From Polyangiaceae bacterium (GTDB lineage: Bacteria > Myxococcota_A > Polyangia > Polyangiales > Polyangiaceae): DNA of 60,896 nucleotides. The notes below the pieces were generated by a model that had not been told where the DNA came from, did no database searches, and worked only from the letters and a program-made list of their open reading frames with translations. The stretch lies in NCBI GenBank assembly GCA_029261965.1, contig JAJDAH010000464.1, positions 1-60,896 of the forward strand. Reading direction: 5' to 3'. Shown here one piece after another: positions 1 through 60,896 of this stretch (the stretch's first letter is position 1; each line of letters starts with the position of its first letter). Both the position numbers and the translations under genes were made by a program.

Positions 1-1
1 T

Positions 2-244
2 GCTGCGGAGCTATTCGCCAAAGACCTCGCGGAGAACACACCCGGTCTCATCATGTGGTCGAGTTACTACCGCGGCATGGGCGGCGACCCCTTCGCCGAC
101 TGGCCAGAAGTGAACGAGTTTCTTCAGGACAACTTCATCCCCGTCGAGAAGTGGGGACCGTTCGTTTTGCTCATGAGACGCGATCTGGCCGATCCGATCG
201 CACCGATGCCGAGCCCGTGGCTGAAGACGAAAAAGAAGAAGTGA
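2..244 (+). CDS. C-terminal fragment of a protein, probably membrane glycosyltransferase-like
   Basis: This is the last 80 codons of a gene whose start lies left of the window; the frame is open from base 2 and ends in a Lys-rich tail. The fragment has an aromatic, Trp/Tyr-rich stretch (around MWSSYYRG) followed by WGPFVLLMRRD. That looks like the periplasmic tail of multi-membrane family-39-type glycosyltransferases, but no catalytic residue is in view, so the function is a guess. The gene converges on the histidine kinase at 416-1903. Confidence 0.6.
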   Translation, partial: AAELFAKDLAENTPGLIMWSSYYRGMGGDPFADWPEVNEFLQDNFIPVEKWGPFVLLMRRDLADPIAPMPSPWLKTKKKK

Positions 245-322
245 GGCTGTGGACAACCTGGTGAGGCGACGTGCCGGCACAGCTCTCGATGCTGGCCCAG
301 CATCTCTATTGAGGCTTTGCAT

Positions 323-344
323 TCCCACTTGACAAGAAGTGGGA
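323..344. terminator. Hairpin between convergent genes
   Basis: Perfect 8-bp arms TCCCACTT and AAGTGGGA flank a 6-base loop between two genes that end toward each other. There is no U-run on either side, so it is at best a weak or factor-assisted terminator. Confidence 0.35.
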
Positions 345-415
345 GGATGTGTGCCTCCGAATAGCGCACAGGTGTGGATAAGGTGCGCGATGTTCTCGAC
401 GCACCGCGCTGTAGA

Positions 416-1903
416 TCAGCTTCCCGCGGGCAAGTCGACGACGAATCGCGCGCCCCCGTCGTAGGCCGGGTCGAGCCCGATGGAGCCGCCCGCCGCTTCG
501 ACCAAACCGCGGCACACGGCAAGACCGAGGCCGGTGCCTTTGCCGACTTCTTTGGTCGTGACAAAGGGCTCGAACAGTCGATCCCGCACGTCGTCGGAGA
601 CGCCGGGGCCGTCGTCTTCGACCTCCACACGGATGCGGTCTGTTTCGCCGTCGGCAACGTCGAGGCGTTTAGCCCGAACCGCGACTCGTCCGCCCGGGCC
701 GACCGCGTCGCCGGCGTTCAAGACCAGATTGAGCACGACTTGCACGAGGTGTTCTTTCGAGAGCGAAACTGCTGGCAGGTCTGGAAACACGTCGACTTCG
801 AGCTCGACTTCCTTCATCGAGCTCTGCGGGCGGACCAGGGTGATCGTGTCGTAAATGGCCGACTCGACGTTGCCGGGCTCGACGCTGACTGGGCTTTTGC
901 CACCCGCCGCCGGCCGAGCGAACTGAAGCAGGTCCCGCAGGATGCGGTTGATGCGATCGGTTTCTTTCCGCATGCGCTCGACGAAGTCGCGCTGCTCGGC
1001 TTCTTCGAGTCCGCCAGCAATCAGCAGATCTTGCATGCCGATGAGCGCGGCCAGTGGATTGCCGATTTCATGCGCCAACCCAGCGGCGAGACGGCCGACC
1101 GAAGCGAGCCTCTCGGAGCGAACCAACCGGTCCTGAGCTTGGGTGAGGTGGAAGGCGCTTTGCTCGACTTCGTCGATCTTCGCGCGGAGCGACTCCTCGT
1201 TCTCCATCAAGCTGTCGGTCATTCTCCTGAGGCTGGTCGCGAGCTCGGTGATTTCCCGAGCGCCGCCGCGAGGTACGTCGAGGCGGCGAGCGCCACCGGC
1301 GACCCGCTGGGCGGCGGTCGACAGATCGACGAGGGGGCGCACGATGAGGCGGGTGAGCGCGTAGTAGGCGAAGACCAGGAGCGCCAAAGCGACGAGTCCC
1401 GTGTAGAGCCCGAGGAAGCGCACCAACGGCGTGACTCGAGCGGATTCGTCGTCGGTTCGCATGAGCACGGCGACGGCGCCGCGCGGGTCGGGTACGACCA
1501 TGACGAGAGCCCGGCCGTGAGTCGCTTTCACTTCCGTGCTCGACTCCCGAGTGGGGTCGACCGTGGTGCCGAGAGCGTCGACTGCTGAAGGCTCGCCGAC
1601 GCGGGTGAGGGCTTCCCCCTTTCTTCCATAAATGCCGATGGCCTCGACGCCGTTGGCGCCGACTTCGGCGTGCAGAAGCGTGGCGAGCTGTGATGGCGAC
1701 CTTTGCGCCCTGGCCTCGGCGACGAGCCCGACGACGGTTCGGCCGAGGGATCGAGCCGATTCGTCGCGCACCTTCTGCAGCGTGATGCTCGCGTAGGTGG
1801 CGACCGCGAAGAAAAGCGGCACGAAGGCGAGCAGCAGGAGCCCTCCGAGTAGCAGCAGGATCTGGAGCCTCAGCCCGGGCTTCACCACGGATCGGTGTCC
1901 CAC
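416..1903 (-). CDS. Membrane sensor histidine kinase
   Basis: A 495-residue two-component sensor kinase. Membrane segments lie at about residues 13-39 and 162-186 and enclose a roughly 120-residue periplasmic sensing region. A HAMP linker and coiled coil follow, then a HisKA H-box (AHEIGNPLAAL, phospho-acceptor His near 278). The ATPase domain has an N box (NLVLNAGDAV), a G1 box (EDDGPGV) and a G2 box (GTGLGLAVCRGL). It starts with GTG; a GTG a few codons inside is possible. It is divergent from the diguanylate cyclase at 2058 with about 150 bp between them. No response regulator lies beside it, so it is an orphan kinase here. The kinase assignment is secure; the stimulus is unknown. Confidence 0.93.
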   Translation of the reverse strand: MGHRSVVKPGLRLQILLLLGGLLLLAFVPLFFAVATYASITLQKVRDESARSLGRTVVGLVAEARAQRSPSQLATLLHAEVGANGVEAIGIYGRKGEALTRVGEPSAVDALGTTVDPTRESSTEVKATHGRALVMVVPDPRGAVAVLMRTDDESARVTPLVRFLGLYTGLVALALLVFAYYALTRLIVRPLVDLSTAAQRVAGGARRLDVPRGGAREITELATSLRRMTDSLMENEESLRAKIDEVEQSAFHLTQAQDRLVRSERLASVGRLAAGLAHEIGNPLAALIGMQDLLIAGGLEEAEQRDFVERMRKETDRINRILRDLLQFARPAAGGKSPVSVEPGNVESAIYDTITLVRPQSSMKEVELEVDVFPDLPAVSLSKEHLVQVVLNLVLNAGDAVGPGGRVAVRAKRLDVADGETDRIRVEVEDDGPGVSDDVRDRLFEPFVTTKEVGKGTGLGLAVCRGLVEAAGGSIGLDPAYDGGARFVVDLPAGS

Positions 1904-2057
1904 ATCTCGGGCGCGACTCCCAACTTCGATACGCGGCGAGCGCTGGGTGAGAGGCGACGCGCGCCGAGCGTCGTGTAGTAGATGGGCCTACATCGATCGG
2001 CTGCTCGGGCCCCAAAAGTGGGCCGCTTTCCGGGCCGTTTGGTACGGCCGCCTTCGA

Positions 2058-4193
2058 ATGGACCCGCTCGTCCGTGCCGCTGTCGGCGCCCAGCAATTCC
2101 TCTTTCGGACCACCGGGTTCGCTCTGAGCGCGCTCGGCGGGGCTTACGTCGTCTGGTGGGCGCGGCGCGGCGAGATGGACGCCTATGCGTATGGCGTTTT
2201 TGCGCTGCTCGGGGCGACCCTGGTGCACCGCCTGGTGCGACGGCTTCGGCGACTCAACCCCGTCGAGATTGCCCGGTTGGATCTCGAGTTGTTCTGCCAT
2301 CTCGTCGTTGGCGCGTACGCGGTGGTGCTCAACACCCCGGGCCGAATCGACGGTCCGTATTACGCGGTCATCTATCTGGTCATGATGTTCGCCGCCGCGT
2401 TTGCGCGGCCGGCCGCCGCCATCGGCACCGTCGTGTTCGCCATCGGGATGAGCACCGCGATTGGTCACTTCGCGTTCGGCCGAGCCCCCGGCGATCTTTG
2501 GCCCCGAGCGGTGATGCTGGCGATGTTCGCGGTGCTCAACATGATCGTCTTCCGGGCGGAGATCTCGCGCGTCCGGCGGCTGTCGAAGTCGCGCATCGAA
2601 GGCGAGATTCAGAAAATGAAGGACGCTGCGCGCTCCTACCGATTGCTCGGCGCGCCGAGCTCCGCGGTCGAGTCGCGAGCCAGACCGTCCCTCAGAGACG
2701 CCGAAGAGCGAGTGCTTCAATCGGGCGTCGAGGAGATCCACCAGGCGATCCAATTCGCGCTCGACCTGTTGCGTCGGAGTCTCGGGCTGAGAACCGCCGT
2801 GTTGCTCCGGCTGATGGACGCTTCGGGTCGGATGCGCATCGAGGAAATTTCGACCGACGAGGATGCGGTGGACCCCGGCCCCTACCGGGCACAAGACGGC
2901 ATCTTTGCCGCCGCGCTCACGCGCGGGGAAACCGTCAGCGTTTCCGGGCGAGCGGCGAGTCGACACGTGCCCTACTACGCTGGCTCTCCCAAGGTGACCG
3001 CCGTCTGCGTGGCGCCGTTGACCGAGAGCGGGCACTCGCACGGGCTGCTCGTCGTGGACCGTGACGGCGAGCCCTTTGGAGAGAACGAAGAGGCGCTACT
3101 CGCCGAGGCCACGCGGTTCATTCACCGCGCCATCCAGAACGAACGGGTGTTCGTCCAGCTCGAACGAGCCAAGATCGAGCAGGGCAAGCTCTACCGTGCA
3201 GCCGACGTGCTCGCCGCCGCCACGACGGAAGCTCAAGTCATCGAAGCTGGCGTCAGTAGCGCGCGAGAGTTCGCGTCATTCGACTTCGCGGTGGTGACCT
3301 TGTTCGATCGAACGACGGGAGAGCACGAGATTTGTGCTGCCAGCGGTACTGGGGCCGACGCGATCGTCGGCCAGCGCTTCCGTCACAATTCGGGGCTGGT
3401 CTCGATGGTGGTGGCGAACCGGCACCCGTTGCCCTACCGCGGCGACTACGATTCCGAGCGACAGGTCGTGTTCACTCGTCGGCTTTCGCCGCCGCCAATG
3501 CCGTCGCTGTTGGTCTTGCCACTGCTCGTACACGACAAGGCGCTCGGCACCCTGGTTCTGGGCTCCGAGCGGCGCTCGGCGTTCGGCGAAGCGGTACGGC
3601 CCACCCTCGAGGTGCTGGCCAGCCACATGGCCGTTTCCCTCGCGAACGCTCGAATGCTCAAGCGGCTCGAGGAGCTCGCGACTACCGATGGTCTCACGAG
3701 CCTGCTCAACAAGCGCGCCTTGATGCAGATTGGCATGCAGAAGCTTCGCAGCGCCGAGCGTTTCGAGAAGCCGCTCAGCCTCTTGATCTGCGACATCGAT
3801 CACTTCAAGAAGGTCAACGACACCTACGGCCACGACGTCGGCGACGTGGTCATTCGCGGGCTAGGGAAGATCCTCAAGCGCAACAAGCGGGATACCGACG
3901 TGGTCGGTCGATTTGGTGGTGAGGAGTTCGTCGTCGTGTGCGAGGAAACCGACGACCAAGGGGCTATCCTCCTCGCCGAGCGCATTCGAACCGAGCTCGA
4001 AGCCACGACGTTCCGTCCCGAATCTCATGCGCTCAAGGTCACGTGCTCGATCGGAGTGGCCACCGTGCCGGGGGCCGGGCGCGACTGGGAGACGTCGTTC
4101 AAAGCGGCGGACGAGGCGCTCTACGTGTCGAAACGCTCCGGACGCAACCGCACCACGGTGTGGTCGACGAGCATGCGCGGCTGCGCCGCCTAG
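2058..4193 (+). CDS. Membrane diguanylate cyclase with two GAF domains
   Basis: A 711-residue protein predicted to make cyclic di-GMP. Hydrophobic segments fill about residues 15-175. Two GAF-type sensory domains follow (about 225-375 and 380-540), then a GGDEF domain. The active-site motif is GGEEF at residues 620-624. The inhibitory I-site RDTD sits at 611-614, exactly five residues upstream, so product inhibition is likely. The metal-binding stretch CDIDHFKKVND is intact. I chose ATG 2058 because the frame upstream overlaps the divergent kinase and looks non-coding; no clear ribosome site is visible. Sharing a promoter region with a histidine kinase suggests linked signalling, but that is inference. 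Confidence 0.93.
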   Translation: MDPLVRAAVGAQQFLFRTTGFALSALGGAYVVWWARRGEMDAYAYGVFALLGATLVHRLVRRLRRLNPVEIARLDLELFCHLVVGAYAVVLNTPGRIDGPYYAVIYLVMMFAAAFARPAAAIGTVVFAIGMSTAIGHFAFGRAPGDLWPRAVMLAMFAVLNMIVFRAEISRVRRLSKSRIEGEIQKMKDAARSYRLLGAPSSAVESRARPSLRDAEERVLQSGVEEIHQAIQFALDLLRRSLGLRTAVLLRLMDASGRMRIEEISTDEDAVDPGPYRAQDGIFAAALTRGETVSVSGRAASRHVPYYAGSPKVTAVCVAPLTESGHSHGLLVVDRDGEPFGENEEALLAEATRFIHRAIQNERVFVQLERAKIEQGKLYRAADVLAAATTEAQVIEAGVSSAREFASFDFAVVTLFDRTTGEHEICAASGTGADAIVGQRFRHNSGLVSMVVANRHPLPYRGDYDSERQVVFTRRLSPPPMPSLLVLPLLVHDKALGTLVLGSERRSAFGEAVRPTLEVLASHMAVSLANARMLKRLEELATTDGLTSLLNKRALMQIGMQKLRSAERFEKPLSLLICDIDHFKKVNDTYGHDVGDVVIRGLGKILKRNKRDTDVVGRFGGEEFVVVCEETDDQGAILLAERIRTELEATTFRPESHALKVTCSIGVATVPGAGRDWETSFKAADEALYVSKRSGRNRTTVWSTSMRGCAA

Positions 4194-4236
4194 CTCGAGC
4201 GAGAGCTCGGACCGCGGGGAGAAGGACCGCGGCGCG

Positions 4237-6438
4237 TCAGCCGCAGACGCCGCCGGGGAGGCAGCGTTGGCCCGGGCCGCAGGTGGTGACGCCGCAGGAG
4301 CAGAGGCCCGCGGCACAGCTGCCGCCACCGCCGGCGTCGCAGCTCGGGTCGCCGTTGCATGCGCATTCGCTCGCGACGCAGTCGAACCCGGCCGGGCACT
4401 GACGGCCGCAGGCGCCGCAGCTCGTCGGGTCGCTCGTGACGTCGATGCAGCCAGCTGGAGTCTGGCAACAAATCTCGCCGGCGGAGCAGGCGGTGGCCAT
4501 GTTGCACGAGCACGCGCCAGCGGAGCATCCTTCGCCCGGCTGGCACGTCGTTCCACCGCACACGCACTGGTTGTTGCCGTCGCAAGTGGCCCCGGTGCCG
4601 CAGCGACCGCTGTTGCCCGCGCAGCCGCAGAAGAGCGTCGTCGGATCGCACTTGAGGCCGCTGCCTCCTGCGCCTTGGCGAGTGCAATCGTTGTCGCAGG
4701 AGCCGCAGGTGAGGCTCGTGGTGGTGAACACGTTCTCACAGCCGTCGTCCGGTAGCGGCGGACCCGGCTCGAGGCAGTTGGCGAATCCGAGCTGACACGA
4801 CGAGGTGCAGCGGCTGTTCTCGCACGCGAGCGACAAGACGTTGTCGGTGGCGCAGGGGCGGTTGCACGCGCCGCAGTTGTTCACGTCCGCGCTGACGTCG
4901 GCTTCGCAGCCGTCGTCCGGAGCGGGGGAGGCCGGCCTGTTGCAGTTTCCGAAGCCGGTGTTGCACGCCGACGTGCAGCTGCCGTTCGAGCACTGTCTCT
5001 GAAGCACGTTGTCCGAGCTGCAGGCGCGGTCGCAGACGCCGCAGTGGTCGACGTCCGAGGTGATGTCCGTTTCGCAGCCGTTCATCACGTCGCCGTCGCA
5101 GTCGCTCGTGCCCGCAGGGCAGTTCGTGATGACGCACATGCTGCCGACGCAGCCGGTGTTGCCGGTCGGGCTCATGCAGACGTTGCCACAGGCGCCGCAG
5201 TTGTTGTCGTCGTTGCCGGTGTCCGTTTCGCAGCCGTCATCCGGAGTCGGGGCCGCCGGCGACATGCAATCGCCGCCGCCAGCGTTGCAGATGGCGTCGC
5301 AAAGTCCGTTTTCGCACCGGGTCGAGCTCGTGCCGGCGGTGACGCACGCACGCCCACAGCCACCGCAGTGCAGCGCGTTGTCGGCGGTCGCGGTTTCGTG
5401 CTCGCAGCCGTTTGCCGGGTTGAGATCGCAGTCCTCGAATCCCGGCTGACAGGTGTCGACTCGGCAGATCCCACCGTTGCAGCTCGAGGTGGTGTTCGGG
5501 AGGTTGCAGACGTTGCCGCAGAACCCGCAGTTCATCGGGTCGTTGCCGAGGTTGGCTTCGCAGGCGTCGGCGCTGTCGTCGTTGCAGTCCGCCAGGCCGA
5601 TTGGGCACAGGTCCTGACCGCACGTGCCGGCGCGGCACCGCGGGCTCGAGCCGAACTGGCCCATGCACACCGTCGAGCAATCGCCGCAGGACTTGTGGTC
5701 GAGGTTGGTATTGGCTTCGCAGCCGTTGAGCGCGTCGCCGTCGCAGTCTTGGAAACCACCGGTGCAGGCGCCCACGGTGCAAACGCCGCCGGCGCAACCC
5801 GCCGTGGCGTTGGCGACGGAACACGGGTTGCCACACGCGCCGCATTGCGCGGGATCCGTGTCGATGTTGGTTTCGCAGAAGTCGCTCAGGTCCCCGTTGC
5901 AATCGGCAAACCCCGGGGCGCAGCCGGCGAAGGCACAAGAGCCCGCGTCGCACGTCGCCGTCGATCCGGGAATGCCGCAAGGATCGCAGCCCGTGGTGGT
6001 GCAACCGAACGCTGGGTCGTCGACGCTGACGCAGGAGGCGCCACATTGTTTGGTGCCGGCGGTGCAGCCCGCGTCCATCAGCACGTCCGGCGCGGCGTCT
6101 TGGGACCCGCCAGCGCCATCGCCGGCAGCATCCACTCCCCCATCCGCGCCGCCCATCGACGAGTCGGGCCCCGCGTCGCCTCCCACGGCGCCGCCCGTGC
6201 CACCCGCGCCGCCGCCGACGCCGCCGACGCCGCCGCCCGTGCCCCCGCCGCCGGAGATGCCGCCGGTTCCGCCGCTCGACGCGTCCATGCCCGCGACGGC
6301 TCCGCCGCCGCCGGCGCCCGCCGTGCCCCCCGCACCCGCGCTCGTGCCCGATCCTGACGAGCACGCGAGGCCCAACGACAGACTCGCGGCCAGTCCGACC
6401 GACAACGTTCCCCAAGCACGCCAGTGCAAAGCAGCCAT
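4237..6438 (-). CDS. Large Cys-rich repeat lipoprotein
   Basis: A 733-residue exported protein. The N-terminus has a signal segment and a lipobox ending GLACSSG, then about 100 residues of Gly/Ala/Ser/Thr linker. The rest is a chain of Cys-rich repeats of roughly 45-60 residues, each built around C-G-x-C-x-x-x-C and D-C-D/N-G-D units such as FQDCDGDALNGCE. Disulfide-rich outer-surface modules of this kind are common in myxobacterial lipoproteins and have no agreed function. The start at 6438 is fixed by a strong ribosome site, AGGAGG, 11 bases upstream. It is the last gene of the leftward run. The acidic D-C-D-x-D units could bind calcium; that is inference. Confidence 0.88.
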   Translation of the reverse strand: MAALHWRAWGTLSVGLAASLSLGLACSSGSGTSAGAGGTAGAGGGGAVAGMDASSGGTGGISGGGGTGGGVGGVGGGAGGTGGAVGGDAGPDSSMGGADGGVDAAGDGAGGSQDAAPDVLMDAGCTAGTKQCGASCVSVDDPAFGCTTTGCDPCGIPGSTATCDAGSCAFAGCAPGFADCNGDLSDFCETNIDTDPAQCGACGNPCSVANATAGCAGGVCTVGACTGGFQDCDGDALNGCEANTNLDHKSCGDCSTVCMGQFGSSPRCRAGTCGQDLCPIGLADCNDDSADACEANLGNDPMNCGFCGNVCNLPNTTSSCNGGICRVDTCQPGFEDCDLNPANGCEHETATADNALHCGGCGRACVTAGTSSTRCENGLCDAICNAGGGDCMSPAAPTPDDGCETDTGNDDNNCGACGNVCMSPTGNTGCVGSMCVITNCPAGTSDCDGDVMNGCETDITSDVDHCGVCDRACSSDNVLQRQCSNGSCTSACNTGFGNCNRPASPAPDDGCEADVSADVNNCGACNRPCATDNVLSLACENSRCTSSCQLGFANCLEPGPPLPDDGCENVFTTTSLTCGSCDNDCTRQGAGGSGLKCDPTTLFCGCAGNSGRCGTGATCDGNNQCVCGGTTCQPGEGCSAGACSCNMATACSAGEICCQTPAGCIDVTSDPTSCGACGRQCPAGFDCVASECACNGDPSCDAGGGGSCAAGLCSCGVTTCGPGQRCLPGGVCG

Positions 6439-6506
6439 GAAAATAAGCGCCTCCTGCTTAATGCAGTAGCACAGGCGCCCCTGACCGGGCCACCCGCGCT
6501 TTTTTT

Positions 6507-6869
6507 TCACTCGTCGCGATGCACGGTATCCGGCGCGAATGCCGGCAGACAAACGGCGATGTACTCCGCGCCGTTGTCGCCGGGGGTGCTGTAGCGAACC
6601 CATTCGCCGCGCTTTGCCAGAACCGATTGCCCTGCGTTCACGTCGAGTGAGCCGCCTTCGTATTCGACGCGCAAACACCCCTTCAAGACGACGGTGTACT
6701 CGTCGAACTCCGGACGCTGACCGGGTTCGACCCATCCGCCGGGAGATCGCATGTGGGCAACGCTCACGCGCTCTTCCCCCGTGTTGACTCGGCCGACGTG
6801 CTCGTCGATGAGCTTGGGTTTGTTTCCTGCAGCTTCGACGCGGGTCGGCTTTTCGATGAGGGTGGCCAT
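6507..6869 (-). CDS. Small cupin-domain protein
   Basis: A 120-residue single-domain protein with cupin-fold features: a G-x-P/E stretch (EPGQRPEFDEYTVVLKG), a central GSLDVNAGQS and a C-terminal strand ending EYIAVCLPAF. Canonical cupin motif 1 has two His and one Glu; here the region reads RPEFDEY with no His pair. It may therefore bind a small ligand or lack metal. No signal peptide, so cytosolic. It lies 36 bp after the glycosidase-like gene and 68 bp before the Cys-rich lipoprotein on the same strand, so it is probably co-transcribed. Substrate unknown. Confidence 0.82.
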   Translation of the reverse strand: MATLIEKPTRVEAAGNKPKLIDEHVGRVNTGEERVSVAHMRSPGGWVEPGQRPEFDEYTVVLKGCLRVEYEGGSLDVNAGQSVLAKRGEWVRYSTPGDNGAEYIAVCLPAFAPDTVHRDE

Positions 6870-6905
6870 GGCTCGGCCGAGCGTACACGCGCGGCGAGCT
6901 TCGAC

Positions 6906-7778
6906 TCAACCGCCGCGTGGTGGCCGGTCTCGCAGGAATACCATCCAGTTCGTCTGCTTGTCGGTTCGTCGAAAATCGTCTCCGAGTCGGCGACGCTGGC
7001 CGGTTTTCGGGTCGCGGTAGAACCCCTCGCTCCAACGACCCATGTCGAGGTTCATCGCCGCGACCGCGCCGAGAGCGACGAGGTCGGCGGTGAACTGCGC
7101 GAGCTCGAGCTTCTGTTGGCTCTCGACGATCGCGAAGCTCGGATCTTTCCCGGTGATGATGGCCCTTCGGAGCAGGGGCGGGCTCGGTTTGATCGGGAGC
7201 ACTGCGGAGTCCCAGACCAAGAGGTGGCCTTGGATCATCGAAGCGCGGCGTTTCTGCAGAGCAGCGACGCCGGCATCCGAGAGTGTGTCGTCGGTTCTAC
7301 GCACGAGCTCGGGTGCGCCACCGACTACCAAAAGTACGCCTTCCCACGGTTTGGCACGGTGGTTTTCGATGCCTCCGTCGACGAGCACGACGCCTTCGAC
7401 CGCGCCTTCGGGGCTCGTGTAGGTGCCGGCGACACTCATGAGGACGTTCTTGTCGTCGGGATCCGGGCGAACGAGGGTCAAGCCGACTCGCGGTGGCGTC
7501 TGCGTGAAAAACGAATATCCCCGGCCGTCGTGCACGCGACGAAAGGTTCGTAGGCCGCTCGTTGCGACTGCCTTCGAGCTGGCCGACGGCGGAGGAGTCG
7601 GCACCGCCGCGCTAGGCACCGCCGCGCTAGGCACCCCTGCGCTGGGCACCCCTGCGCTAGGTGGAACGGGGTGCGATTGGCAGCCGAGGGCGACGAGGAT
7701 GACGAGGCTGGCGAGGCTGGCGAAACCATCGCCAGCGCGAGGTCGGCGCGCGCTACTGCGGCCGGCGACGTTCACCAT
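6906..7778 (-). CDS. Phosphodiester-glycosidase-like (DUF2233-type) lipoprotein
   Basis: A 290-residue exported protein. A signal segment ends in a rather weak lipobox (VALGCQS) and is followed by a PSAGVP/PSAAVP repeat linker. The body (about residues 75-290) carries FFTQTPPRVGLTLVRPD, GVVLVDGGIENHR and a late AAMNLDMGRWSEGF that resembles the N-[LM]-D-G-G region of NAGPA/DUF2233 phosphodiester glycosidases. The usual double Gly is altered, so activity is uncertain. The ATG at 7778 overlaps the stop of the PLP enzyme by 7 bp (ATGGTGA), implying translational coupling; an ATG at 7796 is the alternative. Family assignment is moderate, substrate unknown. Confidence 0.72.
   Translation of the reverse strand: MVNVAGRSSARRPRAGDGFASLASLVILVALGCQSHPVPPSAGVPSAGVPSAAVPSAAVPTPPPSASSKAVATSGLRTFRRVHDGRGYSFFTQTPPRVGLTLVRPDPDDKNVLMSVAGTYTSPEGAVEGVVLVDGGIENHRAKPWEGVLLVVGGAPELVRRTDDTLSDAGVAALQKRRASMIQGHLLVWDSAVLPIKPSPPLLRRAIITGKDPSFAIVESQQKLELAQFTADLVALGAVAAMNLDMGRWSEGFYRDPKTGQRRRLGDDFRRTDKQTNWMVFLRDRPPRGG
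7600..7659 (-). repeat. 15-bp tandem repeat, four copies, in coding sequence
   Basis: Four head-to-tail 15-bp units (GGCACCGCCGCGCTA and close variants) encode the PSA-x-VP linker just after the lipobox. Because 15 is a multiple of three, copy-number change would alter linker length without a frameshift. Confidence 0.9.
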
Positions 7779-8911
7779 CCATGGATCCGATCCCACCTGT
7801 CGACGATCTCGTCGCCGTCGTGCACGACCGCGTAGCTGTCGTACGCTGAAGCCGTCATGCAGGCGTGGTTGGGGAAAACGCGCACGCGGCTGCCGATCGG
7901 AAGACGGTCGAAGGGCACACGGTCCGGGGAGCTCGAGCTTTCCACGTAGCCGTGCTCTTGATCGGCGACGGCCACACGCAAATCACCGATTCGTTCTCGG
8001 CCGCCCGCGTCGAAAACCCACCCGTACCCGGCGTCGAGCAATGCGCTCGCGCTAGTGTCTTTCGAAAGTGCAATGCCGCCGGCATCGATGATGATGCGGC
8101 CGTGCTCGGGGCGGTGGCTGATCACCGTGGCCAGGACCGATAACGCCAGGTTCTCGATGCGGCAAGATTTTTGCCCGAGCTGAGCGATGTCGAAGAATAC
8201 GTACACGCCGGGACGAATTTCGGTCAACCCCTCGAACGACTCGGCGTGCACCGCGGTAGGAGTCGAGCCGGCGCTGATCGTCCGGCATTCGAGGCCAGAG
8301 TCGCGAATCAATCTCGCCGCTCCGACGACGGCTTGACGCTCGTCTTCAGCGACGCGTTTCACGTCCTCGATCGAGTGGCACTCGTAGGAGTGTCCGGCGT
8401 GGGTCAGCACACCTTCGAGGTCGAGATGCGAGGCTTCGTGGATGGCTCGCGCTGTTTCGACGACGCTCGGTGAATCGGGGGAGAGGCCGGTTCGGTGCTC
8501 TCCCGAGTCGATTTCGACGAGCACTTTGATGGTCTCGCCCGCGTCCCGCGCTCGGCCGGCCAGCGCCCGGGCGGCTTCGACGCTGTCGGTGATCAGCTGG
8601 ATTTGCGCGCCGGATTCTTTTTGCAGCCGCGCGGCCCGGTCGAGCTTTTCGGGGACGGCGCACACCGCGTAGGTGAAGTCGCGAAACCCATGCTCGGCGA
8701 GGTACTCGGCTTCAGCGAGAGTCGAGACCGTGACGGCGCCGGAATGGTTGGCGGTGGCGAGCTTGGCGACCGCCGCGGACTTGGCGGTTTTCATGTGCGG
8801 CCGAAGCGCGACCCCGCCAGTCGCGGCGCGCTCGGCCATGGCGGCGGTGTTCTGCTGCACTCGCGCGCGGTCGACCACGAGGGCCGGTGTCTCGAGATCG
8901 CCGAGCAACAT
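7772..8911 (-). CDS. D-threonine aldolase / D-serine dehydratase-like PLP enzyme
   Basis: A 379-residue fold-type III PLP enzyme with an alanine-racemase-like N-terminal barrel. The PLP lysine is Lys41 in RPHMKTAK. The C-terminal domain ends with FPNHACMTASAYD, where His349 and Cys351 match the divalent-metal ligands of D-threonine aldolases and D-serine dehydratases. Members cleave D-3-hydroxy amino acids to glycine and an aldehyde, or deaminate D-serine; sequence alone does not separate the two. No signal peptide, so cytosolic. It starts 32 bp from the end of the DUF1552 gene and overlaps the next gene by 7 bp, so it sits inside an apparent operon. Confidence 0.88.
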   Translation of the reverse strand: MLLGDLETPALVVDRARVQQNTAAMAERAATGGVALRPHMKTAKSAAVAKLATANHSGAVTVSTLAEAEYLAEHGFRDFTYAVCAVPEKLDRAARLQKESGAQIQLITDSVEAARALAGRARDAGETIKVLVEIDSGEHRTGLSPDSPSVVETARAIHEASHLDLEGVLTHAGHSYECHSIEDVKRVAEDERQAVVGAARLIRDSGLECRTISAGSTPTAVHAESFEGLTEIRPGVYVFFDIAQLGQKSCRIENLALSVLATVISHRPEHGRIIIDAGGIALSKDTSASALLDAGYGWVFDAGGRERIGDLRVAVADQEHGYVESSSSPDRVPFDRLPIGSRVRVFPNHACMTASAYDSYAVVHDGDEIVDRWDRIHGW

Positions 8912-8943
8912 GAACGCTCGTGGACGGCGCGACTCGCGGGCCG

Positions 8944-10323
8944 TCAGACGGTGAGCCCGGAGAGCGGGCCGTTCGTGTAGTCGGGGTGCCCGAAGTTGTC
9001 CGCTTCGATGCCCATCGCGTGGAGGATCGACACCAGCAACTTGTTGTGCGGCTCGCCCGCGTACTCGAGGTATCGACCGGTCTGGAAGTATCCGCCGGCG
9101 GACCCGATCATCAAGAAGGGGATGTCCTGGTGCGTGTGCAGGTTACCCTTGGAAACCTCGTTGCCCCAGACGATGAGCGTGTTGTCGAGCACCGAGCCGT
9201 CGCCTTCTTGAATCTGAGCGAGATTGTCCATCACTCGCACGATGCGCTCGGCGTACCACTTGAGTCGCTCGGTACGCTCGGTGAACGCGCCGGAGGAATT
9301 CGAGCCGGCATGCGAGAGGGTGTGGCCCTCGCCGTTGCTCATTTGCCACGGGAACCGCAGCCGGTTGATGGCGCTCGAGAGCTGGAGGCTCGCGACGCGA
9401 GTGGCGTCGCAAGCAAACGCCATCGAGATCATGTCTGCCTGGAGATCGGCGATCTCCGGCATGTCGTTTTCGTCGTCCTCGTTCAGGATCGGCGGTTCGG
9501 TGGGGACGCCGCAGGTCGAGCCGTCCACCGGCAGAATGTCGAGGCGTCTTTCGACGTCGCGAACGAGGGCGAGGTGTTGGTCGAGCTTGTTGCGATCCTC
9601 GACGCTCAACCGCGGCGTGAGCGCGGCGAATTGCTGCTGGACCGTTTCGAGCACGCTCTTGCGCTTGCTACGCATCGCCTCGAGCTCGGTGGGGTCGCTC
9701 TGGAAGCCGGCGAAAAGACGGAAATACACGTCTCGCGGATCGTTCATCGGCGGCAGCGGTTGCCCGGGGCCCTTGTAGCTCATGCGCGCACGCACGTCGG
9801 ACTGGATGGCGCGGACGCCGACCTCGAGGCTCGGTAGCAGGGTGTCGAGACCGACGACGTTGGCGATCTCCTGGTCGACGCTGATGCCGTTGGCCCATCC
9901 GGCGCGCGAACCGCAGCCGTCGACGAAGTCCCCCTCTTGAAGCGAGTTCCCCGTCCAGAGTCCGCCGAGGCCCTTTTGGTGCGGGCCGCCTGGACCGGTT
10001 TGAGCGACTTGGATGTTCACGCCTTTCAGCAGCGTGAGCTTGTCTTTGTATCCGGCGAACGGCTCGAGGATGCGGCGCAGATCCCATCCGGTTTCACTCG
10101 TGTTGGTCGGCCACCAGTCTTCTTGGGTCACGCCGTTCGGCGTGTAGACGAGTAGAAGGCGCTTTGGGAACACCGTCGACTGCGCGTGCACTCGCATCGA
10201 CGTGAGAAACGGCAGTGCGACGACGGCGCCGGCGGCGCCGCGAAGGAATGCGCGCCGACCGAAGCGTCCCTTGGCGCCCCCTTCGCGACTGAACGCGTCC
10301 CTGACGATGCGTTTGCCGCTCAT
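8944..10323 (-). CDS. DUF1552 protein with Tat signal
   Basis: A 459-residue secreted protein of the DUF1552 family. The N-terminus has a twin-arginine motif, GRRAFLRG, then a hydrophobic segment ending near MRVHAQ, so export in folded form by Tat is expected. Body motifs typical of the family include LLVYTPNG near the start, SHAGSNSSG in the middle and VWGNEVSKGNLHTHQDIPF near the end. The ATG overlaps the stop of the DUF1592 gene by 4 bp (ATGA). DUF1592/DUF1552 pairs are common in Myxococcota and Planctomycetes and behave as a unit, but no reaction is established. Confidence 0.93.
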   Translation of the reverse strand: MSGKRIVRDAFSREGGAKGRFGRRAFLRGAAGAVVALPFLTSMRVHAQSTVFPKRLLLVYTPNGVTQEDWWPTNTSETGWDLRRILEPFAGYKDKLTLLKGVNIQVAQTGPGGPHQKGLGGLWTGNSLQEGDFVDGCGSRAGWANGISVDQEIANVVGLDTLLPSLEVGVRAIQSDVRARMSYKGPGQPLPPMNDPRDVYFRLFAGFQSDPTELEAMRSKRKSVLETVQQQFAALTPRLSVEDRNKLDQHLALVRDVERRLDILPVDGSTCGVPTEPPILNEDDENDMPEIADLQADMISMAFACDATRVASLQLSSAINRLRFPWQMSNGEGHTLSHAGSNSSGAFTERTERLKWYAERIVRVMDNLAQIQEGDGSVLDNTLIVWGNEVSKGNLHTHQDIPFLMIGSAGGYFQTGRYLEYAGEPHNKLLVSILHAMGIEADNFGHPDYTNGPLSGLTV

Positions 10324-12020
10324 TGGTCGTGACCCTCCGGGGGCCGGTAGCGGAAAGCGTCGGTGAGCGTCATCGCGATGAGCAGCTCTTTGAGGTCGCC
10401 GTTGGTTTCGTTGAACTTCACCCGTGCCTGCTCGATGCTGCAGAGGTCCGCCTCGGTCTCGACCCTGCCGGTGGCGAACCGGTACCAGTTGGTGACGATG
10501 CAGTCTCGGACCTGCATCGATTGGGCGAACTTGAGCGACAGGTCTCGCGCGCCGACGAACGGCCCGGTGATCAGGTCTTCGCCTTGGCCGGCGACATTGC
10601 CGGAGACGTCGACCGCGATCCCGTTCTCCTCGGCGCGGTAGCGACCGATGTGGTCGTAGCTCTCGAAGCCGAAACCGACGCCGTCGATGAGCACGTGACA
10701 CGAAGCGCAGTTGGGATCTTGGGTGTGCTCCGCGAAGCGATCTCGCGTGCTGGCGTTGGGGTCCGGATCCGGGGGCGTCGTGTCGACGTTGGGCGGTGGA
10801 TCCGGAAGGTGGTCACACAGGATGGTCTCGCGCACGAAAACGCCGCGCTGCACCGGCGAGGTTTGGTCCGAGTGCGCCAGCAGTGCCATCAGGCCCGGCT
10901 GGGTCAAGAGCCCCGTGCGCTGGTTCTCGTCGGCCAAAACCGGTGCGAACTCTCCAGGACCGCCCGGGCTCGAATCCGGCAAGAACGGGATGCGGAGCAC
11001 GTCCGCAAGCGCGCTGTTGAGGAAAATAGTGTTCGAGGTGAACAGAGCTTCGACCGTGCCTCCGTTCCAGAACGTGTGGTCGATGAACATCTCGAGTGAA
11101 ATGCGCAGGTCGTCGAGCAGCACGTCTTCGTAGACTGCGTACCGCGGGTCAAGATCTCGCACGATGCCGCTGAAGTCGTCGAGACCGAGCCATTGGCGGT
11201 GAAAATCGATGATGACCGGTCGAGCTTTGTCGTGGGCGAGCATGCGGCGCGCCTGGGTCTCGATTTCCTCTTCGGATTGCAGCCCGCCGGCCTCGGCTGC
11301 GGCGAACAGCTCCGCGTCGGGCATCGTGTTCCAGAGGTAGTACGAGAGGCGGGAGGCCATCTGGTACGGGCTCATGTGGATGGCGCCACTGGCGGGTGTA
11401 ACCGCCGTGTAGGAGTCGGGCCGGTAGAGGAACTGCGGCGACTGGAGCATCGCTTCGAGAACGAGCTGGACGGCTTCGCGGAAGCCATCCGCCGCGCGAG
11501 TGCGTTCGAACAAGTCGACGAAGGCGTCGAGCTCAACCTGTTCGAGCGGGCGCCGGAACGCGAGTTTGCCGAATTCGGTGATGAAACCGGGGCCACACTC
11601 GTCGGGCTCCTGACCGTCCATCGCACAGGGCACGAACTGGTCGATCGACCCGAGCATGGCGCGGGCGGCGATGCCTTCGGCGGCGGTCAACAGCTCGTTG
11701 ACGAGCAGCGGGTTGGCCTGGTGCGCGCTGGCGTTGTTGTCGAATCCCAAGACCTTGTTTTCTGGGGGAAACGAGTCGGCCGGTGCCGTCTCGTCGCCCA
11801 ACAGGTCCGCGACGGTGTTGTTGTACTGGGCTCGGGTGAGCAACCGGATTGGCGCGGCGCCAGGGTTGACGGGTGCGCAGACCAACGGCTCGGGCGGCGC
11901 GGCTACCGACGGAATCGGCTCCGGTCGGTCCCTTTTGTCACCGGAGCTGCATGCAGCAATCGCCGCCGCGGCCGTCGTCGTGGCCACTAGGCAAAGGGTG
12001 CTCGAGCGAAGCGAAGCCAT
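10320..12020 (-). CDS. DUF1592 multi-domain lipoprotein with CxxCH haem motif
   Basis: A 566-residue exported protein. The lipobox is IAACSSG. Domains appear in the family order: DUF1587 (LLTRAQYNNTVADLLGD, about 60-125), DUF1595 (FRRPLEQVELDAF), DUF1592 (YQMASRLSYYLWNTMPD, about 215-340), DUF1588 (about 365-465) and DUF1585 (about 480-555). Within DUF1588, NCASCHVLIDGVGFGFE holds a CxxCH motif able to attach c-type haem, so an electron-transfer role is plausible. It is the upstream partner of the DUF1552 gene, linked by an ATGA overlap. Confidence 0.93.
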   Translation of the reverse strand: MASLRSSTLCLVATTTAAAAIAACSSGDKRDRPEPIPSVAAPPEPLVCAPVNPGAAPIRLLTRAQYNNTVADLLGDETAPADSFPPENKVLGFDNNASAHQANPLLVNELLTAAEGIAARAMLGSIDQFVPCAMDGQEPDECGPGFITEFGKLAFRRPLEQVELDAFVDLFERTRAADGFREAVQLVLEAMLQSPQFLYRPDSYTAVTPASGAIHMSPYQMASRLSYYLWNTMPDAELFAAAEAGGLQSEEEIETQARRMLAHDKARPVIIDFHRQWLGLDDFSGIVRDLDPRYAVYEDVLLDDLRISLEMFIDHTFWNGGTVEALFTSNTIFLNSALADVLRIPFLPDSSPGGPGEFAPVLADENQRTGLLTQPGLMALLAHSDQTSPVQRGVFVRETILCDHLPDPPPNVDTTPPDPDPNASTRDRFAEHTQDPNCASCHVLIDGVGFGFESYDHIGRYRAEENGIAVDVSGNVAGQGEDLITGPFVGARDLSLKFAQSMQVRDCIVTNWYRFATGRVETEADLCSIEQARVKFNETNGDLKELLIAMTLTDAFRYRPPEGHDQ

Positions 12021-12130
12021 CGGGGAGAATGGGCGCGGTTGGGGGCCGAAATCGAGACGAATCCCGCCGGAGCCCCGGAATGCTAAGGGTGCCCGCGGGC
12101 CTTTGGAGCGTCAAGCGATCGGCCGGAGAA

Positions 12131-12658
12131 TCAAGGAAGATCCGGGGGTTTCGCCCGGGAGCGTGCCAGCTCGATGGCCTCGACTACTCGGTCTGCCCGG
12201 TCCGCCGAGAAGACGACGCTCCGCTCCTGGTCGCCTTCGTCTCGCCAGCGAATGCGTACGGCCTCATTCGACGCCCGAGCCACGTGGAACCGGCGTGCAC
12301 CATCGGCGGTTCGGCCGACGCCGAAGTTATGCCTACCCCAGCCGTGCTCCACGACCTTTATGCTCTCGATTCGGCCGAGCGCGATCTTCGCGCTGAGCAA
12401 ACCGTGCTGAACCTCTACGTCTCGGTGCGACACGGTGATTCGAAGTCCTGTCGACGCGATCCAGAAGATGAGCGCGAGAAAGAGGGGGAACGGGACGACC
12501 CAATAGATGGCCACCCACGCGGGGGTGGTCGCCAGCACCGTCAGAAGCAGTCCGGACACGTGCCAAGGCCACGCGGCCACGTGGCGCTCGCGATAGGCGA
12601 GAACCTCGTCCGGTTCGGCCGGAGCTTGCTCCTCGGTCACGGCGAACACATATCTCAA
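12131..12658 (-). CDS. Small membrane protein, bacterial-PH-like
   Basis: A 175-residue protein with two adjacent membrane segments (about residues 33-75). A beta-rich cytoplasmic domain follows (ITVSHRDVEVQHGLLSAKIAL then IESIKVVEHGWGRHNFGVG), as in small DUF304/bPH-type membrane proteins. The role is unknown; such proteins usually act on membrane organisation. It lies 110 bp upstream of the DUF1592 gene on the same strand and is divergent from the Sel1 lipoprotein. Confidence 0.8.
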   Translation of the reverse strand: MRYVFAVTEEQAPAEPDEVLAYRERHVAAWPWHVSGLLLTVLATTPAWVAIYWVVPFPLFLALIFWIASTGLRITVSHRDVEVQHGLLSAKIALGRIESIKVVEHGWGRHNFGVGRTADGARRFHVARASNEAVRIRWRDEGDQERSVVFSADRADRVVEAIELARSRAKPPDLP

Positions 12659-12661
12659 ACC

Positions 12662-13618
12662 GTGGGGTCACATCCGATAAGGCGTACCACGACTCGTGGA
12701 GGAGGCTCAGAGGTCGGCTGTCAGCGCCGATCGACGCGTCGCGCGGAGGTCGTGCTGGCCGTCGCATCCTGCCTCGTCTCGGTGGCTTGCGCCGCGACGG
12801 CGCCACCAAGCGAGTCCGCCGTGCCCGCGCCCGAGCCTCGGCTCGACCGACCCGCCGAGCCCGAGATCCCGCCGGAGCTTCTCGAAGCGATCGCGAAGCT
12901 CGAAGCGGTTTGCGACGCGGGCAGTGGCCGCGCATGCAACGACCTCGGCGTGCTTCACGCTGACGGCCAGGGCGTGCAGAAGGACCCGGCCCAAGCGCGA
13001 GCCTTGTTCGAAAAATCGTGTCAGCTCGGCTCGGCGACGGGTTGCACGAATCTCGCGGCGATTCACGACAACGGCGCCGTCGTCGAGCCGGATCCCCAGC
13101 TCGCGGCGGAGCTCTACGAGAAGGGCTGCGCCGGCCGAGTGGGCATCGCCTGCAACAATTTGGGCGAGCTCCATTTCAAGGGTCGCGGGGTCCCGCAGGA
13201 CTACGGGAAAGCTGCGGAACTCTACCAAAAGGCGTGCGCGAACAAGAGCGCGCACGGCTGCGTCAATCTCGCTTCGCTCACCGAAAAAGGCCAGGGTGTT
13301 CCCAAAGACGTCGAACGCGCCGCGCTGCTCTACGAGAAAGCTTGCGAAGCCAAGCTCGGTCTCGGGTGCGCGGGCCTCGGAACGCTCACCATCATGGGCG
13401 AGGGGCGGCCGCGCGACATCAAGCGTGGGCTCGTGCTCTACGCGAAGGGTTGCGAGCTTCAGGACTCGGTCGCGTGTTACTTGCTCGGGCTGCAGTACTC
13501 GCGCGGCGCGGCGGTCGAACGCGACCTCGGACTCGCCCGGAAGTTCCTCGGGTTCGCCTGCCAAAAGGGCTACCAGGAAGCCTGCGCGGAGCTCACGGCG
13601 CTCGGTCGCGGGAACTGA
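12662..13618 (+). CDS. Sel1-repeat lipoprotein
   Basis: An exported protein of up to 318 residues with a hydrophobic segment and lipobox VSVACAA. About six Sel1-type alpha-alpha repeats of 36 residues follow, each with an A-C-N-x-L-G core, a G-x-G-V turn and D-x-x-x-A-x-x-L-Y-E-K-x-C (for example GVPQDYGKAAELYQKAC). A Cys pair per repeat suggests stapling by disulfides in the periplasm. Sel1 repeats bind partner proteins. The start is uncertain: GTG 12662 is the furthest in-frame candidate and GTG 12752 would give a shorter signal peptide; neither has a well-placed ribosome site. I see no ATG. Confidence 0.85.
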   Translation: MGSHPIRRTTTRGGGSEVGCQRRSTRRAEVVLAVASCLVSVACAATAPPSESAVPAPEPRLDRPAEPEIPPELLEAIAKLEAVCDAGSGRACNDLGVLHADGQGVQKDPAQARALFEKSCQLGSATGCTNLAAIHDNGAVVEPDPQLAAELYEKGCAGRVGIACNNLGELHFKGRGVPQDYGKAAELYQKACANKSAHGCVNLASLTEKGQGVPKDVERAALLYEKACEAKLGLGCAGLGTLTIMGEGRPRDIKRGLVLYAKGCELQDSVACYLLGLQYSRGAAVERDLGLARKFLGFACQKGYQEACAELTALGRGN

Positions 13619-13730
13619 GCGACCCACTCACCCTGAGCGATCCTTCGGCTGACGGCGCGGGTCGTCGCGGAAGGTCCGCCACGACCCTTGCATGGCTCCT
13701 CTCGAGCGCCTGAGGGTCGGCTTGGATGCC

Positions 13731-13792
13731 ATTGTAATTCTACAGTGTAGCTCAAAAAAGTGAGTTAAGTTAGCTTGTTAAACTATATATAT
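13731..13792 (+). promoter_or_regulatory. AT-rich promoter/operator region before the TetR gene
   Basis: An unusually AT-rich 60 bp in a GC-rich window. It holds the inverted repeat CTACA-g-TGTAG (13740-13750), the small hairpin CTCA-TGAG (13751-13764) and a TATATATA run at 13783-13790 suited to a -10 box. Autoregulation by the downstream TetR protein is inferred. Confidence 0.5.
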
Positions 13793-13901
13793 GAACTTGA
13801 CGTCAGGTTCAGTTTCATGGACCTTTGATCGCGTGATCACCGAGAGCAGCTCTGTAGCAGCCGGCAGTGGCGGGACCCGCGCTCGAGCTCGGGCGCGAGG
13901 A

Positions 13902-14570
13902 ATGGGCGGCAAGACTCGTGTGCCGTCTCAGGCGCGAGCGATCCGCACTCGTCGCGCGTTGGTCGCCGCGGGTGAGAAGGAGTTTTCGAAGCGCGGTTAC
14001 GCCTCGACGACGGTGAAGACCATCTCGACGCGCGCCGGCGTTGCTGCCGGCACGTTCTATCAATACTTCGTCGACAAGGACGAGCTCTTGCGAGAGATCG
14101 CGTCGAGTCGCTTGAGCGATCTCGCCGCGCGGACCCTGCCGTCGATCGAAACGAAGGTGCCCGTGTCGGCAGGCCCCGAAGGTGTCGTCGACGCGGTGCT
14201 GAGCATGACTCGCGGGCTTGTCGAGATCATGCTCGACGAGTACCGGTCCAATCTCGGGTTTCGTGTCGTGATGCTCGAGCGCCGCCTAGTCGACGAGCTG
14301 CTCGACGAGCGCATGCGAGAGGTCGAGCAGCAAATCGTCGATCGCTTGGCGGTGGTGCTCAAGCGGTGGTCATTTCCCGGTGACGCGCGGGCGACGGCGC
14401 ACTTGCTCGGTGCCATGGCTGTGAGCGCGCTCAACGCGCACACCCGGGGTCCGGAGACATTCTCCGACGAGCGGCTCGTCGACGCGCTGTCCGCGACGAT
14501 GACTCGGGTGGTTTTGCCTATCGCGTTCGTGCCGGCGCCACGGACGAGTGTGGAGGAGAAGAAAAAATGA
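13902..14570 (+). CDS. TetR-family transcriptional regulator
   Basis: A 222-residue DNA-binding regulator. The N-terminal helix-turn-helix matches the family: RRALVAAGEKEFSKRGYASTTVKTISTRAGVAAGTFYQYFVDKDEL. The ligand-binding C-terminal domain is divergent. An in-frame ATG at 13791 would add 37 low-complexity residues, but it lies in what looks like the promoter's TATA stretch; from 13902 the length is normal for the family. Its stop overlaps the start of the secreted hydrolase by 4 bp (ATGA), so it most likely controls that hydrolase together with itself. Confidence 0.9.
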   Translation: MGGKTRVPSQARAIRTRRALVAAGEKEFSKRGYASTTVKTISTRAGVAAGTFYQYFVDKDELLREIASSRLSDLAARTLPSIETKVPVSAGPEGVVDAVLSMTRGLVEIMLDEYRSNLGFRVVMLERRLVDELLDERMREVEQQIVDRLAVVLKRWSFPGDARATAHLLGAMAVSALNAHTRGPETFSDERLVDALSATMTRVVLPIAFVPAPRTSVEEKKK

Positions 14571-15874
14571 ATGGCTTCGGTAAAAAAATGATCACGGTCA
14601 CCCTCGCGGGGGCCACCACGCTCATGGCGACGACCGCCGCGGCGCAGCCCGAGTTGCCCGGCCCTTACGGGATTGCCGCCTGGCAGAATGCCGTGGGCTC
14701 GCCGATCCCCGTTCCCGCTGGGATTTGGTACCCGACGGATGCGCCGTGTCCCGGGGCGCCGGTCGTGCTTTCGCATGGTTTCGGAGAGTCCGGGGATTTC
14801 AAGGTGAAGATGGCGCAGTTGCTCGCCTCCTACGGGCTCGTGGCGATTCTGCCGACGTTCCCATCGGGCCTCACCAATCCGACCCCTGCAGAAGGTCAAC
14901 AAGTCAACGCGCTCTTGGATTGGACGGTGGCGCAGTCTCAGGATGCCAACACGCCAATCGCCGGGAAGGTCGACGGGACGCAGTACGGTGTCGCCGGGCA
15001 CTCGAACGGCGGCGTCGTGTACTACGCCGCGGCGAGCAACCCGAAGATCCAAGCCGTGCTCGGTTGGGACGCGGTGGCCGCGCTCGAGCAGGCCTCGGGT
15101 TTTCATGGGGCATCGCTCCACTTGGTCGCCGACGGCAACGGCTGCGGAGGCGGCTCTCGCTACGCGTACGACGTGGCGCCGGCGCCGAAGGCCGTGGCGA
15201 CGGTGGTCGGTGGATCGCACTGCGACTTCGACGACCCGCCGGGGCCGCTCTGCCCGACCTTTTGCGGCGTACCACCGTTCAACCCCGGCGCCGCGGCGAT
15301 GATCGAGCGCTACTCGGTCGCGTTTTTGGTGTGCAAGCTCGGCCACGACCCGGGCATGGCGCAGTACCTGAACTTCAGCATCGACCAGCCAGGCCTGACG
15401 CGGTCGACTCAGTTCGGGGGGTTCGATTGTCAGCCCGTGGCGAGTTGCAGCGGACCGGTCGCGCCGCCGCCGGATCCGCCCCCGCCGGATCCGCCGCCCC
15501 CAGAGCCGCCGCCGCCGGAGCCGCCGCCGGGACAGCCTCCGGTGGCGCCGCCCGCTCCAACGGCACCACCCACGAGCGGCACGACTCCGCCACCGTCGCC
15601 CGCGCCACCTCAGGCGAGCCCACCCGTCCCGGGATGTAGCTCGACCCCGGATTGCAACTCGTGCACGAGCTGCCTCGACTTCTGTGTTTGTGGCACCGGC
15701 GACGCAGCCTCGTGTTCCGTGTCTTGTGAAATGGGCACGCTGCCGAGCGCCATGCTCGACGGGCCTGCGGAGGCGGGGTGCGCGTGCTCGGCTGTGGGCC
15801 AGGCCGGCGGTCACGCCGGGGGTTGGCTTTTCCTGGCGGCGGCGTTCGGAGGCCTTTGGCGTCGTCGCCGATGA
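14567..15874 (+). CDS. Secreted alpha/beta hydrolase with MYXO-CTERM-like tail
   Basis: A 435-residue exported serine hydrolase of the dienelactone/cutinase/polyester-hydrolase type. A signal peptide ends near ATTAAAQ. The oxyanion region is VVLSHGFGES. The nucleophile elbow is GHSNGG with Ser146. The likely acid and base are in HLVADGNG and GGSHCDFDD. A Pro/Asp/Glu-rich spacer runs from about 290 to 350. A Cys-rich patch follows, and the tail is a GCACS motif, a hydrophobic helix and RRRR, the layout of MYXO-CTERM sorting signals for surface anchoring. Substrate unknown; esters or polyesters are plausible. It is translationally coupled to the TetR gene. Confidence 0.9.
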   Translation: MNGFGKKMITVTLAGATTLMATTAAAQPELPGPYGIAAWQNAVGSPIPVPAGIWYPTDAPCPGAPVVLSHGFGESGDFKVKMAQLLASYGLVAILPTFPSGLTNPTPAEGQQVNALLDWTVAQSQDANTPIAGKVDGTQYGVAGHSNGGVVYYAAASNPKIQAVLGWDAVAALEQASGFHGASLHLVADGNGCGGGSRYAYDVAPAPKAVATVVGGSHCDFDDPPGPLCPTFCGVPPFNPGAAAMIERYSVAFLVCKLGHDPGMAQYLNFSIDQPGLTRSTQFGGFDCQPVASCSGPVAPPPDPPPPDPPPPEPPPPEPPPGQPPVAPPAPTAPPTSGTTPPPSPAPPQASPPVPGCSSTPDCNSCTSCLDFCVCGTGDAASCSVSCEMGTLPSAMLDGPAEAGCACSAVGQAGGHAGGWLFLAAAFGGLWRRRR

Positions 15875-15976
15875 GCGGTCAGCGGGGGAGCCACCGAACC
15901 TCCACATACGAGGACATTTGATGGAGCCCGGGCTCGCCGCGGAACACTAGCGCCCCGGCGAGCGTCAACGCCTTCG

Positions 15977-16789
15977 ATGACTCATCTCGAGCGTCGTTGG
16001 CTTCGGCCGCGCATGGTTGCTGTAGTCGCGATGGTGGTGGGCGGGGTGGCGGGTGTGCCGGCTTGTCTCGTCGTCAGCAAGCAGGCTCTGGGGCTGCCTT
16101 GGTCCGGAGCGGTACCGGCCACGATGCTGACGACGGCGCTTCTGTCGTTCGCTTTGGCGAGGAGCGTCGTTGGCTCCGCCCGCGACGAGGGCATGCGGGT
16201 CCGCTGCATCTTCGGCGGCGCGATCCTCGGAACCCTCAATGCGGGGCTCGCAGTTTCCCTGTTGGCGCTCGCCGACGGCGATCTCGTTGCTGCCGTGGTC
16301 CTGCTCGTCGTGGGGTCGTGTTGCGGTTTGATCTATGGAGCTCCGTTTGGATTGTTGTATGGCACCGCGTTCCTGGTGCCGTCGCTCAAAGCGCGTGGAG
16401 AGGAATCCCGCCAGACCGCTACCGGTGGCGAGCGCACGCTCTTCGTGAGCGGCCTCTGGCTAGGGGGAGTCAGCGCCGTCGTCGCGCCGGTGTCGTGGAT
16501 CACCGAATGGTGGTGGCTTCCGATTCTCTCGGGCGCTCTGGGCCTCATGGGTGCCGCCTGTGCGTGCGTCTGGCGCGTCCGACGCCGCCGCTGGCTCCGC
16601 AGCGTTCGCTCCGGTCTCTTGGAAGACTGGGCGATCGTCGCGCGTGACGTGCGTCACGACCCTGCGGTGCTGACTTGTCTCGGCAGATCAGCCGCCGAGT
16701 GCGACGAGGTGCTCGTTTTGCTCGATGGTGGCGGAGGGCCCTATCGGGGCGTCGAGGCGATCCCGATGGCCCTCGTGCCACCGTTCTGA
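15977..16789 (+). CDS. Polytopic membrane protein of unknown function
   Basis: A 270-residue protein with about six hydrophobic segments between residues 12 and 200, then a soluble C-terminal tail of about 65 residues (LEDWAIVARDVRHDPAVLTC onward). There is no recognisable transport or enzymatic motif. It ends 7 bp from the stop of the convergent VWA lipoprotein gene. The start is the first ATG; no strong ribosome site is visible. Confidence 0.75.
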   Translation: MTHLERRWLRPRMVAVVAMVVGGVAGVPACLVVSKQALGLPWSGAVPATMLTTALLSFALARSVVGSARDEGMRVRCIFGGAILGTLNAGLAVSLLALADGDLVAAVVLLVVGSCCGLIYGAPFGLLYGTAFLVPSLKARGEESRQTATGGERTLFVSGLWLGGVSAVVAPVSWITEWWWLPILSGALGLMGAACACVWRVRRRRWLRSVRSGLLEDWAIVARDVRHDPAVLTCLGRSAAECDEVLVLLDGGGGPYRGVEAIPMALVPPF

Positions 16790-16796
16790 GGAGCCG

Positions 16797-18020
16797 CTAG
16801 CGGGGGATGGGTTTGCTGGCGCAGCCGAAAGCGATGTCGACTTGGTTGTTGGCGCCGATGCCGGCGTCGTCGCCGCTTCGGATGAGATCGCAGCTTTCGG
16901 TACAGGCGATGACGCGTGTCGGGGCCGTTTCGTTGTCGTAGTACCAGCCACCCAGGGTCGAGTCGCAGGCGTTGGCGTCGTCGACCTTGAAGATCGTCTG
17001 GGTCGCTCCGGCGCCGTCGGTGAACTCGACGTTCACGAGGCGGGGATCGAAGGTTTCGCCGGGTGGTGCCGGTGGAATGCCCCACTCGCAGTCGAGCGGC
17101 AAGCTTGCTTGCACGATGGCGTTGGCCAGATCGTTGAACACCGGCGCGAAGTTCTGGGTGCAGAGGTCACCCTCCACGCCACCGGTCTTCTGAATGATCT
17201 CGCGCCAAATGGTCCCAACCTGCGCGGCACTGGGACAGTTCGTGAAGCTGTAAATGCCCGACATCTTCCAGTTGGGATTGCCGGTGCCGTCGTCGAGCAG
17301 CGGGTCGAGCGCCGTGAAGTCGGTGATGAACGAATCCGCGGTGCCTTGCCAACCCCTGGCGTCGTCATCGGTGACGATGACGACGGTGTGAGATGCATCC
17401 GGGCGGAGCGCGAAGCGCCAGTCGACGAACGTGCTCATGAACACGTCGAGGCCGTCGGTGCTCGCCACCTCGGCGGTTTGGTGATGCCAGTACTGCGGCA
17501 AGTTCGTGTCGACGGGGCACGTGCCCGAACCGAGCGGTGCGGGGACACAAATGCCCGGGAAGAGCGGAAAGATCTGCGCGGTGGCGATCATGACGACGTG
17601 CACGTCGATGCCGCTGGCGATGATCTGCTGTGAGAAAACGTTCATGTTCGCTTGAACGAAACCCGCTTCTTCGAGCATGCTGCCGGAGGTATCCACGCCG
17701 AAAATGATGTCGGCTGGCGTGAAACGCGCTTCTGCCCGCGCGGCGATCGCGTTGCACGGTGCGTCGGGATCGAAACCGCCGGTTCCCGAATCCATCACGC
17801 CGACGATGGCGCCGGTGCCGCCGGTGTTGCTGCCGCCGGTGTTGGTGCCACCACCCGCTCCAGCCGAGCCACCGGTCGCCGTGGTGCCGCCGCCGGTCCC
17901 GCCTTGAGCCGCCCCGCCCGTGCCGTCGCCGAACTGGCGGTCATTGCCCGAGCTCGAAGAACACGCGATGCCCGCCGCGAGACCAACGAGCGCCAACCCC
18001 AAGAACTTGAATTCCGACAT
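16797..18020 (-). CDS. VWA-like lipoprotein, paralogue A
   Basis: A 407-residue exported protein. After lipobox GIACSSSS comes a Gly/Thr linker, then a von Willebrand A-like domain. The metal-ion site motif DTSGS lies in DIIFGVDTSGSMLEEAG, and the core strand VVIVTDDDARG is present. The C-terminal part has conserved blocks (LDCEWGIPPAP, TLGGWYYD, VDIAFGCASKPIPR). It is a clear paralogue of 37617-38882. ATG 18020 follows AAGGG at suitable spacing. VWA lipoproteins usually mediate metal-dependent adhesion or complex assembly; nothing here specifies the partner. Confidence 0.88.
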   Translation of the reverse strand: MSEFKFLGLALVGLAAGIACSSSSGNDRQFGDGTGGAAQGGTGGGTTATGGSAGAGGGTNTGGSNTGGTGAIVGVMDSGTGGFDPDAPCNAIAARAEARFTPADIIFGVDTSGSMLEEAGFVQANMNVFSQQIIASGIDVHVVMIATAQIFPLFPGICVPAPLGSGTCPVDTNLPQYWHHQTAEVASTDGLDVFMSTFVDWRFALRPDASHTVVIVTDDDARGWQGTADSFITDFTALDPLLDDGTGNPNWKMSGIYSFTNCPSAAQVGTIWREIIQKTGGVEGDLCTQNFAPVFNDLANAIVQASLPLDCEWGIPPAPPGETFDPRLVNVEFTDGAGATQTIFKVDDANACDSTLGGWYYDNETAPTRVIACTESCDLIRSGDDAGIGANNQVDIAFGCASKPIPR

Positions 18021-18120
18021 GCGACCAACCCTTCGCGGAGTCATTTCCGGTAGCACATTTGAAGCGCCAAGACTCGCTCGAGTTCATCCCCTACGAGGTG
18101 CGCCGCACTTTAGTTCATGA

Positions 18121-19059
18121 TCACTCTTGGCCGTAGGTGCTCTCGCCGCGGATGGTCATCTTGCCGTTGCCGGCGAAAACCGTCCCCTCGGGGTCCGTGC
18201 CTTCGATGGTCACGGGTCCTTCGAGCAGCATCTTGACCGGCCACGCCGTGTCGGCGCGAATCGTGATGTGGCCTTCCAACGGGATGAGGGTTCTCAAGCC
18301 GTTGTCGACGCTGTCGACGGTCATGCCGAGTTTGAACTTGCCCACGCGATCGGCGCCAGTGCCCTCGACGTCGATGAACTGCAGGGTGACCGACGTCATG
18401 CCGTCGCCCGGACCGAAGATGCCGCGCATGTCTTCGGGGGTGATCGGGATCACCTCGCCGGGCAACAGCGGGCGATTCGGCAGGAGCTTGGACAGCTGGT
18501 TGTTCTTGCCGAAGTCCTTGTTCTCTTCGCGTAGGGCTTCGAGCTCGACCTCGCTCACTTTGGTCCCGTCTTCTCGCGCGAAGGCCGTTTTGCCCGCCTT
18601 CAGCTCGATGATGTACGTCTTGCCCGTCAGCGGGCTCTTCTTCGTCATCGATTGCGGGCCTTGAGCCTTCTTTTTTGTCATCTCGACGTAGGTCACCTTT
18701 TTCTTGGTGATGCCCTCGGCGTTCGACGCGAGCGAAACGACGTGCTTGCGCTCGACATTTCCTTCGGTGGAGGTGACTCGGTCGGTTTGCTCGCCGCGGG
18801 TGGCGACGATGTGCACTTCGAGCGACATGCTCTGGTGATCGGTGCGGGTCGCTCCGGGTTTCGGAACCTGGAGCTTGAAGGTCACCCCCTCGGCGTCTGC
18901 GGAGCCGCCACCGCTCGCGCCAGGTACCGATGCCGGTGTGCTCGTCGCGGGGTCATCGGTACCCGGCGGGGCGGGCACCACGGGTTCGGGTGGGCCGCCG
19001 CAGCCCGCGTAGACGGCGAGCAAGAGCACGAGACCGGTCTTCTTTTCGAAAATGGGCAT
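18121..19059 (-). CDS. Lipoprotein of unknown function
   Basis: A 312-residue exported protein. A signal segment and lipobox VYAGCGG are followed by a Pro/Ala/Ser linker (about 25-50), then a beta-rich soluble domain with many Lys/Thr (GITKKKVTYVEMTKKKAQG). I recognise no catalytic motif. The pattern of a charged N-terminal half and a strand-rich second half (VTLQFIDVEGTG, GHITIRADTAWPV) resembles myxobacterial lipoproteins of unknown role. It lies between two other exported-protein genes. Confidence 0.78.
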   Translation of the reverse strand: MPIFEKKTGLVLLLAVYAGCGGPPEPVVPAPPGTDDPATSTPASVPGASGGGSADAEGVTFKLQVPKPGATRTDHQSMSLEVHIVATRGEQTDRVTSTEGNVERKHVVSLASNAEGITKKKVTYVEMTKKKAQGPQSMTKKSPLTGKTYIIELKAGKTAFAREDGTKVSEVELEALREENKDFGKNNQLSKLLPNRPLLPGEVIPITPEDMRGIFGPGDGMTSVTLQFIDVEGTGADRVGKFKLGMTVDSVDNGLRTLIPLEGHITIRADTAWPVKMLLEGPVTIEGTDPEGTVFAGNGKMTIRGESTYGQE

Positions 19060-19145
19060 TTCGACGATGCAGCTTGGGGGACACCGGCCGTGGACTCAAG
19101 GCTTTAGCTCCGCGCGTCCGCGGTGGGGCGGGCTAGAATGCAGCC

Positions 19146-20318
19146 GTGCTTCGGACGACGGTTTTACTGGCTTCGTGTCTCGTGGTGGCCTGCGGCGACA
19201 GCTCTGGCGGACCGACGAGCGGCGACGGGAGCGGGGGGAGCGGGGGGAGCTCGAGTGCCGGAGCTCCGGGCACGGGTGGAGTCGGTGCGACTGGCGGTGC
19301 GCCAGGCACCGGTGGAGCCGGCGCGACGGCAGGCGCTGGAGCGGGCGGCGCTGGCGCAGCGGGCGGCGGCGCGGGTACGCCGGCCATGGGAGGAGCAGCC
19401 GGAATGGGTGCAGCGGGGAGCAGCGGCGCGCCGGCGACGGGGGGCGCGGGCGGCATGCCGACGGCGGGACCGCTCGACGACGTCCTGCGCGTGAATCACA
19501 TCCAGAACGAAGGCACGCACAACAGCTATCACGTCGACACCGTCATGCTCATCCCGCAGTGGAACTACACCCACGCTCCTCTCGATCAGCAGCTGGCGCT
19601 ACAGGGCGTGCGCCATTTCGAGCTCGACGTGCACTACAGCGCCGGACAGTTTCTCGTCTATCACGTGCCTGTCGACGTGGGCACGACCTGCAGCACGTTC
19701 ATCGAGTGTTTGACCGTCATCAAGACGTGGTCGGACGCGAACATCGCGCATTCGCCGATATTCATTCTGATCGAGCCCAAGGATGAGCTGGACCCCGAAA
19801 AAATCGCCGGGCACTACGACGAGTTGGAAACGGAAGCGCTGAGCGTGTGGCCGCGCGACAGGGTTCTCGCCCCCGACGACGTGCGTGGCGCGCATCCCGA
19901 TCTGCGAACGGCGATCCTCGCCGACGGATGGCCGACCCTCGGCGCGACGCGGGGCAAGATTGCGTTTTTTCTCATGGGCGGCACGAGTGACTACGTCACC
20001 GATCCCTCGATGGCGTCCAAGCTCATGTTCGCCCGCGGCGACGAGCCGGATCCGTGGGCGGCGATCCTCAAGCTCGAAGGTCCCGAGAGCGACGAAGCCG
20101 AAATCATGCAGCGGGTGCAGGAGGGGTTTCTGGTGCGCACGCGCTACAACGGCGGAAACCTCGACTATGTCCAGACGCGAATCGACGCTTCGCTACGCAG
20201 TGGCGCGCACTTCTTGAGCGGCGACTTTCCGGAAATGTTCATGATCCCCGGTGGCACGCCGTCGCGTTGCAATCCGGTGAACGCACCGACCGAGTGCGTG
20301 AACACCGCCATCGAGTAG
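19146..20318 (+). CDS. Ca-dependent phosphoinositide PLC-like (PI-PLC-C1) lipoprotein
   Basis: A 390-residue exported protein. Lipobox VVACGDS is followed by about 85 residues of Gly/Ala linker, then a PI-PLC X-like barrel. The first catalytic His is His125 in NEGTHNSYH. The metal-binding pair is ELD (159-161) in GVRHFELDVHY. A second His is at 173 in FLVYHVPVD, and an acid/basic pair lies in ILIEPKDEL. The Cys pair TCSTFIECL also matches the calcium-dependent C1 subfamily rather than the Bacillus-type enzyme. Expected reaction: cleavage of the phosphodiester of phosphatidylinositol-like lipids outside the cell. The key residues appear intact. Confidence 0.85.
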   Translation: MLRTTVLLASCLVVACGDSSGGPTSGDGSGGSGGSSSAGAPGTGGVGATGGAPGTGGAGATAGAGAGGAGAAGGGAGTPAMGGAAGMGAAGSSGAPATGGAGGMPTAGPLDDVLRVNHIQNEGTHNSYHVDTVMLIPQWNYTHAPLDQQLALQGVRHFELDVHYSAGQFLVYHVPVDVGTTCSTFIECLTVIKTWSDANIAHSPIFILIEPKDELDPEKIAGHYDELETEALSVWPRDRVLAPDDVRGAHPDLRTAILADGWPTLGATRGKIAFFLMGGTSDYVTDPSMASKLMFARGDEPDPWAAILKLEGPESDEAEIMQRVQEGFLVRTRYNGGNLDYVQTRIDASLRSGAHFLSGDFPEMFMIPGGTPSRCNPVNAPTECVNTAIE

Positions 20319-20348
20319 CGCTCGCGGCTGGCTCTCGCGGGAGCTGGT

Positions 20349-20942
20349 TCAGCGGGACCGTCGGATCGAGCGGGACGGCGGCGCGGTGCCGGCGTAGCCG
20401 AGCGCTGCAATTTCTTCGCCGTAGACTTCGTCGATGAACGCTATCGACTCGCGGTCGTGCGGGTTGGTGTTGCGCCCCGTCGACACGTTCTTTTTGGGCA
20501 GCGGCGTCGGGGGGAGGTCCAGTCGGTCGGTGAGTTGCCGCCAGTCCTCCGCGAGGGTCTCGTAGCGGAGCAGGAGCTTGCTCGGCGCCACGTGCCAGAA
20601 GAGCACTCCCGGCGTCCGCTGCCAGCGTCTAAAGGGCAGACGGTCGCCCCCGTGCACCCGTGTCAGGTAGTCCACGAGCGGTTCGGTCGGTGATTGCCGC
20701 CACCATTCGCTCAACCACACGTCGTAGTGACTTCGCACCGTGCTGACGACGATTTCCCCGTCGTAGGCGATGTGCCGGCGCACGTCGTCGAAGCTCGCGT
20801 GGTGGCTCGCTCCGATGGCCGTGTGGTCCAAACCGATGTCGACGTATTGGCCCCCGAGACTGCGTAGCGCCTCCGTCGTTGCCCAGCTCGCCACACCGTG
20901 GTGGGCGAGGTACAGGAGCTTTCCGGGTAGAAAGACCGCCAC
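20349..20942 (-). CDS. Sulfotransferase-like protein
   Basis: A 197-residue cytosolic protein with the outline of a small sulfotransferase: an N-terminal Lys/His segment (PGKLLYLAHHGVAS) where the PAPS-binding loop would be, a central VRSHYDVWLSEWW like the R-N-P-x-x-R/W-x-S-x-x region, YETLAEDWRQL and a C-terminal EEIAALGY. The phosphate-binding loop is not canonical, so cofactor use needs care. It starts with GTG at 20942. It is convergent with the PI-PLC-like gene (30 bp apart) and 15 bp downstream of the small Cys-containing lipoprotein on the same strand, so probably co-transcribed with it. Confidence 0.72.
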   Translation of the reverse strand: MAVFLPGKLLYLAHHGVASWATTEALRSLGGQYVDIGLDHTAIGASHHASFDDVRRHIAYDGEIVVSTVRSHYDVWLSEWWRQSPTEPLVDYLTRVHGGDRLPFRRWQRTPGVLFWHVAPSKLLLRYETLAEDWRQLTDRLDLPPTPLPKKNVSTGRNTNPHDRESIAFIDEVYGEEIAALGYAGTAPPSRSIRRSR

Positions 20943-20957
20943 TCGGGCGAGAGCCTA

Positions 20958-21353
20958 TCATCCGGGATCGCAGCTCGAACCGGATTGAAGCGAGATCACC
21001 GCGCGGTACTGCTCGCACTCGGGCGACTCGCCGATTCCCCCTTCGTGGAGAACGTGTTCGCAAGCGACGCCGTCGAGAGAGACGAGGCTGTCGTCTTCCA
21101 GCGCGGCGCAGACGGCGCCAACGCCCGTGCCGACGGCGACCGGACCGAGCTCCCAGGTGTCGCAGCCCGGGCCCATCGCGGGCGCGCGGTCCGACCCGGC
21201 CTCGGTCTGCGCGGAGGCGGCAGCGTGGCCGTCGAGCTCGAGGCCGTCGGGGCTATCGCCGGGCTCCGGAGCCACGTCCGCGGCGCAACCTGCGAGGAGG
21301 AGGCTGAAAGCCGCTGTTTTCGCCAGAATCTGCCCAATCGTCATCGTCTTCAT
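20958..21353 (-). CDS. Small Cys-containing lipoprotein
   Basis: A 131-residue exported protein with signal segment and lipobox LLLAGCAAD, an acidic linker, then a compact region with about five cysteines (GPGCDTW, AVCAAL, VACEHVL, PECEQY, SSCDPG). No family recognised. ATG 21353 is preferred; ATG 21344 is possible. It is followed closely by the sulfotransferase-like gene. Confidence 0.65.
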   Translation of the reverse strand: MKTMTIGQILAKTAAFSLLLAGCAADVAPEPGDSPDGLELDGHAAASAQTEAGSDRAPAMGPGCDTWELGPVAVGTGVGAVCAALEDDSLVSLDGVACEHVLHEGGIGESPECEQYRAVISLQSGSSCDPG

Positions 21354-21471
21354 CTGGAAGAGAGAGCCGCCCGGGGGATGTGAAGGCTTGGGGGTGAGTT
21401 TTTTTCGGTCGCCGCGAGGGCTTTGCGCCGGCGGCGGGTCGGAGGCCCCGGGGTAGGGTCCTCGAGCTCGC

Positions 21472-23376
21472 GTGCCCATCGTCACCGCAAAAAAGGTCCA
21501 CAAGGCTTACGGCGCCCACGTCGTGCTCGGCGAAGCCAGCCTGACCGTGCATTCGCTCGAACGGGTCGGAGTGGTGGGGAGAAACGGCGCGGGCAAGAGC
21601 ACGTTCGCGCGGATCCTCGCGGGACTCGAGGCGCCCGACCAGGGAGAGATTTCACGGCGGCGCGGGGCGACGGTGCTCTATCTCGACCAAGTACCGAGCT
21701 TCGATGGGGATCCGAGCGCCGAAGAGGCGGCGGCGAGCGGGCTCAGTGCTTGGTCCGAGGCCGTCGGTCGCTACGAAGAGGTGAGCCGCGCGCTCGAGGC
21801 TGGCGGCGACGATCTCGATTCGCTGCTCGAAAAGCAGACCGAACTCGCCGACGAGGTCGAGCGACTCGGGGGGTGGGAGCAGAAGCACCGAGTGGCTTCG
21901 ATGCTGGGCCATCTCGGGATGAATGATCTCGAGAAACGGATCAGCTCGATGAGCGGCGGTGAGCGTCGGCGAGTCGCGCTGGCACGCATCCTCATCGCAC
22001 GTCCCGACCTCGCGATCCTCGACGAGCCGACGAACCACCTCGACGCCGAGACCATCGAGTGGCTCGAAGGTTTTCTGCTCGACGAGTACCCGGGGGCGGT
22101 GCTGCTCGTGACGCACGATCGCTACCTGCTCGACCGCGTGGCGTCCCGGACGGTCGAGATCTCCGACGGCGGTGTCTACAGCTACGACGGCGGCTACGAA
22201 CTCTACCTCGAGAAGAAGGCGGAGCGGATGGCCCACGTCGAACGGACCGACCGGAACCGGCAGAATTTTCTCCGCAAGGAGCTCGAGTGGCTTCGGCGGC
22301 AGCCCAAGGCCCGGACGACGAAACAGAAGGCCCGCATCGATCGAGCGGAGACCGCGCGCGCCGTGAAAACGCCGCAGGCCGAGCGCGCGGCGAAGTTCGC
22401 CGTCGACGTCACGAGGAGCGGCAAGACCATCCTCGAGCTTCGCGAGCTTCAGCTCGAGCGCGGAGGCGACGTGCTTTGTGACGGCCTCGACTTGTTCGTG
22501 ACCCAAGGTGAACGAATCGGCGTCGTCGGACGAAACGGAACCGGCAAGACGACCCTGTTGTCGACGCTTCTCGGCGATTTCGAGCCCTCTTCGGGCACGG
22601 TGACGCTAGGAAAGAACACCAAGATTGCCTACCTGGACCAGCTGAGGGGCGACCTCGACGACGAGTTGACGGTGTTCGAGAACGTCGTCGGCGACCAGTC
22701 GCGAATCGAAATCGGTGGCCAAGTCATCGAGACGCGCAGTTACCTCGAACGGTTCGCGTTCGACGGACATCAGCAGCGGCAACCGGTCTCTTCCCTGTCT
22801 GGCGGCGAACGGGCGCGCGTGGCGCTCGCGCGCATGCTTCGCCAGAGCGCGAATCTCGTCATCATGGACGAGCCGACGAACGATCTCGATGTCGCCACCC
22901 TCGGGGCGCTCGAAAGCATGCTGGTGGATTTTCGAATCACTGCGATCGTGGTGACCCACGACCGGTGGTTTCTCGATCGGGTGGCGACGGCGATTCTGGC
23001 GTTCGAGGGCGACGGCAAGGTCGTCCGCTACCCGGGCAACTACGACACGTTCCGTCGACTGCGCGCGCAGGCGTTGCTCGAGCGAAAAGAACAAGCGCAA
23101 GCCGAACGTCCAACGAAGAAGGCCACCCGCGAGAAACCGAAGAAGTCGCTGACTCGGGCAGAGGAGCGCGAGCTCGAGTCGCTACCCGACGCCATCGACG
23201 TCGCCGAAGCGAAAGTAGCGGCGCTCACCGAAGAGCTGGCAGATCCGGCGACCTACGCCGATGGCGGCAAAGAAGCTCCGCGGCTGACGAGCGAGCTAGC
23301 CGAAGCAAAAGCCGAGATTGAAAAACTCACCGTGCGCTGGGAGCTGCTCGAAACCAAGAGGAGCGGGGCCAGCTAG
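21472..23376 (+). CDS. uup: ABC-F ATPase, Uup-like
   Basis: A 634-residue cytosolic protein with two tandem ABC ATPase domains and no membrane part, as in the ABC-F family acting on ribosomes. The first domain has Walker A GRNGAGKS (36-43), signature MSGGERRRVALARIL and Walker B DLAILDEPTNHLD. The second has GRNGTGKTT, LSGGERARVALARML and NLVIMDEPTNDLD. A Lys/Arg-rich inter-domain linker and a C-terminal coiled coil (about 555-630) match Uup, which binds DNA and ribosomes. Start is GTG. Its stop overlaps that of the convergent MopE-like gene by 3 bp through a GCTAGC palindrome. The ABC-F call is firm; the Uup subtype is likely. Confidence 0.93.
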   Translation: MPIVTAKKVHKAYGAHVVLGEASLTVHSLERVGVVGRNGAGKSTFARILAGLEAPDQGEISRRRGATVLYLDQVPSFDGDPSAEEAAASGLSAWSEAVGRYEEVSRALEAGGDDLDSLLEKQTELADEVERLGGWEQKHRVASMLGHLGMNDLEKRISSMSGGERRRVALARILIARPDLAILDEPTNHLDAETIEWLEGFLLDEYPGAVLLVTHDRYLLDRVASRTVEISDGGVYSYDGGYELYLEKKAERMAHVERTDRNRQNFLRKELEWLRRQPKARTTKQKARIDRAETARAVKTPQAERAAKFAVDVTRSGKTILELRELQLERGGDVLCDGLDLFVTQGERIGVVGRNGTGKTTLLSTLLGDFEPSSGTVTLGKNTKIAYLDQLRGDLDDELTVFENVVGDQSRIEIGGQVIETRSYLERFAFDGHQQRQPVSSLSGGERARVALARMLRQSANLVIMDEPTNDLDVATLGALESMLVDFRITAIVVTHDRWFLDRVATAILAFEGDGKVVRYPGNYDTFRRLRAQALLERKEQAQAERPTKKATREKPKKSLTRAEERELESLPDAIDVAEAKVAALTEELADPATYADGGKEAPRLTSELAEAKAEIEKLTVRWELLETKRSGAS

Positions 23377-25409
23377 CAGGGGTTGATGTTGAGCTGATAG
23401 AAGCCGCTCGAGAAGTCGCTGAAGCCGTCCACTACGATGATGCGGTCCTGTCCTGCTCGAACGTCGAGTTGAATCAAAGAGTCAGGAGCTGTTCCGCCAT
23501 CGTCGTCGCAAGCGATGATTGGTCGGACGCAGGACGGTCGAATCGTCAGGGCCGTGTCGTAGCCGGAGCCATTGGTGTCGAATTGGAAACACCCGTCAGC
23601 CGGAGCTCGCCACGCGAACGCGATGTCCGGGCTGCCGCCGCCGCCGGCGCAGGGCGCGTCGAAGTCGTTGCTCTGCGTTTGCGTGTTGCCGACCGCGAGC
23701 GCGTCGCCGAGGGCCGAGCCGAGGTCGCTCATGGGGCACGTCGACGAGCAACCGGGATTGCCGGCGCAATCCGGGTCGGCACAATCGACCAGCATGTCAC
23801 CGTCGTTGTCTCGTCCGTCGGTGCAATTCACTTCGGGATCGCAGGAAAGGATGTTCAACGCGTACTGGCCTGCCGAGCCGCCGTTGAAGCCGTCGACGAC
23901 GACGACGACGCGCTCGCCGGCGAAAAACGGTCGCTGAATGCGTGACTGGAGACTTCCGCCGGCGTCGTCGTCACACGAGATTTCCGGGCCCATGCACGAG
24001 CCCTGCAAGGTCAACGCCGTGTCGTAGTTCGAGCCCACGGTGTTGAACTCGAAGCACCCGTCGGTGGGGGCGGTCCAGCTGAAGGGGTCGTCGGGGCTGT
24101 CGGCCCCGGCAGCGCAAGACGCGCCGAAGTCGTCCGAGGAGCCCTGGGTGTTGCCGGTGATCACCGGCGAGCCGAGCTCGGAGCCGAGATCGCCCCGCGG
24201 GCAAGATCTTGCGCAGAACGGACGACTGCTGCAGTCCGGGTCTTCGCAATCGGTGAGCCCGTCGCCGTCGTCGTCCATGCCGTTCCGGCAGGCGTTTTCG
24301 ATCCGCGGCGGACATTGGGGGGAGAAGTTGCAGTCCGGGTCCGCGCAGTCGACGAGCCGGTCGCCATCGTCGTCGACACCGTTGCCGCAATCTTCGAAGG
24401 GAAACGGGCAAGCCGGCGAGCCTTGGCAATCGGGGTCGTCGCAATCGACGCGGCCGTCACCGTCGTCGTCCTGACCGTTGAAGCAGTTTTCGAACCTCAT
24501 GCCGCACTCGGGGAAGGCGGCGCAGTCGGGGTCCTCGCAGTCGGTGAGCCCGTCGCCGTCGTCGTCTCGCCCATTGAAGCAATCGAACTCGCGGTCGCCC
24601 GAGCACCGCTCGATGTTGAGCTGAAACGGACCTTCTTCACCGGGGTTGAAGCCCTCCACCACGATGAACACTGATTCGCCCTGACCCAGCTCGGTCTCGA
24701 TGAGCGAGCTCACGTCGCCGCCGCCATCGTCGTCGCACGCGAGCTCGGGTCCGGAGCACGACCCCTCTAGCATCAAGACAGTGTCCATCGGCGAGCCGCG
24801 GGTGTCGAAGCGGAAGCAGCCGTCGTTCGGCGCGGTCCAGAAGAACGCGGAGTCGGGGACGTCGAAGTTTCCGCAGCTCGACGCGAAGTCGTCCGCGGCG
24901 CCGAAGGTTTCGGAGACCGTCACCGGTGCGCCGAGGGCGTCGCCGAGATCGGCGACGACACACATCGGCACTCGGCAGCCGCTGGTCTCGAAGGAGCAAG
25001 CCGAGCAGCGGAGCGCGCCCCCCGGCAAACCGAGGGACTGACACGATTGCCCGCCGAGCTGGTTGCCATCGCATTGCTCTCCACGGTCGATGACGCCGTT
25101 GCCGCAGGCGCCGCCGCGCTGACAATCGCCAGTTTCGAGGGTGCAGCGAGCGTTGCAGCCGAGGCGACCGTCACCGAGACCGAGCGACGAGCAGGTTTGG
25201 CCTCCGACGTTGGCGCCGTCGCAGGTTTCTCCAGGGTCGATGACTCCGTTGCCGCAACTCGCCGGTCCCGGTCCGCCGCCATCGCTACCAGGTCCGGGTC
25301 CGGGTCCGCTGGAGCCCCCGCTACGTTCGAGCGGCGTCCGGCTGCCGCACGCGGCGAGCACGACGAAGAAGACGAAGATGAATAAGTGCCCCAAAGAGCG
25401 ATGCCCCAT
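23373..25409 (-). CDS. MopE-like/PPC-like repeat lipoprotein
   Basis: A 678-residue exported protein. Lipobox VLAACGS is followed by Cys-rich DUF4215-like repeats (CGNGVIDPGETCDGAN). Then come about six MopE-type units of the form D-G-R/M-D-D-D-G-D-G-L-T-D-C-x-D-P-D-C, and three beta domains resembling bacterial pre-peptidase domains (each with DTVL/DTAL, ACDDDGG and FIVVEGFNPG-like strands). The D-x-D-x-D-G units look like calcium loops; binding is inferred. It is a surface or adhesion-type protein with no enzymatic motif. ATG 25409 gives a normal signal peptide. Confidence 0.9.
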   Translation of the reverse strand: MGHRSLGHLFIFVFFVVLAACGSRTPLERSGGSSGPGPGPGSDGGGPGPASCGNGVIDPGETCDGANVGGQTCSSLGLGDGRLGCNARCTLETGDCQRGGACGNGVIDRGEQCDGNQLGGQSCQSLGLPGGALRCSACSFETSGCRVPMCVVADLGDALGAPVTVSETFGAADDFASSCGNFDVPDSAFFWTAPNDGCFRFDTRGSPMDTVLMLEGSCSGPELACDDDGGGDVSSLIETELGQGESVFIVVEGFNPGEEGPFQLNIERCSGDREFDCFNGRDDDGDGLTDCEDPDCAAFPECGMRFENCFNGQDDDGDGRVDCDDPDCQGSPACPFPFEDCGNGVDDDGDRLVDCADPDCNFSPQCPPRIENACRNGMDDDGDGLTDCEDPDCSSRPFCARSCPRGDLGSELGSPVITGNTQGSSDDFGASCAAGADSPDDPFSWTAPTDGCFEFNTVGSNYDTALTLQGSCMGPEISCDDDAGGSLQSRIQRPFFAGERVVVVVDGFNGGSAGQYALNILSCDPEVNCTDGRDNDGDMLVDCADPDCAGNPGCSSTCPMSDLGSALGDALAVGNTQTQSNDFDAPCAGGGGSPDIAFAWRAPADGCFQFDTNGSGYDTALTIRPSCVRPIIACDDDGGTAPDSLIQLDVRAGQDRIIVVDGFSDFSSGFYQLNINPC

Positions 25410-25515
25410 CTAGTGATGTTCCCAGTCCGGTCGACCTTGGTCAAATCCGTGGCGGCGGGCGCCGGGGGGGCGGCGGTTCGGTTGGCGAGTCGCGATCCGC
25501 GATACAGTGCACCGC

Positions 25516-26307
25516 ATGGGTCGACTCGAAAACAAACGAGCCGTGGTCACCGGCGCAGCGAGCGGGATCGGAAGAGCGAGCGCGATCGCTTTTGCGGAGC
25601 AAGGCGCAAGAGTGGTCGTGTGCGATGTCGAAGCGACTGGCCTCGGAGAGACCACCGAGCTCATTCGGGACGCGGGGGGCCAGGTGCGTTCGGTTGTGGG
25701 GAGCGTTTCGGATCCCGAGCTCGTCGAAGACCTCGTTCAGCAGTCGGTTAGAGAGCACGGCGGACTCGATGTGTTCTTCGCGAACGCTGGGGTGTCCGGC
25801 GGATTGACCCAATTGTTCGATCTGCAAGTCGAGGACTGGTTGAGTCTGTTGAAGGTCAACCTCATCGGCCCGTTTCTCGCGATCAAACACGCGGGCAGGT
25901 ACATGCGTGAAAACGGCGGCGGCTCGATCATCTGTACCGCCTCGGTGGCGGGCATTCGATCCGGCGCGGGCTCGACCCACTACAGTGCGAGCAAAGCTGC
26001 CGTCATCAACCTCGTGCAGACCGCGGCGTGTCAGCTGACGGGCACAGGGGTACGGGTGAACGCCATTTGCCCGGGACTGATCGAGACCGGCATGACCCAA
26101 CCGCTCTTCGACTACGCGCGGGCGGCCGGCAAAGAGAAGAAGATAGGGCAGCTCAACCCGACTCGGCGGGCCGGCCAGCCCCAAGAGATCGCCCACATGG
26201 CGTTGTTCCTCGCCAGCGACGAGAGCAGTTACGTGAACGGTCAGGCGTGTGTCGTCGACGGGGGCTTGTCGGCGAGCCACCCGTTCGTGCCCGGCAAGCT
26301 CGCCTGA
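25516..26307 (+). CDS. Short-chain dehydrogenase/reductase
   Basis: A 263-residue cytosolic NAD(P)-dependent oxidoreductase of the classical SDR family. It has TGAASGIG at 12-19, the D at 37 in VVVCDVEA that favours NAD over NADP, NAG at 90-92, catalytic Ser143, Tyr156 and Lys160 in YSASK, and a PG turn ([12 protein letters not shown]). The C-terminus ends [12 protein letters not shown], typical of tetrameric SDRs. ATG 25516 fits the family start better than the GTG nine bases upstream. Substrate unknown. Confidence 0.93.
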
Positions 26308-26367
26308 GCGCTCATTCTTTTGGCTGGGCGCTCACTCTTTTGGCTGGGCGCTCACTCTTCTGGCTCG
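26308..26367. repeat. Three 20-bp tandem repeats between convergent genes
   Basis: Three exact-length 20-bp units (GCGCTCATTCTTTTGGCTGG and two near-identical copies) begin right after the SDR stop. The third unit contains the stop and last codons of the convergent hydrolase gene. Confidence 0.93.
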
Positions 26368-27707
26368 GCGTCTGGCTGCTTTTCCCCGAGCTGTTTGAGC
26401 TCGAAGGGCGACGAGCTCACGAGCATGCGCACCTGGTCGTACACGTCCGGGTGGTTCACGAAATGGAAGTGGTGCATTTTCGGGAACACTCGACCGAAGT
26501 GAAAGGGGATGCGCCGCGCATGCTCCGGATGATGTCCGGCGGCGCTCGGCAGTCGCACGAGTAGATCTCCGACGAGCTGCGATGCCGGATGGTTCGGGTC
26601 GCGATGCACGGTTCCCGCGATGAAGTAGTACCCGACGTTGTCGGCGAACGGGATATCCTGACGGTTGTCCTCGAGCAGCGCGTCGGGGTTCTTGTCCTGC
26701 CACTCGTGGTCGACGATGTAGCCGAAGCGCAGGTCCTTGATGCCGGCGCTGCGCGCGTTGAGCACGGCGGCGGGCACTTTCGTTCCCGCGGTGTCGAACA
26801 CACTCAGCAGAGAGGTGAGGGCGTTGGTGGCCTTTTCCAGCGGAGCGCCGAGATGCGGTGAGGCGAGGGAGACGACGTGGCGGAGTTTTTTTGCCCAAGG
26901 CTCGTCGTGCTCGCTGCCGTAGTGCGCGGCGCTTCGCGAGACGAGACCGCCCATGCTGTGGCCGATGAGCACGATCTCTTCGACGGAGTCGGGGTAGACG
27001 CGGAGCAGCTCGGAGAGCAACCGACTGAGGTGCTTGCCGTTCTCCGAGATGTGTCGGCCCGAGTTGTACCGCACATACATGGGCGTGAAGCCGAGGTCCT
27101 CTTCGAGCTTCGTGCCGAAAGTCACGCTCGGATCGCCGTAGTACTGCTCGGCGAAGAGGCTCCAGGACCATTCGGTGCAGCTCAACCCGTGCACGAACAC
27201 ACAGAGCTTTTTCTTGGGTTCCGCAATCGCCTCGGCGAGGGCCTCTTCGGTCAGCTCGAGAACGCGGCCGTCATGGCGGAAGCTCATGCCGAGGTCGAGC
27301 GCGTTGTTGCGCGATTCGAGAAAGTCGCCGATGAAGCCGTTGAGAACGCCCTCCGCCGAGTCGAGCAGCCAGGCGAACGAGCCCGCGGAGTCCGAACGCA
27401 GCGGGGTAGACAGCTCTGTATCGGTTTTTGGCTCGATCTGGCCGGCCACGTTGCTCGCAACCGAATAGCCGGCGTCGGCGATTTGCCCGATCCCTCGATT
27501 GACGGTGCGAATCGTGGTGTAGACGCCGGCGGCGGTCATCTTCTGCACGTCGTGCACGACCTCGGCGGGCTCGGCTACGGGCTCGACGATCTTGGCGTAT
27601 CTGAGCGTCTTGGCAGCGACGTCGTCGTGGGTTTTTTGCACGAGATTCGTCGTGACTTCGACCGCGTCGAAGACGAGGTCCTTCAAGCCCCGGAGCTTCT
27701 TCTTCAT
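26352..27707 (-). CDS. Alpha/beta hydrolase, PGAP1-like lipase type
   Basis: A 451-residue protein, predicted cytosolic. About 150 N-terminal residues are helical with few family features. A lipase-like alpha/beta hydrolase domain follows, with an oxyanion strand LCVFVHGLSCTEWSW, nucleophile elbow GHSMGG in EEIVLIGHSMGGLVSRSA, and VVSLASPHLGAP, which is typical of PGAP1/triacylglycerol-lipase-like folds. A His near HHFHFVNHPDVYD probably closes the triad. ATG 27707 is preferred over a TTG 39 bases upstream. Likely an esterase or lipase; substrate unknown. Confidence 0.85.
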   Translation of the reverse strand: MKKKLRGLKDLVFDAVEVTTNLVQKTHDDVAAKTLRYAKIVEPVAEPAEVVHDVQKMTAAGVYTTIRTVNRGIGQIADAGYSVASNVAGQIEPKTDTELSTPLRSDSAGSFAWLLDSAEGVLNGFIGDFLESRNNALDLGMSFRHDGRVLELTEEALAEAIAEPKKKLCVFVHGLSCTEWSWSLFAEQYYGDPSVTFGTKLEEDLGFTPMYVRYNSGRHISENGKHLSRLLSELLRVYPDSVEEIVLIGHSMGGLVSRSAAHYGSEHDEPWAKKLRHVVSLASPHLGAPLEKATNALTSLLSVFDTAGTKVPAAVLNARSAGIKDLRFGYIVDHEWQDKNPDALLEDNRQDIPFADNVGYYFIAGTVHRDPNHPASQLVGDLLVRLPSAAGHHPEHARRIPFHFGRVFPKMHHFHFVNHPDVYDQVRMLVSSSPFELKQLGEKQPDAEPEE

Positions 27708-27844
27708 GAGACCGTCGACGATAAGGATCTCGGGCTGACTGGGCAACTGCGCCCCTCGACAAATCGACCGAAGAAGCGTGATCTCTTTGCCTCGCTCGCT
27801 CGTATGCGGGGACGCCGGAGGAAAACCCCGGCCGGAGGAGAATC

Positions 27845-29113
27845 TTGCGCCAACAAACGAAAAGTTCTGTCGTCGGGGTCACGGTGGCAACGCTCGCGCT
27901 CGCCCTGGGTTGCGGGTCGAGCGACGGCGAGTCGGACCAACCCGAACCCCTCAGCCCGGAGGAGCTCGCGGCCCTCTGCGGCCCCGGGTGGGTGGAGGCG
28001 TGCGAAAGGCAAGACTGCGACGCCACGAGCGAGCTCTGGCAGGACTGCCGCCAGAACGGCTGGAGCGGCTACGAGCCGGCACAGAGCTGTCCGGTTTCGA
28101 GCGGGTACCTCGGCGACGACGCGGCGCTCTGTCCACCGGATCCGGCCGACGGCTTTCAGGCGCACTTCGGGCCGCTCGACTACACCGACGACGACGAGCT
28201 ACTGCGGCACACGATTCAGCCGGGCGAGAACCGCCTCGAGTGCGTCTACCTCGAGATGCCCAACGACGACGACCGCTTCCTCGGCTACTTCGCGGGGAGC
28301 GTCCGGCCCGGCGCGCATCACTCACAGATGAAGTTCGTGCTCGAAGAGCCGACCGGAAGCTCGGCGGCGGAGCCCTGCAATCCCATCGTAGGTGAGTTCG
28401 TGCACATTGGGCAGACCAACCAGTTTCACGTGCCCGATCTCGGTGTGCCGAATCCGTCCCCAGGTGAGGACTTCGGTGGCGGCCTCGACTTTCAAGGCAG
28501 CGCGCTCGAACTAACGCCGCGTCGAATCATGGCGGTCGAGCTTCACTACATCAACACGACGAGCGAGCCGATGCTGCGTGAAGGCTGGTTCAACTTCTAC
28601 TACCAGAAGCCCGAGGAGGTTCGCTCGGTCGTGACCGCGCTTTCGCTACTCGGCCTCGGGATCCAAGTGCCGCCGCGAACCACTGCGAACATTCGCCGTT
28701 CGTGTGCAGCGCCGAGCCCACGTTTCGTCACTCACCTGCAGGGCCACACCCACGAAGGAACCCAGAGGTTTTCGATTTGGGTGCATCGCGCGGCAACCGG
28801 GGAGATGGAGCAGGTGTACGAGAACTACGACCCGCTCGAGCCGGTACTGCTCTCCTACAATTCAATCGTGCAGAACCGAGAGTGGGATCGGGCGGCGCGG
28901 CACGCTGGCGGCGCGAGCGGCGAGCTCTTCCTCGACGAGGGCGACTCGATCGTTTGGGAGTGCGAGATCGAGAACTCCGGTGACGCCGTCGTCTCCGATG
29001 GTGGTCCCGCCGCCGGTCAGCAGATGTGTTACGTGTTCGGCAACTTCATCCCCGATGGTCCGGCGCCGGAGGGCAATTGGGGCTGTCTCGAGTCGGAAGC
29101 GTCGACGCTATGA
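27845..29113 (+). CDS. PHM-like copper type II monooxygenase lipoprotein
   Basis: A 422-residue exported protein with lipobox ALALGCG (Cys23). It matches the two-copper catalytic core of peptidylglycine hydroxylating/dopamine monooxygenases. CuH-site residues are His158-His159 (GAHHSQM) and His234 (ELHYIN). CuM-site residues are His301 and His303 (HTHEG) and Met394 (QQMCYVFG). All six ligands are in the expected order, so activity on an exported substrate with ascorbate-like reductant is plausible. The start is a TTG with a strong GGAGG six bases upstream, an unusual initiation. Assignment is from motif order, not a search. Confidence 0.85.
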   Translation: MRQQTKSSVVGVTVATLALALGCGSSDGESDQPEPLSPEELAALCGPGWVEACERQDCDATSELWQDCRQNGWSGYEPAQSCPVSSGYLGDDAALCPPDPADGFQAHFGPLDYTDDDELLRHTIQPGENRLECVYLEMPNDDDRFLGYFAGSVRPGAHHSQMKFVLEEPTGSSAAEPCNPIVGEFVHIGQTNQFHVPDLGVPNPSPGEDFGGGLDFQGSALELTPRRIMAVELHYINTTSEPMLREGWFNFYYQKPEEVRSVVTALSLLGLGIQVPPRTTANIRRSCAAPSPRFVTHLQGHTHEGTQRFSIWVHRAATGEMEQVYENYDPLEPVLLSYNSIVQNREWDRAARHAGGASGELFLDEGDSIVWECEIENSGDAVVSDGGPAAGQQMCYVFGNFIPDGPAPEGNWGCLESEASTL

Positions 29114-29215
29114 TTGGCGGCGCCGCGGCTGGAATGCGGGAGCAAGACGTTCGGGCGCCTTGCCAGCTGAACCGCGTGCAGATCCGGAGGCGATGAGGCA
29201 CTCTCGTCTGCCGTA

Positions 29216-30298
29216 GTGGCGACGAGCTCAGTCATCGGCAGCGGCGCTCCTTCGGCGGTCTCTGCCTCGAGTCCCACGGCGCGATCCCGTCTCGCGATGC
29301 GGTGGCTCGTGAGCCCGCGCTACGACTTGTTCTTTTTCATCGGGAGCTGCCTCGTCACCTGGGTGTTCCTCGGCATCTATCACGGCCTCGACCACTACGG
29401 TTGGGCGCCCCGGGTCGAGAGCGTGCTGTTGACCTATTTCGTCTTCACGGCGATTTTCGATCACCCGCACATCTTCCAGACGTTCTCGCGCACCCATGCG
29501 GATCGGGTCGAGTTCGCTCGGCATCGGAAGTCGCATACCTGGGGGCTCGCGGTTTTCGTGCTGGCGGGTTTTGCTCTCGCCGCGGCCAACCTCATCGGTC
29601 ACCTGATCGTGTTCGCCGCGATGTTCGGCAGCTTCCACATCATGCGCCAGCACTGGGGCATCCTTCGCGCCTACAAACATCTCAACCGAGACCGTTCGCC
29701 GCTCGACGATTGGCTCGATTTCGTCACGTTCTACTTGGGGGCAGTGGCGCTCTACTTTCACGACTACACCGACAATCCTCCCGAGACTGTCATTTACGGC
29801 AAGCTCACCGCGCCCTTTCCGAGCTTGCCGGCGCTGTTCGGCGAGCTGGCGCTCTACGCGTTCTACGGAGTGCTCGTGCTCTTCGTGCTTCGTCAGGTTT
29901 GGCTGTTCAAGACCGGCAGACGCATCAACGTTCCCAAGCTCGCGTTGATGACGGCGGCGCTTTCCACGCACGGGCTCATCTTCTTTTTCACGGCGACCCC
30001 GTTTCTCGTCGCCGAGGCGCTCGAGACGGCCTACCACAACGTCCAGTACCAAGGCTGGGTGATGCACTACCAAAGGCGCCGGTTCACCGGGCGCGCGATG
30101 GTGAAGCGGTGGTTTTTGATGGCCCTCGCTTATGGCGGCATCGTCGGCACGATCGAAGTCATTGCGCTGGCCGAGCCGCGACTCGGGTTCCTGTTCATCC
30201 CGTTCGGCATGGTGGTCATTTGGCACTACTGGGTGGACGGCAAGATCTGGCGGATGCGGGAGCAGCCGGAGCTCCGCGAAGCCGTGATCCCCCAGTAG
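29216..30298 (+). CDS. Histidine-rich polytopic membrane protein
   Basis: A 360-residue integral membrane protein with about seven hydrophobic segments. Histidine clusters lie at membrane faces: FDHPHIFQTFSRTH, HIMRQHWGI, YHNVQYQGWVMHYQ and WHYWVDGKIWR. The spacing recalls membrane di-metal oxygenases or desaturases, but no exact family signature is visible, so the enzyme class is a guess. GTG 29216 gives the longest frame; ATG 29297 (MRWLVSP) is a good alternative and removes a low-complexity leader. It follows the copper oxygenase by about 100 bp on the same strand. Confidence 0.82.
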   Translation: MATSSVIGSGAPSAVSASSPTARSRLAMRWLVSPRYDLFFFIGSCLVTWVFLGIYHGLDHYGWAPRVESVLLTYFVFTAIFDHPHIFQTFSRTHADRVEFARHRKSHTWGLAVFVLAGFALAAANLIGHLIVFAAMFGSFHIMRQHWGILRAYKHLNRDRSPLDDWLDFVTFYLGAVALYFHDYTDNPPETVIYGKLTAPFPSLPALFGELALYAFYGVLVLFVLRQVWLFKTGRRINVPKLALMTAALSTHGLIFFFTATPFLVAEALETAYHNVQYQGWVMHYQRRRFTGRAMVKRWFLMALAYGGIVGTIEVIALAEPRLGFLFIPFGMVVIWHYWVDGKIWRMREQPELREAVIPQ

Positions 30299-30395
30299 CC
30301 CTCGACCGAGCCTCGCCACCCGCGGCGGCTCGCGAAACGTGCGTCCCACGCGCCTCTAGACTTCGCGGCGAGCCTTACGCATTATCCCGCCGGCG

Positions 30396-31571
30396 ATGGG
30401 ACAGGGACAGCCGCCGGGGAACCAATATCCGCCGGGGGGCGGGCCACCAGGATATCCGCCTGCCCAGCCGGCGGCGCCCGCGCAGCCAGGGGCGCCCGCG
30501 CAGCCGCAGGCACATCCGGGACAGGCGCCTCAGCAGCCAGGCTACGATCCAGCGCAGCAGTACCCGCAAGGTCAATACGGCCAGCCCGGTCAACCGCCGG
30601 CCGATCCCGCCGCCCATGCCGCTCAGCAGGCGGCGTACCAGCAGCACGCGGGCTATCAGGACCCAGCGGCGCAGCAGGCGGCGTACCAGGACCCAGCGGC
30701 GCAGCAGGCGGCGTACCAGGACCCAGCGGCGCAGCAGGCGGCTTACCAAGATCCGGCGGCGCAGCAGGCGGCTTACCAAGATCCCGCCGCGGCGCAGCAA
30801 GCGGCGTATCAGGATCCCGCGGCGGCACAGCAGGCGGCGTACGGGCAACCGGGAGTCGATCCCGCGGCGGCGTACGGGCAACCGGGCGTCGACCCGGCCG
30901 CCGCCTACGGGCAGCCGGGCGTGGATCCGGCGGCGGGCTATCCGCAGGAAGGCTTCGATTCGGGCACGTCCGAGCAGACCGAAGACGCGGTGTCACCCCA
31001 GAAGAAGTTCGCTGGCGCGCTCTTGATTGGCGGGATCGTCACCTTCGTCTTCGGGCTGCTCTTCTTGATAACCTCGGCGGTGTTCACGTCCGAGGATGGC
31101 AAGGCGATCAAGTCCGCCATGCCCGCGACGGGTGGCATTGTCGGACCGATCACCGTGGCCAAGGACAATCAGGTCCTGCTCATCGAGGTGAAGCAACGGC
31201 TGAACGGGCTCGGTTGGTCCTACGTCAACGGCGAGATGCTGGATGCCGAGCAGGAGTTCCTCTTCGGCTTCGGCTATGAGCTCTGGCACGAGACCGGATA
31301 CGACGAAGGTCACTGGGACGAGCAAGAGAACAACTACGACATCAAGGTCACCGTCCCGAAGAAGGGCACGTACTTCGCCTCTTTCGACACCGAGCAGCAG
31401 CCGGGGGTGCCGATCGGTGGCGACATCAACGTCAAGATCACGCCGAAGCTCGGTAGCGCCGTTCCGCACTTCGCGGCGGGCCTCCTGCTCCTCGTGTTTG
31501 GACTCATGCTCGCGATCGCCGGAGTCTGGGCTGCGCCCGTGCAGCTCAAGACGGCCGATGACGACGACTAG
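30396..31571 (+). CDS. Pro/Gln-rich tandem-repeat membrane protein
   Basis: A 391-residue protein. The first 190 residues are low-complexity: a PQ/G leader, then about six 10-11-residue units YQDPAAQQAA, then three 11-residue units YGQPGVDPAAA. One membrane segment follows at about 205-230 (ALLIGGIVTFVFGLLFLITSAVF), then a soluble domain of about 125 residues with YDEGHWDEQENNYDIKVTV. A final membrane segment near 360-380 carries a short acidic tail. The repeat arm would face the cytoplasm if the first segment is inserted N-in. It begins the closely spaced set 30396-34368. Confidence 0.82.
   Translation: MGQGQPPGNQYPPGGGPPGYPPAQPAAPAQPGAPAQPQAHPGQAPQQPGYDPAQQYPQGQYGQPGQPPADPAAHAAQQAAYQQHAGYQDPAAQQAAYQDPAAQQAAYQDPAAQQAAYQDPAAQQAAYQDPAAAQQAAYQDPAAAQQAAYGQPGVDPAAAYGQPGVDPAAAYGQPGVDPAAGYPQEGFDSGTSEQTEDAVSPQKKFAGALLIGGIVTFVFGLLFLITSAVFTSEDGKAIKSAMPATGGIVGPITVAKDNQVLLIEVKQRLNGLGWSYVNGEMLDAEQEFLFGFGYELWHETGYDEGHWDEQENNYDIKVTVPKKGTYFASFDTEQQPGVPIGGDINVKITPKLGSAVPHFAAGLLLLVFGLMLAIAGVWAAPVQLKTADDDD
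30652..30942 (+). repeat. 30-33-bp tandem repeats in coding sequence
   Basis: About six units of 30-33 bp encode YQDPAAQQAA, and three 33-bp units encode YGQPGVDPAAA. All keep frame, so copy number can vary without breaking the gene. Confidence 0.9.
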
Positions 31572-31589
31572 GGAGAAAGGGGTGTTGCC

Positions 31590-31799
31590 GTGAAGATCCT
31601 CATGCTTGGAGTTCTACCGCTGATGCTCGCCGGAACCTGGGGAGCACTCATGCTCCCGAGCATGAGCGGCTACGGCTACGCCGGGCACAACGGCTGGAAC
31701 CACGGTCCGTCGTTCTTTTATTTCAACAGTACTTCGACCGTCGCCGGCCGCAGCGTGCGCGGCTCCGGACGGGTCGGGGGCACGGGCGGGGGCAAGTAG
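31590..31799 (+). CDS. 69-residue exported Gly-rich peptide
   Basis: A tiny gene starting at GTG 31590, 18 bp after the preceding stop, with GGGAGAAAGGGG upstream as ribosome site. Residues 1-25 form a signal peptide or membrane segment (ILMLGVLPLMLAGTWGALML). The remainder is aromatic- and Gly-rich (YGYAGHNGWNHGPSFFYF) and ends in a basic Gly tail (RGSGRVGGTGGGK). No family recognised. Its place directly before an aminopropyltransferase-like gene makes it a conceivable partner or substrate; that is inference only. Confidence 0.65.
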   Translation: MKILMLGVLPLMLAGTWGALMLPSMSGYGYAGHNGWNHGPSFFYFNSTSTVAGRSVRGSGRVGGTGGGK

Positions 31800-31839
31800 C
31801 CCCGGCGGCGTTTCTTCCGCCGCACCCGAGACATGTTCG

Positions 31840-33465
31840 ATGGCTACCGACGCTTCCCCGCTCGTCGAGCCTCAGCTCGCGGATGACGGCGACATAGCGT
31901 CGTCCGGCGAGGCGGGGGGTTCGGGGCCAGCGTCCAAGCAGATAGAAGCGCTCTCGAAGTCGCAGACGGCCGTTTTGGTGCTCGCGGTCTTCGTCGCGGG
32001 GCTCTGCTCGATCGTCTACGAGCTCCTGATTGCCACCGCGTCGTCCTACTTCCTCGGTGACAGCATTCGGCAGTTCTCGATCACCATCGGGATCTTCATG
32101 GCGTCGATGGGGCTTGGCTCGTTCCTTTCGCGCAATCTCGGCGAACGCGTGCTCGGTACTTTCGTGGTGGTCGAGGTCGCGCTCGGCATCGTCGGCGGCA
32201 TTTCGATTCCTGTCCTCTACGCGGTCTACGCCTACACCGACCTCTACACGCCCGCGATGATGGTCTTCATCGGCATCGTCGGCACCCTGACCGGCCTCGA
32301 GATCCCCATCCTCGTCTTGGCGATGCGGCGCTTCCTCAAGCTCAACGTCAATCTTTCGACGATTCTTTCGCTCGACTACTTCGGGGCGCTCGGCGCGACC
32401 CTGCTTTTTCCGTTTGCGCTCCTCCCGCTGCTCGGCACGTTCAAAAGCCCGTTGGTCATCGGCCTCTTGAACCTGGCGGTGGCGCTGCTCGTTCTTCGGG
32501 CGTTCAAAGATCAAATCGAGATCAACAAGCGCATCGCGGGCACCATCGGCGCGCTCGGCGGCCTGCTCGGCCTCGGGCTCTTGCTGGTGTTCTCCGGCGA
32601 TCTGCTGCGCCCGTGGCACGAAGCCATCTACGAGGACAAGGTCCTGCTCGCGCGGCAGTCGCCGTACCAGAAAATCGTCCTCACGCGGTACCGCAACGAC
32701 GTCCGTCTCTACCTGAACGGCAACCTGCAGTTCTCCTCGTGGGACGAGTACCGCTACCACGAAGCGATAGTGCACCCCGCCTTCTCGCTCGCTCCCCGGC
32801 GCGAGCAGGTGCTCGTGCTCGGCGGCGGCGACGGCCTCGCCGCTCGCGAGATGCTCAAGTACGACGACACCAAGACGATCACCATCGTCGACCTCGATCC
32901 GGTGATCACCGAGATCGCGAAAACGCAGCACCTCGTCCGCGAGCTCAACGGAGACAGCCTCGCCTCGGGGCGCGTCACGGTGCAGAACGAAGACGCCTGG
33001 GTGTTCCTCGAGGGCTCGGAAACGCGGTGGGACGTCATCGTCATCGACCTCCCCGACCCCAATGACACGTCACTAGCGAGGCTCTACAGCCGGGAGTTCT
33101 ACGGTCTGGTCCGCCGCCACCTCGCGAAAGACGGCGTGCTCGTCACTCAAGCGACCAGCCCGTTTTTCGCCAGCGAGGCGTTTTGGACGATCGTCGCGAC
33201 GATGGAAGCTGCGGGCCTCCACACGCGGCCCTATCACGCCAACGTGCCGTCGTTCGGCGATTGGGGTTTCGTGCTCGGCGCCAGCTATCCGCTCGACACG
33301 TCGAAGATTCGAGTGACCGTCCCGGCACGCTATCTCGACGACACGATGGTGTCGTCGATGTTCGATTTCCCGCGCGACGTTCGAGTCGCCGACGCTGAGC
33401 GGAGTACCCTCGACGACCCGGTCGTCCTGGGGCTCTACCTGAAGGGTTGGAAGCGCTGGAGGTAG
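31840..33465 (+). CDS. Membrane SpeE-like aminopropyltransferase
   Basis: A 541-residue protein of the long, membrane-bound spermidine-synthase-like class. About seven membrane segments occupy residues 45-265. The C-terminal half is a methyltransferase-fold domain with the glycine-rich loop VLGGGDGLAAREML, DLDPVITEIAK and the catalytic region VIDLPDPNDTSLARLYS, typical of long SpeE proteins. It should transfer aminopropyl groups from decarboxylated S-adenosylmethionine; the acceptor may not be putrescine. It is 40 bp after the small peptide and 27 bp before the DUF350 gene. Confidence 0.9.
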   Translation: MATDASPLVEPQLADDGDIASSGEAGGSGPASKQIEALSKSQTAVLVLAVFVAGLCSIVYELLIATASSYFLGDSIRQFSITIGIFMASMGLGSFLSRNLGERVLGTFVVVEVALGIVGGISIPVLYAVYAYTDLYTPAMMVFIGIVGTLTGLEIPILVLAMRRFLKLNVNLSTILSLDYFGALGATLLFPFALLPLLGTFKSPLVIGLLNLAVALLVLRAFKDQIEINKRIAGTIGALGGLLGLGLLLVFSGDLLRPWHEAIYEDKVLLARQSPYQKIVLTRYRNDVRLYLNGNLQFSSWDEYRYHEAIVHPAFSLAPRREQVLVLGGGDGLAAREMLKYDDTKTITIVDLDPVITEIAKTQHLVRELNGDSLASGRVTVQNEDAWVFLEGSETRWDVIVIDLPDPNDTSLARLYSREFYGLVRRHLAKDGVLVTQATSPFFASEAFWTIVATMEAAGLHTRPYHANVPSFGDWGFVLGASYPLDTSKIRVTVPARYLDDTMVSSMFDFPRDVRVADAERSTLDDPVVLGLYLKGWKRWR

Positions 33466-33492
33466 CCCTCCTCGCTAGTCAAAGGAACCGAA

Positions 33493-34368
33493 ATGGACCA
33501 GAGCATCGAGCTACTCAAGAAGACAGCAGGAGCGCTGCCGCGCGACATCGCGTACATCGCGCTCGTTCTGTTCGTTCTGTTCATCGCGCGCATCGTCAAG
33601 GACCTGCTGACGCCTTACAAGCTCTCCGAACAGCTCACGACCGCCGACAACCCTGCTGTCGGCATGTCGCTCGCCGGCTACTACATCTCGGTGCTCATCG
33701 TCTGCATCGGCCCTCTCCGCACGGCGCCGAGCGCCGAAACGGTTCCGCTCTGGAAGGACCTGCTCATCACTGGTGGTTGGGCCCTGCTCGGTATCGTACT
33801 CTTGAACGCCGCGCGCATCCTCGTGGACAAGGTGCTGCTCACCGACTTCAGCGTCGTCAAAGAGATCGTCGAAGACCGGAACATTGGTACCGGTGCCGTC
33901 GAAATGGGCGCCTACGTCGCCTCCGGTCTAGTCGTGGCTGCCGCGCTCCAAGGTCAGGGCGGCGGTCCGCACACCGCGTTGGCGTTTTTTGCCCTCGGCC
34001 AGGTAGCCCTCATCGCGTATGGCCGTTTGTACTGCGTGGTGTGCCGCTACGACGTGCACGGCCAGATCGAGAAGGACAACGTGGCGGCCGGTGTCGCCCT
34101 TGGACTCAATCTCGTTGCCTGCGGTGTGGTGCTCGCCGGCGCAATAGCGGGCGATTTCCTGAGCTGGGAACACAACCTCATGAAGTTCGCCATGATCTTC
34201 ATCCTTGGCGCAATCTTCTTGCTGATCCTGCGCGTGCTCATCGATTTTCTGCTGTTCCCCGGCGTGCGAATGGACAAGGAGATCGAAGAGGACAAGAACC
34301 TGAACGCCGCCTGGGTTGAAGGCGCCGTACTCGCGGGCATGGCGGCGCTGTTGGTGACGATTCTCTAG
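33493..34368 (+). CDS. DUF350 membrane protein (two tandem DUF350 units)
   Basis: A 291-residue membrane protein with about eight segments arranged as two DUF350-like halves. Each half carries a DNPAVGMSLAGYYIS / DNVAAGVALGLNLVA core, the conserved D/N-N-x-A-x-G motif of the family. A good ribosome site (AAGGA) precedes ATG 33493. DUF350 proteins (for example E. coli YjfL) are often encoded beside SpeE-like or glutathionylspermidine-synthase-like and PspA-like genes. That association supports a joint role with the aminopropyltransferase 27 bp upstream. Confidence 0.9.
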   Translation: MDQSIELLKKTAGALPRDIAYIALVLFVLFIARIVKDLLTPYKLSEQLTTADNPAVGMSLAGYYISVLIVCIGPLRTAPSAETVPLWKDLLITGGWALLGIVLLNAARILVDKVLLTDFSVVKEIVEDRNIGTGAVEMGAYVASGLVVAAALQGQGGGPHTALAFFALGQVALIAYGRLYCVVCRYDVHGQIEKDNVAAGVALGLNLVACGVVLAGAIAGDFLSWEHNLMKFAMIFILGAIFLLILRVLIDFLLFPGVRMDKEIEEDKNLNAAWVEGAVLAGMAALLVTIL

Positions 34369-34465
34369 CCCCGGAGAGCGACTGCGCAGAGGGCGCGAAC
34401 TCTTTCCAGAAAGATTGCTGCTGGCTTGGACAGCGCCGCCGGTTCGTTGCACCCTTCGGGGCGGC

Positions 34466-35281
34466 GTGCGTCTCCGCGAGCTCTTCGAGAGCCACCCCGT
34501 CTTCGAACCGTTCGAGGCTTCGACCCTCGCGCGGCTACGCGAGCGAACCGTGTGGCCTGACGTCGACGAGTACAACACGCTCGTCGGCATCGAAGCGCCC
34601 CGGTTTGCCGTGGTGGCCGATGAGGCGGTCACCGGCGTCGGGGGCTACGAGTCGTTCATTCGCGAGACGGGCTGCGTTCCGACGCGTCCACGGAATCGGC
34701 ACGATCTGTTCAACGCGTTGGCTTGGTCGCAGTTTCCCCGGAGCAAAGCGGCGCTCAACGAGCTTCAGGTTCGGGAGCAGCAAAGCCGCGAGCGCGACCC
34801 GCGCAATGATCGCTCGCCGATGCAGAGTCGGGCGGCCGTGTTCGATGAAGGGGGGGTGGTGGTGGTGTCGGAGGACTCCAGGTTGCTTCGGGGGCTCGAG
34901 TCGTTCGAGTTCAAGCGGGTGTTCTGGGCGGAACGCGAACGATGTCTTCGGCACCTACGGGTGTTGGTCATTGGGCATGCGTTGATGGACGCGCTTCGGG
35001 TGGCTAGTCCCGAGCCGCACAGCGGGCTCTGTGGGCGGGGACTCTTGATGTCGATCACTCCGGGCGAAAGCAGCTCGCCCACGTCGAGCCTGCGCGCTGC
35101 TATCGACGAGCGCGTTGCCGAACGGATTGTCGCCTGCGAGTTGCCGCAGCACTTCGATCCGGTGCCGGTCCTCGGGATCCCGGAGTGGCACGAACCTCAG
35201 TCCGAGAGCTTCTACGACGACCGGGACTACTTCAGACGTCGTCGGCGTCCGTCGGCGGCCACGCCGATACGACAGCTCTGA
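34466..35281 (+). CDS. DUF3025 family protein
   Basis: A 271-residue cytosolic protein matching DUF3025. The signature region is RHDLFNALAWSQFPRSKAALNELQ, and acidic/His positions follow (VFDEGGVVVVSED, VIGHALMDALR, VLGIPEWHEPQ). The reaction is unknown. GTG 34466 follows a purine-rich GGGGCGG; a TTG 51 bases upstream would lengthen the N-terminus. It is followed by the membrane-anchored protein at 35332. Confidence 0.85.
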   Translation: MRLRELFESHPVFEPFEASTLARLRERTVWPDVDEYNTLVGIEAPRFAVVADEAVTGVGGYESFIRETGCVPTRPRNRHDLFNALAWSQFPRSKAALNELQVREQQSRERDPRNDRSPMQSRAAVFDEGGVVVVSEDSRLLRGLESFEFKRVFWAERERCLRHLRVLVIGHALMDALRVASPEPHSGLCGRGLLMSITPGESSSPTSSLRAAIDERVAERIVACELPQHFDPVPVLGIPEWHEPQSESFYDDRDYFRRRRRPSAATPIRQL

Positions 35282-35331
35282 CGAGGACGTCGCTGGTTGA
35301 TTTCGTCGAACGACTGGGAGACAGGTCACAG

Positions 35332-36396
35332 ATGGAGATCGCGGCGGCGCTAGCTTTTTTTGTCCCGTTGGCGGTCGCGCTCATGGTCATGGCGAAGCGG
35401 CAAGGACAGCGCGTCGATGCGGCTTGGCTCGAGGTGGCGGACAAACTCGACGGGAGCTACACGCCGGAGAGGGCGGCGTGGGTGCTGGCTGGAGATCCGC
35501 GGCGCATCGTGGCGACAGTCGGGGGGCGCCGCGTCGTGGTGGACCATTTCGATACCGGGTCGGGCAAGAACCGTCAGACGCACACGCGCATCACGACCGA
35601 AGCGACGACGGCGCCGGATAGTCGGCTCACGGTGACCGAGGCCGGGTTGTTCAGTGGGCTGGCCCGGGCTGTTGGGTTTCAGGACGTGGCCATCGGCGAT
35701 GTGGCGTTCGACGAGAAGTACATCATCAAGAGTGACCATCCCGGTTGGGCGACGCTTTGGCTGAACGAGGCGGTTCGCCGAAAAATTCGGCGACTGAAGG
35801 ACTTCAAGCTCCAGATCGAGAACGGCGAGGCAATTCTGGTTCGGGAGAATCTGATCGAGCACGCAGCCGAGCTGTTGAGCGCCGTCAAGGTCTCCTTGGT
35901 TTTCGCCGACAGTCGCGCCGCCGTGCTCAAAGCGTGGAAGCCTCTCGCCAAAAAGTACGACGGCCGGCTAGCGCGAGTGGCGCCGGATTTCGCCCGGCTC
36001 GCGGCGCAGCACGCCGGGGCCAAGGTGACCGTGGAGACGTGCGAGGTTCGGGGTGAGGGCGTCACGCGGGTGCGCGCCGAGCTCGCGGGTGGGCGAGCGC
36101 CGAGGTTCGACGTCGTGCAGAACGAAGAAGACGCAGGTTCAGACCTGGCGCGTATCGAGGGATTGGATTTGGGGGAGTACTCGGCGTTCGGCAGCAACCC
36201 GGGCAAGGTCGAACAGGCGTTCGACGAGAGGACGGTGGCGTTGCTGTTTCGAGTGAGTCCCGTGCTGGTGAGCGGCGGAGATTCGGAGGTCGAGCTGCAG
36301 ATGGCCGGGGCCGTCGTGGATGTGACGCGGTGCGAAGCCGCAGTGGAGCTGGGCGTGGGGCTCGCGGTGGGAATGGGGCGGGGGATATATCGGTAA
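35332..36396 (+). CDS. Membrane-anchored protein of unknown function
   Basis: A 354-residue protein with one N-terminal membrane segment (AAALAFFVPLAVALMVMA), then a soluble alpha/beta region. Motifs such as RRIVATVGGRRVVVDHFD, GDVAFDEKYIIKSDHPGWATLWLNE and LKDFKLQIENGEAILVREN resemble DUF3137-type proteins. That is a resemblance by eye, not an assignment. ATG 35332 lies 12 bases after GGGAG. It starts 50 bp after the DUF3025 gene, so may be co-transcribed. Confidence 0.72.
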   Translation: MEIAAALAFFVPLAVALMVMAKRQGQRVDAAWLEVADKLDGSYTPERAAWVLAGDPRRIVATVGGRRVVVDHFDTGSGKNRQTHTRITTEATTAPDSRLTVTEAGLFSGLARAVGFQDVAIGDVAFDEKYIIKSDHPGWATLWLNEAVRRKIRRLKDFKLQIENGEAILVRENLIEHAAELLSAVKVSLVFADSRAAVLKAWKPLAKKYDGRLARVAPDFARLAAQHAGAKVTVETCEVRGEGVTRVRAELAGGRAPRFDVVQNEEDAGSDLARIEGLDLGEYSAFGSNPGKVEQAFDERTVALLFRVSPVLVSGGDSEVELQMAGAVVDVTRCEAAVELGVGLAVGMGRGIYR

Positions 36397-36496
36397 CTCC
36401 GCGGCGGCCGCCAGTCCGCCGCGCTCCCCGCTGCAGCGCCCCAGAACTTCGCGTAGGATCTGCCGCCTCTGCGCTCTTGGAAGGGACTTGAAACTC

Positions 36497-37546
36497 ATGA
36501 AATGGATCGCGTGGACCGCGCTAGCTGCTGGATTTGCTCTTTCGTGCTCTAGCGGCAGCGGCGGCACGAGCGGCAGCGGCGGCACGAGCGGCAGCGGCGG
36601 CATGAGCGGCAGCGGCGGCATGAGCGGCAGCGGCGGCACGAGCGGCAGCGGCGGCACGAGCGGCAGCGGCGGCACGAGCAGCAGCGGCGGCACGAGCGGC
36701 AGCGGCGGCACGAGCAGCAGCGGCGGCTCCCCCGCCACTGGCGGCACGAGCGGTAGCGCCGGCGCGGGCACCGGCGGCGCGGCGGGCTCACCAGGCGCGG
36801 GCGGCGCGGCGGGCTCGCCATCTACAGGTGGCGCCGCGGGCGCCGGAGGAAGCGCCGGCACTCCGGGAAGTTTTGCCGACGACTTTGCTGGCGACGGGCC
36901 TTTGCTCGGCTACACGACCAACAACGCCTCGTCGCTGCCCGGCGTCGCGCGGGTTGGCGGCCGTTACCGAGCGAACCTGGTCGACAACACGAACAACATC
37001 ACCCTGCACTTTCACACCGACCAGGGAAGGATCGACGCGAAGCTCCTGAGCTTCCCGTTCGACATCGTCGCCCGCAACATCGGGATCGGGACACAGGCAG
37101 CCTCGCAGATCGCGCCGCCTACCGCCGGCGATCCGTTCATCTTCGCCGGTGTTCAAGTGCACGCGAGCGACTTCGATTCGATCAATTCTTCGCACGTCGT
37201 CGTTGGACATCGGGGCTCGACGCACTTCACCATCGAGGGCAAGAACACCGTGAACGGCAGCTCGTCGGTCAACGACGACGGCGCGGACGTGCTGCCCGCC
37301 GGCCGCGCGGACATTCGCATAGCTGGGAGCGCGGCGCGCCAGCTCACCGTGTACTGGCAGGTGCCGAATCCGCAGCCCGGCGTGCAGGCGGACAACTGGA
37401 ACCTGTATCGCGGCACCGGCACGCTCCCCAGTACGGCTCCCGCATACGGCCCCCAGGTCTACGTCGGACTCATCACCTATGCGTTCAACCAGGGCGGCAT
37501 CCCGTTCGTCGGCACCTGCGACGGCCTCGAGGGCGGCTCGCTCTAG
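36497..37546 (+). CDS. Lipoprotein with (SGSGGT)n linker
   Basis: A 349-residue exported protein. Signal and lipobox FALSCSSG lead into ten perfect or near-perfect SGSGGT/M units, then a Gly/Ala linker to about residue 125. The soluble domain begins FADDFAGDGPLLGYTTNN and is rich in beta-strand and aromatic residues (TLHFHTDQGRIDAKLL, VYWQVPNPQPGVQADNWNLY), reminiscent of a jelly-roll or LamG-like carbohydrate-binding fold. No catalytic motif is visible. ATG 36497 follows GGAAGGG. The transcript ends at the long hairpin at 37563. Confidence 0.82.
   Translation: MKWIAWTALAAGFALSCSSGSGGTSGSGGTSGSGGMSGSGGMSGSGGTSGSGGTSGSGGTSSSGGTSGSGGTSSSGGSPATGGTSGSAGAGTGGAAGSPGAGGAAGSPSTGGAAGAGGSAGTPGSFADDFAGDGPLLGYTTNNASSLPGVARVGGRYRANLVDNTNNITLHFHTDQGRIDAKLLSFPFDIVARNIGIGTQAASQIAPPTAGDPFIFAGVQVHASDFDSINSSHVVVGHRGSTHFTIEGKNTVNGSSSVNDDGADVLPAGRADIRIAGSAARQLTVYWQVPNPQPGVQADNWNLYRGTGTLPSTAPAYGPQVYVGLITYAFNQGGIPFVGTCDGLEGGSL
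36551..36730 (+). repeat. 18-bp tandem repeat, ten copies, in coding sequence
   Basis: Ten 18-bp units (AGCGGCAGCGGCGGCACG with single-base variants) encode the SGSGGT linker behind the lipobox. This is the longest near-perfect short tandem array in the window. Confidence 0.93.
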
Positions 37547-37562
37547 CTGCGAGGGGGAGGAC

Positions 37563-37608
37563 AAACGTCCACTCGGCCTGGACGGTGTCCGGCCACAGTG
37601 GACGTTTT
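37563..37608. terminator. Long hairpin, likely bidirectional terminator
   Basis: Perfect 11-bp outer arms AAACGTCCACT and AGTGGACGTTT enclose a second inverted repeat (GGCCTGGAC / GTCCGGCC). The T-run is on the right for the rightward gene, and GTTTG on the other strand serves the leftward one. It sits between convergent genes ending at 37546 and 37617. Confidence 0.8.
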
Positions 37609-37616
37609 CCTGGTGG

Positions 37617-38882
37617 CTAGCGAGGGATCTGGATCGTTGCGCACCCGAAGGCGATGTCGATGCGACCTTGTGGGACGCTCTTGATTTCCGAACAGCTGGC
37701 CGGGCAAGCGATGACTCGGCTCGGGGCGTTGGGGTCGTCGTAGTACCAGCCCCCGAGGGTGGCATCGCACGCAGCTTCCGAGTCGACGTTGTAGATGGTG
37801 GTGCGCGTGCCTTGCCCCTGATCGGTCAAGTCGACGTTGACTCGGGTGGGATCGAGCGTCTGGCCGGCGGGCGCCGGTGGGATCCCCCACTCGCAATCGA
37901 GTGGTATCGCGGCCTGCTGGATCTTGGTGGCCAGCTCGTTGAAGACGGCCTGGAAAGTCTGCCCGCACGGCACCGGCTGGCCTGGCGGGCAGCTGCAAAT
38001 GTCGCCGTGGACCCCTCCGGTTTTGTCGATAATGTCCTTCCATACCGTGCCGATCCGGGCGGCGTTGGGGCACTGGGTGAACGAATAAATCCCGCTCATT
38101 TTCCAGTTCGGCCCGCCAGTCGCTGGATCCCGCAACATCGGGTCGAGGGCCGTGAAGTCGGCGATGAACCGGTCCGAATCGCCGTCGTAGGGCCCGGGAT
38201 TGCCGGTGCTGTTGCCCGACGGATCCGAGCGCGAGTCGTCGTCGGTCACGACCACGACGTGCTTGAGCGCGTTCGGTCGAAGCATGCCGAGGTAGTCTGG
38301 AAAGCGGCTGACGAGGATGACGGCCGCGTCGGTGCTGTCGACGAACGAGTTCGAGTGGTGCAGGAAGTTGGGGAAATTCGTGTCGGTTCCGTTGGGTGGG
38401 CAAAAGCCCGAGCCGAGCGGCGGTGGTACGCAGATCCCCGGTAAAATCAGGAACTGATAGCCGGCGAGCATGACGACATGCACGTCGATGCCGCTCGCCA
38501 CGATCTGCTGGCTGAAGGCGTTGATGTTGTTCTGAACCGCCAGCGCCTCTTCGATCATGCTGCCGGAGGTGTCGATCGCCCAGATGATGTCGACCGGTTG
38601 AAAGCGATCCTCGGCCTGCTGGGCCACGCCTTCGCAGGCGGCGTCGGGATCGAGTCCGCCTCCGCCGCCGTCCGGAAGCGCCACGCCGCCGCCGCCGGTG
38701 CCGGGGCCTCCGCCAGTGCCGGGCGCGTTGCCGCCACCCACCGCGCCGCCAGCTCCCGGCATCGCTCCGGTTCCGGCCGTCGCCCCGGTGCCCATCAGCT
38801 CGCCTCGTTCCCCTGAGGCCGCCGAGCATGCAGCCACCGCGAGCAGGGCGGAGACGGAAACGAGAGCGAGTCGAGTTTTCAT
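37617..38882 (-). CDS. VWA-like lipoprotein, paralogue B
   Basis: A 421-residue exported protein with lipobox VAACSAA, a Gly/Ala linker and a VWA-like domain. The metal-site motif is DTSGS in DIIWAIDTSGSMIEEAL, and the core strand VVVVTDDDSRS is present. The C-terminal blocks (LDCEWGIPPAPAGQT, TLGGWYYDD, IDIAFGCATIQIPR) match paralogue A at 16797-18020 almost word for word. B has an extra insert after the DDD strand and a CSCPPGQPVPCG insert. ATG 38882 is chosen from the signal peptide (MKTRLALVS); no strong ribosome site is visible. Confidence 0.88.
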   Translation of the reverse strand: MKTRLALVSVSALLAVAACSAASGERGELMGTGATAGTGAMPGAGGAVGGGNAPGTGGGPGTGGGGVALPDGGGGGLDPDAACEGVAQQAEDRFQPVDIIWAIDTSGSMIEEALAVQNNINAFSQQIVASGIDVHVVMLAGYQFLILPGICVPPPLGSGFCPPNGTDTNFPNFLHHSNSFVDSTDAAVILVSRFPDYLGMLRPNALKHVVVVTDDDSRSDPSGNSTGNPGPYDGDSDRFIADFTALDPMLRDPATGGPNWKMSGIYSFTQCPNAARIGTVWKDIIDKTGGVHGDICSCPPGQPVPCGQTFQAVFNELATKIQQAAIPLDCEWGIPPAPAGQTLDPTRVNVDLTDQGQGTRTTIYNVDSEAACDATLGGWYYDDPNAPSRVIACPASCSEIKSVPQGRIDIAFGCATIQIPR

Positions 38883-38973
38883 GAAGTTAAAGTCATGCAT
38901 CGCGCGGGGCATCTAAGCAATACCGATGCCAGCGCGGCCCATGTACCCAGGCGTTTGCCGGGCGTCCGGCGTC

Positions 38974-38994
38974 GCCGACCCTGACAGGGTTGGC
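38974..38994. promoter_or_regulatory. 21-bp palindrome in a divergent intergenic region
   Basis: Arms GCCGACCCTG and CAGGGTTGGC pair at nine of ten positions around a single central A. It lies between the divergent starts at 38882 and 39119 and may be an operator shared by both genes. Confidence 0.5.
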
Positions 38995-39118
38995 CGAGAC
39001 TGCGCCGAGGTGTGCCGCTAGCCTGAGGCCCGAAGCCGTTGTTTTTAGTGAAAAATGCTGAGTCACCCGACCGAGCACGTGGCATGTCGGTTGCTATGAC
39101 CATTGGCGGAGGACGTTC

Positions 39119-39853
39119 ATGAATCGGCGAAAGCTCTCGGTCATTTTTGTTCTGGTTGGCGCGACCGCTCTGGCTTGTGGAGGATCGAGCGACGGCGGGT
39201 CGAGCTCGTCGGGTTCGCCGTTCACCACCGAAGAGTGTGCGACGTACGCCGGCTGCTCCGTCGACACGCCGTGCGCGAGCGGCAACTGCGCGTCGGTCGC
39301 CGGCTGCATGACCGCCATCTGCATCGACCCCACCGAGGCGTGCGAAAAGCTCTGTGGCGGCCAAAAGGGCTGCGCCGTTCTCGAGTCGTTTCCAGAACAG
39401 ATCGTCTGCGAGACCGAGGAGTCGGGCGGAGGTCCGGTCAGCTGCGACGACTGCAACCTGCCCACGCAGCTCCCGGCGCTCGCCGGAGCTCGGGCGAAGG
39501 ACTGCGGCACGCTCGCCATCGAGGAAGATCCGACAGCCGCACGGCAGTGCATCGAAGAGGCGCTCGCCGCCGGTCGCGCGTTTCGGGTTTCGCGGTCGCT
39601 ACAGGGCACGGACTCGATCGTCATTCGCGGTTGGGTCGGTGACTCGTCCGGAATGGTGACCGAGCTGCTCTACGATTCGAACATCTGCGGCGGTGGTGGG
39701 AGTGACTGTTCGAGCAACATGGGTTGCGGCCCGCGGATCTCCTCGAGCACGTGCACCGGCCCCACTGTCGGCACCGAGTCGAACCTCATCGACTGTGCGG
39801 ATTCACAGAGCGCGGCGACCATCTGCGAGCCCGACGGCGTGCAGGGAAGCTGA
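39119..39853 (+). CDS. Cys-rich lipoprotein of unknown function
   Basis: A 244-residue exported protein. The lipobox is ATALACGGS. A strong GGAGG six bases upstream fixes the start. The first half is Cys-dense (EECATYAGCSVDTPCASGNC, CEKLCGGQKGC), like a small disulfide-knotted domain. The second half has a longer strand region (AFRVSRSLQGTDSIVIRGWVG) and another Cys cluster. No family recognised. Confidence 0.8.
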   Translation: MNRRKLSVIFVLVGATALACGGSSDGGSSSSGSPFTTEECATYAGCSVDTPCASGNCASVAGCMTAICIDPTEACEKLCGGQKGCAVLESFPEQIVCETEESGGGPVSCDDCNLPTQLPALAGARAKDCGTLAIEEDPTAARQCIEEALAAGRAFRVSRSLQGTDSIVIRGWVGDSSGMVTELLYDSNICGGGGSDCSSNMGCGPRISSSTCTGPTVGTESNLIDCADSQSAATICEPDGVQGS

Positions 39854-39878
39854 CGGTAGCTGACGCGAGCCCGCGTTC

Positions 39879-41015
39879 TCACCCGAGCGCGCGCTCGAGA
39901 TCTGCCAAGAGATCTTCGGCGTGCTCGATGCCGATCGACAGCCGGAGCAGGTCGGGCGGGACCGGCGTTCCCGGGCCTTCCACCGGAGCGCGGTGCTCGA
40001 CCAGACTTTCCACTCCACCGAGTGATGTGGCGTTGCGAAAGAGCTCGAGCTTCGAAACCACGGAGCGCGCCGCGGCCGCTCCGCCGGTGGGGCGAAACGA
40101 AACCATCGGCCCGAAACCGCCGTTCATCTGTTTTCGCGCGAGCTCGTGGCCGGGGTGCGACTCGAGCCCCGGGTACATGACCTCCGCCACGCTCGTGTGA
40201 CCCGCGAGCCGCTCGGCGATGAGCTGAGCGTTGGCGGCGCTCGCACGCACGCGGAGAAACAAGGTGCGCAGTCCCCGCAGAAGCAACCACGCCTCGAACG
40301 GACCGAGCACCGCGCCGCGGTAGCCGCGCTCGTGTCGAGCTCGCTCCCAAACTTCGTCCTCGTTTTTGGTCACGAGCGCGCCGGCGAGCACATCGGAGTG
40401 TCCGTTGAGCTGTTTGGTCGCCGAGTGCATCACAAGGTCTGCCCCGAGTTCGAGTGGTTTCGTCAGCACTGGGGTCGACAGCGTGCTGTCGCAAACGACG
40501 CGTGCCCCGGCGGCGTGCGCGATGTCGGCGGTTGCGCGGATGTCGGTGATGGCGAGGGTGGGGTTTGCCGGCGTCTCCACCCACACAAGTCGAGTCTTGC
40601 CAGGGCGAATGTTTTGCTCGAGCGCCTCGAGATTTCCGTTTTCGACGAAGTCGAGCTCGATGCGACCGCGGTCGGCGAGGTCTCGGAGCCAACCGCGGAT
40701 GGTCCAGTACATCATCGAAGGCGCGATGACGTGATCGCCCGGGCAGAGGGTTTCGAACACCGTTGTCGCCGCGGCCATGCCCGAGGCGAACACGAGCGAG
40801 CCCTTGCCGCCCTCGAGCTCGGCGAGCAGGGCCTCGACTTGGTCGTAGGTGGGATTCTGGTCGCGGGTGTAGGAGTGACCGCCGGGATAGGCGCCGGTGT
40901 CGTCGCGTTCGTACGGCGCCGACGGGTGAATCGGCGGAACGAGCGCCCGATGCGTGGGCTCGGTCCAACCGAGGGCTTGAGCGGCGAAGGTCTCGGGGTG
41001 GCGAGCGGCTTTCAT
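39879..41015 (-). CDS. Cys/Met-metabolism PLP enzyme (cystathionine gamma-synthase/lyase type)
   Basis: A 378-residue cytosolic fold-type I PLP enzyme. The PLP lysine is Lys201 in MHSATKQLNGHSD. Other family marks are SYTRDQNPTYDQVE, the aromatic stacking region LVFASGMAAAT, WVETPANPTL and SLGGVESLVEHRA near the end. It could be a gamma-synthase, gamma-lyase or O-acetylhomoserine sulfhydrylase. Its ATG overlaps the stop of the upstream GMC oxidoreductase by 4 bp (ATGA), so the two are coupled. Confidence 0.92.
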   Translation of the reverse strand: MKAARHPETFAAQALGWTEPTHRALVPPIHPSAPYERDDTGAYPGGHSYTRDQNPTYDQVEALLAELEGGKGSLVFASGMAAATTVFETLCPGDHVIAPSMMYWTIRGWLRDLADRGRIELDFVENGNLEALEQNIRPGKTRLVWVETPANPTLAITDIRATADIAHAAGARVVCDSTLSTPVLTKPLELGADLVMHSATKQLNGHSDVLAGALVTKNEDEVWERARHERGYRGAVLGPFEAWLLLRGLRTLFLRVRASAANAQLIAERLAGHTSVAEVMYPGLESHPGHELARKQMNGGFGPMVSFRPTGGAAAARSVVSKLELFRNATSLGGVESLVEHRAPVEGPGTPVPPDLLRLSIGIEHAEDLLADLERALG

Positions 41016-42619
41016 CGGTCCGCGGAGCCTAGCTCGGCGGAGCCGGGCGCGGGTTCGATCCGACTCATGCACCGCTCGGCCAGGGCCGTGATCGTCAGGC
41101 TCGGGTTGACGCCGACGTTGGCCGAGACCGCCGAGCCGTCCACGACGTAGAGACCCGGGCAGCCGAACACTCGATGATCCGCGTCGATGACCCCTTCGTC
41201 CGGCCTCCGTCCCATCGTGCACCCGCCGAGCACGTGGGCCGTGACCGACAGGTTGCCGAGGCTTTCGGGGCCGGTGCTGAATGGCGTGCCGCCCGACGCC
41301 TTGGCGAACTCCCGCGCGGCGCGGTTGGCGACCGGCAGGTAGCTCGGGGGACGACGGCCAGCGTGCACGGCGGAGCGCAGCTTCTTCCGAAATGGCGAGA
41401 GCACGCTCCGGCCGAAGCGGATTTCGAGCTCGCTATCGACGTGCTGCATGACCGTGAGCACGCTGACCCGTCGATGCCAACCGGTCATGAAAAGTGTACG
41501 AAGCGTTCGCACTGGGCTGAGCAACATCGCGATGAACGTGCGAAGCGCGCGTCGCCACGGTACGGGGTCGTCGATCATGGGTGTCGATTGAAACCGGAGG
41601 ATGTCGTACGGAGGCCCGAAGCGGTTCTGGGTGATGTGGGTGTCGGTGCCTACGTAGAAGTGCGACGAGATCGAGCTGCCCTGGGCCAGATCTTCGGGGG
41701 GATCGTCGTGTAGGACCCCCACGATGGCTTCGCTGTTCGTGCGGACGGCTCGACCGAGCACCGGCGAAATCTCCGGCAGCGTCCGGTGATCGTCGCGCGC
41801 CCGGAAGAGGATTTCGAGCGTGCCGACGACACCAGCGGCGAGCACGACCTCTGCCGCCTCCACCGGTGGCTGCGCCGCGCCGGTTGTCGGGTCGACGCAC
41901 TCGAGTTGGTAGGTGCCGCCGTCGGCTCGCGACAGTCGTTCGAGGCGGTGCAGCGGTCGCACCTCCGCACCCAGCTTTTCGGCGAGATGCAGGTACGTCA
42001 GATCGAGCGTGTTTTTCGACCGGTGCGGACAACCGGTGAGGCAGCGGCCGCAGCCGACACAACCAGTGCGCGCGGGCCCGCGACCATCGAAAAACGGATC
42101 GCTACGTTCGATGCCGGGCTCACCGAAGTAGATGGCGTTTGGCGTGGGCCCGAAGGTGTCTTCGGCACCCATGGCGCTGGCGGTCTTCCGTAGGTAACCG
42201 TCCATGGTGCCGAGCGTCGGCGTGGTGACGCGACCGAGCATTTTTTCTGCCGTCCGGTAGTGAGGTTCGAGCTCGGTTTCCCAGTCGACGCCGAGCTTCG
42301 CCCACGCGTGGTCGCGAAAGAACCCCGGCTTGGGTTCGAGCAGCACGGCGCCGTAGACGATGCTGCCGCCGCCGACGCCGACGCCCCCGACGATGCCCAC
42401 ATGACGGAAGAGATGTTGCACGAAGTAGCCGTACATGCCGAGCGCGGGCTCCCAAAGGAAAGAGCGGGCGCTCTCGTCTGCCGCCTCGATGCGAGCGCGA
42501 TCGACGCGGTGACCCTGCTCGAGCACCAGCACCCGGTAGCCTTTCTCGGCTAGACGCAGAGCGGAGACACTCCCCCCGAAACCGCTGCCGACGACGACGA
42601 AGTCGAACCGTTCGCCCAT
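41012..42619 (-). CDS. GMC-type FAD oxidoreductase (cholesterol-oxidase-like)
   Basis: A 535-residue flavoprotein. The N-terminal Rossmann fold has VVVGSGFGGSVSALRLAEKG, with the acidic end VLEQG of the FAD site. A middle Cys cluster, CVGCGRCLTGCPHRSKNT, is characteristic of the cholesterol-oxidase branch. The C-terminal GMC signature region includes LGGCTMGRR and VVDGSAVSANVGVNPSLTI. It oxidises an alcohol, possibly a sterol; substrate not proven. No signal peptide. ATG 42619 is preferred over ATG 42637. It is the first gene of a pair with the PLP enzyme. Confidence 0.9.
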   Translation of the reverse strand: MGERFDFVVVGSGFGGSVSALRLAEKGYRVLVLEQGHRVDRARIEAADESARSFLWEPALGMYGYFVQHLFRHVGIVGGVGVGGGSIVYGAVLLEPKPGFFRDHAWAKLGVDWETELEPHYRTAEKMLGRVTTPTLGTMDGYLRKTASAMGAEDTFGPTPNAIYFGEPGIERSDPFFDGRGPARTGCVGCGRCLTGCPHRSKNTLDLTYLHLAEKLGAEVRPLHRLERLSRADGGTYQLECVDPTTGAAQPPVEAAEVVLAAGVVGTLEILFRARDDHRTLPEISPVLGRAVRTNSEAIVGVLHDDPPEDLAQGSSISSHFYVGTDTHITQNRFGPPYDILRFQSTPMIDDPVPWRRALRTFIAMLLSPVRTLRTLFMTGWHRRVSVLTVMQHVDSELEIRFGRSVLSPFRKKLRSAVHAGRRPPSYLPVANRAAREFAKASGGTPFSTGPESLGNLSVTAHVLGGCTMGRRPDEGVIDADHRVFGCPGLYVVDGSAVSANVGVNPSLTITALAERCMSRIEPAPGSAELGSADR

Positions 42620-42809
42620 TTTTCCCGCTGCGAGCATCCCATGAATGGGCCGCCGCGGTGCGTGTGCGGACTCGGGTTTCGCGACGTAGCGTCGCTGTAG
42701 AGCGGGACTGTGCAGGTTTTTCCGCGGGCCGAACGCGGGCCGAACGCGGGCCGAATACCTGCGCATCCGGCCCCTTGCGCGCGCCGCCCGAGTGGCCATC
42801 TTGACGGGA

Positions 42810-43328
42810 ATGTCCGACGACCGCGAGAGCCACAGTGCTACCGACGACTTGACCCATGGGCTCGGCCTCATGTTTCGCGCGGCGCGCAAGGCCGTGAAAA
42901 AGGTCGACGTCGCGAAGGTCGAATCGAAGGTCACCGAGATGAGCCATCGCGCGAGCGAGCGGCTCGAGAACGTGGATCGCACGGCGGTCGAAGACTTCGG
43001 TCGAAAGGCGGCGAAGCATCTCAACCCCCAGAAGCTCGAGGCGTTCGCCGAAGAGGCCGGCCGCGAGTTCATGAGCGCAGTAAACCGAGTTGCCGAAAAG
43101 CTCGAGAGCGTGGTCAGAGAAGGAGACGGCAAGACGCCGGAGCCTCCTGCTCCGTCAGAGACCCCCGCTGCCGAAGCCCCCGTGGCCGAAGCGTCGCCGA
43201 AGGCTTCTCCTGACGAGGGTTCTCCTGACGAGGCCTCGCCGGCCGAGGCCAGCGACGAAGCTGGCGATGGTGAGACCAACGGCCCGAGCTCCGAGAAACC
43301 TCGGGCGCGCCTTCGAGTCGAGGACTAG
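42810..43328 (+). CDS. Small acidic helical protein
   Basis: A 172-residue soluble protein. The first 100 residues are amphipathic helix/coiled coil (AARKAVKKVDVAKVESKV, AKHLNPQKLEAFAEEAG). The C-terminal 65 are a Pro/Ala/Glu/Ser-rich disordered tail (ASPDEGSPDEASPAEA). It resembles small membrane- or nucleoid-associated helical proteins only in composition. ATG 42810 is preferred over the GTG 18 bases upstream. It is divergent from the GMC gene. Confidence 0.75.
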   Translation: MSDDRESHSATDDLTHGLGLMFRAARKAVKKVDVAKVESKVTEMSHRASERLENVDRTAVEDFGRKAAKHLNPQKLEAFAEEAGREFMSAVNRVAEKLESVVREGDGKTPEPPAPSETPAAEAPVAEASPKASPDEGSPDEASPAEASDEAGDGETNGPSSEKPRARLRVED

Positions 43329-43463
43329 CTGACTAGCTAAGCACGTCAGCAGATCTGCTCGCGCGCGGGTCGAGCTCTTTTCTGAAGAATTGACTCGTGT
43401 TTCGGAGCGCAGGACCGTTCATCCGACCGGGTCCCGCACTTTCCGCGTTGGGAGCCAATCCCC

Positions 43464-44135
43464 ATGCACGCGCGAGAGCTCAGAGGCACGCTGCTCATCA
43501 GTCCGAGCGTTTCCATCGTGCGGCTTGGCGAGGCGAGCTTCGGCGTCGCTGCTCGCCAGCCCTCAGCGAAAAACGCGCCGAAGGAAAGCACGCCCGCGGC
43601 CGTCGTCACCATCGGCGCCGAGGCGCGGGCGAAGGCGGCCGCGTCAGCGAAACCCGAAGCGGGGGAGGCCCCTGGCGCGAAGACGGATGCGCGTGCCGCC
43701 TCCGGCGCGCCTGAGCTCAGCGAGAGCGAGCAGCAACAGGTTCGCGAGTTAAAGAACAGAGACCGTGAAGTTCGCTCGCACGAGCAAGCTCACAAGTCCG
43801 CCGGTGGCGCCTACGCCGGTTCGATTCACTACGACTACCAACGCGGTCCCGACCACAAGCGCTACGCCGTTGGGGGCCACGTTCCCATCGACGTCTCCGA
43901 GGTGAGCGGCGACCCCGGCGCGACCATCCGCAAGATGGACATCGTTCGTCAGGCGGCGCTCGCCCCCGCAGAGCCGAGCTCCGCCGATCGACAAGTCGCC
44001 GCCACGGCCTCGAAGAAGGCCGCGCAGGCTCGCGCCGAGCTGGCGCAGAGCAAATACGCCGAAGCCGACGCCGCGGTGCCGGGCGCAAGAGCCGCCCGTG
44101 AGCCGCCCCGAGCAGCGGTGAGCGCGCAGGCCTGA
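43464..44135 (+). CDS. SprA-like putative metalloprotease
   Basis: A 223-residue protein of the SprA-related putative metalloprotease group. The core is LSESEQQQVRELKNRDREVRSHEQAH, giving an HExxH zinc motif at 106-110 (HEQAH). GPDHKRYAVGGHVPID follows, then a helix region VRQAALAPAEPSSADRQVAA. This is the usual order of the family. There is no canonical signal peptide; the first 85 residues are low-complexity. Proteolysis is predicted from the motif only; no substrate is known. Confidence 0.88.
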   Translation: MHARELRGTLLISPSVSIVRLGEASFGVAARQPSAKNAPKESTPAAVVTIGAEARAKAAASAKPEAGEAPGAKTDARAASGAPELSESEQQQVRELKNRDREVRSHEQAHKSAGGAYAGSIHYDYQRGPDHKRYAVGGHVPIDVSEVSGDPGATIRKMDIVRQAALAPAEPSSADRQVAATASKKAAQARAELAQSKYAEADAAVPGARAAREPPRAAVSAQA

Positions 44136-44136
44136 T

Positions 44137-44228
44137 CCACCCTCGGGTGGGCTTGCGGCTACTTTCTCGGGGGTATGCGACCCCGGTACGAGCTTCGGGG
44201 CTCGGGTACTACCCTTCGGGTCGGGAGG
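44137..44228 (+). promoter_or_regulatory. Structured leader before the LuxR gene
   Basis: Four short inverted repeats lie in series: CCACCC-GGGTGG (44137-44150), GGGGT-ACCCC (44170-44184), GAGC-GCTC (44190-44203) and ACCC-TTCG-GGT (44211-44221), the last a UUCG tetraloop type. The ribosome site GGGAGG (44223-44228) starts one base after the last hairpin, so folding could gate translation. The first hairpin may instead end the SprA transcript. Confidence 0.5.
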
Positions 44229-44237
44229 TGGCGCGCA

Positions 44238-45266
44238 GTGAGCTCGAAACCGGATCTCGTCGATATCGTCGAAGCGGCCTACAGCCTGGAGTCTGACGAC
44301 GACTCTTGGCTCGAGCGCGTGCTGACGACCTCCGAGCCGCACTTCAATCGTGGTCTCGGTGTCTACGGATTTCGTTTCGATGCGACGAACCCCCAAGCGT
44401 TCCGCATCTGGGGTGTGGTTCGCCTGGGCGACGCGTTGGTCATGCCAGAGCTCGTCGTCAAATGGCACCAGCTTCTCGGACCGGATTTGGTTTGGCGGAT
44501 GTACAGCGCGACCAAGCAGTACGCGCCGATCAGCGAGCGGCTCGGGCTTGGAGAGCAGCTCGAAGCGCACCCGGCCATGCAGGCGATGTGTGGTGCGCTC
44601 GGCGTCGTCGATCAGATGACCGTGCGTGCGGTCGACCCGGGTCAGGTCGGCGTCACCTTGTGCACGCCCGTGAGCGAGTACGCCGCCCCTTCCGCGGCGG
44701 ACAGCCGCCTGTGGACACGAATAGCCACTCACGTCGCCGCGGGGCATCGACTGCGGGCGCGCCTTCGAGCCGAGGCCGATGCCTCCCGCGCCATCGCCGA
44801 CCTGCCGCACACCTCGGACGCGGTTTTCGACGCGACGGGAAAGCTGTTGCACGCGGCGGCCGATGCTCGAGACCGCGACACGGCCGAAGTGCTTCGCGAC
44901 GGCGTCAAGGCGATGGACCGGGCGCGCGGGAGACTGCGGCGAGAGTCGCCCGACGAGGCTTTGGAGGTGTGGCGTGGTCTCATCGAAGGAACCTGGAGTA
45001 TCGTCGAGCACTTCGACTCCGACGGGCGGCGGCTCATCCTTGCCCGACAGAACGAGCCTCTGGCGCAAGATCCGCAAGCCCTCAGCAATCGTGAACGACA
45101 AGTCGTCGGCTACACTTTGCTCGGCCACTCTACGAAAGAGACGGCGTATGCCCTCGGTGTCTCGAACTCTTCCGTCAAGACGCAGCTGGCTCGGGCCATG
45201 AAAAAGCTCCATGTCGAGTCGCAAGCTGCGCTGATTCGCTTGCTTCAGGCAAAAAGTACTTCCTGA
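44238..45266 (+). CDS. LuxR-family transcriptional regulator
   Basis: A 342-residue regulator with a C-terminal LuxR/GerE helix-turn-helix: LSNRERQVVGYTLLGHSTKE and VSNSSVKTQLARAMKKL. The N-terminal 280 residues are a novel or divergent sensing region without a receiver aspartate pattern, so it is not an obvious response regulator. GTG 44238 is chosen because GGGAGG lies nine bases upstream; an ATG 63 bases earlier would read through the structured leader. It may also control the adjacent genes; no binding site is seen. Confidence 0.9.
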   Translation: MSSKPDLVDIVEAAYSLESDDDSWLERVLTTSEPHFNRGLGVYGFRFDATNPQAFRIWGVVRLGDALVMPELVVKWHQLLGPDLVWRMYSATKQYAPISERLGLGEQLEAHPAMQAMCGALGVVDQMTVRAVDPGQVGVTLCTPVSEYAAPSAADSRLWTRIATHVAAGHRLRARLRAEADASRAIADLPHTSDAVFDATGKLLHAAADARDRDTAEVLRDGVKAMDRARGRLRRESPDEALEVWRGLIEGTWSIVEHFDSDGRRLILARQNEPLAQDPQALSNRERQVVGYTLLGHSTKETAYALGVSNSSVKTQLARAMKKLHVESQAALIRLLQAKSTS

Positions 45267-45420
45267 GAGTCGTTGCCCGTGCCCGTGCCCGCGTTCGCCT
45301 GGGCACCGCGTTCGTGCGGGCGCCGCGTTTTTCCGGGCGCCGCGCTCCGCTCTCGACCAAATGACCATGGCGAGGGTCGCCCGGAGGCAGTACCGCTTTG
45401 GGGGCGACATGGAGGACGAG

Positions 45421-46287
45421 ATGGATCGTGCGCGTGACCCAAGGTACGGAGCGGTCAGGCTGTGTTTGGCGCTGGCAGCGGCCTTCGTCGGCTCGCTGGC
45501 GGCCGGCGGTTGTGTCGCTGGCGGCGATTCGAGTTGTTTCGTCGGTTCGCTGGGCTGCGAGTGCACTCCCGGGGGAGCGTGCGACCCCGGTCTCACCTGT
45601 TCCGGCGGCGTGTGCGACCGCGCCTTCGGCGGCGGCGGTTCCGGCGCCGGCGCGGCGGCCAATGGCGGCAGCTCCGGCAGCGGCGGCGCGGGCCAAGGTG
45701 GCGGAGCTGCGGCGGCCGGGGGATCGGGCGGAACCGAGCCAGGTACTGGCGGCGCGAGCCCGGCGCCTATTCAGAGTTGCGAGCTCGTTTCCGGGTCGCT
45801 CGACGCTCGGAAAATCGACTCGTTGGGGCTCTGCACCGAAGCCGTGGCGTCGGTCAGCGTGTCGGTGAACAGCGAACGACTCGTCGAAATGGTCGACGGC
45901 CAGCCGTGCACGCCGGTCGAGGTGGGCCACGATTGCACGCGCACGTTCCCGGACAAGTACGAGTGCGGGGGCTGCACCTTCGAGGTTCGGGAGGGTGGCT
46001 CGACCCGCGAGGCGTGGCTCGAAACCGATTGCATCGGTGACCCGTGCGCCAAGTTCTGTTGCGCGATCCCGGGCACGACGACAGTGGACTCCGCGAGCTA
46101 CGAGCTGCCCCGCGGCGGGGGCAGCGGAGGCAGCGGCGGTGGTGGCAACGGCGGCACTGGTGGCTCTCGCCCGCCCTGCGGCTCGTGCATGGGTTGCTAT
46201 CAGAAGTGCAACATCGATTGTCTGAATTACCCCGAGCCCTGCACCGGCCCTTGCTACCAGGGTTGCGACACCTGCTGTTCGCTCTGA
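45421..46287 (+). CDS. Cys-rich lipoprotein with Gly linker
   Basis: A 288-residue exported protein. The signal ends at lipobox AAGGCVAGG. A small EGF-like or knottin-like unit follows (GCECTPGGACDPGLTCSGGVC), then a Gly/Ala linker (about 65-110) and a beta domain with paired cysteines. A C-terminal Cys cluster closes it (CGSCMGCYQKCNIDCL, CDTCCSL). ATG 45421 follows GGAGG at five bases; three earlier ATGs in frame lack such a site. No family recognised. Confidence 0.78.
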   Translation: MDRARDPRYGAVRLCLALAAAFVGSLAAGGCVAGGDSSCFVGSLGCECTPGGACDPGLTCSGGVCDRAFGGGGSGAGAAANGGSSGSGGAGQGGGAAAAGGSGGTEPGTGGASPAPIQSCELVSGSLDARKIDSLGLCTEAVASVSVSVNSERLVEMVDGQPCTPVEVGHDCTRTFPDKYECGGCTFEVREGGSTREAWLETDCIGDPCAKFCCAIPGTTTVDSASYELPRGGGSGGSGGGGNGGTGGSRPPCGSCMGCYQKCNIDCLNYPEPCTGPCYQGCDTCCSL

Positions 46288-46379
46288 GGGGGCTCCCCCA
46301 CGGTCTGGCGTGCGGCCCGTGGCCTCAGCGCCCGTCTTTCGCGGGCCGTTGAAAAACGGCTGCTACCTGCTGGGCGCGC

Positions 46380-48155
46380 TCACTCGGCGGGAGTCGACTC
46401 TGCTCCGCCGGTGCGCTTGCGCTTGATCTTGACGCCGCGCAGACCCTCTTTCACCTCGGGGTTCGTCAGCGGGTCGGTCTTGGCGCGTTCGACGGCGTCT
46501 TTTCCTTCGGTCCCGCCCAGCCGCGCCAACGCTTCACCGACGAGGACTACCGCCTCGACGAGCTCTTCTTGATCGGCCGTTGCCCGGTACAGGGCGAAGA
46601 AGATTCTCAGATGCTCGACCTCCGCGGTGGTCGCGAGCGAGCTCAGCGCCTTGGCGATCTTGAGGATGGCGGCGGGGGAATTGGCCGGATCGTTCAGGTG
46701 CTCGGCGAGCATCGGCGCTGCCCGCTTTTCTTCCATGGCGGCCAACGCTTCGGCGAGCGGGCCTACCGGCGGCGGCCGCTCGACGTCGGACAGAAAGTCG
46801 TAGTGCTTGCCGAGGGCGCCGAGCATGTAGCTCTCGCCGTTTCGCCTCTTGGCCAACAGGCTGCTCGCGGCGTCCGTCAGCGCCGGCACGGTCTGAGGAT
46901 CGCTCAACAGCTCGATCAACAGGCCGGTGACCGCGGGATCTTCCACGTCCACGAGGGCGCCGAGCAAGAACTGCTGGGCGGCGACCATTTGAGGCATGCG
47001 GAGACGGATGGCCTTGGAGATTTGCTCTCCGAGCGCCGCTGGCGCTTCATTGGCCTTCACCGTGAAAGCGCCGCCCTGCACGACGCAGGAGTCGACCTTC
47101 GAGCCGAGCTTCACCTTGCCACCCATGGCGCCGGTTTTGGCGTCGAGCAGCCACACTTCCCCTGCGGTGTCGCAGAGCGCGAAACCGCCGGTCGCTCCGG
47201 CGCCGCCGATGAGACTGTGCGGGAGCGTGCGCACCCATTCGAGCTCGCCGGTTTTGGACTCGAGGCCGATGGCGACGCGGAAGTAGGTGGCGGCGAAACG
47301 GTTGGAATCGAAGGAGGCTCCGTCAGCGGCGGGAGCCGCGTAGTAACGCACGCTGTCGCGCGCGCTCGATTGCGTCGGAGCGACGGTCGCGCCGTAGCCG
47401 AGCCACAGCGGTTCGCCCGGGAACTCTCGCTTGGGCAACGTCAGTCTCGTGCCCTGGTTGTTTACCGCCTGGGCGATCTTTTCGTCGAAGCGCACCACGC
47501 TGAGCTCGCCGAGATAGAGGTGACCGCCGAGATTGATGGCCCGACTCACCTTGTCGCGCAGGAGCAACCGCCCGATCTCGTCGCCCGAGCTGAGCTCGAT
47601 GGCGCTGACGTACTGGTTGCCCCAAGGGATGAACGCGACGCCGCCGAGGACGCCGGGCGCTCCGATCTCCGGGTCGGGCTCGAAGCTACGGACGTCGCTG
47701 CCTCCGCGGTCGATCGCGATGAACTTGCTGCCGCCGCCGGCTCGAGCACCCAGACTGACGACGGTCACCTTGCCGTCGTCGCCGGCCCCCCGGAGGGCGA
47801 GTTTGGACGACGTCCGCCAGAGTTTCTTGCCGCTTTTGGCGTCGAGGGCGAAGAGCTCGGAGCCCGTCGTGGCGACGACCACCTGCCCGGTGATGACGGG
47901 CCGGGCATCGACCTTGCCGTCGTGCGTCCACTTGGCCGATCCATCGAGCGTCGCGCCGACGAGCCCCGTCGACGTCACACCGACGGCGACGCCGGGGCCC
48001 GGAGGAAGCTTGGCTCCCGCGACGCGCTTTTGGACGTCGCTGATCGATTTACCGCCGTCGTTTTCCCACTGCGTGTTGAACGGCTTGCCTATGGGTCCGC
48101 TCGCCCCGCACGCGACCGCCAAAAGTCCGAACGTGGCGACTCTTCGCGCTCGCAT
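46380..48155 (-). CDS. PQQ-like beta-propeller lipoprotein with HEAT-like tail
   Basis: A 591-residue exported protein with lipobox LAVACGAS. Residues 40-360 form propeller blades with repeated strand pattern such as GSELFALDAKSGKKLWRTS and AIGLESKTGELEWVRTL, the PQQ/PQL hallmark (A-L-D-x-x-T/S-G-x-x-x-W). The C-terminal 200 residues are helical with HEAT-like pairs (VTGLLIELLSDPQTVPALTD). It resembles outer-membrane assembly scaffolds of the BamB kind only in fold. The ATG overlaps the stop of the upstream HEAT gene by one base (TGATG). Confidence 0.85.
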   Translation of the reverse strand: MRARRVATFGLLAVACGASGPIGKPFNTQWENDGGKSISDVQKRVAGAKLPPGPGVAVGVTSTGLVGATLDGSAKWTHDGKVDARPVITGQVVVATTGSELFALDAKSGKKLWRTSSKLALRGAGDDGKVTVVSLGARAGGGSKFIAIDRGGSDVRSFEPDPEIGAPGVLGGVAFIPWGNQYVSAIELSSGDEIGRLLLRDKVSRAINLGGHLYLGELSVVRFDEKIAQAVNNQGTRLTLPKREFPGEPLWLGYGATVAPTQSSARDSVRYYAAPAADGASFDSNRFAATYFRVAIGLESKTGELEWVRTLPHSLIGGAGATGGFALCDTAGEVWLLDAKTGAMGGKVKLGSKVDSCVVQGGAFTVKANEAPAALGEQISKAIRLRMPQMVAAQQFLLGALVDVEDPAVTGLLIELLSDPQTVPALTDAASSLLAKRRNGESYMLGALGKHYDFLSDVERPPPVGPLAEALAAMEEKRAAPMLAEHLNDPANSPAAILKIAKALSSLATTAEVEHLRIFFALYRATADQEELVEAVVLVGEALARLGGTEGKDAVERAKTDPLTNPEVKEGLRGVKIKRKRTGGAESTPAE

Positions 48156-49000
48156 CAATTCTCGCCTCCGCCGCCGGACTGCTTGGCGGCCTGTTGGATC
48201 GCCTTCTTGACGTCGGCGCTCCAGTCGTCGGGCCAACGCTCGGCGACGTCCGCGAGGAACGTTCCCGCTTCGACCGTGCCGAGCTCGCGCAAGCGACCTA
48301 CGATTTTCATCTTCTCGCCGTCGTCGAGCTCCTTGGGCGAGCGGAACAAGATTTGGTCGAGACCGCCGGACATGACGTCGAACGGAAACCGCGTGAGGCG
48401 GTCGAGGAACTTCTCGCAGTCCGCCGGAGCACACATCTGTCCGATTGACGTCGCGGCTTCGTGCACGCGGTGGTCGAAAGCTACGAACAGATCCGGAAGC
48501 GCCTCTTTGGCGCCGAGCTCGCCGAGGCCGCTGGCGGCCACGCCGCGCACCAAGGCGTCTTTGCTTCTGAGGGCGCGCCGGAGCGCCCGGACGGCAACCG
48601 GGCCCTTGGTCTTCAACAGCGCTTTGACGGCTTCGCGGCGAACCTTCGAGATGCGATGGCGTGCGTAGGGCGCGATGGCCTGGCTCGACGAGATCTGTCG
48701 AAGACTGCCAGTGGTCTTGAGCACGAGGCTCAATAGCTCCGCCGTGCTGCCCCGGCCGAGGAAGGCCTCGAGCAGTGGAGCCGCGGCTTTTCCTCCGTCG
48801 CCCGCCGCCTGGATGGTCGCGACCGCCGCCCGGATCTCCGCCGGTTGGCTGCTTTCCAGCTGCTTCTTCAGCCGGTCGAGGTCGAGCTTGGCGGGAGCTT
48901 CTTCCTTGGGCTTCTTTTGTGCTTGCGCGGGTGAGGTCGGAACGAGCGCCGCGATGGTCGCGGCGGACAGGAGCGCAGCCTTCAACACGGAACGGATCAT
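48155..49000 (-). CDS. Secreted HEAT-repeat protein
   Basis: A 281-residue exported protein with a signal peptide ending near TSPAQAQ. HEAT-like helical repeats follow (about 50-250): AEIRAAVATIQAAGDGGKA, KVRREAVKALLKTKGPVAV, DALVRGVAASGLGELGAKE. HEAT repeats scaffold protein interactions. Its stop is fused to the start of the propeller gene (TGATG), so the two are made together and probably interact; that is inference. Confidence 0.85.
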   Translation of the reverse strand: MIRSVLKAALLSAATIAALVPTSPAQAQKKPKEEAPAKLDLDRLKKQLESSQPAEIRAAVATIQAAGDGGKAAAPLLEAFLGRGSTAELLSLVLKTTGSLRQISSSQAIAPYARHRISKVRREAVKALLKTKGPVAVRALRRALRSKDALVRGVAASGLGELGAKEALPDLFVAFDHRVHEAATSIGQMCAPADCEKFLDRLTRFPFDVMSGGLDQILFRSPKELDDGEKMKIVGRLRELGTVEAGTFLADVAERWPDDWSADVKKAIQQAAKQSGGGGEN

Positions 49001-49087
49001 CGCTATCGTCCCTCCTTAGCGCCGCCCGATGTAGCTTTTCGCCCCGATTCGAGCAAGCTCGGTGGCTCGGCGGCAGCGACCCGAACG

Positions 49088-49756
49088 ATGCCCAACGAGA
49101 GAATCCCCGAAATTCCCGCGATTCGGCTCCAGAGCACCGGTGAGCTCGATGGTCGTGCGGAGGGTTTTCTGCGGGTGATCCGTCGCCGATACTTGGCTCA
49201 CTATCCCTCCGGGCAGACCAGTGAGCCTTTTGTTTACGACGAGGTCGGTCGTCGCGCCCTCGACGCTGCGGTGATCGCGGCCCACTTTCGGACCTCGGAA
49301 GGGGTTCGTCACGTCTACCTCCGGAGCGCTGTTCGCCCGCCGGTCGCTTCGAGGTCGGCTTTTGCGACCCACGAAGCCCCTCACACGGGCAGCCTCTGGG
49401 AGCTGCCGGCTGGACTGGTGGAGCCCGACGAGAATCGCCCAGGCGGCGCCCCGCAAACCGCGCGCCGCGAGCTTCACGAGGAGCTCGGGTTCGAGGTGGA
49501 CGTCGACCGGGTGCGAGCGCTCGGGCCGTCGACGTTTCCCACCCCGGGTGTGCTGGCCGAGCGGCACTTTTTTTTCGAGGTCGAAGTCGACCCCACCCGT
49601 CGAGGGGAGCCGGTGCTCGACGGGAGCGCGCTCGAAGTGGGTGCCGCAATCGTGGACCTCCCCGTCGGCGAAGCCCTCGAACTCTGCCGCAGAGGAATCA
49701 TCGAGGATTCGAAAACCGAGCTCGGCTTGCGTCGACTCGCGGAGCTCGACCGATGA
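49088..49756 (+). CDS. Nudix hydrolase
   Basis: A 222-residue cytosolic Nudix protein. The Nudix box begins ELPAGLVEPDE and ends RRELHEELGFEV. The spacing between the first Gly-Glu and the RE-x-x-E-E-L-G part is three to four residues longer than the classic box, a mild oddity seen in some ADP-ribose-type enzymes. Expected to hydrolyse a nucleoside diphosphate linked to another group. Its stop overlaps the NAD kinase start by 4 bp (ATGA), which suggests work on NAD-related dinucleotides. Confidence 0.9.
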   Translation: MPNERIPEIPAIRLQSTGELDGRAEGFLRVIRRRYLAHYPSGQTSEPFVYDEVGRRALDAAVIAAHFRTSEGVRHVYLRSAVRPPVASRSAFATHEAPHTGSLWELPAGLVEPDENRPGGAPQTARRELHEELGFEVDVDRVRALGPSTFPTPGVLAERHFFFEVEVDPTRRGEPVLDGSALEVGAAIVDLPVGEALELCRRGIIEDSKTELGLRRLAELDR

Positions 49757-50658
49757 ACGGACCGCGAGTCGTCGTCGTCGCCAAGCGCTCGGCGTGGGAC
49801 CGCTACGTCGAAGAAGAGGCCGATCCGCGTGTGCGCATGCTGTTCAAGCGCCGGGATCCGAGCGTCGCCCGCTGGAAAGCTGCCCACGACGAAAACCGTC
49901 GCACCATCGAGACCGTGCTCGAGTCCCTCGAAAAACTGGGCGCGCGCACGGTGCTGATCCAGGACGCCCACGTCACGTTCGACACGAGCGATGCGGAGCT
50001 GGTGGTCAGCGTCGGTGGGGACGGGACGCTGCTCGCGGCCTCTCACAACGTCGACGACGTACCGATTCTGGGCGTCAACAGCTCTCCAAAGCACAGCGTT
50101 GGTTTTTTCAGCGCGGCGAGGCCGTCGAACGTTCACCAGAAGCTCGTCAGGTCGCTCGAAGGCAAGGCCAAGAGCGTCAAGCTCTCGAGGATGCAGGTCG
50201 AAGTGGATGGCCGCGTGCGATCGCGACGGGTGTTGAACGACGCGCTCTTCAGCCACGCTTCGCCTGCCGCGACCTCTCGGTACATCATCAAAGTGGGGCG
50301 CCGCAGCGAAGAGCAACGATCGAGCGGGATCTGGGTCGGACCGGCCGCCGGATCGACCGCCGCGATCCGCTCGGCGGGTGGTCGCATTCTTCCGCTCACC
50401 TCGCGAAAGCTCCAGCTCATCGTCCGCGAGCCCTACGAGGCGAATGGACGCCCCTATCGACTGCTGCGGGTGCTCATCGACGAGGGGCAGAGCGTTGCCG
50501 TGCACAGCAAGATCCGCGCGGCGCTCTATCTCGACGGGCCCTACAAAGAGGTCGGCGTGCCCATCGGTGCCACCGTGAAGTTCCGGGAATCGGACCAACC
50601 CCTGCACGTGGTCGGTTTGACGCGCCGGGTGACGCAACCTCGAGCCGGCAAGCGCTGA
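49753..50658 (+). CDS. nadK: NAD kinase
   Basis: A 301-residue cytosolic kinase that phosphorylates NAD to NADP. The catalytic GGDGT motif is at 88-92 (SVGGDGTLLAASHNV). NDALFSHAS corresponds to the conserved N-E/D nucleotide region, and SGIWVGPAAGSTAAIRSAGG matches the substrate loop (usual form S-T-G-x-T-A-Y-x-x-S-A-G-G). The usual LNE/LND motif is here VLND. Coupled to the Nudix gene by an ATGA overlap. Confidence 0.88.
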   Translation: MNGPRVVVVAKRSAWDRYVEEEADPRVRMLFKRRDPSVARWKAAHDENRRTIETVLESLEKLGARTVLIQDAHVTFDTSDAELVVSVGGDGTLLAASHNVDDVPILGVNSSPKHSVGFFSAARPSNVHQKLVRSLEGKAKSVKLSRMQVEVDGRVRSRRVLNDALFSHASPAATSRYIIKVGRRSEEQRSSGIWVGPAAGSTAAIRSAGGRILPLTSRKLQLIVREPYEANGRPYRLLRVLIDEGQSVAVHSKIRAALYLDGPYKEVGVPIGATVKFRESDQPLHVVGLTRRVTQPRAGKR

Positions 50659-50717
50659 GCATCGCTCGGCGTTTAGCCTCGTGCCTCGGGAGCGGCTATG
50701 ATCGCTCGGTGACGGGG

Positions 50718-51716
50718 ATGCGACGGATCGCGGCCAAAGTGCTGGGGGCTGCCATCGCCAGTCTGACGCTGGGCTGCACTTCCGGCGCGGACGAGGATAC
50801 GACGTGTGCTCGGAGCAGTCGCACGACCCCGGGGGTGTTCGATCGCGCGCGCTTTGCGCACTTCGATGGCGACTTCACGTGCCTCTTGGATTGCGGCGGC
50901 GTAGAGGAGCCAATCGCCGAGCGGTCGCGGCACGAGATCTTGGTCTTCAATCGCGCTCAGCTGCCGGAATTCGTCGTCAGTACTCCGACTCCCGAGATCG
51001 CCGAGTTCACGTTCACCGGCGACGCGGACAACGTCACGGTCGAGACGAAACGATCGGGCACCGCGGTGCTCGAGCTTCGGGACTTGGCCGGGGTCTTGAT
51101 CGACTACGTCGAGCTCGACGTGCAGCCGGTAGCTCGAGTCGAAGTGGTCGGCCCAGACTTCGGCGACACTCTCACGGTGATGAACGGCGGCGCCGTCCAG
51201 GTGGACGTCGACACCTTCGATGCCAACGGCTGCCCGATGTTCGGCGTCGGGAGCGTCGACTACTCGCTCGGCGGCGGACTCGACGCGACCGGGGTTTCGC
51301 TCGTCGACGCGTACACGACGATCAGTCTCTCGGGTCAGGTAGAAGGCCAAGAGTCCGTAGTCGTCGGGGCTGCTCGACAGGGCGACGGCGTGCTCGAAGC
51401 TCGTGCGGTGAGCGGGGCGTCGGTGAGCGTGCCGCTCTCCGTCGTGACCGCAGACGCCGTTTCCGCGATCACGTTGAGCGGTGAGGGCGCCGCCGTCGTC
51501 GGTCAGCCCTACTTCGTCGACGCGCTCGCGCGAACGAGCAGCGATGAGAGGGTGTACTCGCCGGAGTGTACTTGGGCCATCGACCCGCCCGGCCAGGTCA
51601 CTCTCGACAGCGAGTCGCGGGACAGCGCCGTCGTGACGGCAACCGCTGCGGCGACCGCGATGGTCAATTGCTCCGTGGGCCCGGCGATGGCGGGACTCGG
51701 CGTGACCTTCGAATGA
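50718..51716 (+). CDS. Lipoprotein with Ig-like/strand-rich body
   Basis: A 332-residue exported protein. Lipobox LTLGCTSG is followed by a short Cys-containing segment (TCLLDCGGVEEP) and then a mostly beta-strand body (FTFTGDADNVTVETKRSGTA, VLIDYVELDVQPVARVEV) with features of Ig-like surface domains. No catalytic motif. ATG 50718 is chosen; GTG 50709 is possible. Its stop overlaps the start of the next gene by 4 bp. Confidence 0.8.
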   Translation: MRRIAAKVLGAAIASLTLGCTSGADEDTTCARSSRTTPGVFDRARFAHFDGDFTCLLDCGGVEEPIAERSRHEILVFNRAQLPEFVVSTPTPEIAEFTFTGDADNVTVETKRSGTAVLELRDLAGVLIDYVELDVQPVARVEVVGPDFGDTLTVMNGGAVQVDVDTFDANGCPMFGVGSVDYSLGGGLDATGVSLVDAYTTISLSGQVEGQESVVVGAARQGDGVLEARAVSGASVSVPLSVVTADAVSAITLSGEGAAVVGQPYFVDALARTSSDERVYSPECTWAIDPPGQVTLDSESRDSAVVTATAAATAMVNCSVGPAMAGLGVTFE

Positions 51717-53143
51717 GCAACGAGGTGTGTCGCCCGAAGCTCGCTCGTGCGTTCGTTCTTGGTGCCGGCGTCGTCGTCGGGGCGTGGAGCACGGGCGCCA
51801 GCGCTGCCGAGCCGCAGGTGTTTTCAGTCGTCTCGTCCGCGGTCGACCCCGCAGTTTTGCTCCTTCGCACGACCACCCACAACTTCCTCTCGCGGGATGG
51901 CGGCAGCAGCTGGGGGTTTCTCTGCCAGCAAGCGGTCGGGTATCGAACCGACGAGATCCCCAGCTTTGGCATCACCCAGACGGGTACGCTCCTAGCGGCC
52001 ACCTTCACCGGACTGTCCACGAGCTACGACGGGGCCTGCCAGTGGCTCCCCGCCGAAGGGCCGCTCGGAACGATGGTGATGGCGGACGTGGTGGTGGATC
52101 CCTCCGAGCCGAGTCGGGCATTCGCGGTCGTCGGTGCGCAGCGATTCCCGGATCCGGGGTTTCTGAACCAAGTGCATCTTTCCTCTGACGACGCGCGTAG
52201 TTGGAACCAGCTCGGCGACGACTTTTCGGTCGAGCCGTATTTGACCGAAGTCGCGATATCGCCCTCGGATTCGGACGTCGTCTATTTGCTTTCCAAGGGC
52301 TCGGAAGTGACGACGCTGCATCGCTCGGGCGATCGTGGTCGCAGCTGGCAGGAGAATCTCGTGCCGTTCGCGGGACCGCGTCACAACGCGTACTTCTCGG
52401 AGATTCATCCCGCGGATCCGTCGAGCGTTCTGATCCGCATTCAGGGGCGAGTCCCCGACGCCGCGATCGCTCCGAGTGTTCGCGCCGACGATTCGGTTTT
52501 GCTCACCCCCGACGGCGGCGAGACTTGGACGGTCGTGTTTGCGGCGGACGCACGGGTGGCGGGGGCCGTCTTCGTCGACGATGGTGTCGTCGTCGGAGTA
52601 GGTGACCGCGAGGTGGCCATCGACGTCGTGGTGGATCCGGCGGCGTTCGGCGTCTGGCGCGCTACGGCGTTGACCGGGACCTTCGAGCGCATGTCGAGCA
52701 CGCCGCTCGTCTGCCTCGAGCGCGCGCCGACCGGGCTCTACGCTTGCGCCACCGCCGGGGCGGCGTCGTGGGATTTCGCCCATTCGAGCAACTCCGGAGC
52801 GACGTTCGAGCCGCTGTTTTCTTTTCGCGACGTCGCAGCCCCGCTCCCTTGCGCGGAGGGCTCGACCTACGAAACCTATTGCCGAGGCAGCTGGGTGACT
52901 CATTGCCAAGAGCGGTCGAGCTCACAATGCGACTTCGACGCCGCCCGAGGCGACGTGTCTGTCGTCGAATCGGCGGACGCCACCCGTGGGCCGCGGGGAG
53001 CTCCCGATGACTCCGTGGGCGAGGGGGGCTGCGCCACGAGGTCGGGCACACGTCAGGCTGGGGCGTGGCTCCTCGCGGTCGTGCTCGCGGCTTTCGCGGG
53101 CGCGCCGTCCCGGCGCCGTTCCCCTGCCGCCACAGGTGTCTGA
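51713..53143 (+). CDS. Secreted BNR/Asp-box propeller protein
   Basis: A 476-residue exported protein with a signal peptide (GAWSTGASAAE). It contains repeated Asp-box motifs of sialidase/vortilin type: SRDGGSSW, SSDDARSW and TPDGGETW, plus DRGRSW in the middle. That fits a beta-propeller rather than an enzyme with known residues. The C-terminus has GCATRSG, a hydrophobic helix and RRR, a degenerate MYXO-CTERM-like anchor. Translationally coupled (ATGA) to the preceding lipoprotein, so they may act together at the surface. Confidence 0.85.
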   Translation: MSNEVCRPKLARAFVLGAGVVVGAWSTGASAAEPQVFSVVSSAVDPAVLLLRTTTHNFLSRDGGSSWGFLCQQAVGYRTDEIPSFGITQTGTLLAATFTGLSTSYDGACQWLPAEGPLGTMVMADVVVDPSEPSRAFAVVGAQRFPDPGFLNQVHLSSDDARSWNQLGDDFSVEPYLTEVAISPSDSDVVYLLSKGSEVTTLHRSGDRGRSWQENLVPFAGPRHNAYFSEIHPADPSSVLIRIQGRVPDAAIAPSVRADDSVLLTPDGGETWTVVFAADARVAGAVFVDDGVVVGVGDREVAIDVVVDPAAFGVWRATALTGTFERMSSTPLVCLERAPTGLYACATAGAASWDFAHSSNSGATFEPLFSFRDVAAPLPCAEGSTYETYCRGSWVTHCQERSSSQCDFDAARGDVSVVESADATRGPRGAPDDSVGEGGCATRSGTRQAGAWLLAVVLAAFAGAPSRRRSPAATGV

Positions 53144-53148
53144 GCCAC

Positions 53149-53184
53149 AAAAAAGTCAGGCGACGATGTCACTCGCCGCCTGAC
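53149..53184 (-). terminator. Rho-independent terminator
   Basis: Read leftward, the hairpin has arms GTCAGGCGGCGA and TCGTCGCCTGAC (eleven of twelve pairs) followed by six U. It ends the PHM-like remnant gene transcript. It starts 6 bp after the stop of the rightward propeller gene. Confidence 0.88.
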
Positions 53185-53235
53185 CACCCCCCGCGCTCCC
53201 CCTCTCCCCCTCTCCCCCCGCGTCCCCTCCGCCTC
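53185..53235 (+). other. Polypyrimidine tract
   Basis: About 50 bases of nearly pure C/T on the plus strand lie between two convergent genes and just right of the terminator. It has no coding content. Such purine/pyrimidine tracts can form triplex or slipped structures; no role is evident. Confidence 0.8.
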
Positions 53236-53291
53236 TATGCGTCGACGTTTTCTTTTTCGACGAAGAGTGTGGCGCGTAGTCTTCTTGCCCT

Positions 53292-54086
53292 CTACATGCA
53301 GCGAGCGCCCGCGTTGCTGACGGTGCCTTTGTCGGCCTCGAAGCGCACGGACCGTTCGGGTCCGAAGTCGAGCATGCCCACCACGGTGAAGGCCGGCGGA
53401 ACCGTGCAGACGTTCGCGTCGAGCACGATGTCGTCCATGTTCACGGCCACGTCCGCTGAATCCGCCATGAAGACTCCCTGATGCCGCTCGACCGGCCCGG
53501 TGGCGTTGCTCAGTTGCAAACGCGCTCCGGCGTCGACGGGCATGTCCGTCGTGTTGTGCAAGTCGAGCTGGACCATGAGCACGGTGCCGGCGGGGATCCA
53601 GAAAGCCTTGCCGTCGCTGAGCGAGCGCTCTTCGGTCGTCGCGTCAGCGTGGTAGACGATGCCCGCGTTGTGCGTGCCCTCGAGCGAGCCGCAGTCGTAG
53701 GTCTGACCAGCGTCGATGCCGGCCGCGCCGAAGTTCTCCGGTGAGAAGTTCGTGGCGTGCAGCACGAGACCGTCGAGGTCGCCGATCGCGGCGTGGCGGA
53801 AGACTTGAACCTCGGAGTCGTAGTCCGGCATGACGACGTACTTGCAGAGCGAGGCCTGCTCGCCGGCGCCGACGGTGCCGTCGATGTCGATTTGCACCCC
53901 GTGGTAACCGTGCACCGAGAGCCCGCTACCGCCGTAGGGCATGGCCTCGTCGGTCGGCGCTTCCGGACTGCCGTTGGCGCAGCCGGTGGCGAGGGCGGCG
54001 ACGGTGGCGAGAGCGGCGAGGGCGGTACGGGCGGTACGGGCGGTACGGGCGGTGCGGGCGGTGGTGCTGCTTTTGGGTGCGGACAT
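53292..54086 (-). CDS. PHM-like single-domain lipoprotein lacking copper ligands
   Basis: A 264-residue exported protein. The lipobox is LATGCANG, and a TARTART repeat lies in the signal region. It aligns by eye with the N-terminal half of 27845-29113: AGEQASLCKYVVMPDYD beside GENRLECVYLEMPNDDD, and MVQLDLHNTTDMP beside AVELHYINTTSEP. The paired His is replaced (only His110 in LVLHAT remains) and the second CuM domain is absent. It is probably a non-catalytic relative. ATG 54086 follows GGAG. Terminated by the hairpin at 53149-53184. Confidence 0.78.
   Translation of the reverse strand: MSAPKSSTTARTARTARTARTALAALATVAALATGCANGSPEAPTDEAMPYGGSGLSVHGYHGVQIDIDGTVGAGEQASLCKYVVMPDYDSEVQVFRHAAIGDLDGLVLHATNFSPENFGAAGIDAGQTYDCGSLEGTHNAGIVYHADATTEERSLSDGKAFWIPAGTVLMVQLDLHNTTDMPVDAGARLQLSNATGPVERHQGVFMADSADVAVNMDDIVLDANVCTVPPAFTVVGMLDFGPERSVRFEADKGTVSNAGARCM
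54021..54065 (-). repeat. 9-bp tandem repeat in signal-peptide region
   Basis: Five 9-bp units (GGCGGTACG and variants) encode a TAR repeat at the N-terminus. Copy changes would alter the charge of the signal region while keeping frame. Confidence 0.88.
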
Positions 54087-54182
54087 TTTCTGATTCTCCG
54101 TTGTGGTTGCGTTCTCAAGTGCAGCCCGCGTGCCAACCGGAGGAAGGGCAAAAACGCCCGCTTTTAGGGCCTCTTCCGTTCG

Positions 54183-54232
54183 GTGTTCAACCCTCGAAAC
54201 ACCCATGTGTTCAACGGGCTGAACACCGTTCA
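54183..54232. promoter_or_regulatory. Cluster of GTTCA half-sites
   Basis: GTGTTCA occurs at 54183 and 54207. The second forms an inverted repeat with TGAACAC (54220-54226), which itself overlaps TGAAC-acc-GTTCA. The cluster lies about 100-145 bp upstream of the PHM-like remnant gene and downstream of the archaemetzincin stop, so an operator or weak terminator are both possible. Confidence 0.4.
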
Positions 54233-54280
54233 GGAGCTTGCACAGCGGCAAATGGCCCGCCTCGAGCTACCGGAGGGGCA

Positions 54281-55042
54281 TCAAGGCTCGGGCCAGGGGA
54301 TCGGTAGGCTCGGATCGGCCAGCTCGTGGCCGCGGGCGGACAGGCGCCGGCGGCAGTCGGAGCACAAGTCGTACTCCTGGTCGGTGGTCATCACCGTTCC
54401 CTGGGCATCCTCCATGAGGCACCCGGTGTTCTTGCAATGGGGCTGTCCGAGCGTGTGGCCGATCTCGTGCACCGCCACCTTGCCGAGCCGAATGCGAGCG
54501 TCGCCGGCAGTTTTGGTGCCGCGTTTGGTGCGAAACGTGGAAATCACGCACGCTTCTCCGTCGATCGTCGCTAGTCCGAGAATACCCCAGTCCGCGACTT
54601 TCCCCTTGCTCGTCGAGATGTCGATGCCGGTCAAGCCGAGGATGCGAAAGCCGTCGTCGGGCATGGTTCGTTTGAGCAAGCGAAGGATTTTCTCTGCCCG
54701 GTATCGCGTCTTCGGTTTGTTTCTCGTCGAATCCGGTAGCGCGATCCGTGGAAGCGAAACGACGCGCATGTCGTAGAAAGCCAAGAGCGACGTTTCGACG
54801 AATTTGGCGTCCGCGTCCGGTATCTCGGGCCCGAGGGGCTGCACGTAGACGATACGCTTCTCCACCGGCGCCGGCTCTTCGGCTGCCCGGCTGCCCTCGC
54901 CTTTGGGTCCCGCGTCGCCAGAGCCCGGCGTCGAAATACCAGACGGTGCGGCGGATTGAGCTTCCGGAGCGCTCCCGGTCAGCTGCGGCTCGCAACCCAC
55001 CAGCAAGAGCACGCACGACAGCGAGAGCGCCAACGCCTTCAT
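54281..55042 (-). CDS. Exported archaemetzincin (M54) metalloprotease
   Basis: A 253-residue protein. A lipobox (LLLVGCE) and a 40-residue linker precede an archaemetzincin domain. The zinc motif HEIGHTLGQPHC (His192, Glu193, His196, His202) is followed by Cys203, Cys208, Met210 and CSDC (227-230). That is the full M54 signature HExxHxxGxxHC...CxM...CxxC. Archaemetzincins are usually cytosolic and shorter, so the lipoprotein form is unusual. Predicted zinc protease with a second zinc in the Cys cluster. Confidence 0.93.
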   Translation of the reverse strand: MKALALSLSCVLLLVGCEPQLTGSAPEAQSAAPSGISTPGSGDAGPKGEGSRAAEEPAPVEKRIVYVQPLGPEIPDADAKFVETSLLAFYDMRVVSLPRIALPDSTRNKPKTRYRAEKILRLLKRTMPDDGFRILGLTGIDISTSKGKVADWGILGLATIDGEACVISTFRTKRGTKTAGDARIRLGKVAVHEIGHTLGQPHCKNTGCLMEDAQGTVMTTDQEYDLCSDCRRRLSARGHELADPSLPIPWPEP

Positions 55043-55079
55043 CGACGTGTCCGACCCGATGGCGATGCCTATCCTTGGC

Positions 55080-55607
55080 TCAGCCGACGTCTTGCATCGA
55101 AAGGCCGAGCTCCGCGAGAACGCAGGCTGCGTGCTGGTCGCAGGACTGCGAGAAACACGCCTCCGCGGAGCTGAGCGCCGAGTCGGAGAAAACCTTCACG
55201 AGCTCGAGACACGCCCCCTGCCCGAGAGCGAATCGCGAGCACTCTTCTCCGGCGACGATCGAAGCTTCGCAGTAGCTCGTGGCCTGGCTGCTCGCACCGA
55301 TGCTCGCTCGCGCCGCCCGATCACACGAGTTGAGCACGAACTGCGCTGCCAGCTCCGCGCAGTTGGCCGCTGCGATGCACTGATCGACTTCACTCAGGTA
55401 AGTGTTGCTGAGCTTCGGCCCGACAGCCGCGAGCTCGTTTTGACAGGCGTTCGAGCACGTCTCGGTGTCGATCGTGCTGTCGCACTTTTTCGCCTCGTTG
55501 CACGCTCGGCTGCAGGACCCGACATAGGTCGAGCCGTCCGAGCTGCCGCAAGCCCAAACCAGAGCTCCAACTGCTCCGAGCGCTATCGCCTTCGCCAAGA
55601 TTCGCAT
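55080..55607 (-). CDS. Small Cys-rich helical lipoprotein
   Basis: A 175-residue exported protein with lipobox LVWACGSS and about twelve cysteines spaced through a mainly helical body (CSRACNEAKKCDS, CSNACQ, CIAAANCAEL, CFSQSCDQHAAC). Similar proteins accompany myxobacterial lipoproteins of unknown function. It is 37 bp upstream of the archaemetzincin on the same strand, so probably in one operon with it. Confidence 0.82.
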   Translation of the reverse strand: MRILAKAIALGAVGALVWACGSSDGSTYVGSCSRACNEAKKCDSTIDTETCSNACQNELAAVGPKLSNTYLSEVDQCIAAANCAELAAQFVLNSCDRAARASIGASSQATSYCEASIVAGEECSRFALGQGACLELVKVFSDSALSSAEACFSQSCDQHAACVLAELGLSMQDVG

Positions 55608-55675
55608 CGTCGCCTCCGGCGTGCAGTCTAGCCGATGTTGCCTCCGTGTGCGCCCGTCCGTCCGGAATCTGCCTT

Positions 55676-56245
55676 ATGCTCCCAATCATCGTGGCTGATT
55701 GGGCGGCTCTAGTACAACTGCTTCTGCAAACCGAGACGGCGCGCCGTGTGGTCGCGGCCTTCCCCGATTGGCTCCAGGACGAAGTCGAGCACGTCTCGAT
55801 CTACATGGACGGCAAGGCGGCTCTGGTCGTGACCGAGGATGTGCACGACGGGGTCGTTTCCAAAGTCGACCGACTCCACGCCGACGTGTATGGGGGACGT
55901 GTCGTGGCCGTCAACTTGCTCCGCGGCGATGTGCACGACGGTCGAGTCAGAAACGTCAACATGCTCTCGGGGGACGTGCACGGTGGCGAGGTGAGTCGAA
56001 TCAGCACGCTGCACGGCACCATCCATGACGGAACGGTGAAAATCGTGAACGTCATCGTCGGCGACATTCGCGGTGGCGACGTTTCTTGGGTCAACTTGGT
56101 CGTTGGTGACATCTATGGGGGGCGAGTGAAGGCCCACGTGCACGTCGGCACCGTGCACGGCGGCGAAGTGGAGCTTGGTCAATCCGCCCCGCGAGTCCGG
56201 GGGCCCATCACGGAAAGTGTCGACGACCCCGACGAACTGGGCTGA
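55676..56245 (+). CDS. 15-residue-repeat beta-solenoid-like protein
   Basis: A 189-residue cytosolic protein. After a helical N-terminal 45 residues it has seven or more consecutive 15-residue units of the form D-V/I-x-G/D-G-x-V-x-x-V-N-x-L-x-G (for example DVHDGRVRNVNMLSG and DIRGGDVSWVNLVVG). The strict spacing and alternating V/I indicate a beta-helix or solenoid, in the manner of bactofilins but with different repeats. No family recognised. ATG 55676 preferred; GTG 55646 would add 10 residues. It is divergent from the Cys-rich gene. Confidence 0.8.
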   Translation: MLPIIVADWAALVQLLLQTETARRVVAAFPDWLQDEVEHVSIYMDGKAALVVTEDVHDGVVSKVDRLHADVYGGRVVAVNLLRGDVHDGRVRNVNMLSGDVHGGEVSRISTLHGTIHDGTVKIVNVIVGDIRGGDVSWVNLVVGDIYGGRVKAHVHVGTVHGGEVELGQSAPRVRGPITESVDDPDELG

Positions 56246-56364
56246 TTCCTCGGGCCGCTCTCCCCGCGGCGCGCTCCAGCGGGGCGAAGTCGCCAGGCCC
56301 TCACTTTACAAGGGCGGCCCGCGACCCAAGACTTCGGGGGCGCCGCCACGCGGGCCCCTCAGCC

Positions 56365-57864
56365 ATGACTCAATCATCCACCGTGACCGAACGCCTCGAC
56401 ATCGGAGGCCTGAAGAGCGCCTTGGCGCGTCTGGACACGTTCGTGCTCGTCGTCGACGAGAACGCGCGCATCGTGTTCGTGAACCGGGGCGGTCCGGGGG
56501 GTAGCCCCGACGAGGTGCAGGGCACGAGCGCTCTCGACCACCTCGCTCCCGAGCACCACCATTTGTTCGCCGACGCGTTCGCCCGCGCGCGGGAGACTAG
56601 CTCGGAGCAACAGTATCGAGTGACGAGCTATGGCGCCGAGTACGAAGTCCGGGTCGTGCCGATGCTGACCGAGGGCACGTTCAACGGAGCCACGCTCTTG
56701 GCGACCGAGGTCTCACCGGCGGCTCCAGCTCTCGAGCCGAGCCCGGTATCCGCCCGCACCGCCTCGCTGGACGCCGTGATCGCTGCGGCCTCGGACATCA
56801 TGTTTCGCTTCGACCGCCGCGGCATTTTTCTGGAAGTCCGCGCGTCGAACCTCGACGAGCTGTTCGTGCCGGCGGACAAGATCGTGGGGGCGAGCGTGCA
56901 CGACCTCATGCCCGCCGAAATCGCCGAGCAGTGCATGCAACATGTCGAGGCGGTGCTCGAAACCGGACTGCCGCAGATCTGGGCTTACCAACTGCCGATC
57001 GGTGGCGGGCTGAAGGACTACGAGGCGCGCTTCGCGGCCATCGGCAAGGATCAGGTCGTCGCGATCATCCGGAACACGACCGAGCTCAAGAGAATCGCTG
57101 CCGAGTACGCCACGACCGGTCGGCTCGCGGCGGTGGGCTCGCTGGTGGCCGGTGTCTCACACGAAATCAACAATCCCCTCACGTACGTGCTCTTCGACAT
57201 CGACTACGTGGTGCGGGCGCTGAGCGCGGCCATGCCCGAATCCAGCCCCATGGCCGAAACCGGACGCGTGCTGATAGAGCATCTCGAGCGCGCCAAGAGC
57301 GGGGCCGAGCGCGTAGCCCGAGTCGTGAGGGATCTCCAGGCGTTTGCACCGGCGGATCCCAACGATCGACGCCCTGTGGACTGTCGGGTGCTGCTCGACG
57401 GCGCCATCAAGATGGTCGCGCACCAAATTCGAATGCGTGGGCAGCTCTCGAAGGACTATCAGGGGGCACCGATCGTGCGCGGCCATGCGGGCCGCCTCGG
57501 TCAAGCTTTCTTGAGTGTGCTCATCAACGCCATCGAAGCGCTGCCGGCCGACACCGAGGGACAGAACCTCATCGACGTGCGCGCACGCGTGGACGCGGAC
57601 AATCAGGTCGTCATCGAAATCCGTGATACTGGCGGCGGCGTCGATCCGGCCATCGCCGATCACGTCTTCGAGCCCTTCACCACGAGCAAACCCGCGGGGG
57701 CAGGCGCCGGGCTCGGTTTGTGGCTCACTCACTCCGTCGTCGTTCAGCACGGTGGGGAAGTCGCCATCGAGAGCTCCAGCGAGGGCACGACCGTTCGAAT
57801 CACCCTGCCTGGCACCGGCAGCGCGTCGGCGCTGCCAGCCGTGCTGCGCGACGCAGCGGACTGA
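56365..57864 (+). CDS. Soluble PAS histidine kinase
   Basis: A 499-residue kinase without membrane segments. Two PAS-like regions (about 15-115 and 130-240) precede the H-box VSHEINNPLTY with His266. The ATPase domain has an N box (LINAIEALP), G1 (IRDTGGGVDP), a F-box (FEPFTTSKP) and G2 (GAGLGLWLTHSVV). It resembles the NtrB-type cytosolic kinases. No partner regulator lies beside it. It follows the solenoid gene by 119 bp. Confidence 0.92.
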   Translation: MTQSSTVTERLDIGGLKSALARLDTFVLVVDENARIVFVNRGGPGGSPDEVQGTSALDHLAPEHHHLFADAFARARETSSEQQYRVTSYGAEYEVRVVPMLTEGTFNGATLLATEVSPAAPALEPSPVSARTASLDAVIAAASDIMFRFDRRGIFLEVRASNLDELFVPADKIVGASVHDLMPAEIAEQCMQHVEAVLETGLPQIWAYQLPIGGGLKDYEARFAAIGKDQVVAIIRNTTELKRIAAEYATTGRLAAVGSLVAGVSHEINNPLTYVLFDIDYVVRALSAAMPESSPMAETGRVLIEHLERAKSGAERVARVVRDLQAFAPADPNDRRPVDCRVLLDGAIKMVAHQIRMRGQLSKDYQGAPIVRGHAGRLGQAFLSVLINAIEALPADTEGQNLIDVRARVDADNQVVIEIRDTGGGVDPAIADHVFEPFTTSKPAGAGAGLGLWLTHSVVVQHGGEVAIESSSEGTTVRITLPGTGSASALPAVLRDAAD

Positions 57865-57948
57865 AGTAGCCGGACAAAGCGTGATGGCGAGCGGCGAAGT
57901 CTGCGCGGGCGAGGAAGGTCCGGCGGGGCGCGCGCGTATGAGGGTGGT

Positions 57949-58431
57949 GTGACGAGCACGAAGGCGCGGTCGCGTGTTTGGCAGTGGGCAGGTCTCGGGA
58001 TCGGTTTGGCGCTCTGGGGCTGCGGCGGCGGCGGATCCGGTTCCGGCGGCGGCCTCGGCGCGGCGATGTGCGTGCCGGACATGGTGTCGATCGACGGCAG
58101 CCTCGACGGCACGAACATTTCGACGTCGGTTTCGTTCAGCTCGTCCAGCTTTCAGCAACTGAGCGATCCGTCGAGCTACGATCTCGGCTTCGACGGCGGA
58201 GGGACGCTGCACCTCGAGTGGTCCGGCCTCGTGGCGGACGGTCAAACGACGAAGGCCACCGGCCGCGTCACGATGCCGAGCGGTGAGCCCCGCGCCGGCG
58301 AAGAGCTCTGTTCCTCGAACGCCGCGCTCTCGACCGACGATGTTGGGACGAGATTTCGCTTCGATGACCTGACGGTGTGCTCGAGCGGAGACAGCGTGGA
58401 GGGATCGCTCCTCGGGTGCGAGGGCGAATAG
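57949..58431 (+). CDS. Small beta-rich lipoprotein
   Basis: A 160-residue exported protein with lipobox ALWGCGGG, a Gly/Ser linker and a compact beta domain with about five cysteines (MCVPDMVS, ELCSSN, TVCSSGD, LLGCEGE). The start is GTG 57949 with AGGGTGG just upstream. No family recognised. It converges on the beta-lactamase-like gene, 10 bp from its stop. Confidence 0.78.
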   Translation: MTSTKARSRVWQWAGLGIGLALWGCGGGGSGSGGGLGAAMCVPDMVSIDGSLDGTNISTSVSFSSSSFQQLSDPSSYDLGFDGGGTLHLEWSGLVADGQTTKATGRVTMPSGEPRAGEELCSSNAALSTDDVGTRFRFDDLTVCSSGDSVEGSLLGCEGE

Positions 58432-58441
58432 CTCGTTTGGG

Positions 58442-60199
58442 CTAGAGACAGCCCTGACCCGTCACGCTGCCCTGGCACTCGCCAAGAATCAGCGCTAGCT
58501 GCACCGAGCAGCCGTCGACACCGCCGAACTTGTTGATCTCTTCCGCACACGGAGTGGCGCAATCGATCGTGCTGACTGACGCGCAGCCGGTGCGAACGGC
58601 GCACTGAATCAGCTCGGCGCATCCGGGGTTGGAGTTGCAGTCGAGGAACGCTCCGGCACATCGATCGCAGACGCACTGGCCTTGCTGCGGTGTGGTCATG
58701 TACGCCGGGATGATCTGGTTGCAGGCATTGACGTCTGGCGGGTTTCCGCGTGTGCACTCGGAGACCGCGTCGAGCTTGGTGCTGCCCTCGATCGAGTTGA
58801 TGATGGGACCCATGAACGGAATGTCGTCCCAGATGGCCGCGCCGACGCTGCCGGTACCGTTCTGGTAGCCGAAGCGTGGCTGGATCTTGTTGATCCACCC
58901 GCCGGCTTGGCCCGGCGCGACGACGTTGTCGGTCGAATAGAGCGTGTTCTTCGCGACCACGAGATCGAGGCTCGGGATCACGTAGATGCGTTGGCTGTCG
59001 AGACCTTGAGCCGAGTACATGTCGGGTGGCAAACCGCCCTCGCCGGTGGATGTCCACCATTGGTAAGCGTAGCCGGGAAAGTGGCTGGCGTTCGTTTGCG
59101 TCGACTCGGTCACCCAATTGGCCGGGACGACTTGCTGGCCGTCCCAGTTGCCGCCCCGGAGGAACAGCAGGCCGAACTTGGCGAACTCTCGGGTCGGGGC
59201 GTCGATGCAGCAATAGGTGTAGCTGTGGTTGGCGCCGTCGAGCCACCACCGGGCGTTGTGCATGCCGATGAACGGGAAGAGCTTCTGCTGCGCGTACGCC
59301 GTCGCGTTCATGCCGGTCGTCCGCTCGAGGACTATGCCCAAGAGCTGGGTGTCGGCGCTCGAGTAGTACCAGCGGCCATTCGCCCCCGACGGATGCATCG
59401 GGAGGCGGAACGGCACCACCGACGAGTCAGGTTCGCTCGAGAGCTGAAAGACGGTGGGCGGCGCTCCCGGTGTCCAGGCGCTCAGATCGTTGTAGTCCTC
59501 TTGAAACCACAGGCCGGACTGCATCTGCAGCACCGCCCGAAGCGGAATGTCGCCGCGCGGATCCCCCGCGAACTCGCCGATGCCGAGATCTCTCAGCGGC
59601 GTGTCCACGTTCGGGATGCGGCCCTCGCTTATGGCGATGCCGATGAGCGCGCTAGTGAAGCTCTTGGCCATCGACCAGCTCGCGGTCATCGAATCTTTGT
59701 TCTTGAACTCGCTGTCCGCGTAGCGCTCGGCGACGATCGCGCCGCCGCGAATGATGACGACGCTCTGGGTGCTCTTGTCGCCCCCGAACGCGTATTGCAT
59801 CGCGAGCTCGATCTGAGCCGGATCCATGTTCATCTGCTCCGGTGGCACGACGGTCCAGTCGCCCGTCGGCCAAGGCACCTGCTGTCCGATGGCGAGGTTC
59901 GGCGGCTGCGGCATTCCTCCACCGCCCCCGGTGCCCACGGTGCCTCCGCCGGTGCCGGTCGCCCCGCCGGTGCCGAACGTGCCTCCACCGGTGCCGGATC
60001 CGCCGCAGACGTCGTTGCACGTCGCCAAGTTCCCCGTCGACCTGACGCAGTCGTCGAAGCAACTGCCGGTACCGTTGTTGCTGCCCCCGTCTCCAGAGCT
60101 ACATCCGGCAAAAAGTGCGAGGCCGAGGAGCGCCGCGCCGACGGTTCGAGCGCCCAAATGAACGGTGTTCAGCGAAGTTGAAAAAACTTTCGAGTTCAT
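58442..60199 (-). CDS. Class C beta-lactamase-like serine hydrolase lipoprotein
   Basis: A 585-residue exported protein. Lipobox LFAGCSSG leads to a Cys-containing Gly/Thr linker. The serine beta-lactamase/DD-peptidase-like domain has the SxxK motif SMAK (Ser176, Lys179), the Tyr motif YSS in WYYSSADTQ, and the third-motif region near YQWWTSTGEGG. A C-terminal Cys-rich extension of about 100 residues (CVCDRCAGAFLDCN, GCAELIQCAV) is unusual for the family. Probably an esterase or peptidase rather than an antibiotic resistance enzyme. AGAGG lies about 10 bases before ATG 60199. Confidence 0.88.
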   Translation of the reverse strand: MNSKVFSTSLNTVHLGARTVGAALLGLALFAGCSSGDGGSNNGTGSCFDDCVRSTGNLATCNDVCGGSGTGGGTFGTGGATGTGGGTVGTGGGGGMPQPPNLAIGQQVPWPTGDWTVVPPEQMNMDPAQIELAMQYAFGGDKSTQSVVIIRGGAIVAERYADSEFKNKDSMTASWSMAKSFTSALIGIAISEGRIPNVDTPLRDLGIGEFAGDPRGDIPLRAVLQMQSGLWFQEDYNDLSAWTPGAPPTVFQLSSEPDSSVVPFRLPMHPSGANGRWYYSSADTQLLGIVLERTTGMNATAYAQQKLFPFIGMHNARWWLDGANHSYTYCCIDAPTREFAKFGLLFLRGGNWDGQQVVPANWVTESTQTNASHFPGYAYQWWTSTGEGGLPPDMYSAQGLDSQRIYVIPSLDLVVAKNTLYSTDNVVAPGQAGGWINKIQPRFGYQNGTGSVGAAIWDDIPFMGPIINSIEGSTKLDAVSECTRGNPPDVNACNQIIPAYMTTPQQGQCVCDRCAGAFLDCNSNPGCAELIQCAVRTGCASVSTIDCATPCAEEINKFGGVDGCSVQLALILGECQGSVTGQGCL

Positions 60200-60649
60200 G
60201 ACTTCGAGACCTCTTGTTTTGACAGGAAACGCGAGCCGAATCGCCAGTCGCTCGGGACCCCGAGCGTTCTTGAATGTGAGCATTGCTCAGATTCAAGTCA
60301 ACGGAATGCCTACACTTACCTGCAGGCGTGCAGGTCCACTGGATCGTTCCATCTGATGGGAAAATCCCACCGAAACACGGGTGTTCGGGCCCTCATTGGC
60401 GACCTTCGACAGACGTTCAGTTCCGTTGGTCCGTGGGTTGCAACACATCTTGTCGTGTCCCCATCGAAACCATCCCTGGCGAAAACTCTCGAGGCCACGC
60501 TGCAGATCTTGGTCCGGCTTTATTGGCCCGAACCGTCCACGCCCGTCCGTCGCGGTGAGCTCACGTTTGCCGAGTGGCTACACCAATTGGCCGGTCAATC
60601 GTCCGCACGGGCTGCGCAGCCACGCCAGCGTCGCGCATCCGGTGCGCCG
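60200..60649. other. 450-bp intergenic region, palindrome-rich
   Basis: No convincing gene in either strand. The left 170 bp hold several inverted repeats: CGCTCGGG-CCCGAGCG (60249-60266), the 29-bp palindrome at 60269-60297, ACCTGCA-TGCAGGT (60318-60335) and TGGGA-TCCCA (60357-60369). The right 270 bp show nothing I can name. Confidence 0.7.
60269..60297. promoter_or_regulatory. 29-bp operator-like palindrome
   Basis: Arms CTTGAATGTGAGCA and TGCTCAGATTCAAG pair at 13 of 14 positions around a central T. It lies about 70-98 bp upstream of the beta-lactamase-like start, where a repressor or activator could bind. There is no T-run, so a terminator is less likely. Confidence 0.6.
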
Positions 60650-60895
60650 TCACTCGCCGGGCGGCGCCGCCGGAGCGCTCGACTCGGCCGCGCCCGTGAT
60701 CTTCTCGCTCTCGCCGCGCTCGTACGCCCCGAACAGGCGGCCCCAGTGCGTGTCGCGTTTCCACTGCTCGAAGGTCGCCTTGTCCTTCTTCGGCCAGCGG
60801 TAATAGTCGTGATAGGCCTCGCTGCCGAAGACGAACGCGTTGACCAGCGGCGTGTGGAAAAAGAGCTTCTGAAGAGGCTTGAGCGCGCCGAACCA
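60650..60895 (-). CDS. C-terminal fragment of a truncated gene
   Basis: This is the last 81 codons of a leftward gene that begins beyond the right end. The frame reads WFGALKPLQKLFFHTP, then EAYHDYYRWPKKDKATFEQW and DTHWGRLFGAYERGE, and ends in a short Pro/Ala tail. The codon use and aromatic content look real; a competing frame on the same strand (60561-60896) is Arg-rich and does not. No family is clear from so short a piece. Confidence 0.7.
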   Translation of the reverse strand, partial: WFGALKPLQKLFFHTPLVNAFVFGSEAYHDYYRWPKKDKATFEQWKRDTHWGRLFGAYERGESEKITGAAESSAPAAPPGE

Positions 60896-60896
60896 C

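What the first reader, a model, noticed from the sequence alone, without database searches (positions are those of the whole stretch)
30396..34368. Candidate polyamine-linked envelope system: repeat membrane protein, 69-residue exported peptide, membrane SpeE, DUF350
Four genes on one strand with gaps of 18, 40 and 27 bp. The SpeE-like enzyme is the long membrane form. DUF350 genes are known to sit beside SpeE-like, PspA-like or glutathionylspermidine-synthase-like genes. Here the partners are different: a PQ-rich tandem-repeat membrane protein and a tiny exported Gly-rich peptide, either of which could be a substrate or sensor. This combination is not one I recognise. Co-transcription and joint function are inferred from spacing.
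Basis: partly seen in the sequence, partly recalled or inferred. Interest (0 to 1): 0.75.

Follow-up and report, generated by a model that had tools for sequence, protein, structure and literature searches.

The report
Lysine-tailed microprotein beside membrane aminopropyltransferase
Next to a membrane-bound polyamine-type enzyme whose natural target is unknown sits a tiny exported protein whose relatives in many bacterial phyla, however different, nearly all end in a lysine, which makes that lysine the best candidate so far for what the enzyme modifies.

Summary
The four genes are real and at the stated coordinates. The operon type is known in outline: 7-TM SpeE plus 8-TM DUF350, often with DUF4178 and CesT/Tir-PspA (Ravi et al. 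2024, PMC11237479).

Homologues lie between DUF4178/beta-protein and DUF350/SpeE in Myxococcota, Acidobacteriota, Bacteroidota, Proteobacteria, Nitrospirota and others. In Clostridia the tail is fused to DUF4178, in a gammaproteobacterium to the beta-protein, in other Bacillota to DUF4247 proteins. A position-only rule gives C-terminal Lys in 43 of 52 loci against 5% background. DUF4247 proteins end in -GK when SpeE is in the operon (12/12) and never when it is not (0/5). A peptide model searched over 231 whole genomes put SpeE within about 1.5 kb of 18 of the 20 best hits.

SpeE keeps its aminopropyl-transfer residues, and seven TM helices predict its catalytic domain outside the membrane, where the tails are predicted to be. 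Best explanation: SpeE aminopropylates the C-terminal lysine of this tail. The chemistry is inferred, not shown. The PQ repeats are not conserved; the beta-sandwich behind them is.

The parts
29216..30298 (+). membrane protein (360 aa, '...HYWVDGKIWRM'), possible fifth member of the unit
   Evidence: Same family as proteins lying about 3.1 kb downstream of the SpeE start in some 14 other loci (21% identity, E 1e-9); 97 bp before 30396; no Pfam or NCBIfam family
30396..31571 (+). repeat/beta membrane protein: PQ-rich N-terminus, TM, beta-sandwich, TM
   Evidence: orthologues without repeats in G057, Ensifer, L093 and L095
30641..30936 (+). 30-bp and 33-bp tandem repeats (AAQQAAYQDP; AYGQPGVDPAA) encoding the low-complexity N-terminus
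   Evidence: Tandem Repeats Finder; absent from the G057 orthologue
31107..31448 (+). beta-sandwich domain, predicted extracytoplasmic (residues about 238-351)
   Evidence: AlphaFold2 model m7cd4d60257fe, pLDDT 87.6; weak jelly-roll/GOLD-like matches
31590..31799 (+). 69-aa exported microprotein, N-terminal hydrophobic segment and Gly-rich tail ...SVRGSGRVGGTGGGK
   Evidence: homologues in A6 and A10; whole-genome association with SpeE
31794..31796 (+). codon (AAG) of the conserved C-terminal lysine
31840..33465 (+). membrane aminopropyltransferase (long SpeE)
   Evidence: NF002956 603 bits; AlphaFold2 model pLDDT 91.3; Foldseek 1uir/3anx
31957..32589 (+). seven TM helices of SpeE (residues 40-250)
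32629..33462 (+). catalytic domain with Y306, D331, D351, D385, D403, D406 conserved
33493..34368 (+). 8-TM DUF350 protein made of four 2-TM units (33544-33702, 33751-33948, 33976-34146, 34189-34344)
   Evidence: PF03994 twice; four hits of a 2-TM profile

Best explanation
The unit is an envelope protein-modification system. The long SpeE is an aminopropyltransferase whose acceptor is not a free polyamine but the C-terminal lysine of the co-encoded, membrane-anchored microprotein (31590-31799). SpeE takes the aminopropyl group of decarboxylated SAM, made by SpeD, and adds it to the lysine epsilon-amine, once or repeatedly. This gives an extracytoplasmic protein with a polyamine-like C-terminus, comparable in idea to deoxyhypusine, silaffin lysines or the products of peptide-spermidine ligases. 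The beta-sandwich protein would hold or present the tail, and the four-unit DUF350 protein would be a channel or permease, for example for decarboxylated SAM or the tail's counter-ions. Shown here: gene linkage across phyla, the Lys-ended tail, its dependence on SpeE within DUF4247, intact catalytic residues. Predicted: both the tail and the SpeE catalytic domain outside the membrane. Inferred: the acceptor, the chemistry, and the roles of DUF350 and the beta domain. I put about 0.8 on the tail being the specific partner of SpeE and about 0.5 on the lysine being chemically modified.
For: Position-only, C-terminus-blind rule: 43 of 52 loci end in Lys against 5.3% background, nominal p 3e-46 (related sequences, so inflated); at least seven of the nine misses are mis-picks with a Lys-ended small ORF in the same locus. 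Terminal Lys uses AAA 37 / AAG 32 and the penultimate Gly all four codons, so selection is on the protein. The tail moves between carriers: standalone, fused to the beta-protein (L095), to DUF4178 (Clostridia) and to DUF4247 proteins, always at the extreme C-terminus. DUF4247 control: 12/12 end -GK with SpeE in the operon, 0/5 without SpeE within 5-7 kb; Paenibacillus sedimenti has one of each (Fisher 1.6e-4). A peptide model over 231 genomes: SpeE within about 1.5 kb of 18 of the best 20 hits. Y306, D403 and D406 are invariant in 62 diverse SpeEs and D331 nearly so; these match the catalytic residues listed in PMC7298707. SpeD occurs in 15 of 16 genomes checked and in the window's own. Positive-inside loops put the SpeE catalytic domain outside, as are the tails. 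E. coli counterparts with ATP-grasp peptide-spermidine ligases end in Gly-Gly instead (YgiB, YjfM). An amine-oxidase-like flavoprotein, usually with an export-type signal sequence, follows SpeE in many loci.
Against: No biochemical data. A group of myxobacterial DUF350+SpeE pairs, including a second one in this genome (C408), has no tail gene nearby. An outside catalytic domain needs decarboxylated SAM to cross the membrane, and I know of no such exporter. A conserved C-terminal Lys could equally be a docking motif that is never modified. In Bacteroidota and a few others only the last two or three residues (YHK, HHK, RVK) are kept, so recognition would have to be loose.
Confidence: 0.5

Rival explanations
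1. The tail is a ligand, not a substrate: its C-terminal Gly-Lys inserts into the SpeE amine pocket as a pseudosubstrate that senses or inhibits SpeE, coupling envelope state (beta domain, PspA) to production of a small polyamine.
For: Fits every linkage result, the invariant Lys, and the Rosetta-stone fusions with the beta-protein and DUF4178.
Against: Long SpeE is reported not to make spermidine or complement speE (Li et al. 2019, from memory; cited as ref 89 in PMC11237479). A sensor does not need to be so loosely conserved except for the reactive amine.
Confidence: 0.25
2. SpeE makes or modifies a small amine or lipid headgroup at the membrane, and the microprotein is a structural or anchoring subunit whose C-terminal Lys binds anionic lipid or another partner.
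For: Polyamine-type enzyme in the membrane; DUF350 and PspA link to membrane stress (PMC11237479).
Against: Does not explain why the Lys end is lost in DUF4247 proteins of operons that keep DUF350, DUF4178 and a PspA-like gene but lack SpeE.
Confidence: 0.15
3. The catalytic domain is cytosolic and modifies the tail before export; only the proposed location is wrong (a variant of the best explanation, so its probability overlaps with it).
For: Decarboxylated SAM is made in the cytosol; the 7-TM count and positive-inside rule are predictions.
Against: K+R per loop averages 2.7, 2.5 and 3.3 after TM2, TM4 and TM6 against 0.2, 0.6 and 1.1 after TM1, TM3 and TM5 over 111 sequences, i.e. N-in and catalytic domain out; the model shows a TM7 helix.
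Confidence: 0.3
4. Unrelated neighbours: peptide and repeat protein lie beside SpeE/DUF350 by chance.
For: No transcript data.
Against: Recurrence in several phyla and whole-genome association.
Confidence: 0.01

Closest known systems
PspA 'group 2' operons with membrane spermidine-synthase-like protein (Ravi et al. 2024, PMC11237479)
   Same: SpeE with N-terminal 7 TM, 8-TM DUF350 (YjfL), an extracytoplasmic partner protein; in G057 and L093 also CesT/Tir, PspA and DUF4178.
   Different: Window lacks adjacent PspA, CesT and DUF4178 (found elsewhere in its genome); it carries a detached beta domain with PQ repeats and the Lys-ended microprotein. The passages found in that paper mention a Ctha_1186 lipoprotein but no C-terminal lysine.
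AdoMetDC / MFS-SpdSyn fusion / DUF350 clusters (Li et al. 2019, Biochem J 476:2579; from memory, paper not held)
   Same: Same enzyme class and DUF350; those authors proposed that the fusion aminopropylates something other than putrescine.
   Different: As I recall it, no acceptor was proposed; the Lys-ended tail supplies a candidate.
E. coli YgiBC / YjfIJKLMC with peptide-spermidine ligases YgiC and YjfC (Pederick et al. 2023, cited in PMC12568646)
   Same: DUF350, PspA and CesT-like context in yjf; exported partner with a Gly/Ser/Arg-rich tail.
   Different: ATP-grasp ligase instead of SpeE; tails end in Gly-Gly, a carboxylate end, not Gly-Lys.
Deoxyhypusine on eIF5A and polyamine-modified silaffin lysines (general knowledge)
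   Same: Polyamine-type group on a lysine epsilon-amine.
   Different: Different enzymes, cellular site and protein; no homology claimed.

Membership tests
Long membrane polyamine aminopropyltransferase (NF002956 / PRK03612) | profile score above curated cut-off | tested here: met
   603 bits against 472
Long membrane polyamine aminopropyltransferase (NF002956 / PRK03612) | aminopropyl-transfer residues (Tyr, Asp, Asp, Asp) | tested here: met
   Y306, D331, D403 and D406 present
DUF350 (PF03994), 8-TM YjfL type | DUF350 profile and eight TM segments | tested here: met
   E 1.4e-49, two domains, eight hydrophobic segments, four 2-TM units
PspA group 2 operon (Ravi et al. 2024) | SpeE with 7 TM plus 8-TM DUF350 | tested here: met
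PspA group 2 operon (Ravi et al. 2024) | adjacent CesT/Tir-PspA dyad | tested here: not met
   Absent from the window operon; PspA on contigs C119 and C148, with a CesT-like gene beside PspA on C119. Present in relatives G057 and L093
PspA group 2 operon (Ravi et al. 2024) | adjacent DUF4178 | tested here: not met
   DUF4178 only on C296 and C67
PspA group 2 operon (Ravi et al. 2024) | Ctha_1186 lipoprotein | not testable with these tools
   No profile of that name was available; the window peptide matches no Pfam or NCBIfam family
Peptide-spermidine ligase system (YgiBC/YjfMC) | ATP-grasp ligase and exported protein ending Gly-Gly | tested here: not met
   No such ligase among the four genes; the tail ends Gly-Lys
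Lysine aminopropylation (proposed) | added aminopropyl mass on the C-terminal Lys | not testable with these tools
   needs mass spectrometry

The most novel reading that the evidence does not exclude
A widespread bacterial post-translational modification: extracytoplasmic aminopropylation of the C-terminal lysine of dedicated Gly-rich tails by membrane SpeE, answering what the 'polyamine-independent' AdoMet decarboxylase/SpeE pair is for.
Probability: 0.45. Interest if true: 0.92.

Novelty: new variant of a known kind. Interest (0 to 1): 0.78.

Why it matters
Membrane-fused spermidine synthases and DUF350 are found in many bacterial phyla, and their acceptor is an open question. A shared C-terminal lysine on a co-encoded tail, kept across unrelated carrier proteins and lost where SpeE is absent, turns that question into a direct mass-spectrometry test. 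If right, it adds a new kind of protein modification and a way for cells to put a polyamine charge on their envelope; it would also pair with the peptide-spermidine ligase systems, the two chemistries being matched to Lys-ended and Gly-ended tails.

Tried and rejected
Repeat region as the functional core: rejected, since the repeats are absent from the G057 orthologue. Known family for the peptide: none in Pfam or NCBIfam. Chance C-terminal Lys or DNA-level constraint: rejected by background and codon use. Solved homologue of the beta domain: only weak jelly-roll/GOLD-like matches. Sigma-70 promoters or a decisive terminator map: none found. Pseudomonas SpeE2 of the ISS locus as the same system: rejected, it has changed catalytic residues (PMC7298707). 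Prior description of the tail: not found in the held library, but most subscription papers, including Li et al. 2019, could not be read.

Full report
OBSERVATION. The 541-aa protein is the long membrane aminopropyltransferase (NF002956, 603 bits). The 291-aa protein is DUF350 and consists of four copies of the 2-TM unit that occurs alone as a 70-aa protein in other operons, i.e. a pseudo-tetramer. The 391-aa protein has 30-bp and 33-bp tandem repeats, then TM - beta-sandwich - TM. The 69-aa protein has one N-terminal hydrophobic segment and a Gly-rich tail ending ...SVRGSGRVGGTGGGK. The upstream gene 29216-30298 belongs to a membrane-protein family that in some 14 other loci lies downstream of SpeE and an amine-oxidase-like flavoprotein, so it may be a fifth member.

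KNOWN CONTEXT. Ravi et al. 2024 (PMC11237479) describe PspA operons with CesT/Tir, DUF4178, 8-TM DUF350, a lipoprotein and SpeE fused to 7 TM. G057, from the same order, has that whole operon split over two contigs: CesT, PspA, DUF4178, DUF350, then the orthologue of the window's beta-protein without repeats, a 69-aa peptide, and a SpeE 51% identical to the window's. The window operon keeps beta-protein, peptide, SpeE and DUF350, while PspA (with a CesT-like gene) and DUF4178 lie elsewhere in the genome. Because two defining features of the published operon are missing here, I call it a variant, not a member.

THE PEPTIDE RECURS. Ensifer sp. PDNC004 (plasmid), a Nitrospirota MAG and a Cellvibrionales MAG carry beta-protein, peptide, SpeE and 8-TM DUF350 in one block. 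In the Cellvibrionales genome beta-protein and peptide are one fused ORF. All five peptides end in Gly-Lys.

THE C-TERMINAL LYSINE. I then looked at long-SpeE loci from 80 genome contigs and from relatives. In the gap between the DUF4178/beta gene and short DUF350 there is often a small ORF with an N-terminal hydrophobic segment, and nearly every one ends in Lys. A position-only rule that ignores the C-terminus gives 43 of 52 against 5.3% for ORFs of 150 aa or more; at least seven of the nine misses are mis-picks with a Lys-ended small ORF in the same locus. Codon use (AAA 37, AAG 32; all four Gly codons before it) shows selection on the protein. In Clostridia the same tail (SSVRQSS..R.SSGGGTSSGK) ends the DUF4178 protein itself, after one TM segment. 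In other Bacillota it ends DUF4247 proteins.

CONTROLS. (a) DUF4247: 12 of 12 distinct proteins with SpeE in the operon end in -GK; 0 of 5 in operons that lack SpeE within 5-7 kb do (ends RRR, GRR, RRK); Fisher 1.6e-4. One genome, Paenibacillus sedimenti, has both kinds. (b) A model of 25 peptides (A10) searched over 231 genomes of the class without regard to SpeE: of the 20 best hits, 18 have SpeE within about 1.5 kb and all have the beta/DUF4178 or DUF350 gene. The model was built from Lys-ended peptides, so only the adjacency, not the Lys, is independent in this test, and two of the 20 hits (window, G057) were in the model. (c) The ATP-grasp counterparts in E. coli, YgiB and YjfM, end in Gly-Gly, next to YgiC and YjfC, annotated as peptide-spermidine ligases and characterised as such (Pederick et al. 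2023, cited in PMC12568646).

ENZYME. The SpeE model (pLDDT 91.3) matches solved aminopropyltransferases (1uir, 3anx). The residues reported as catalytic in spermidine synthase (listed in PMC7298707) are present: Y306, D403 and D406 invariant in 62 diverse sequences, D331 nearly so. Seven TM helices with K/R-rich loops after TM2, TM4 and TM6 (2.7, 2.5 and 3.3 per loop against 0.2, 0.6 and 1.1 after TM1, TM3 and TM5) predict N-in and the catalytic domain outside. The tails are predicted outside too: single-TM microproteins, on average with the more basic N-terminal flank, fusions after one TM, lipoprotein-like DUF4247. SpeD, the source of decarboxylated SAM, is in 15 of 16 genomes checked and in the window's own.

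MECHANISM. The simplest account is that SpeE transfers aminopropyl groups to the lysine amine at the end of the tail. Li et al. 2019 (from memory; not held; cited in PMC11237479) concluded that such fusions act on something other than putrescine. The tail is a candidate that fits linkage, location and chemistry. What the modified tail does (binding anionic lipid, tuning PspA or a K+ channel, being oxidised by the neighbouring flavoprotein) is open.

WEAK POINTS. No biochemistry. A group of myxobacterial DUF350-SpeE pairs, including C408 of this genome, has no tail nearby; in G043 the best tail hit (contig C138) lies on another contig than its SpeE (C275), so unlinked arrangements may occur. 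Export of decarboxylated SAM would be needed. A docking role without modification explains most of the same data.

VERDICT. Observation confirmed; interpretation partly supported and sharpened. The operon type is known; the Lys-ended tail family and its dependence on SpeE appear undescribed in the literature I could search.

Noticed in passing
G000:C408 (L066:8796-10638): Second long SpeE in the same genome with a 74-aa 2-TM DUF350 and a divergent amine-oxidase-like flavoprotein, but no Lys-ended tail nearby; a similar layout recurs in L080, L082, L021, L030 and L033.
   Followed up: partly
L110:10544-12151, L112:10695-12326, L162:10509-12122 and about 50 loci: An amine-oxidase-like flavoprotein (PF01593), usually with an RR-type or other export signal, directly follows SpeE; it could oxidise the product outside the cell membrane.
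   Followed up: partly
window 29216-30298: Membrane-protein family with no Pfam/NCBIfam model, recurrent near SpeE-flavoprotein pairs.
   Followed up: partly
L193, L194, L213, L214: DUF4247 proteins of SpeE-less DUF350/DUF4178 operons end in a polybasic run (IMRRR, KRGRR), another conserved end of unknown meaning.
   Followed up: no
L093:4335-5321, L095:713-1822, L119:4624-5649: Ion-channel proteins of K+ channel type (RCK/TrkA_N in L093) lie in several of these operons.
   Followed up: no
window 33493-34368: DUF350 exists as 2-, 4- and 8-TM forms; the 8-TM form is four tandem units, suggesting a tetrameric channel-like assembly.
   Followed up: partly
G057 contigs C15 and C327: The two contig ends overlap at 95.6% DNA identity, suggesting strain mixture in that assembly.
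   Followed up: no
window 36551-36841: 18-bp and 27-bp tandem repeats encoding a Gly/Ser-rich stretch in a lipoprotein-like gene (36488-37546).
   Followed up: no
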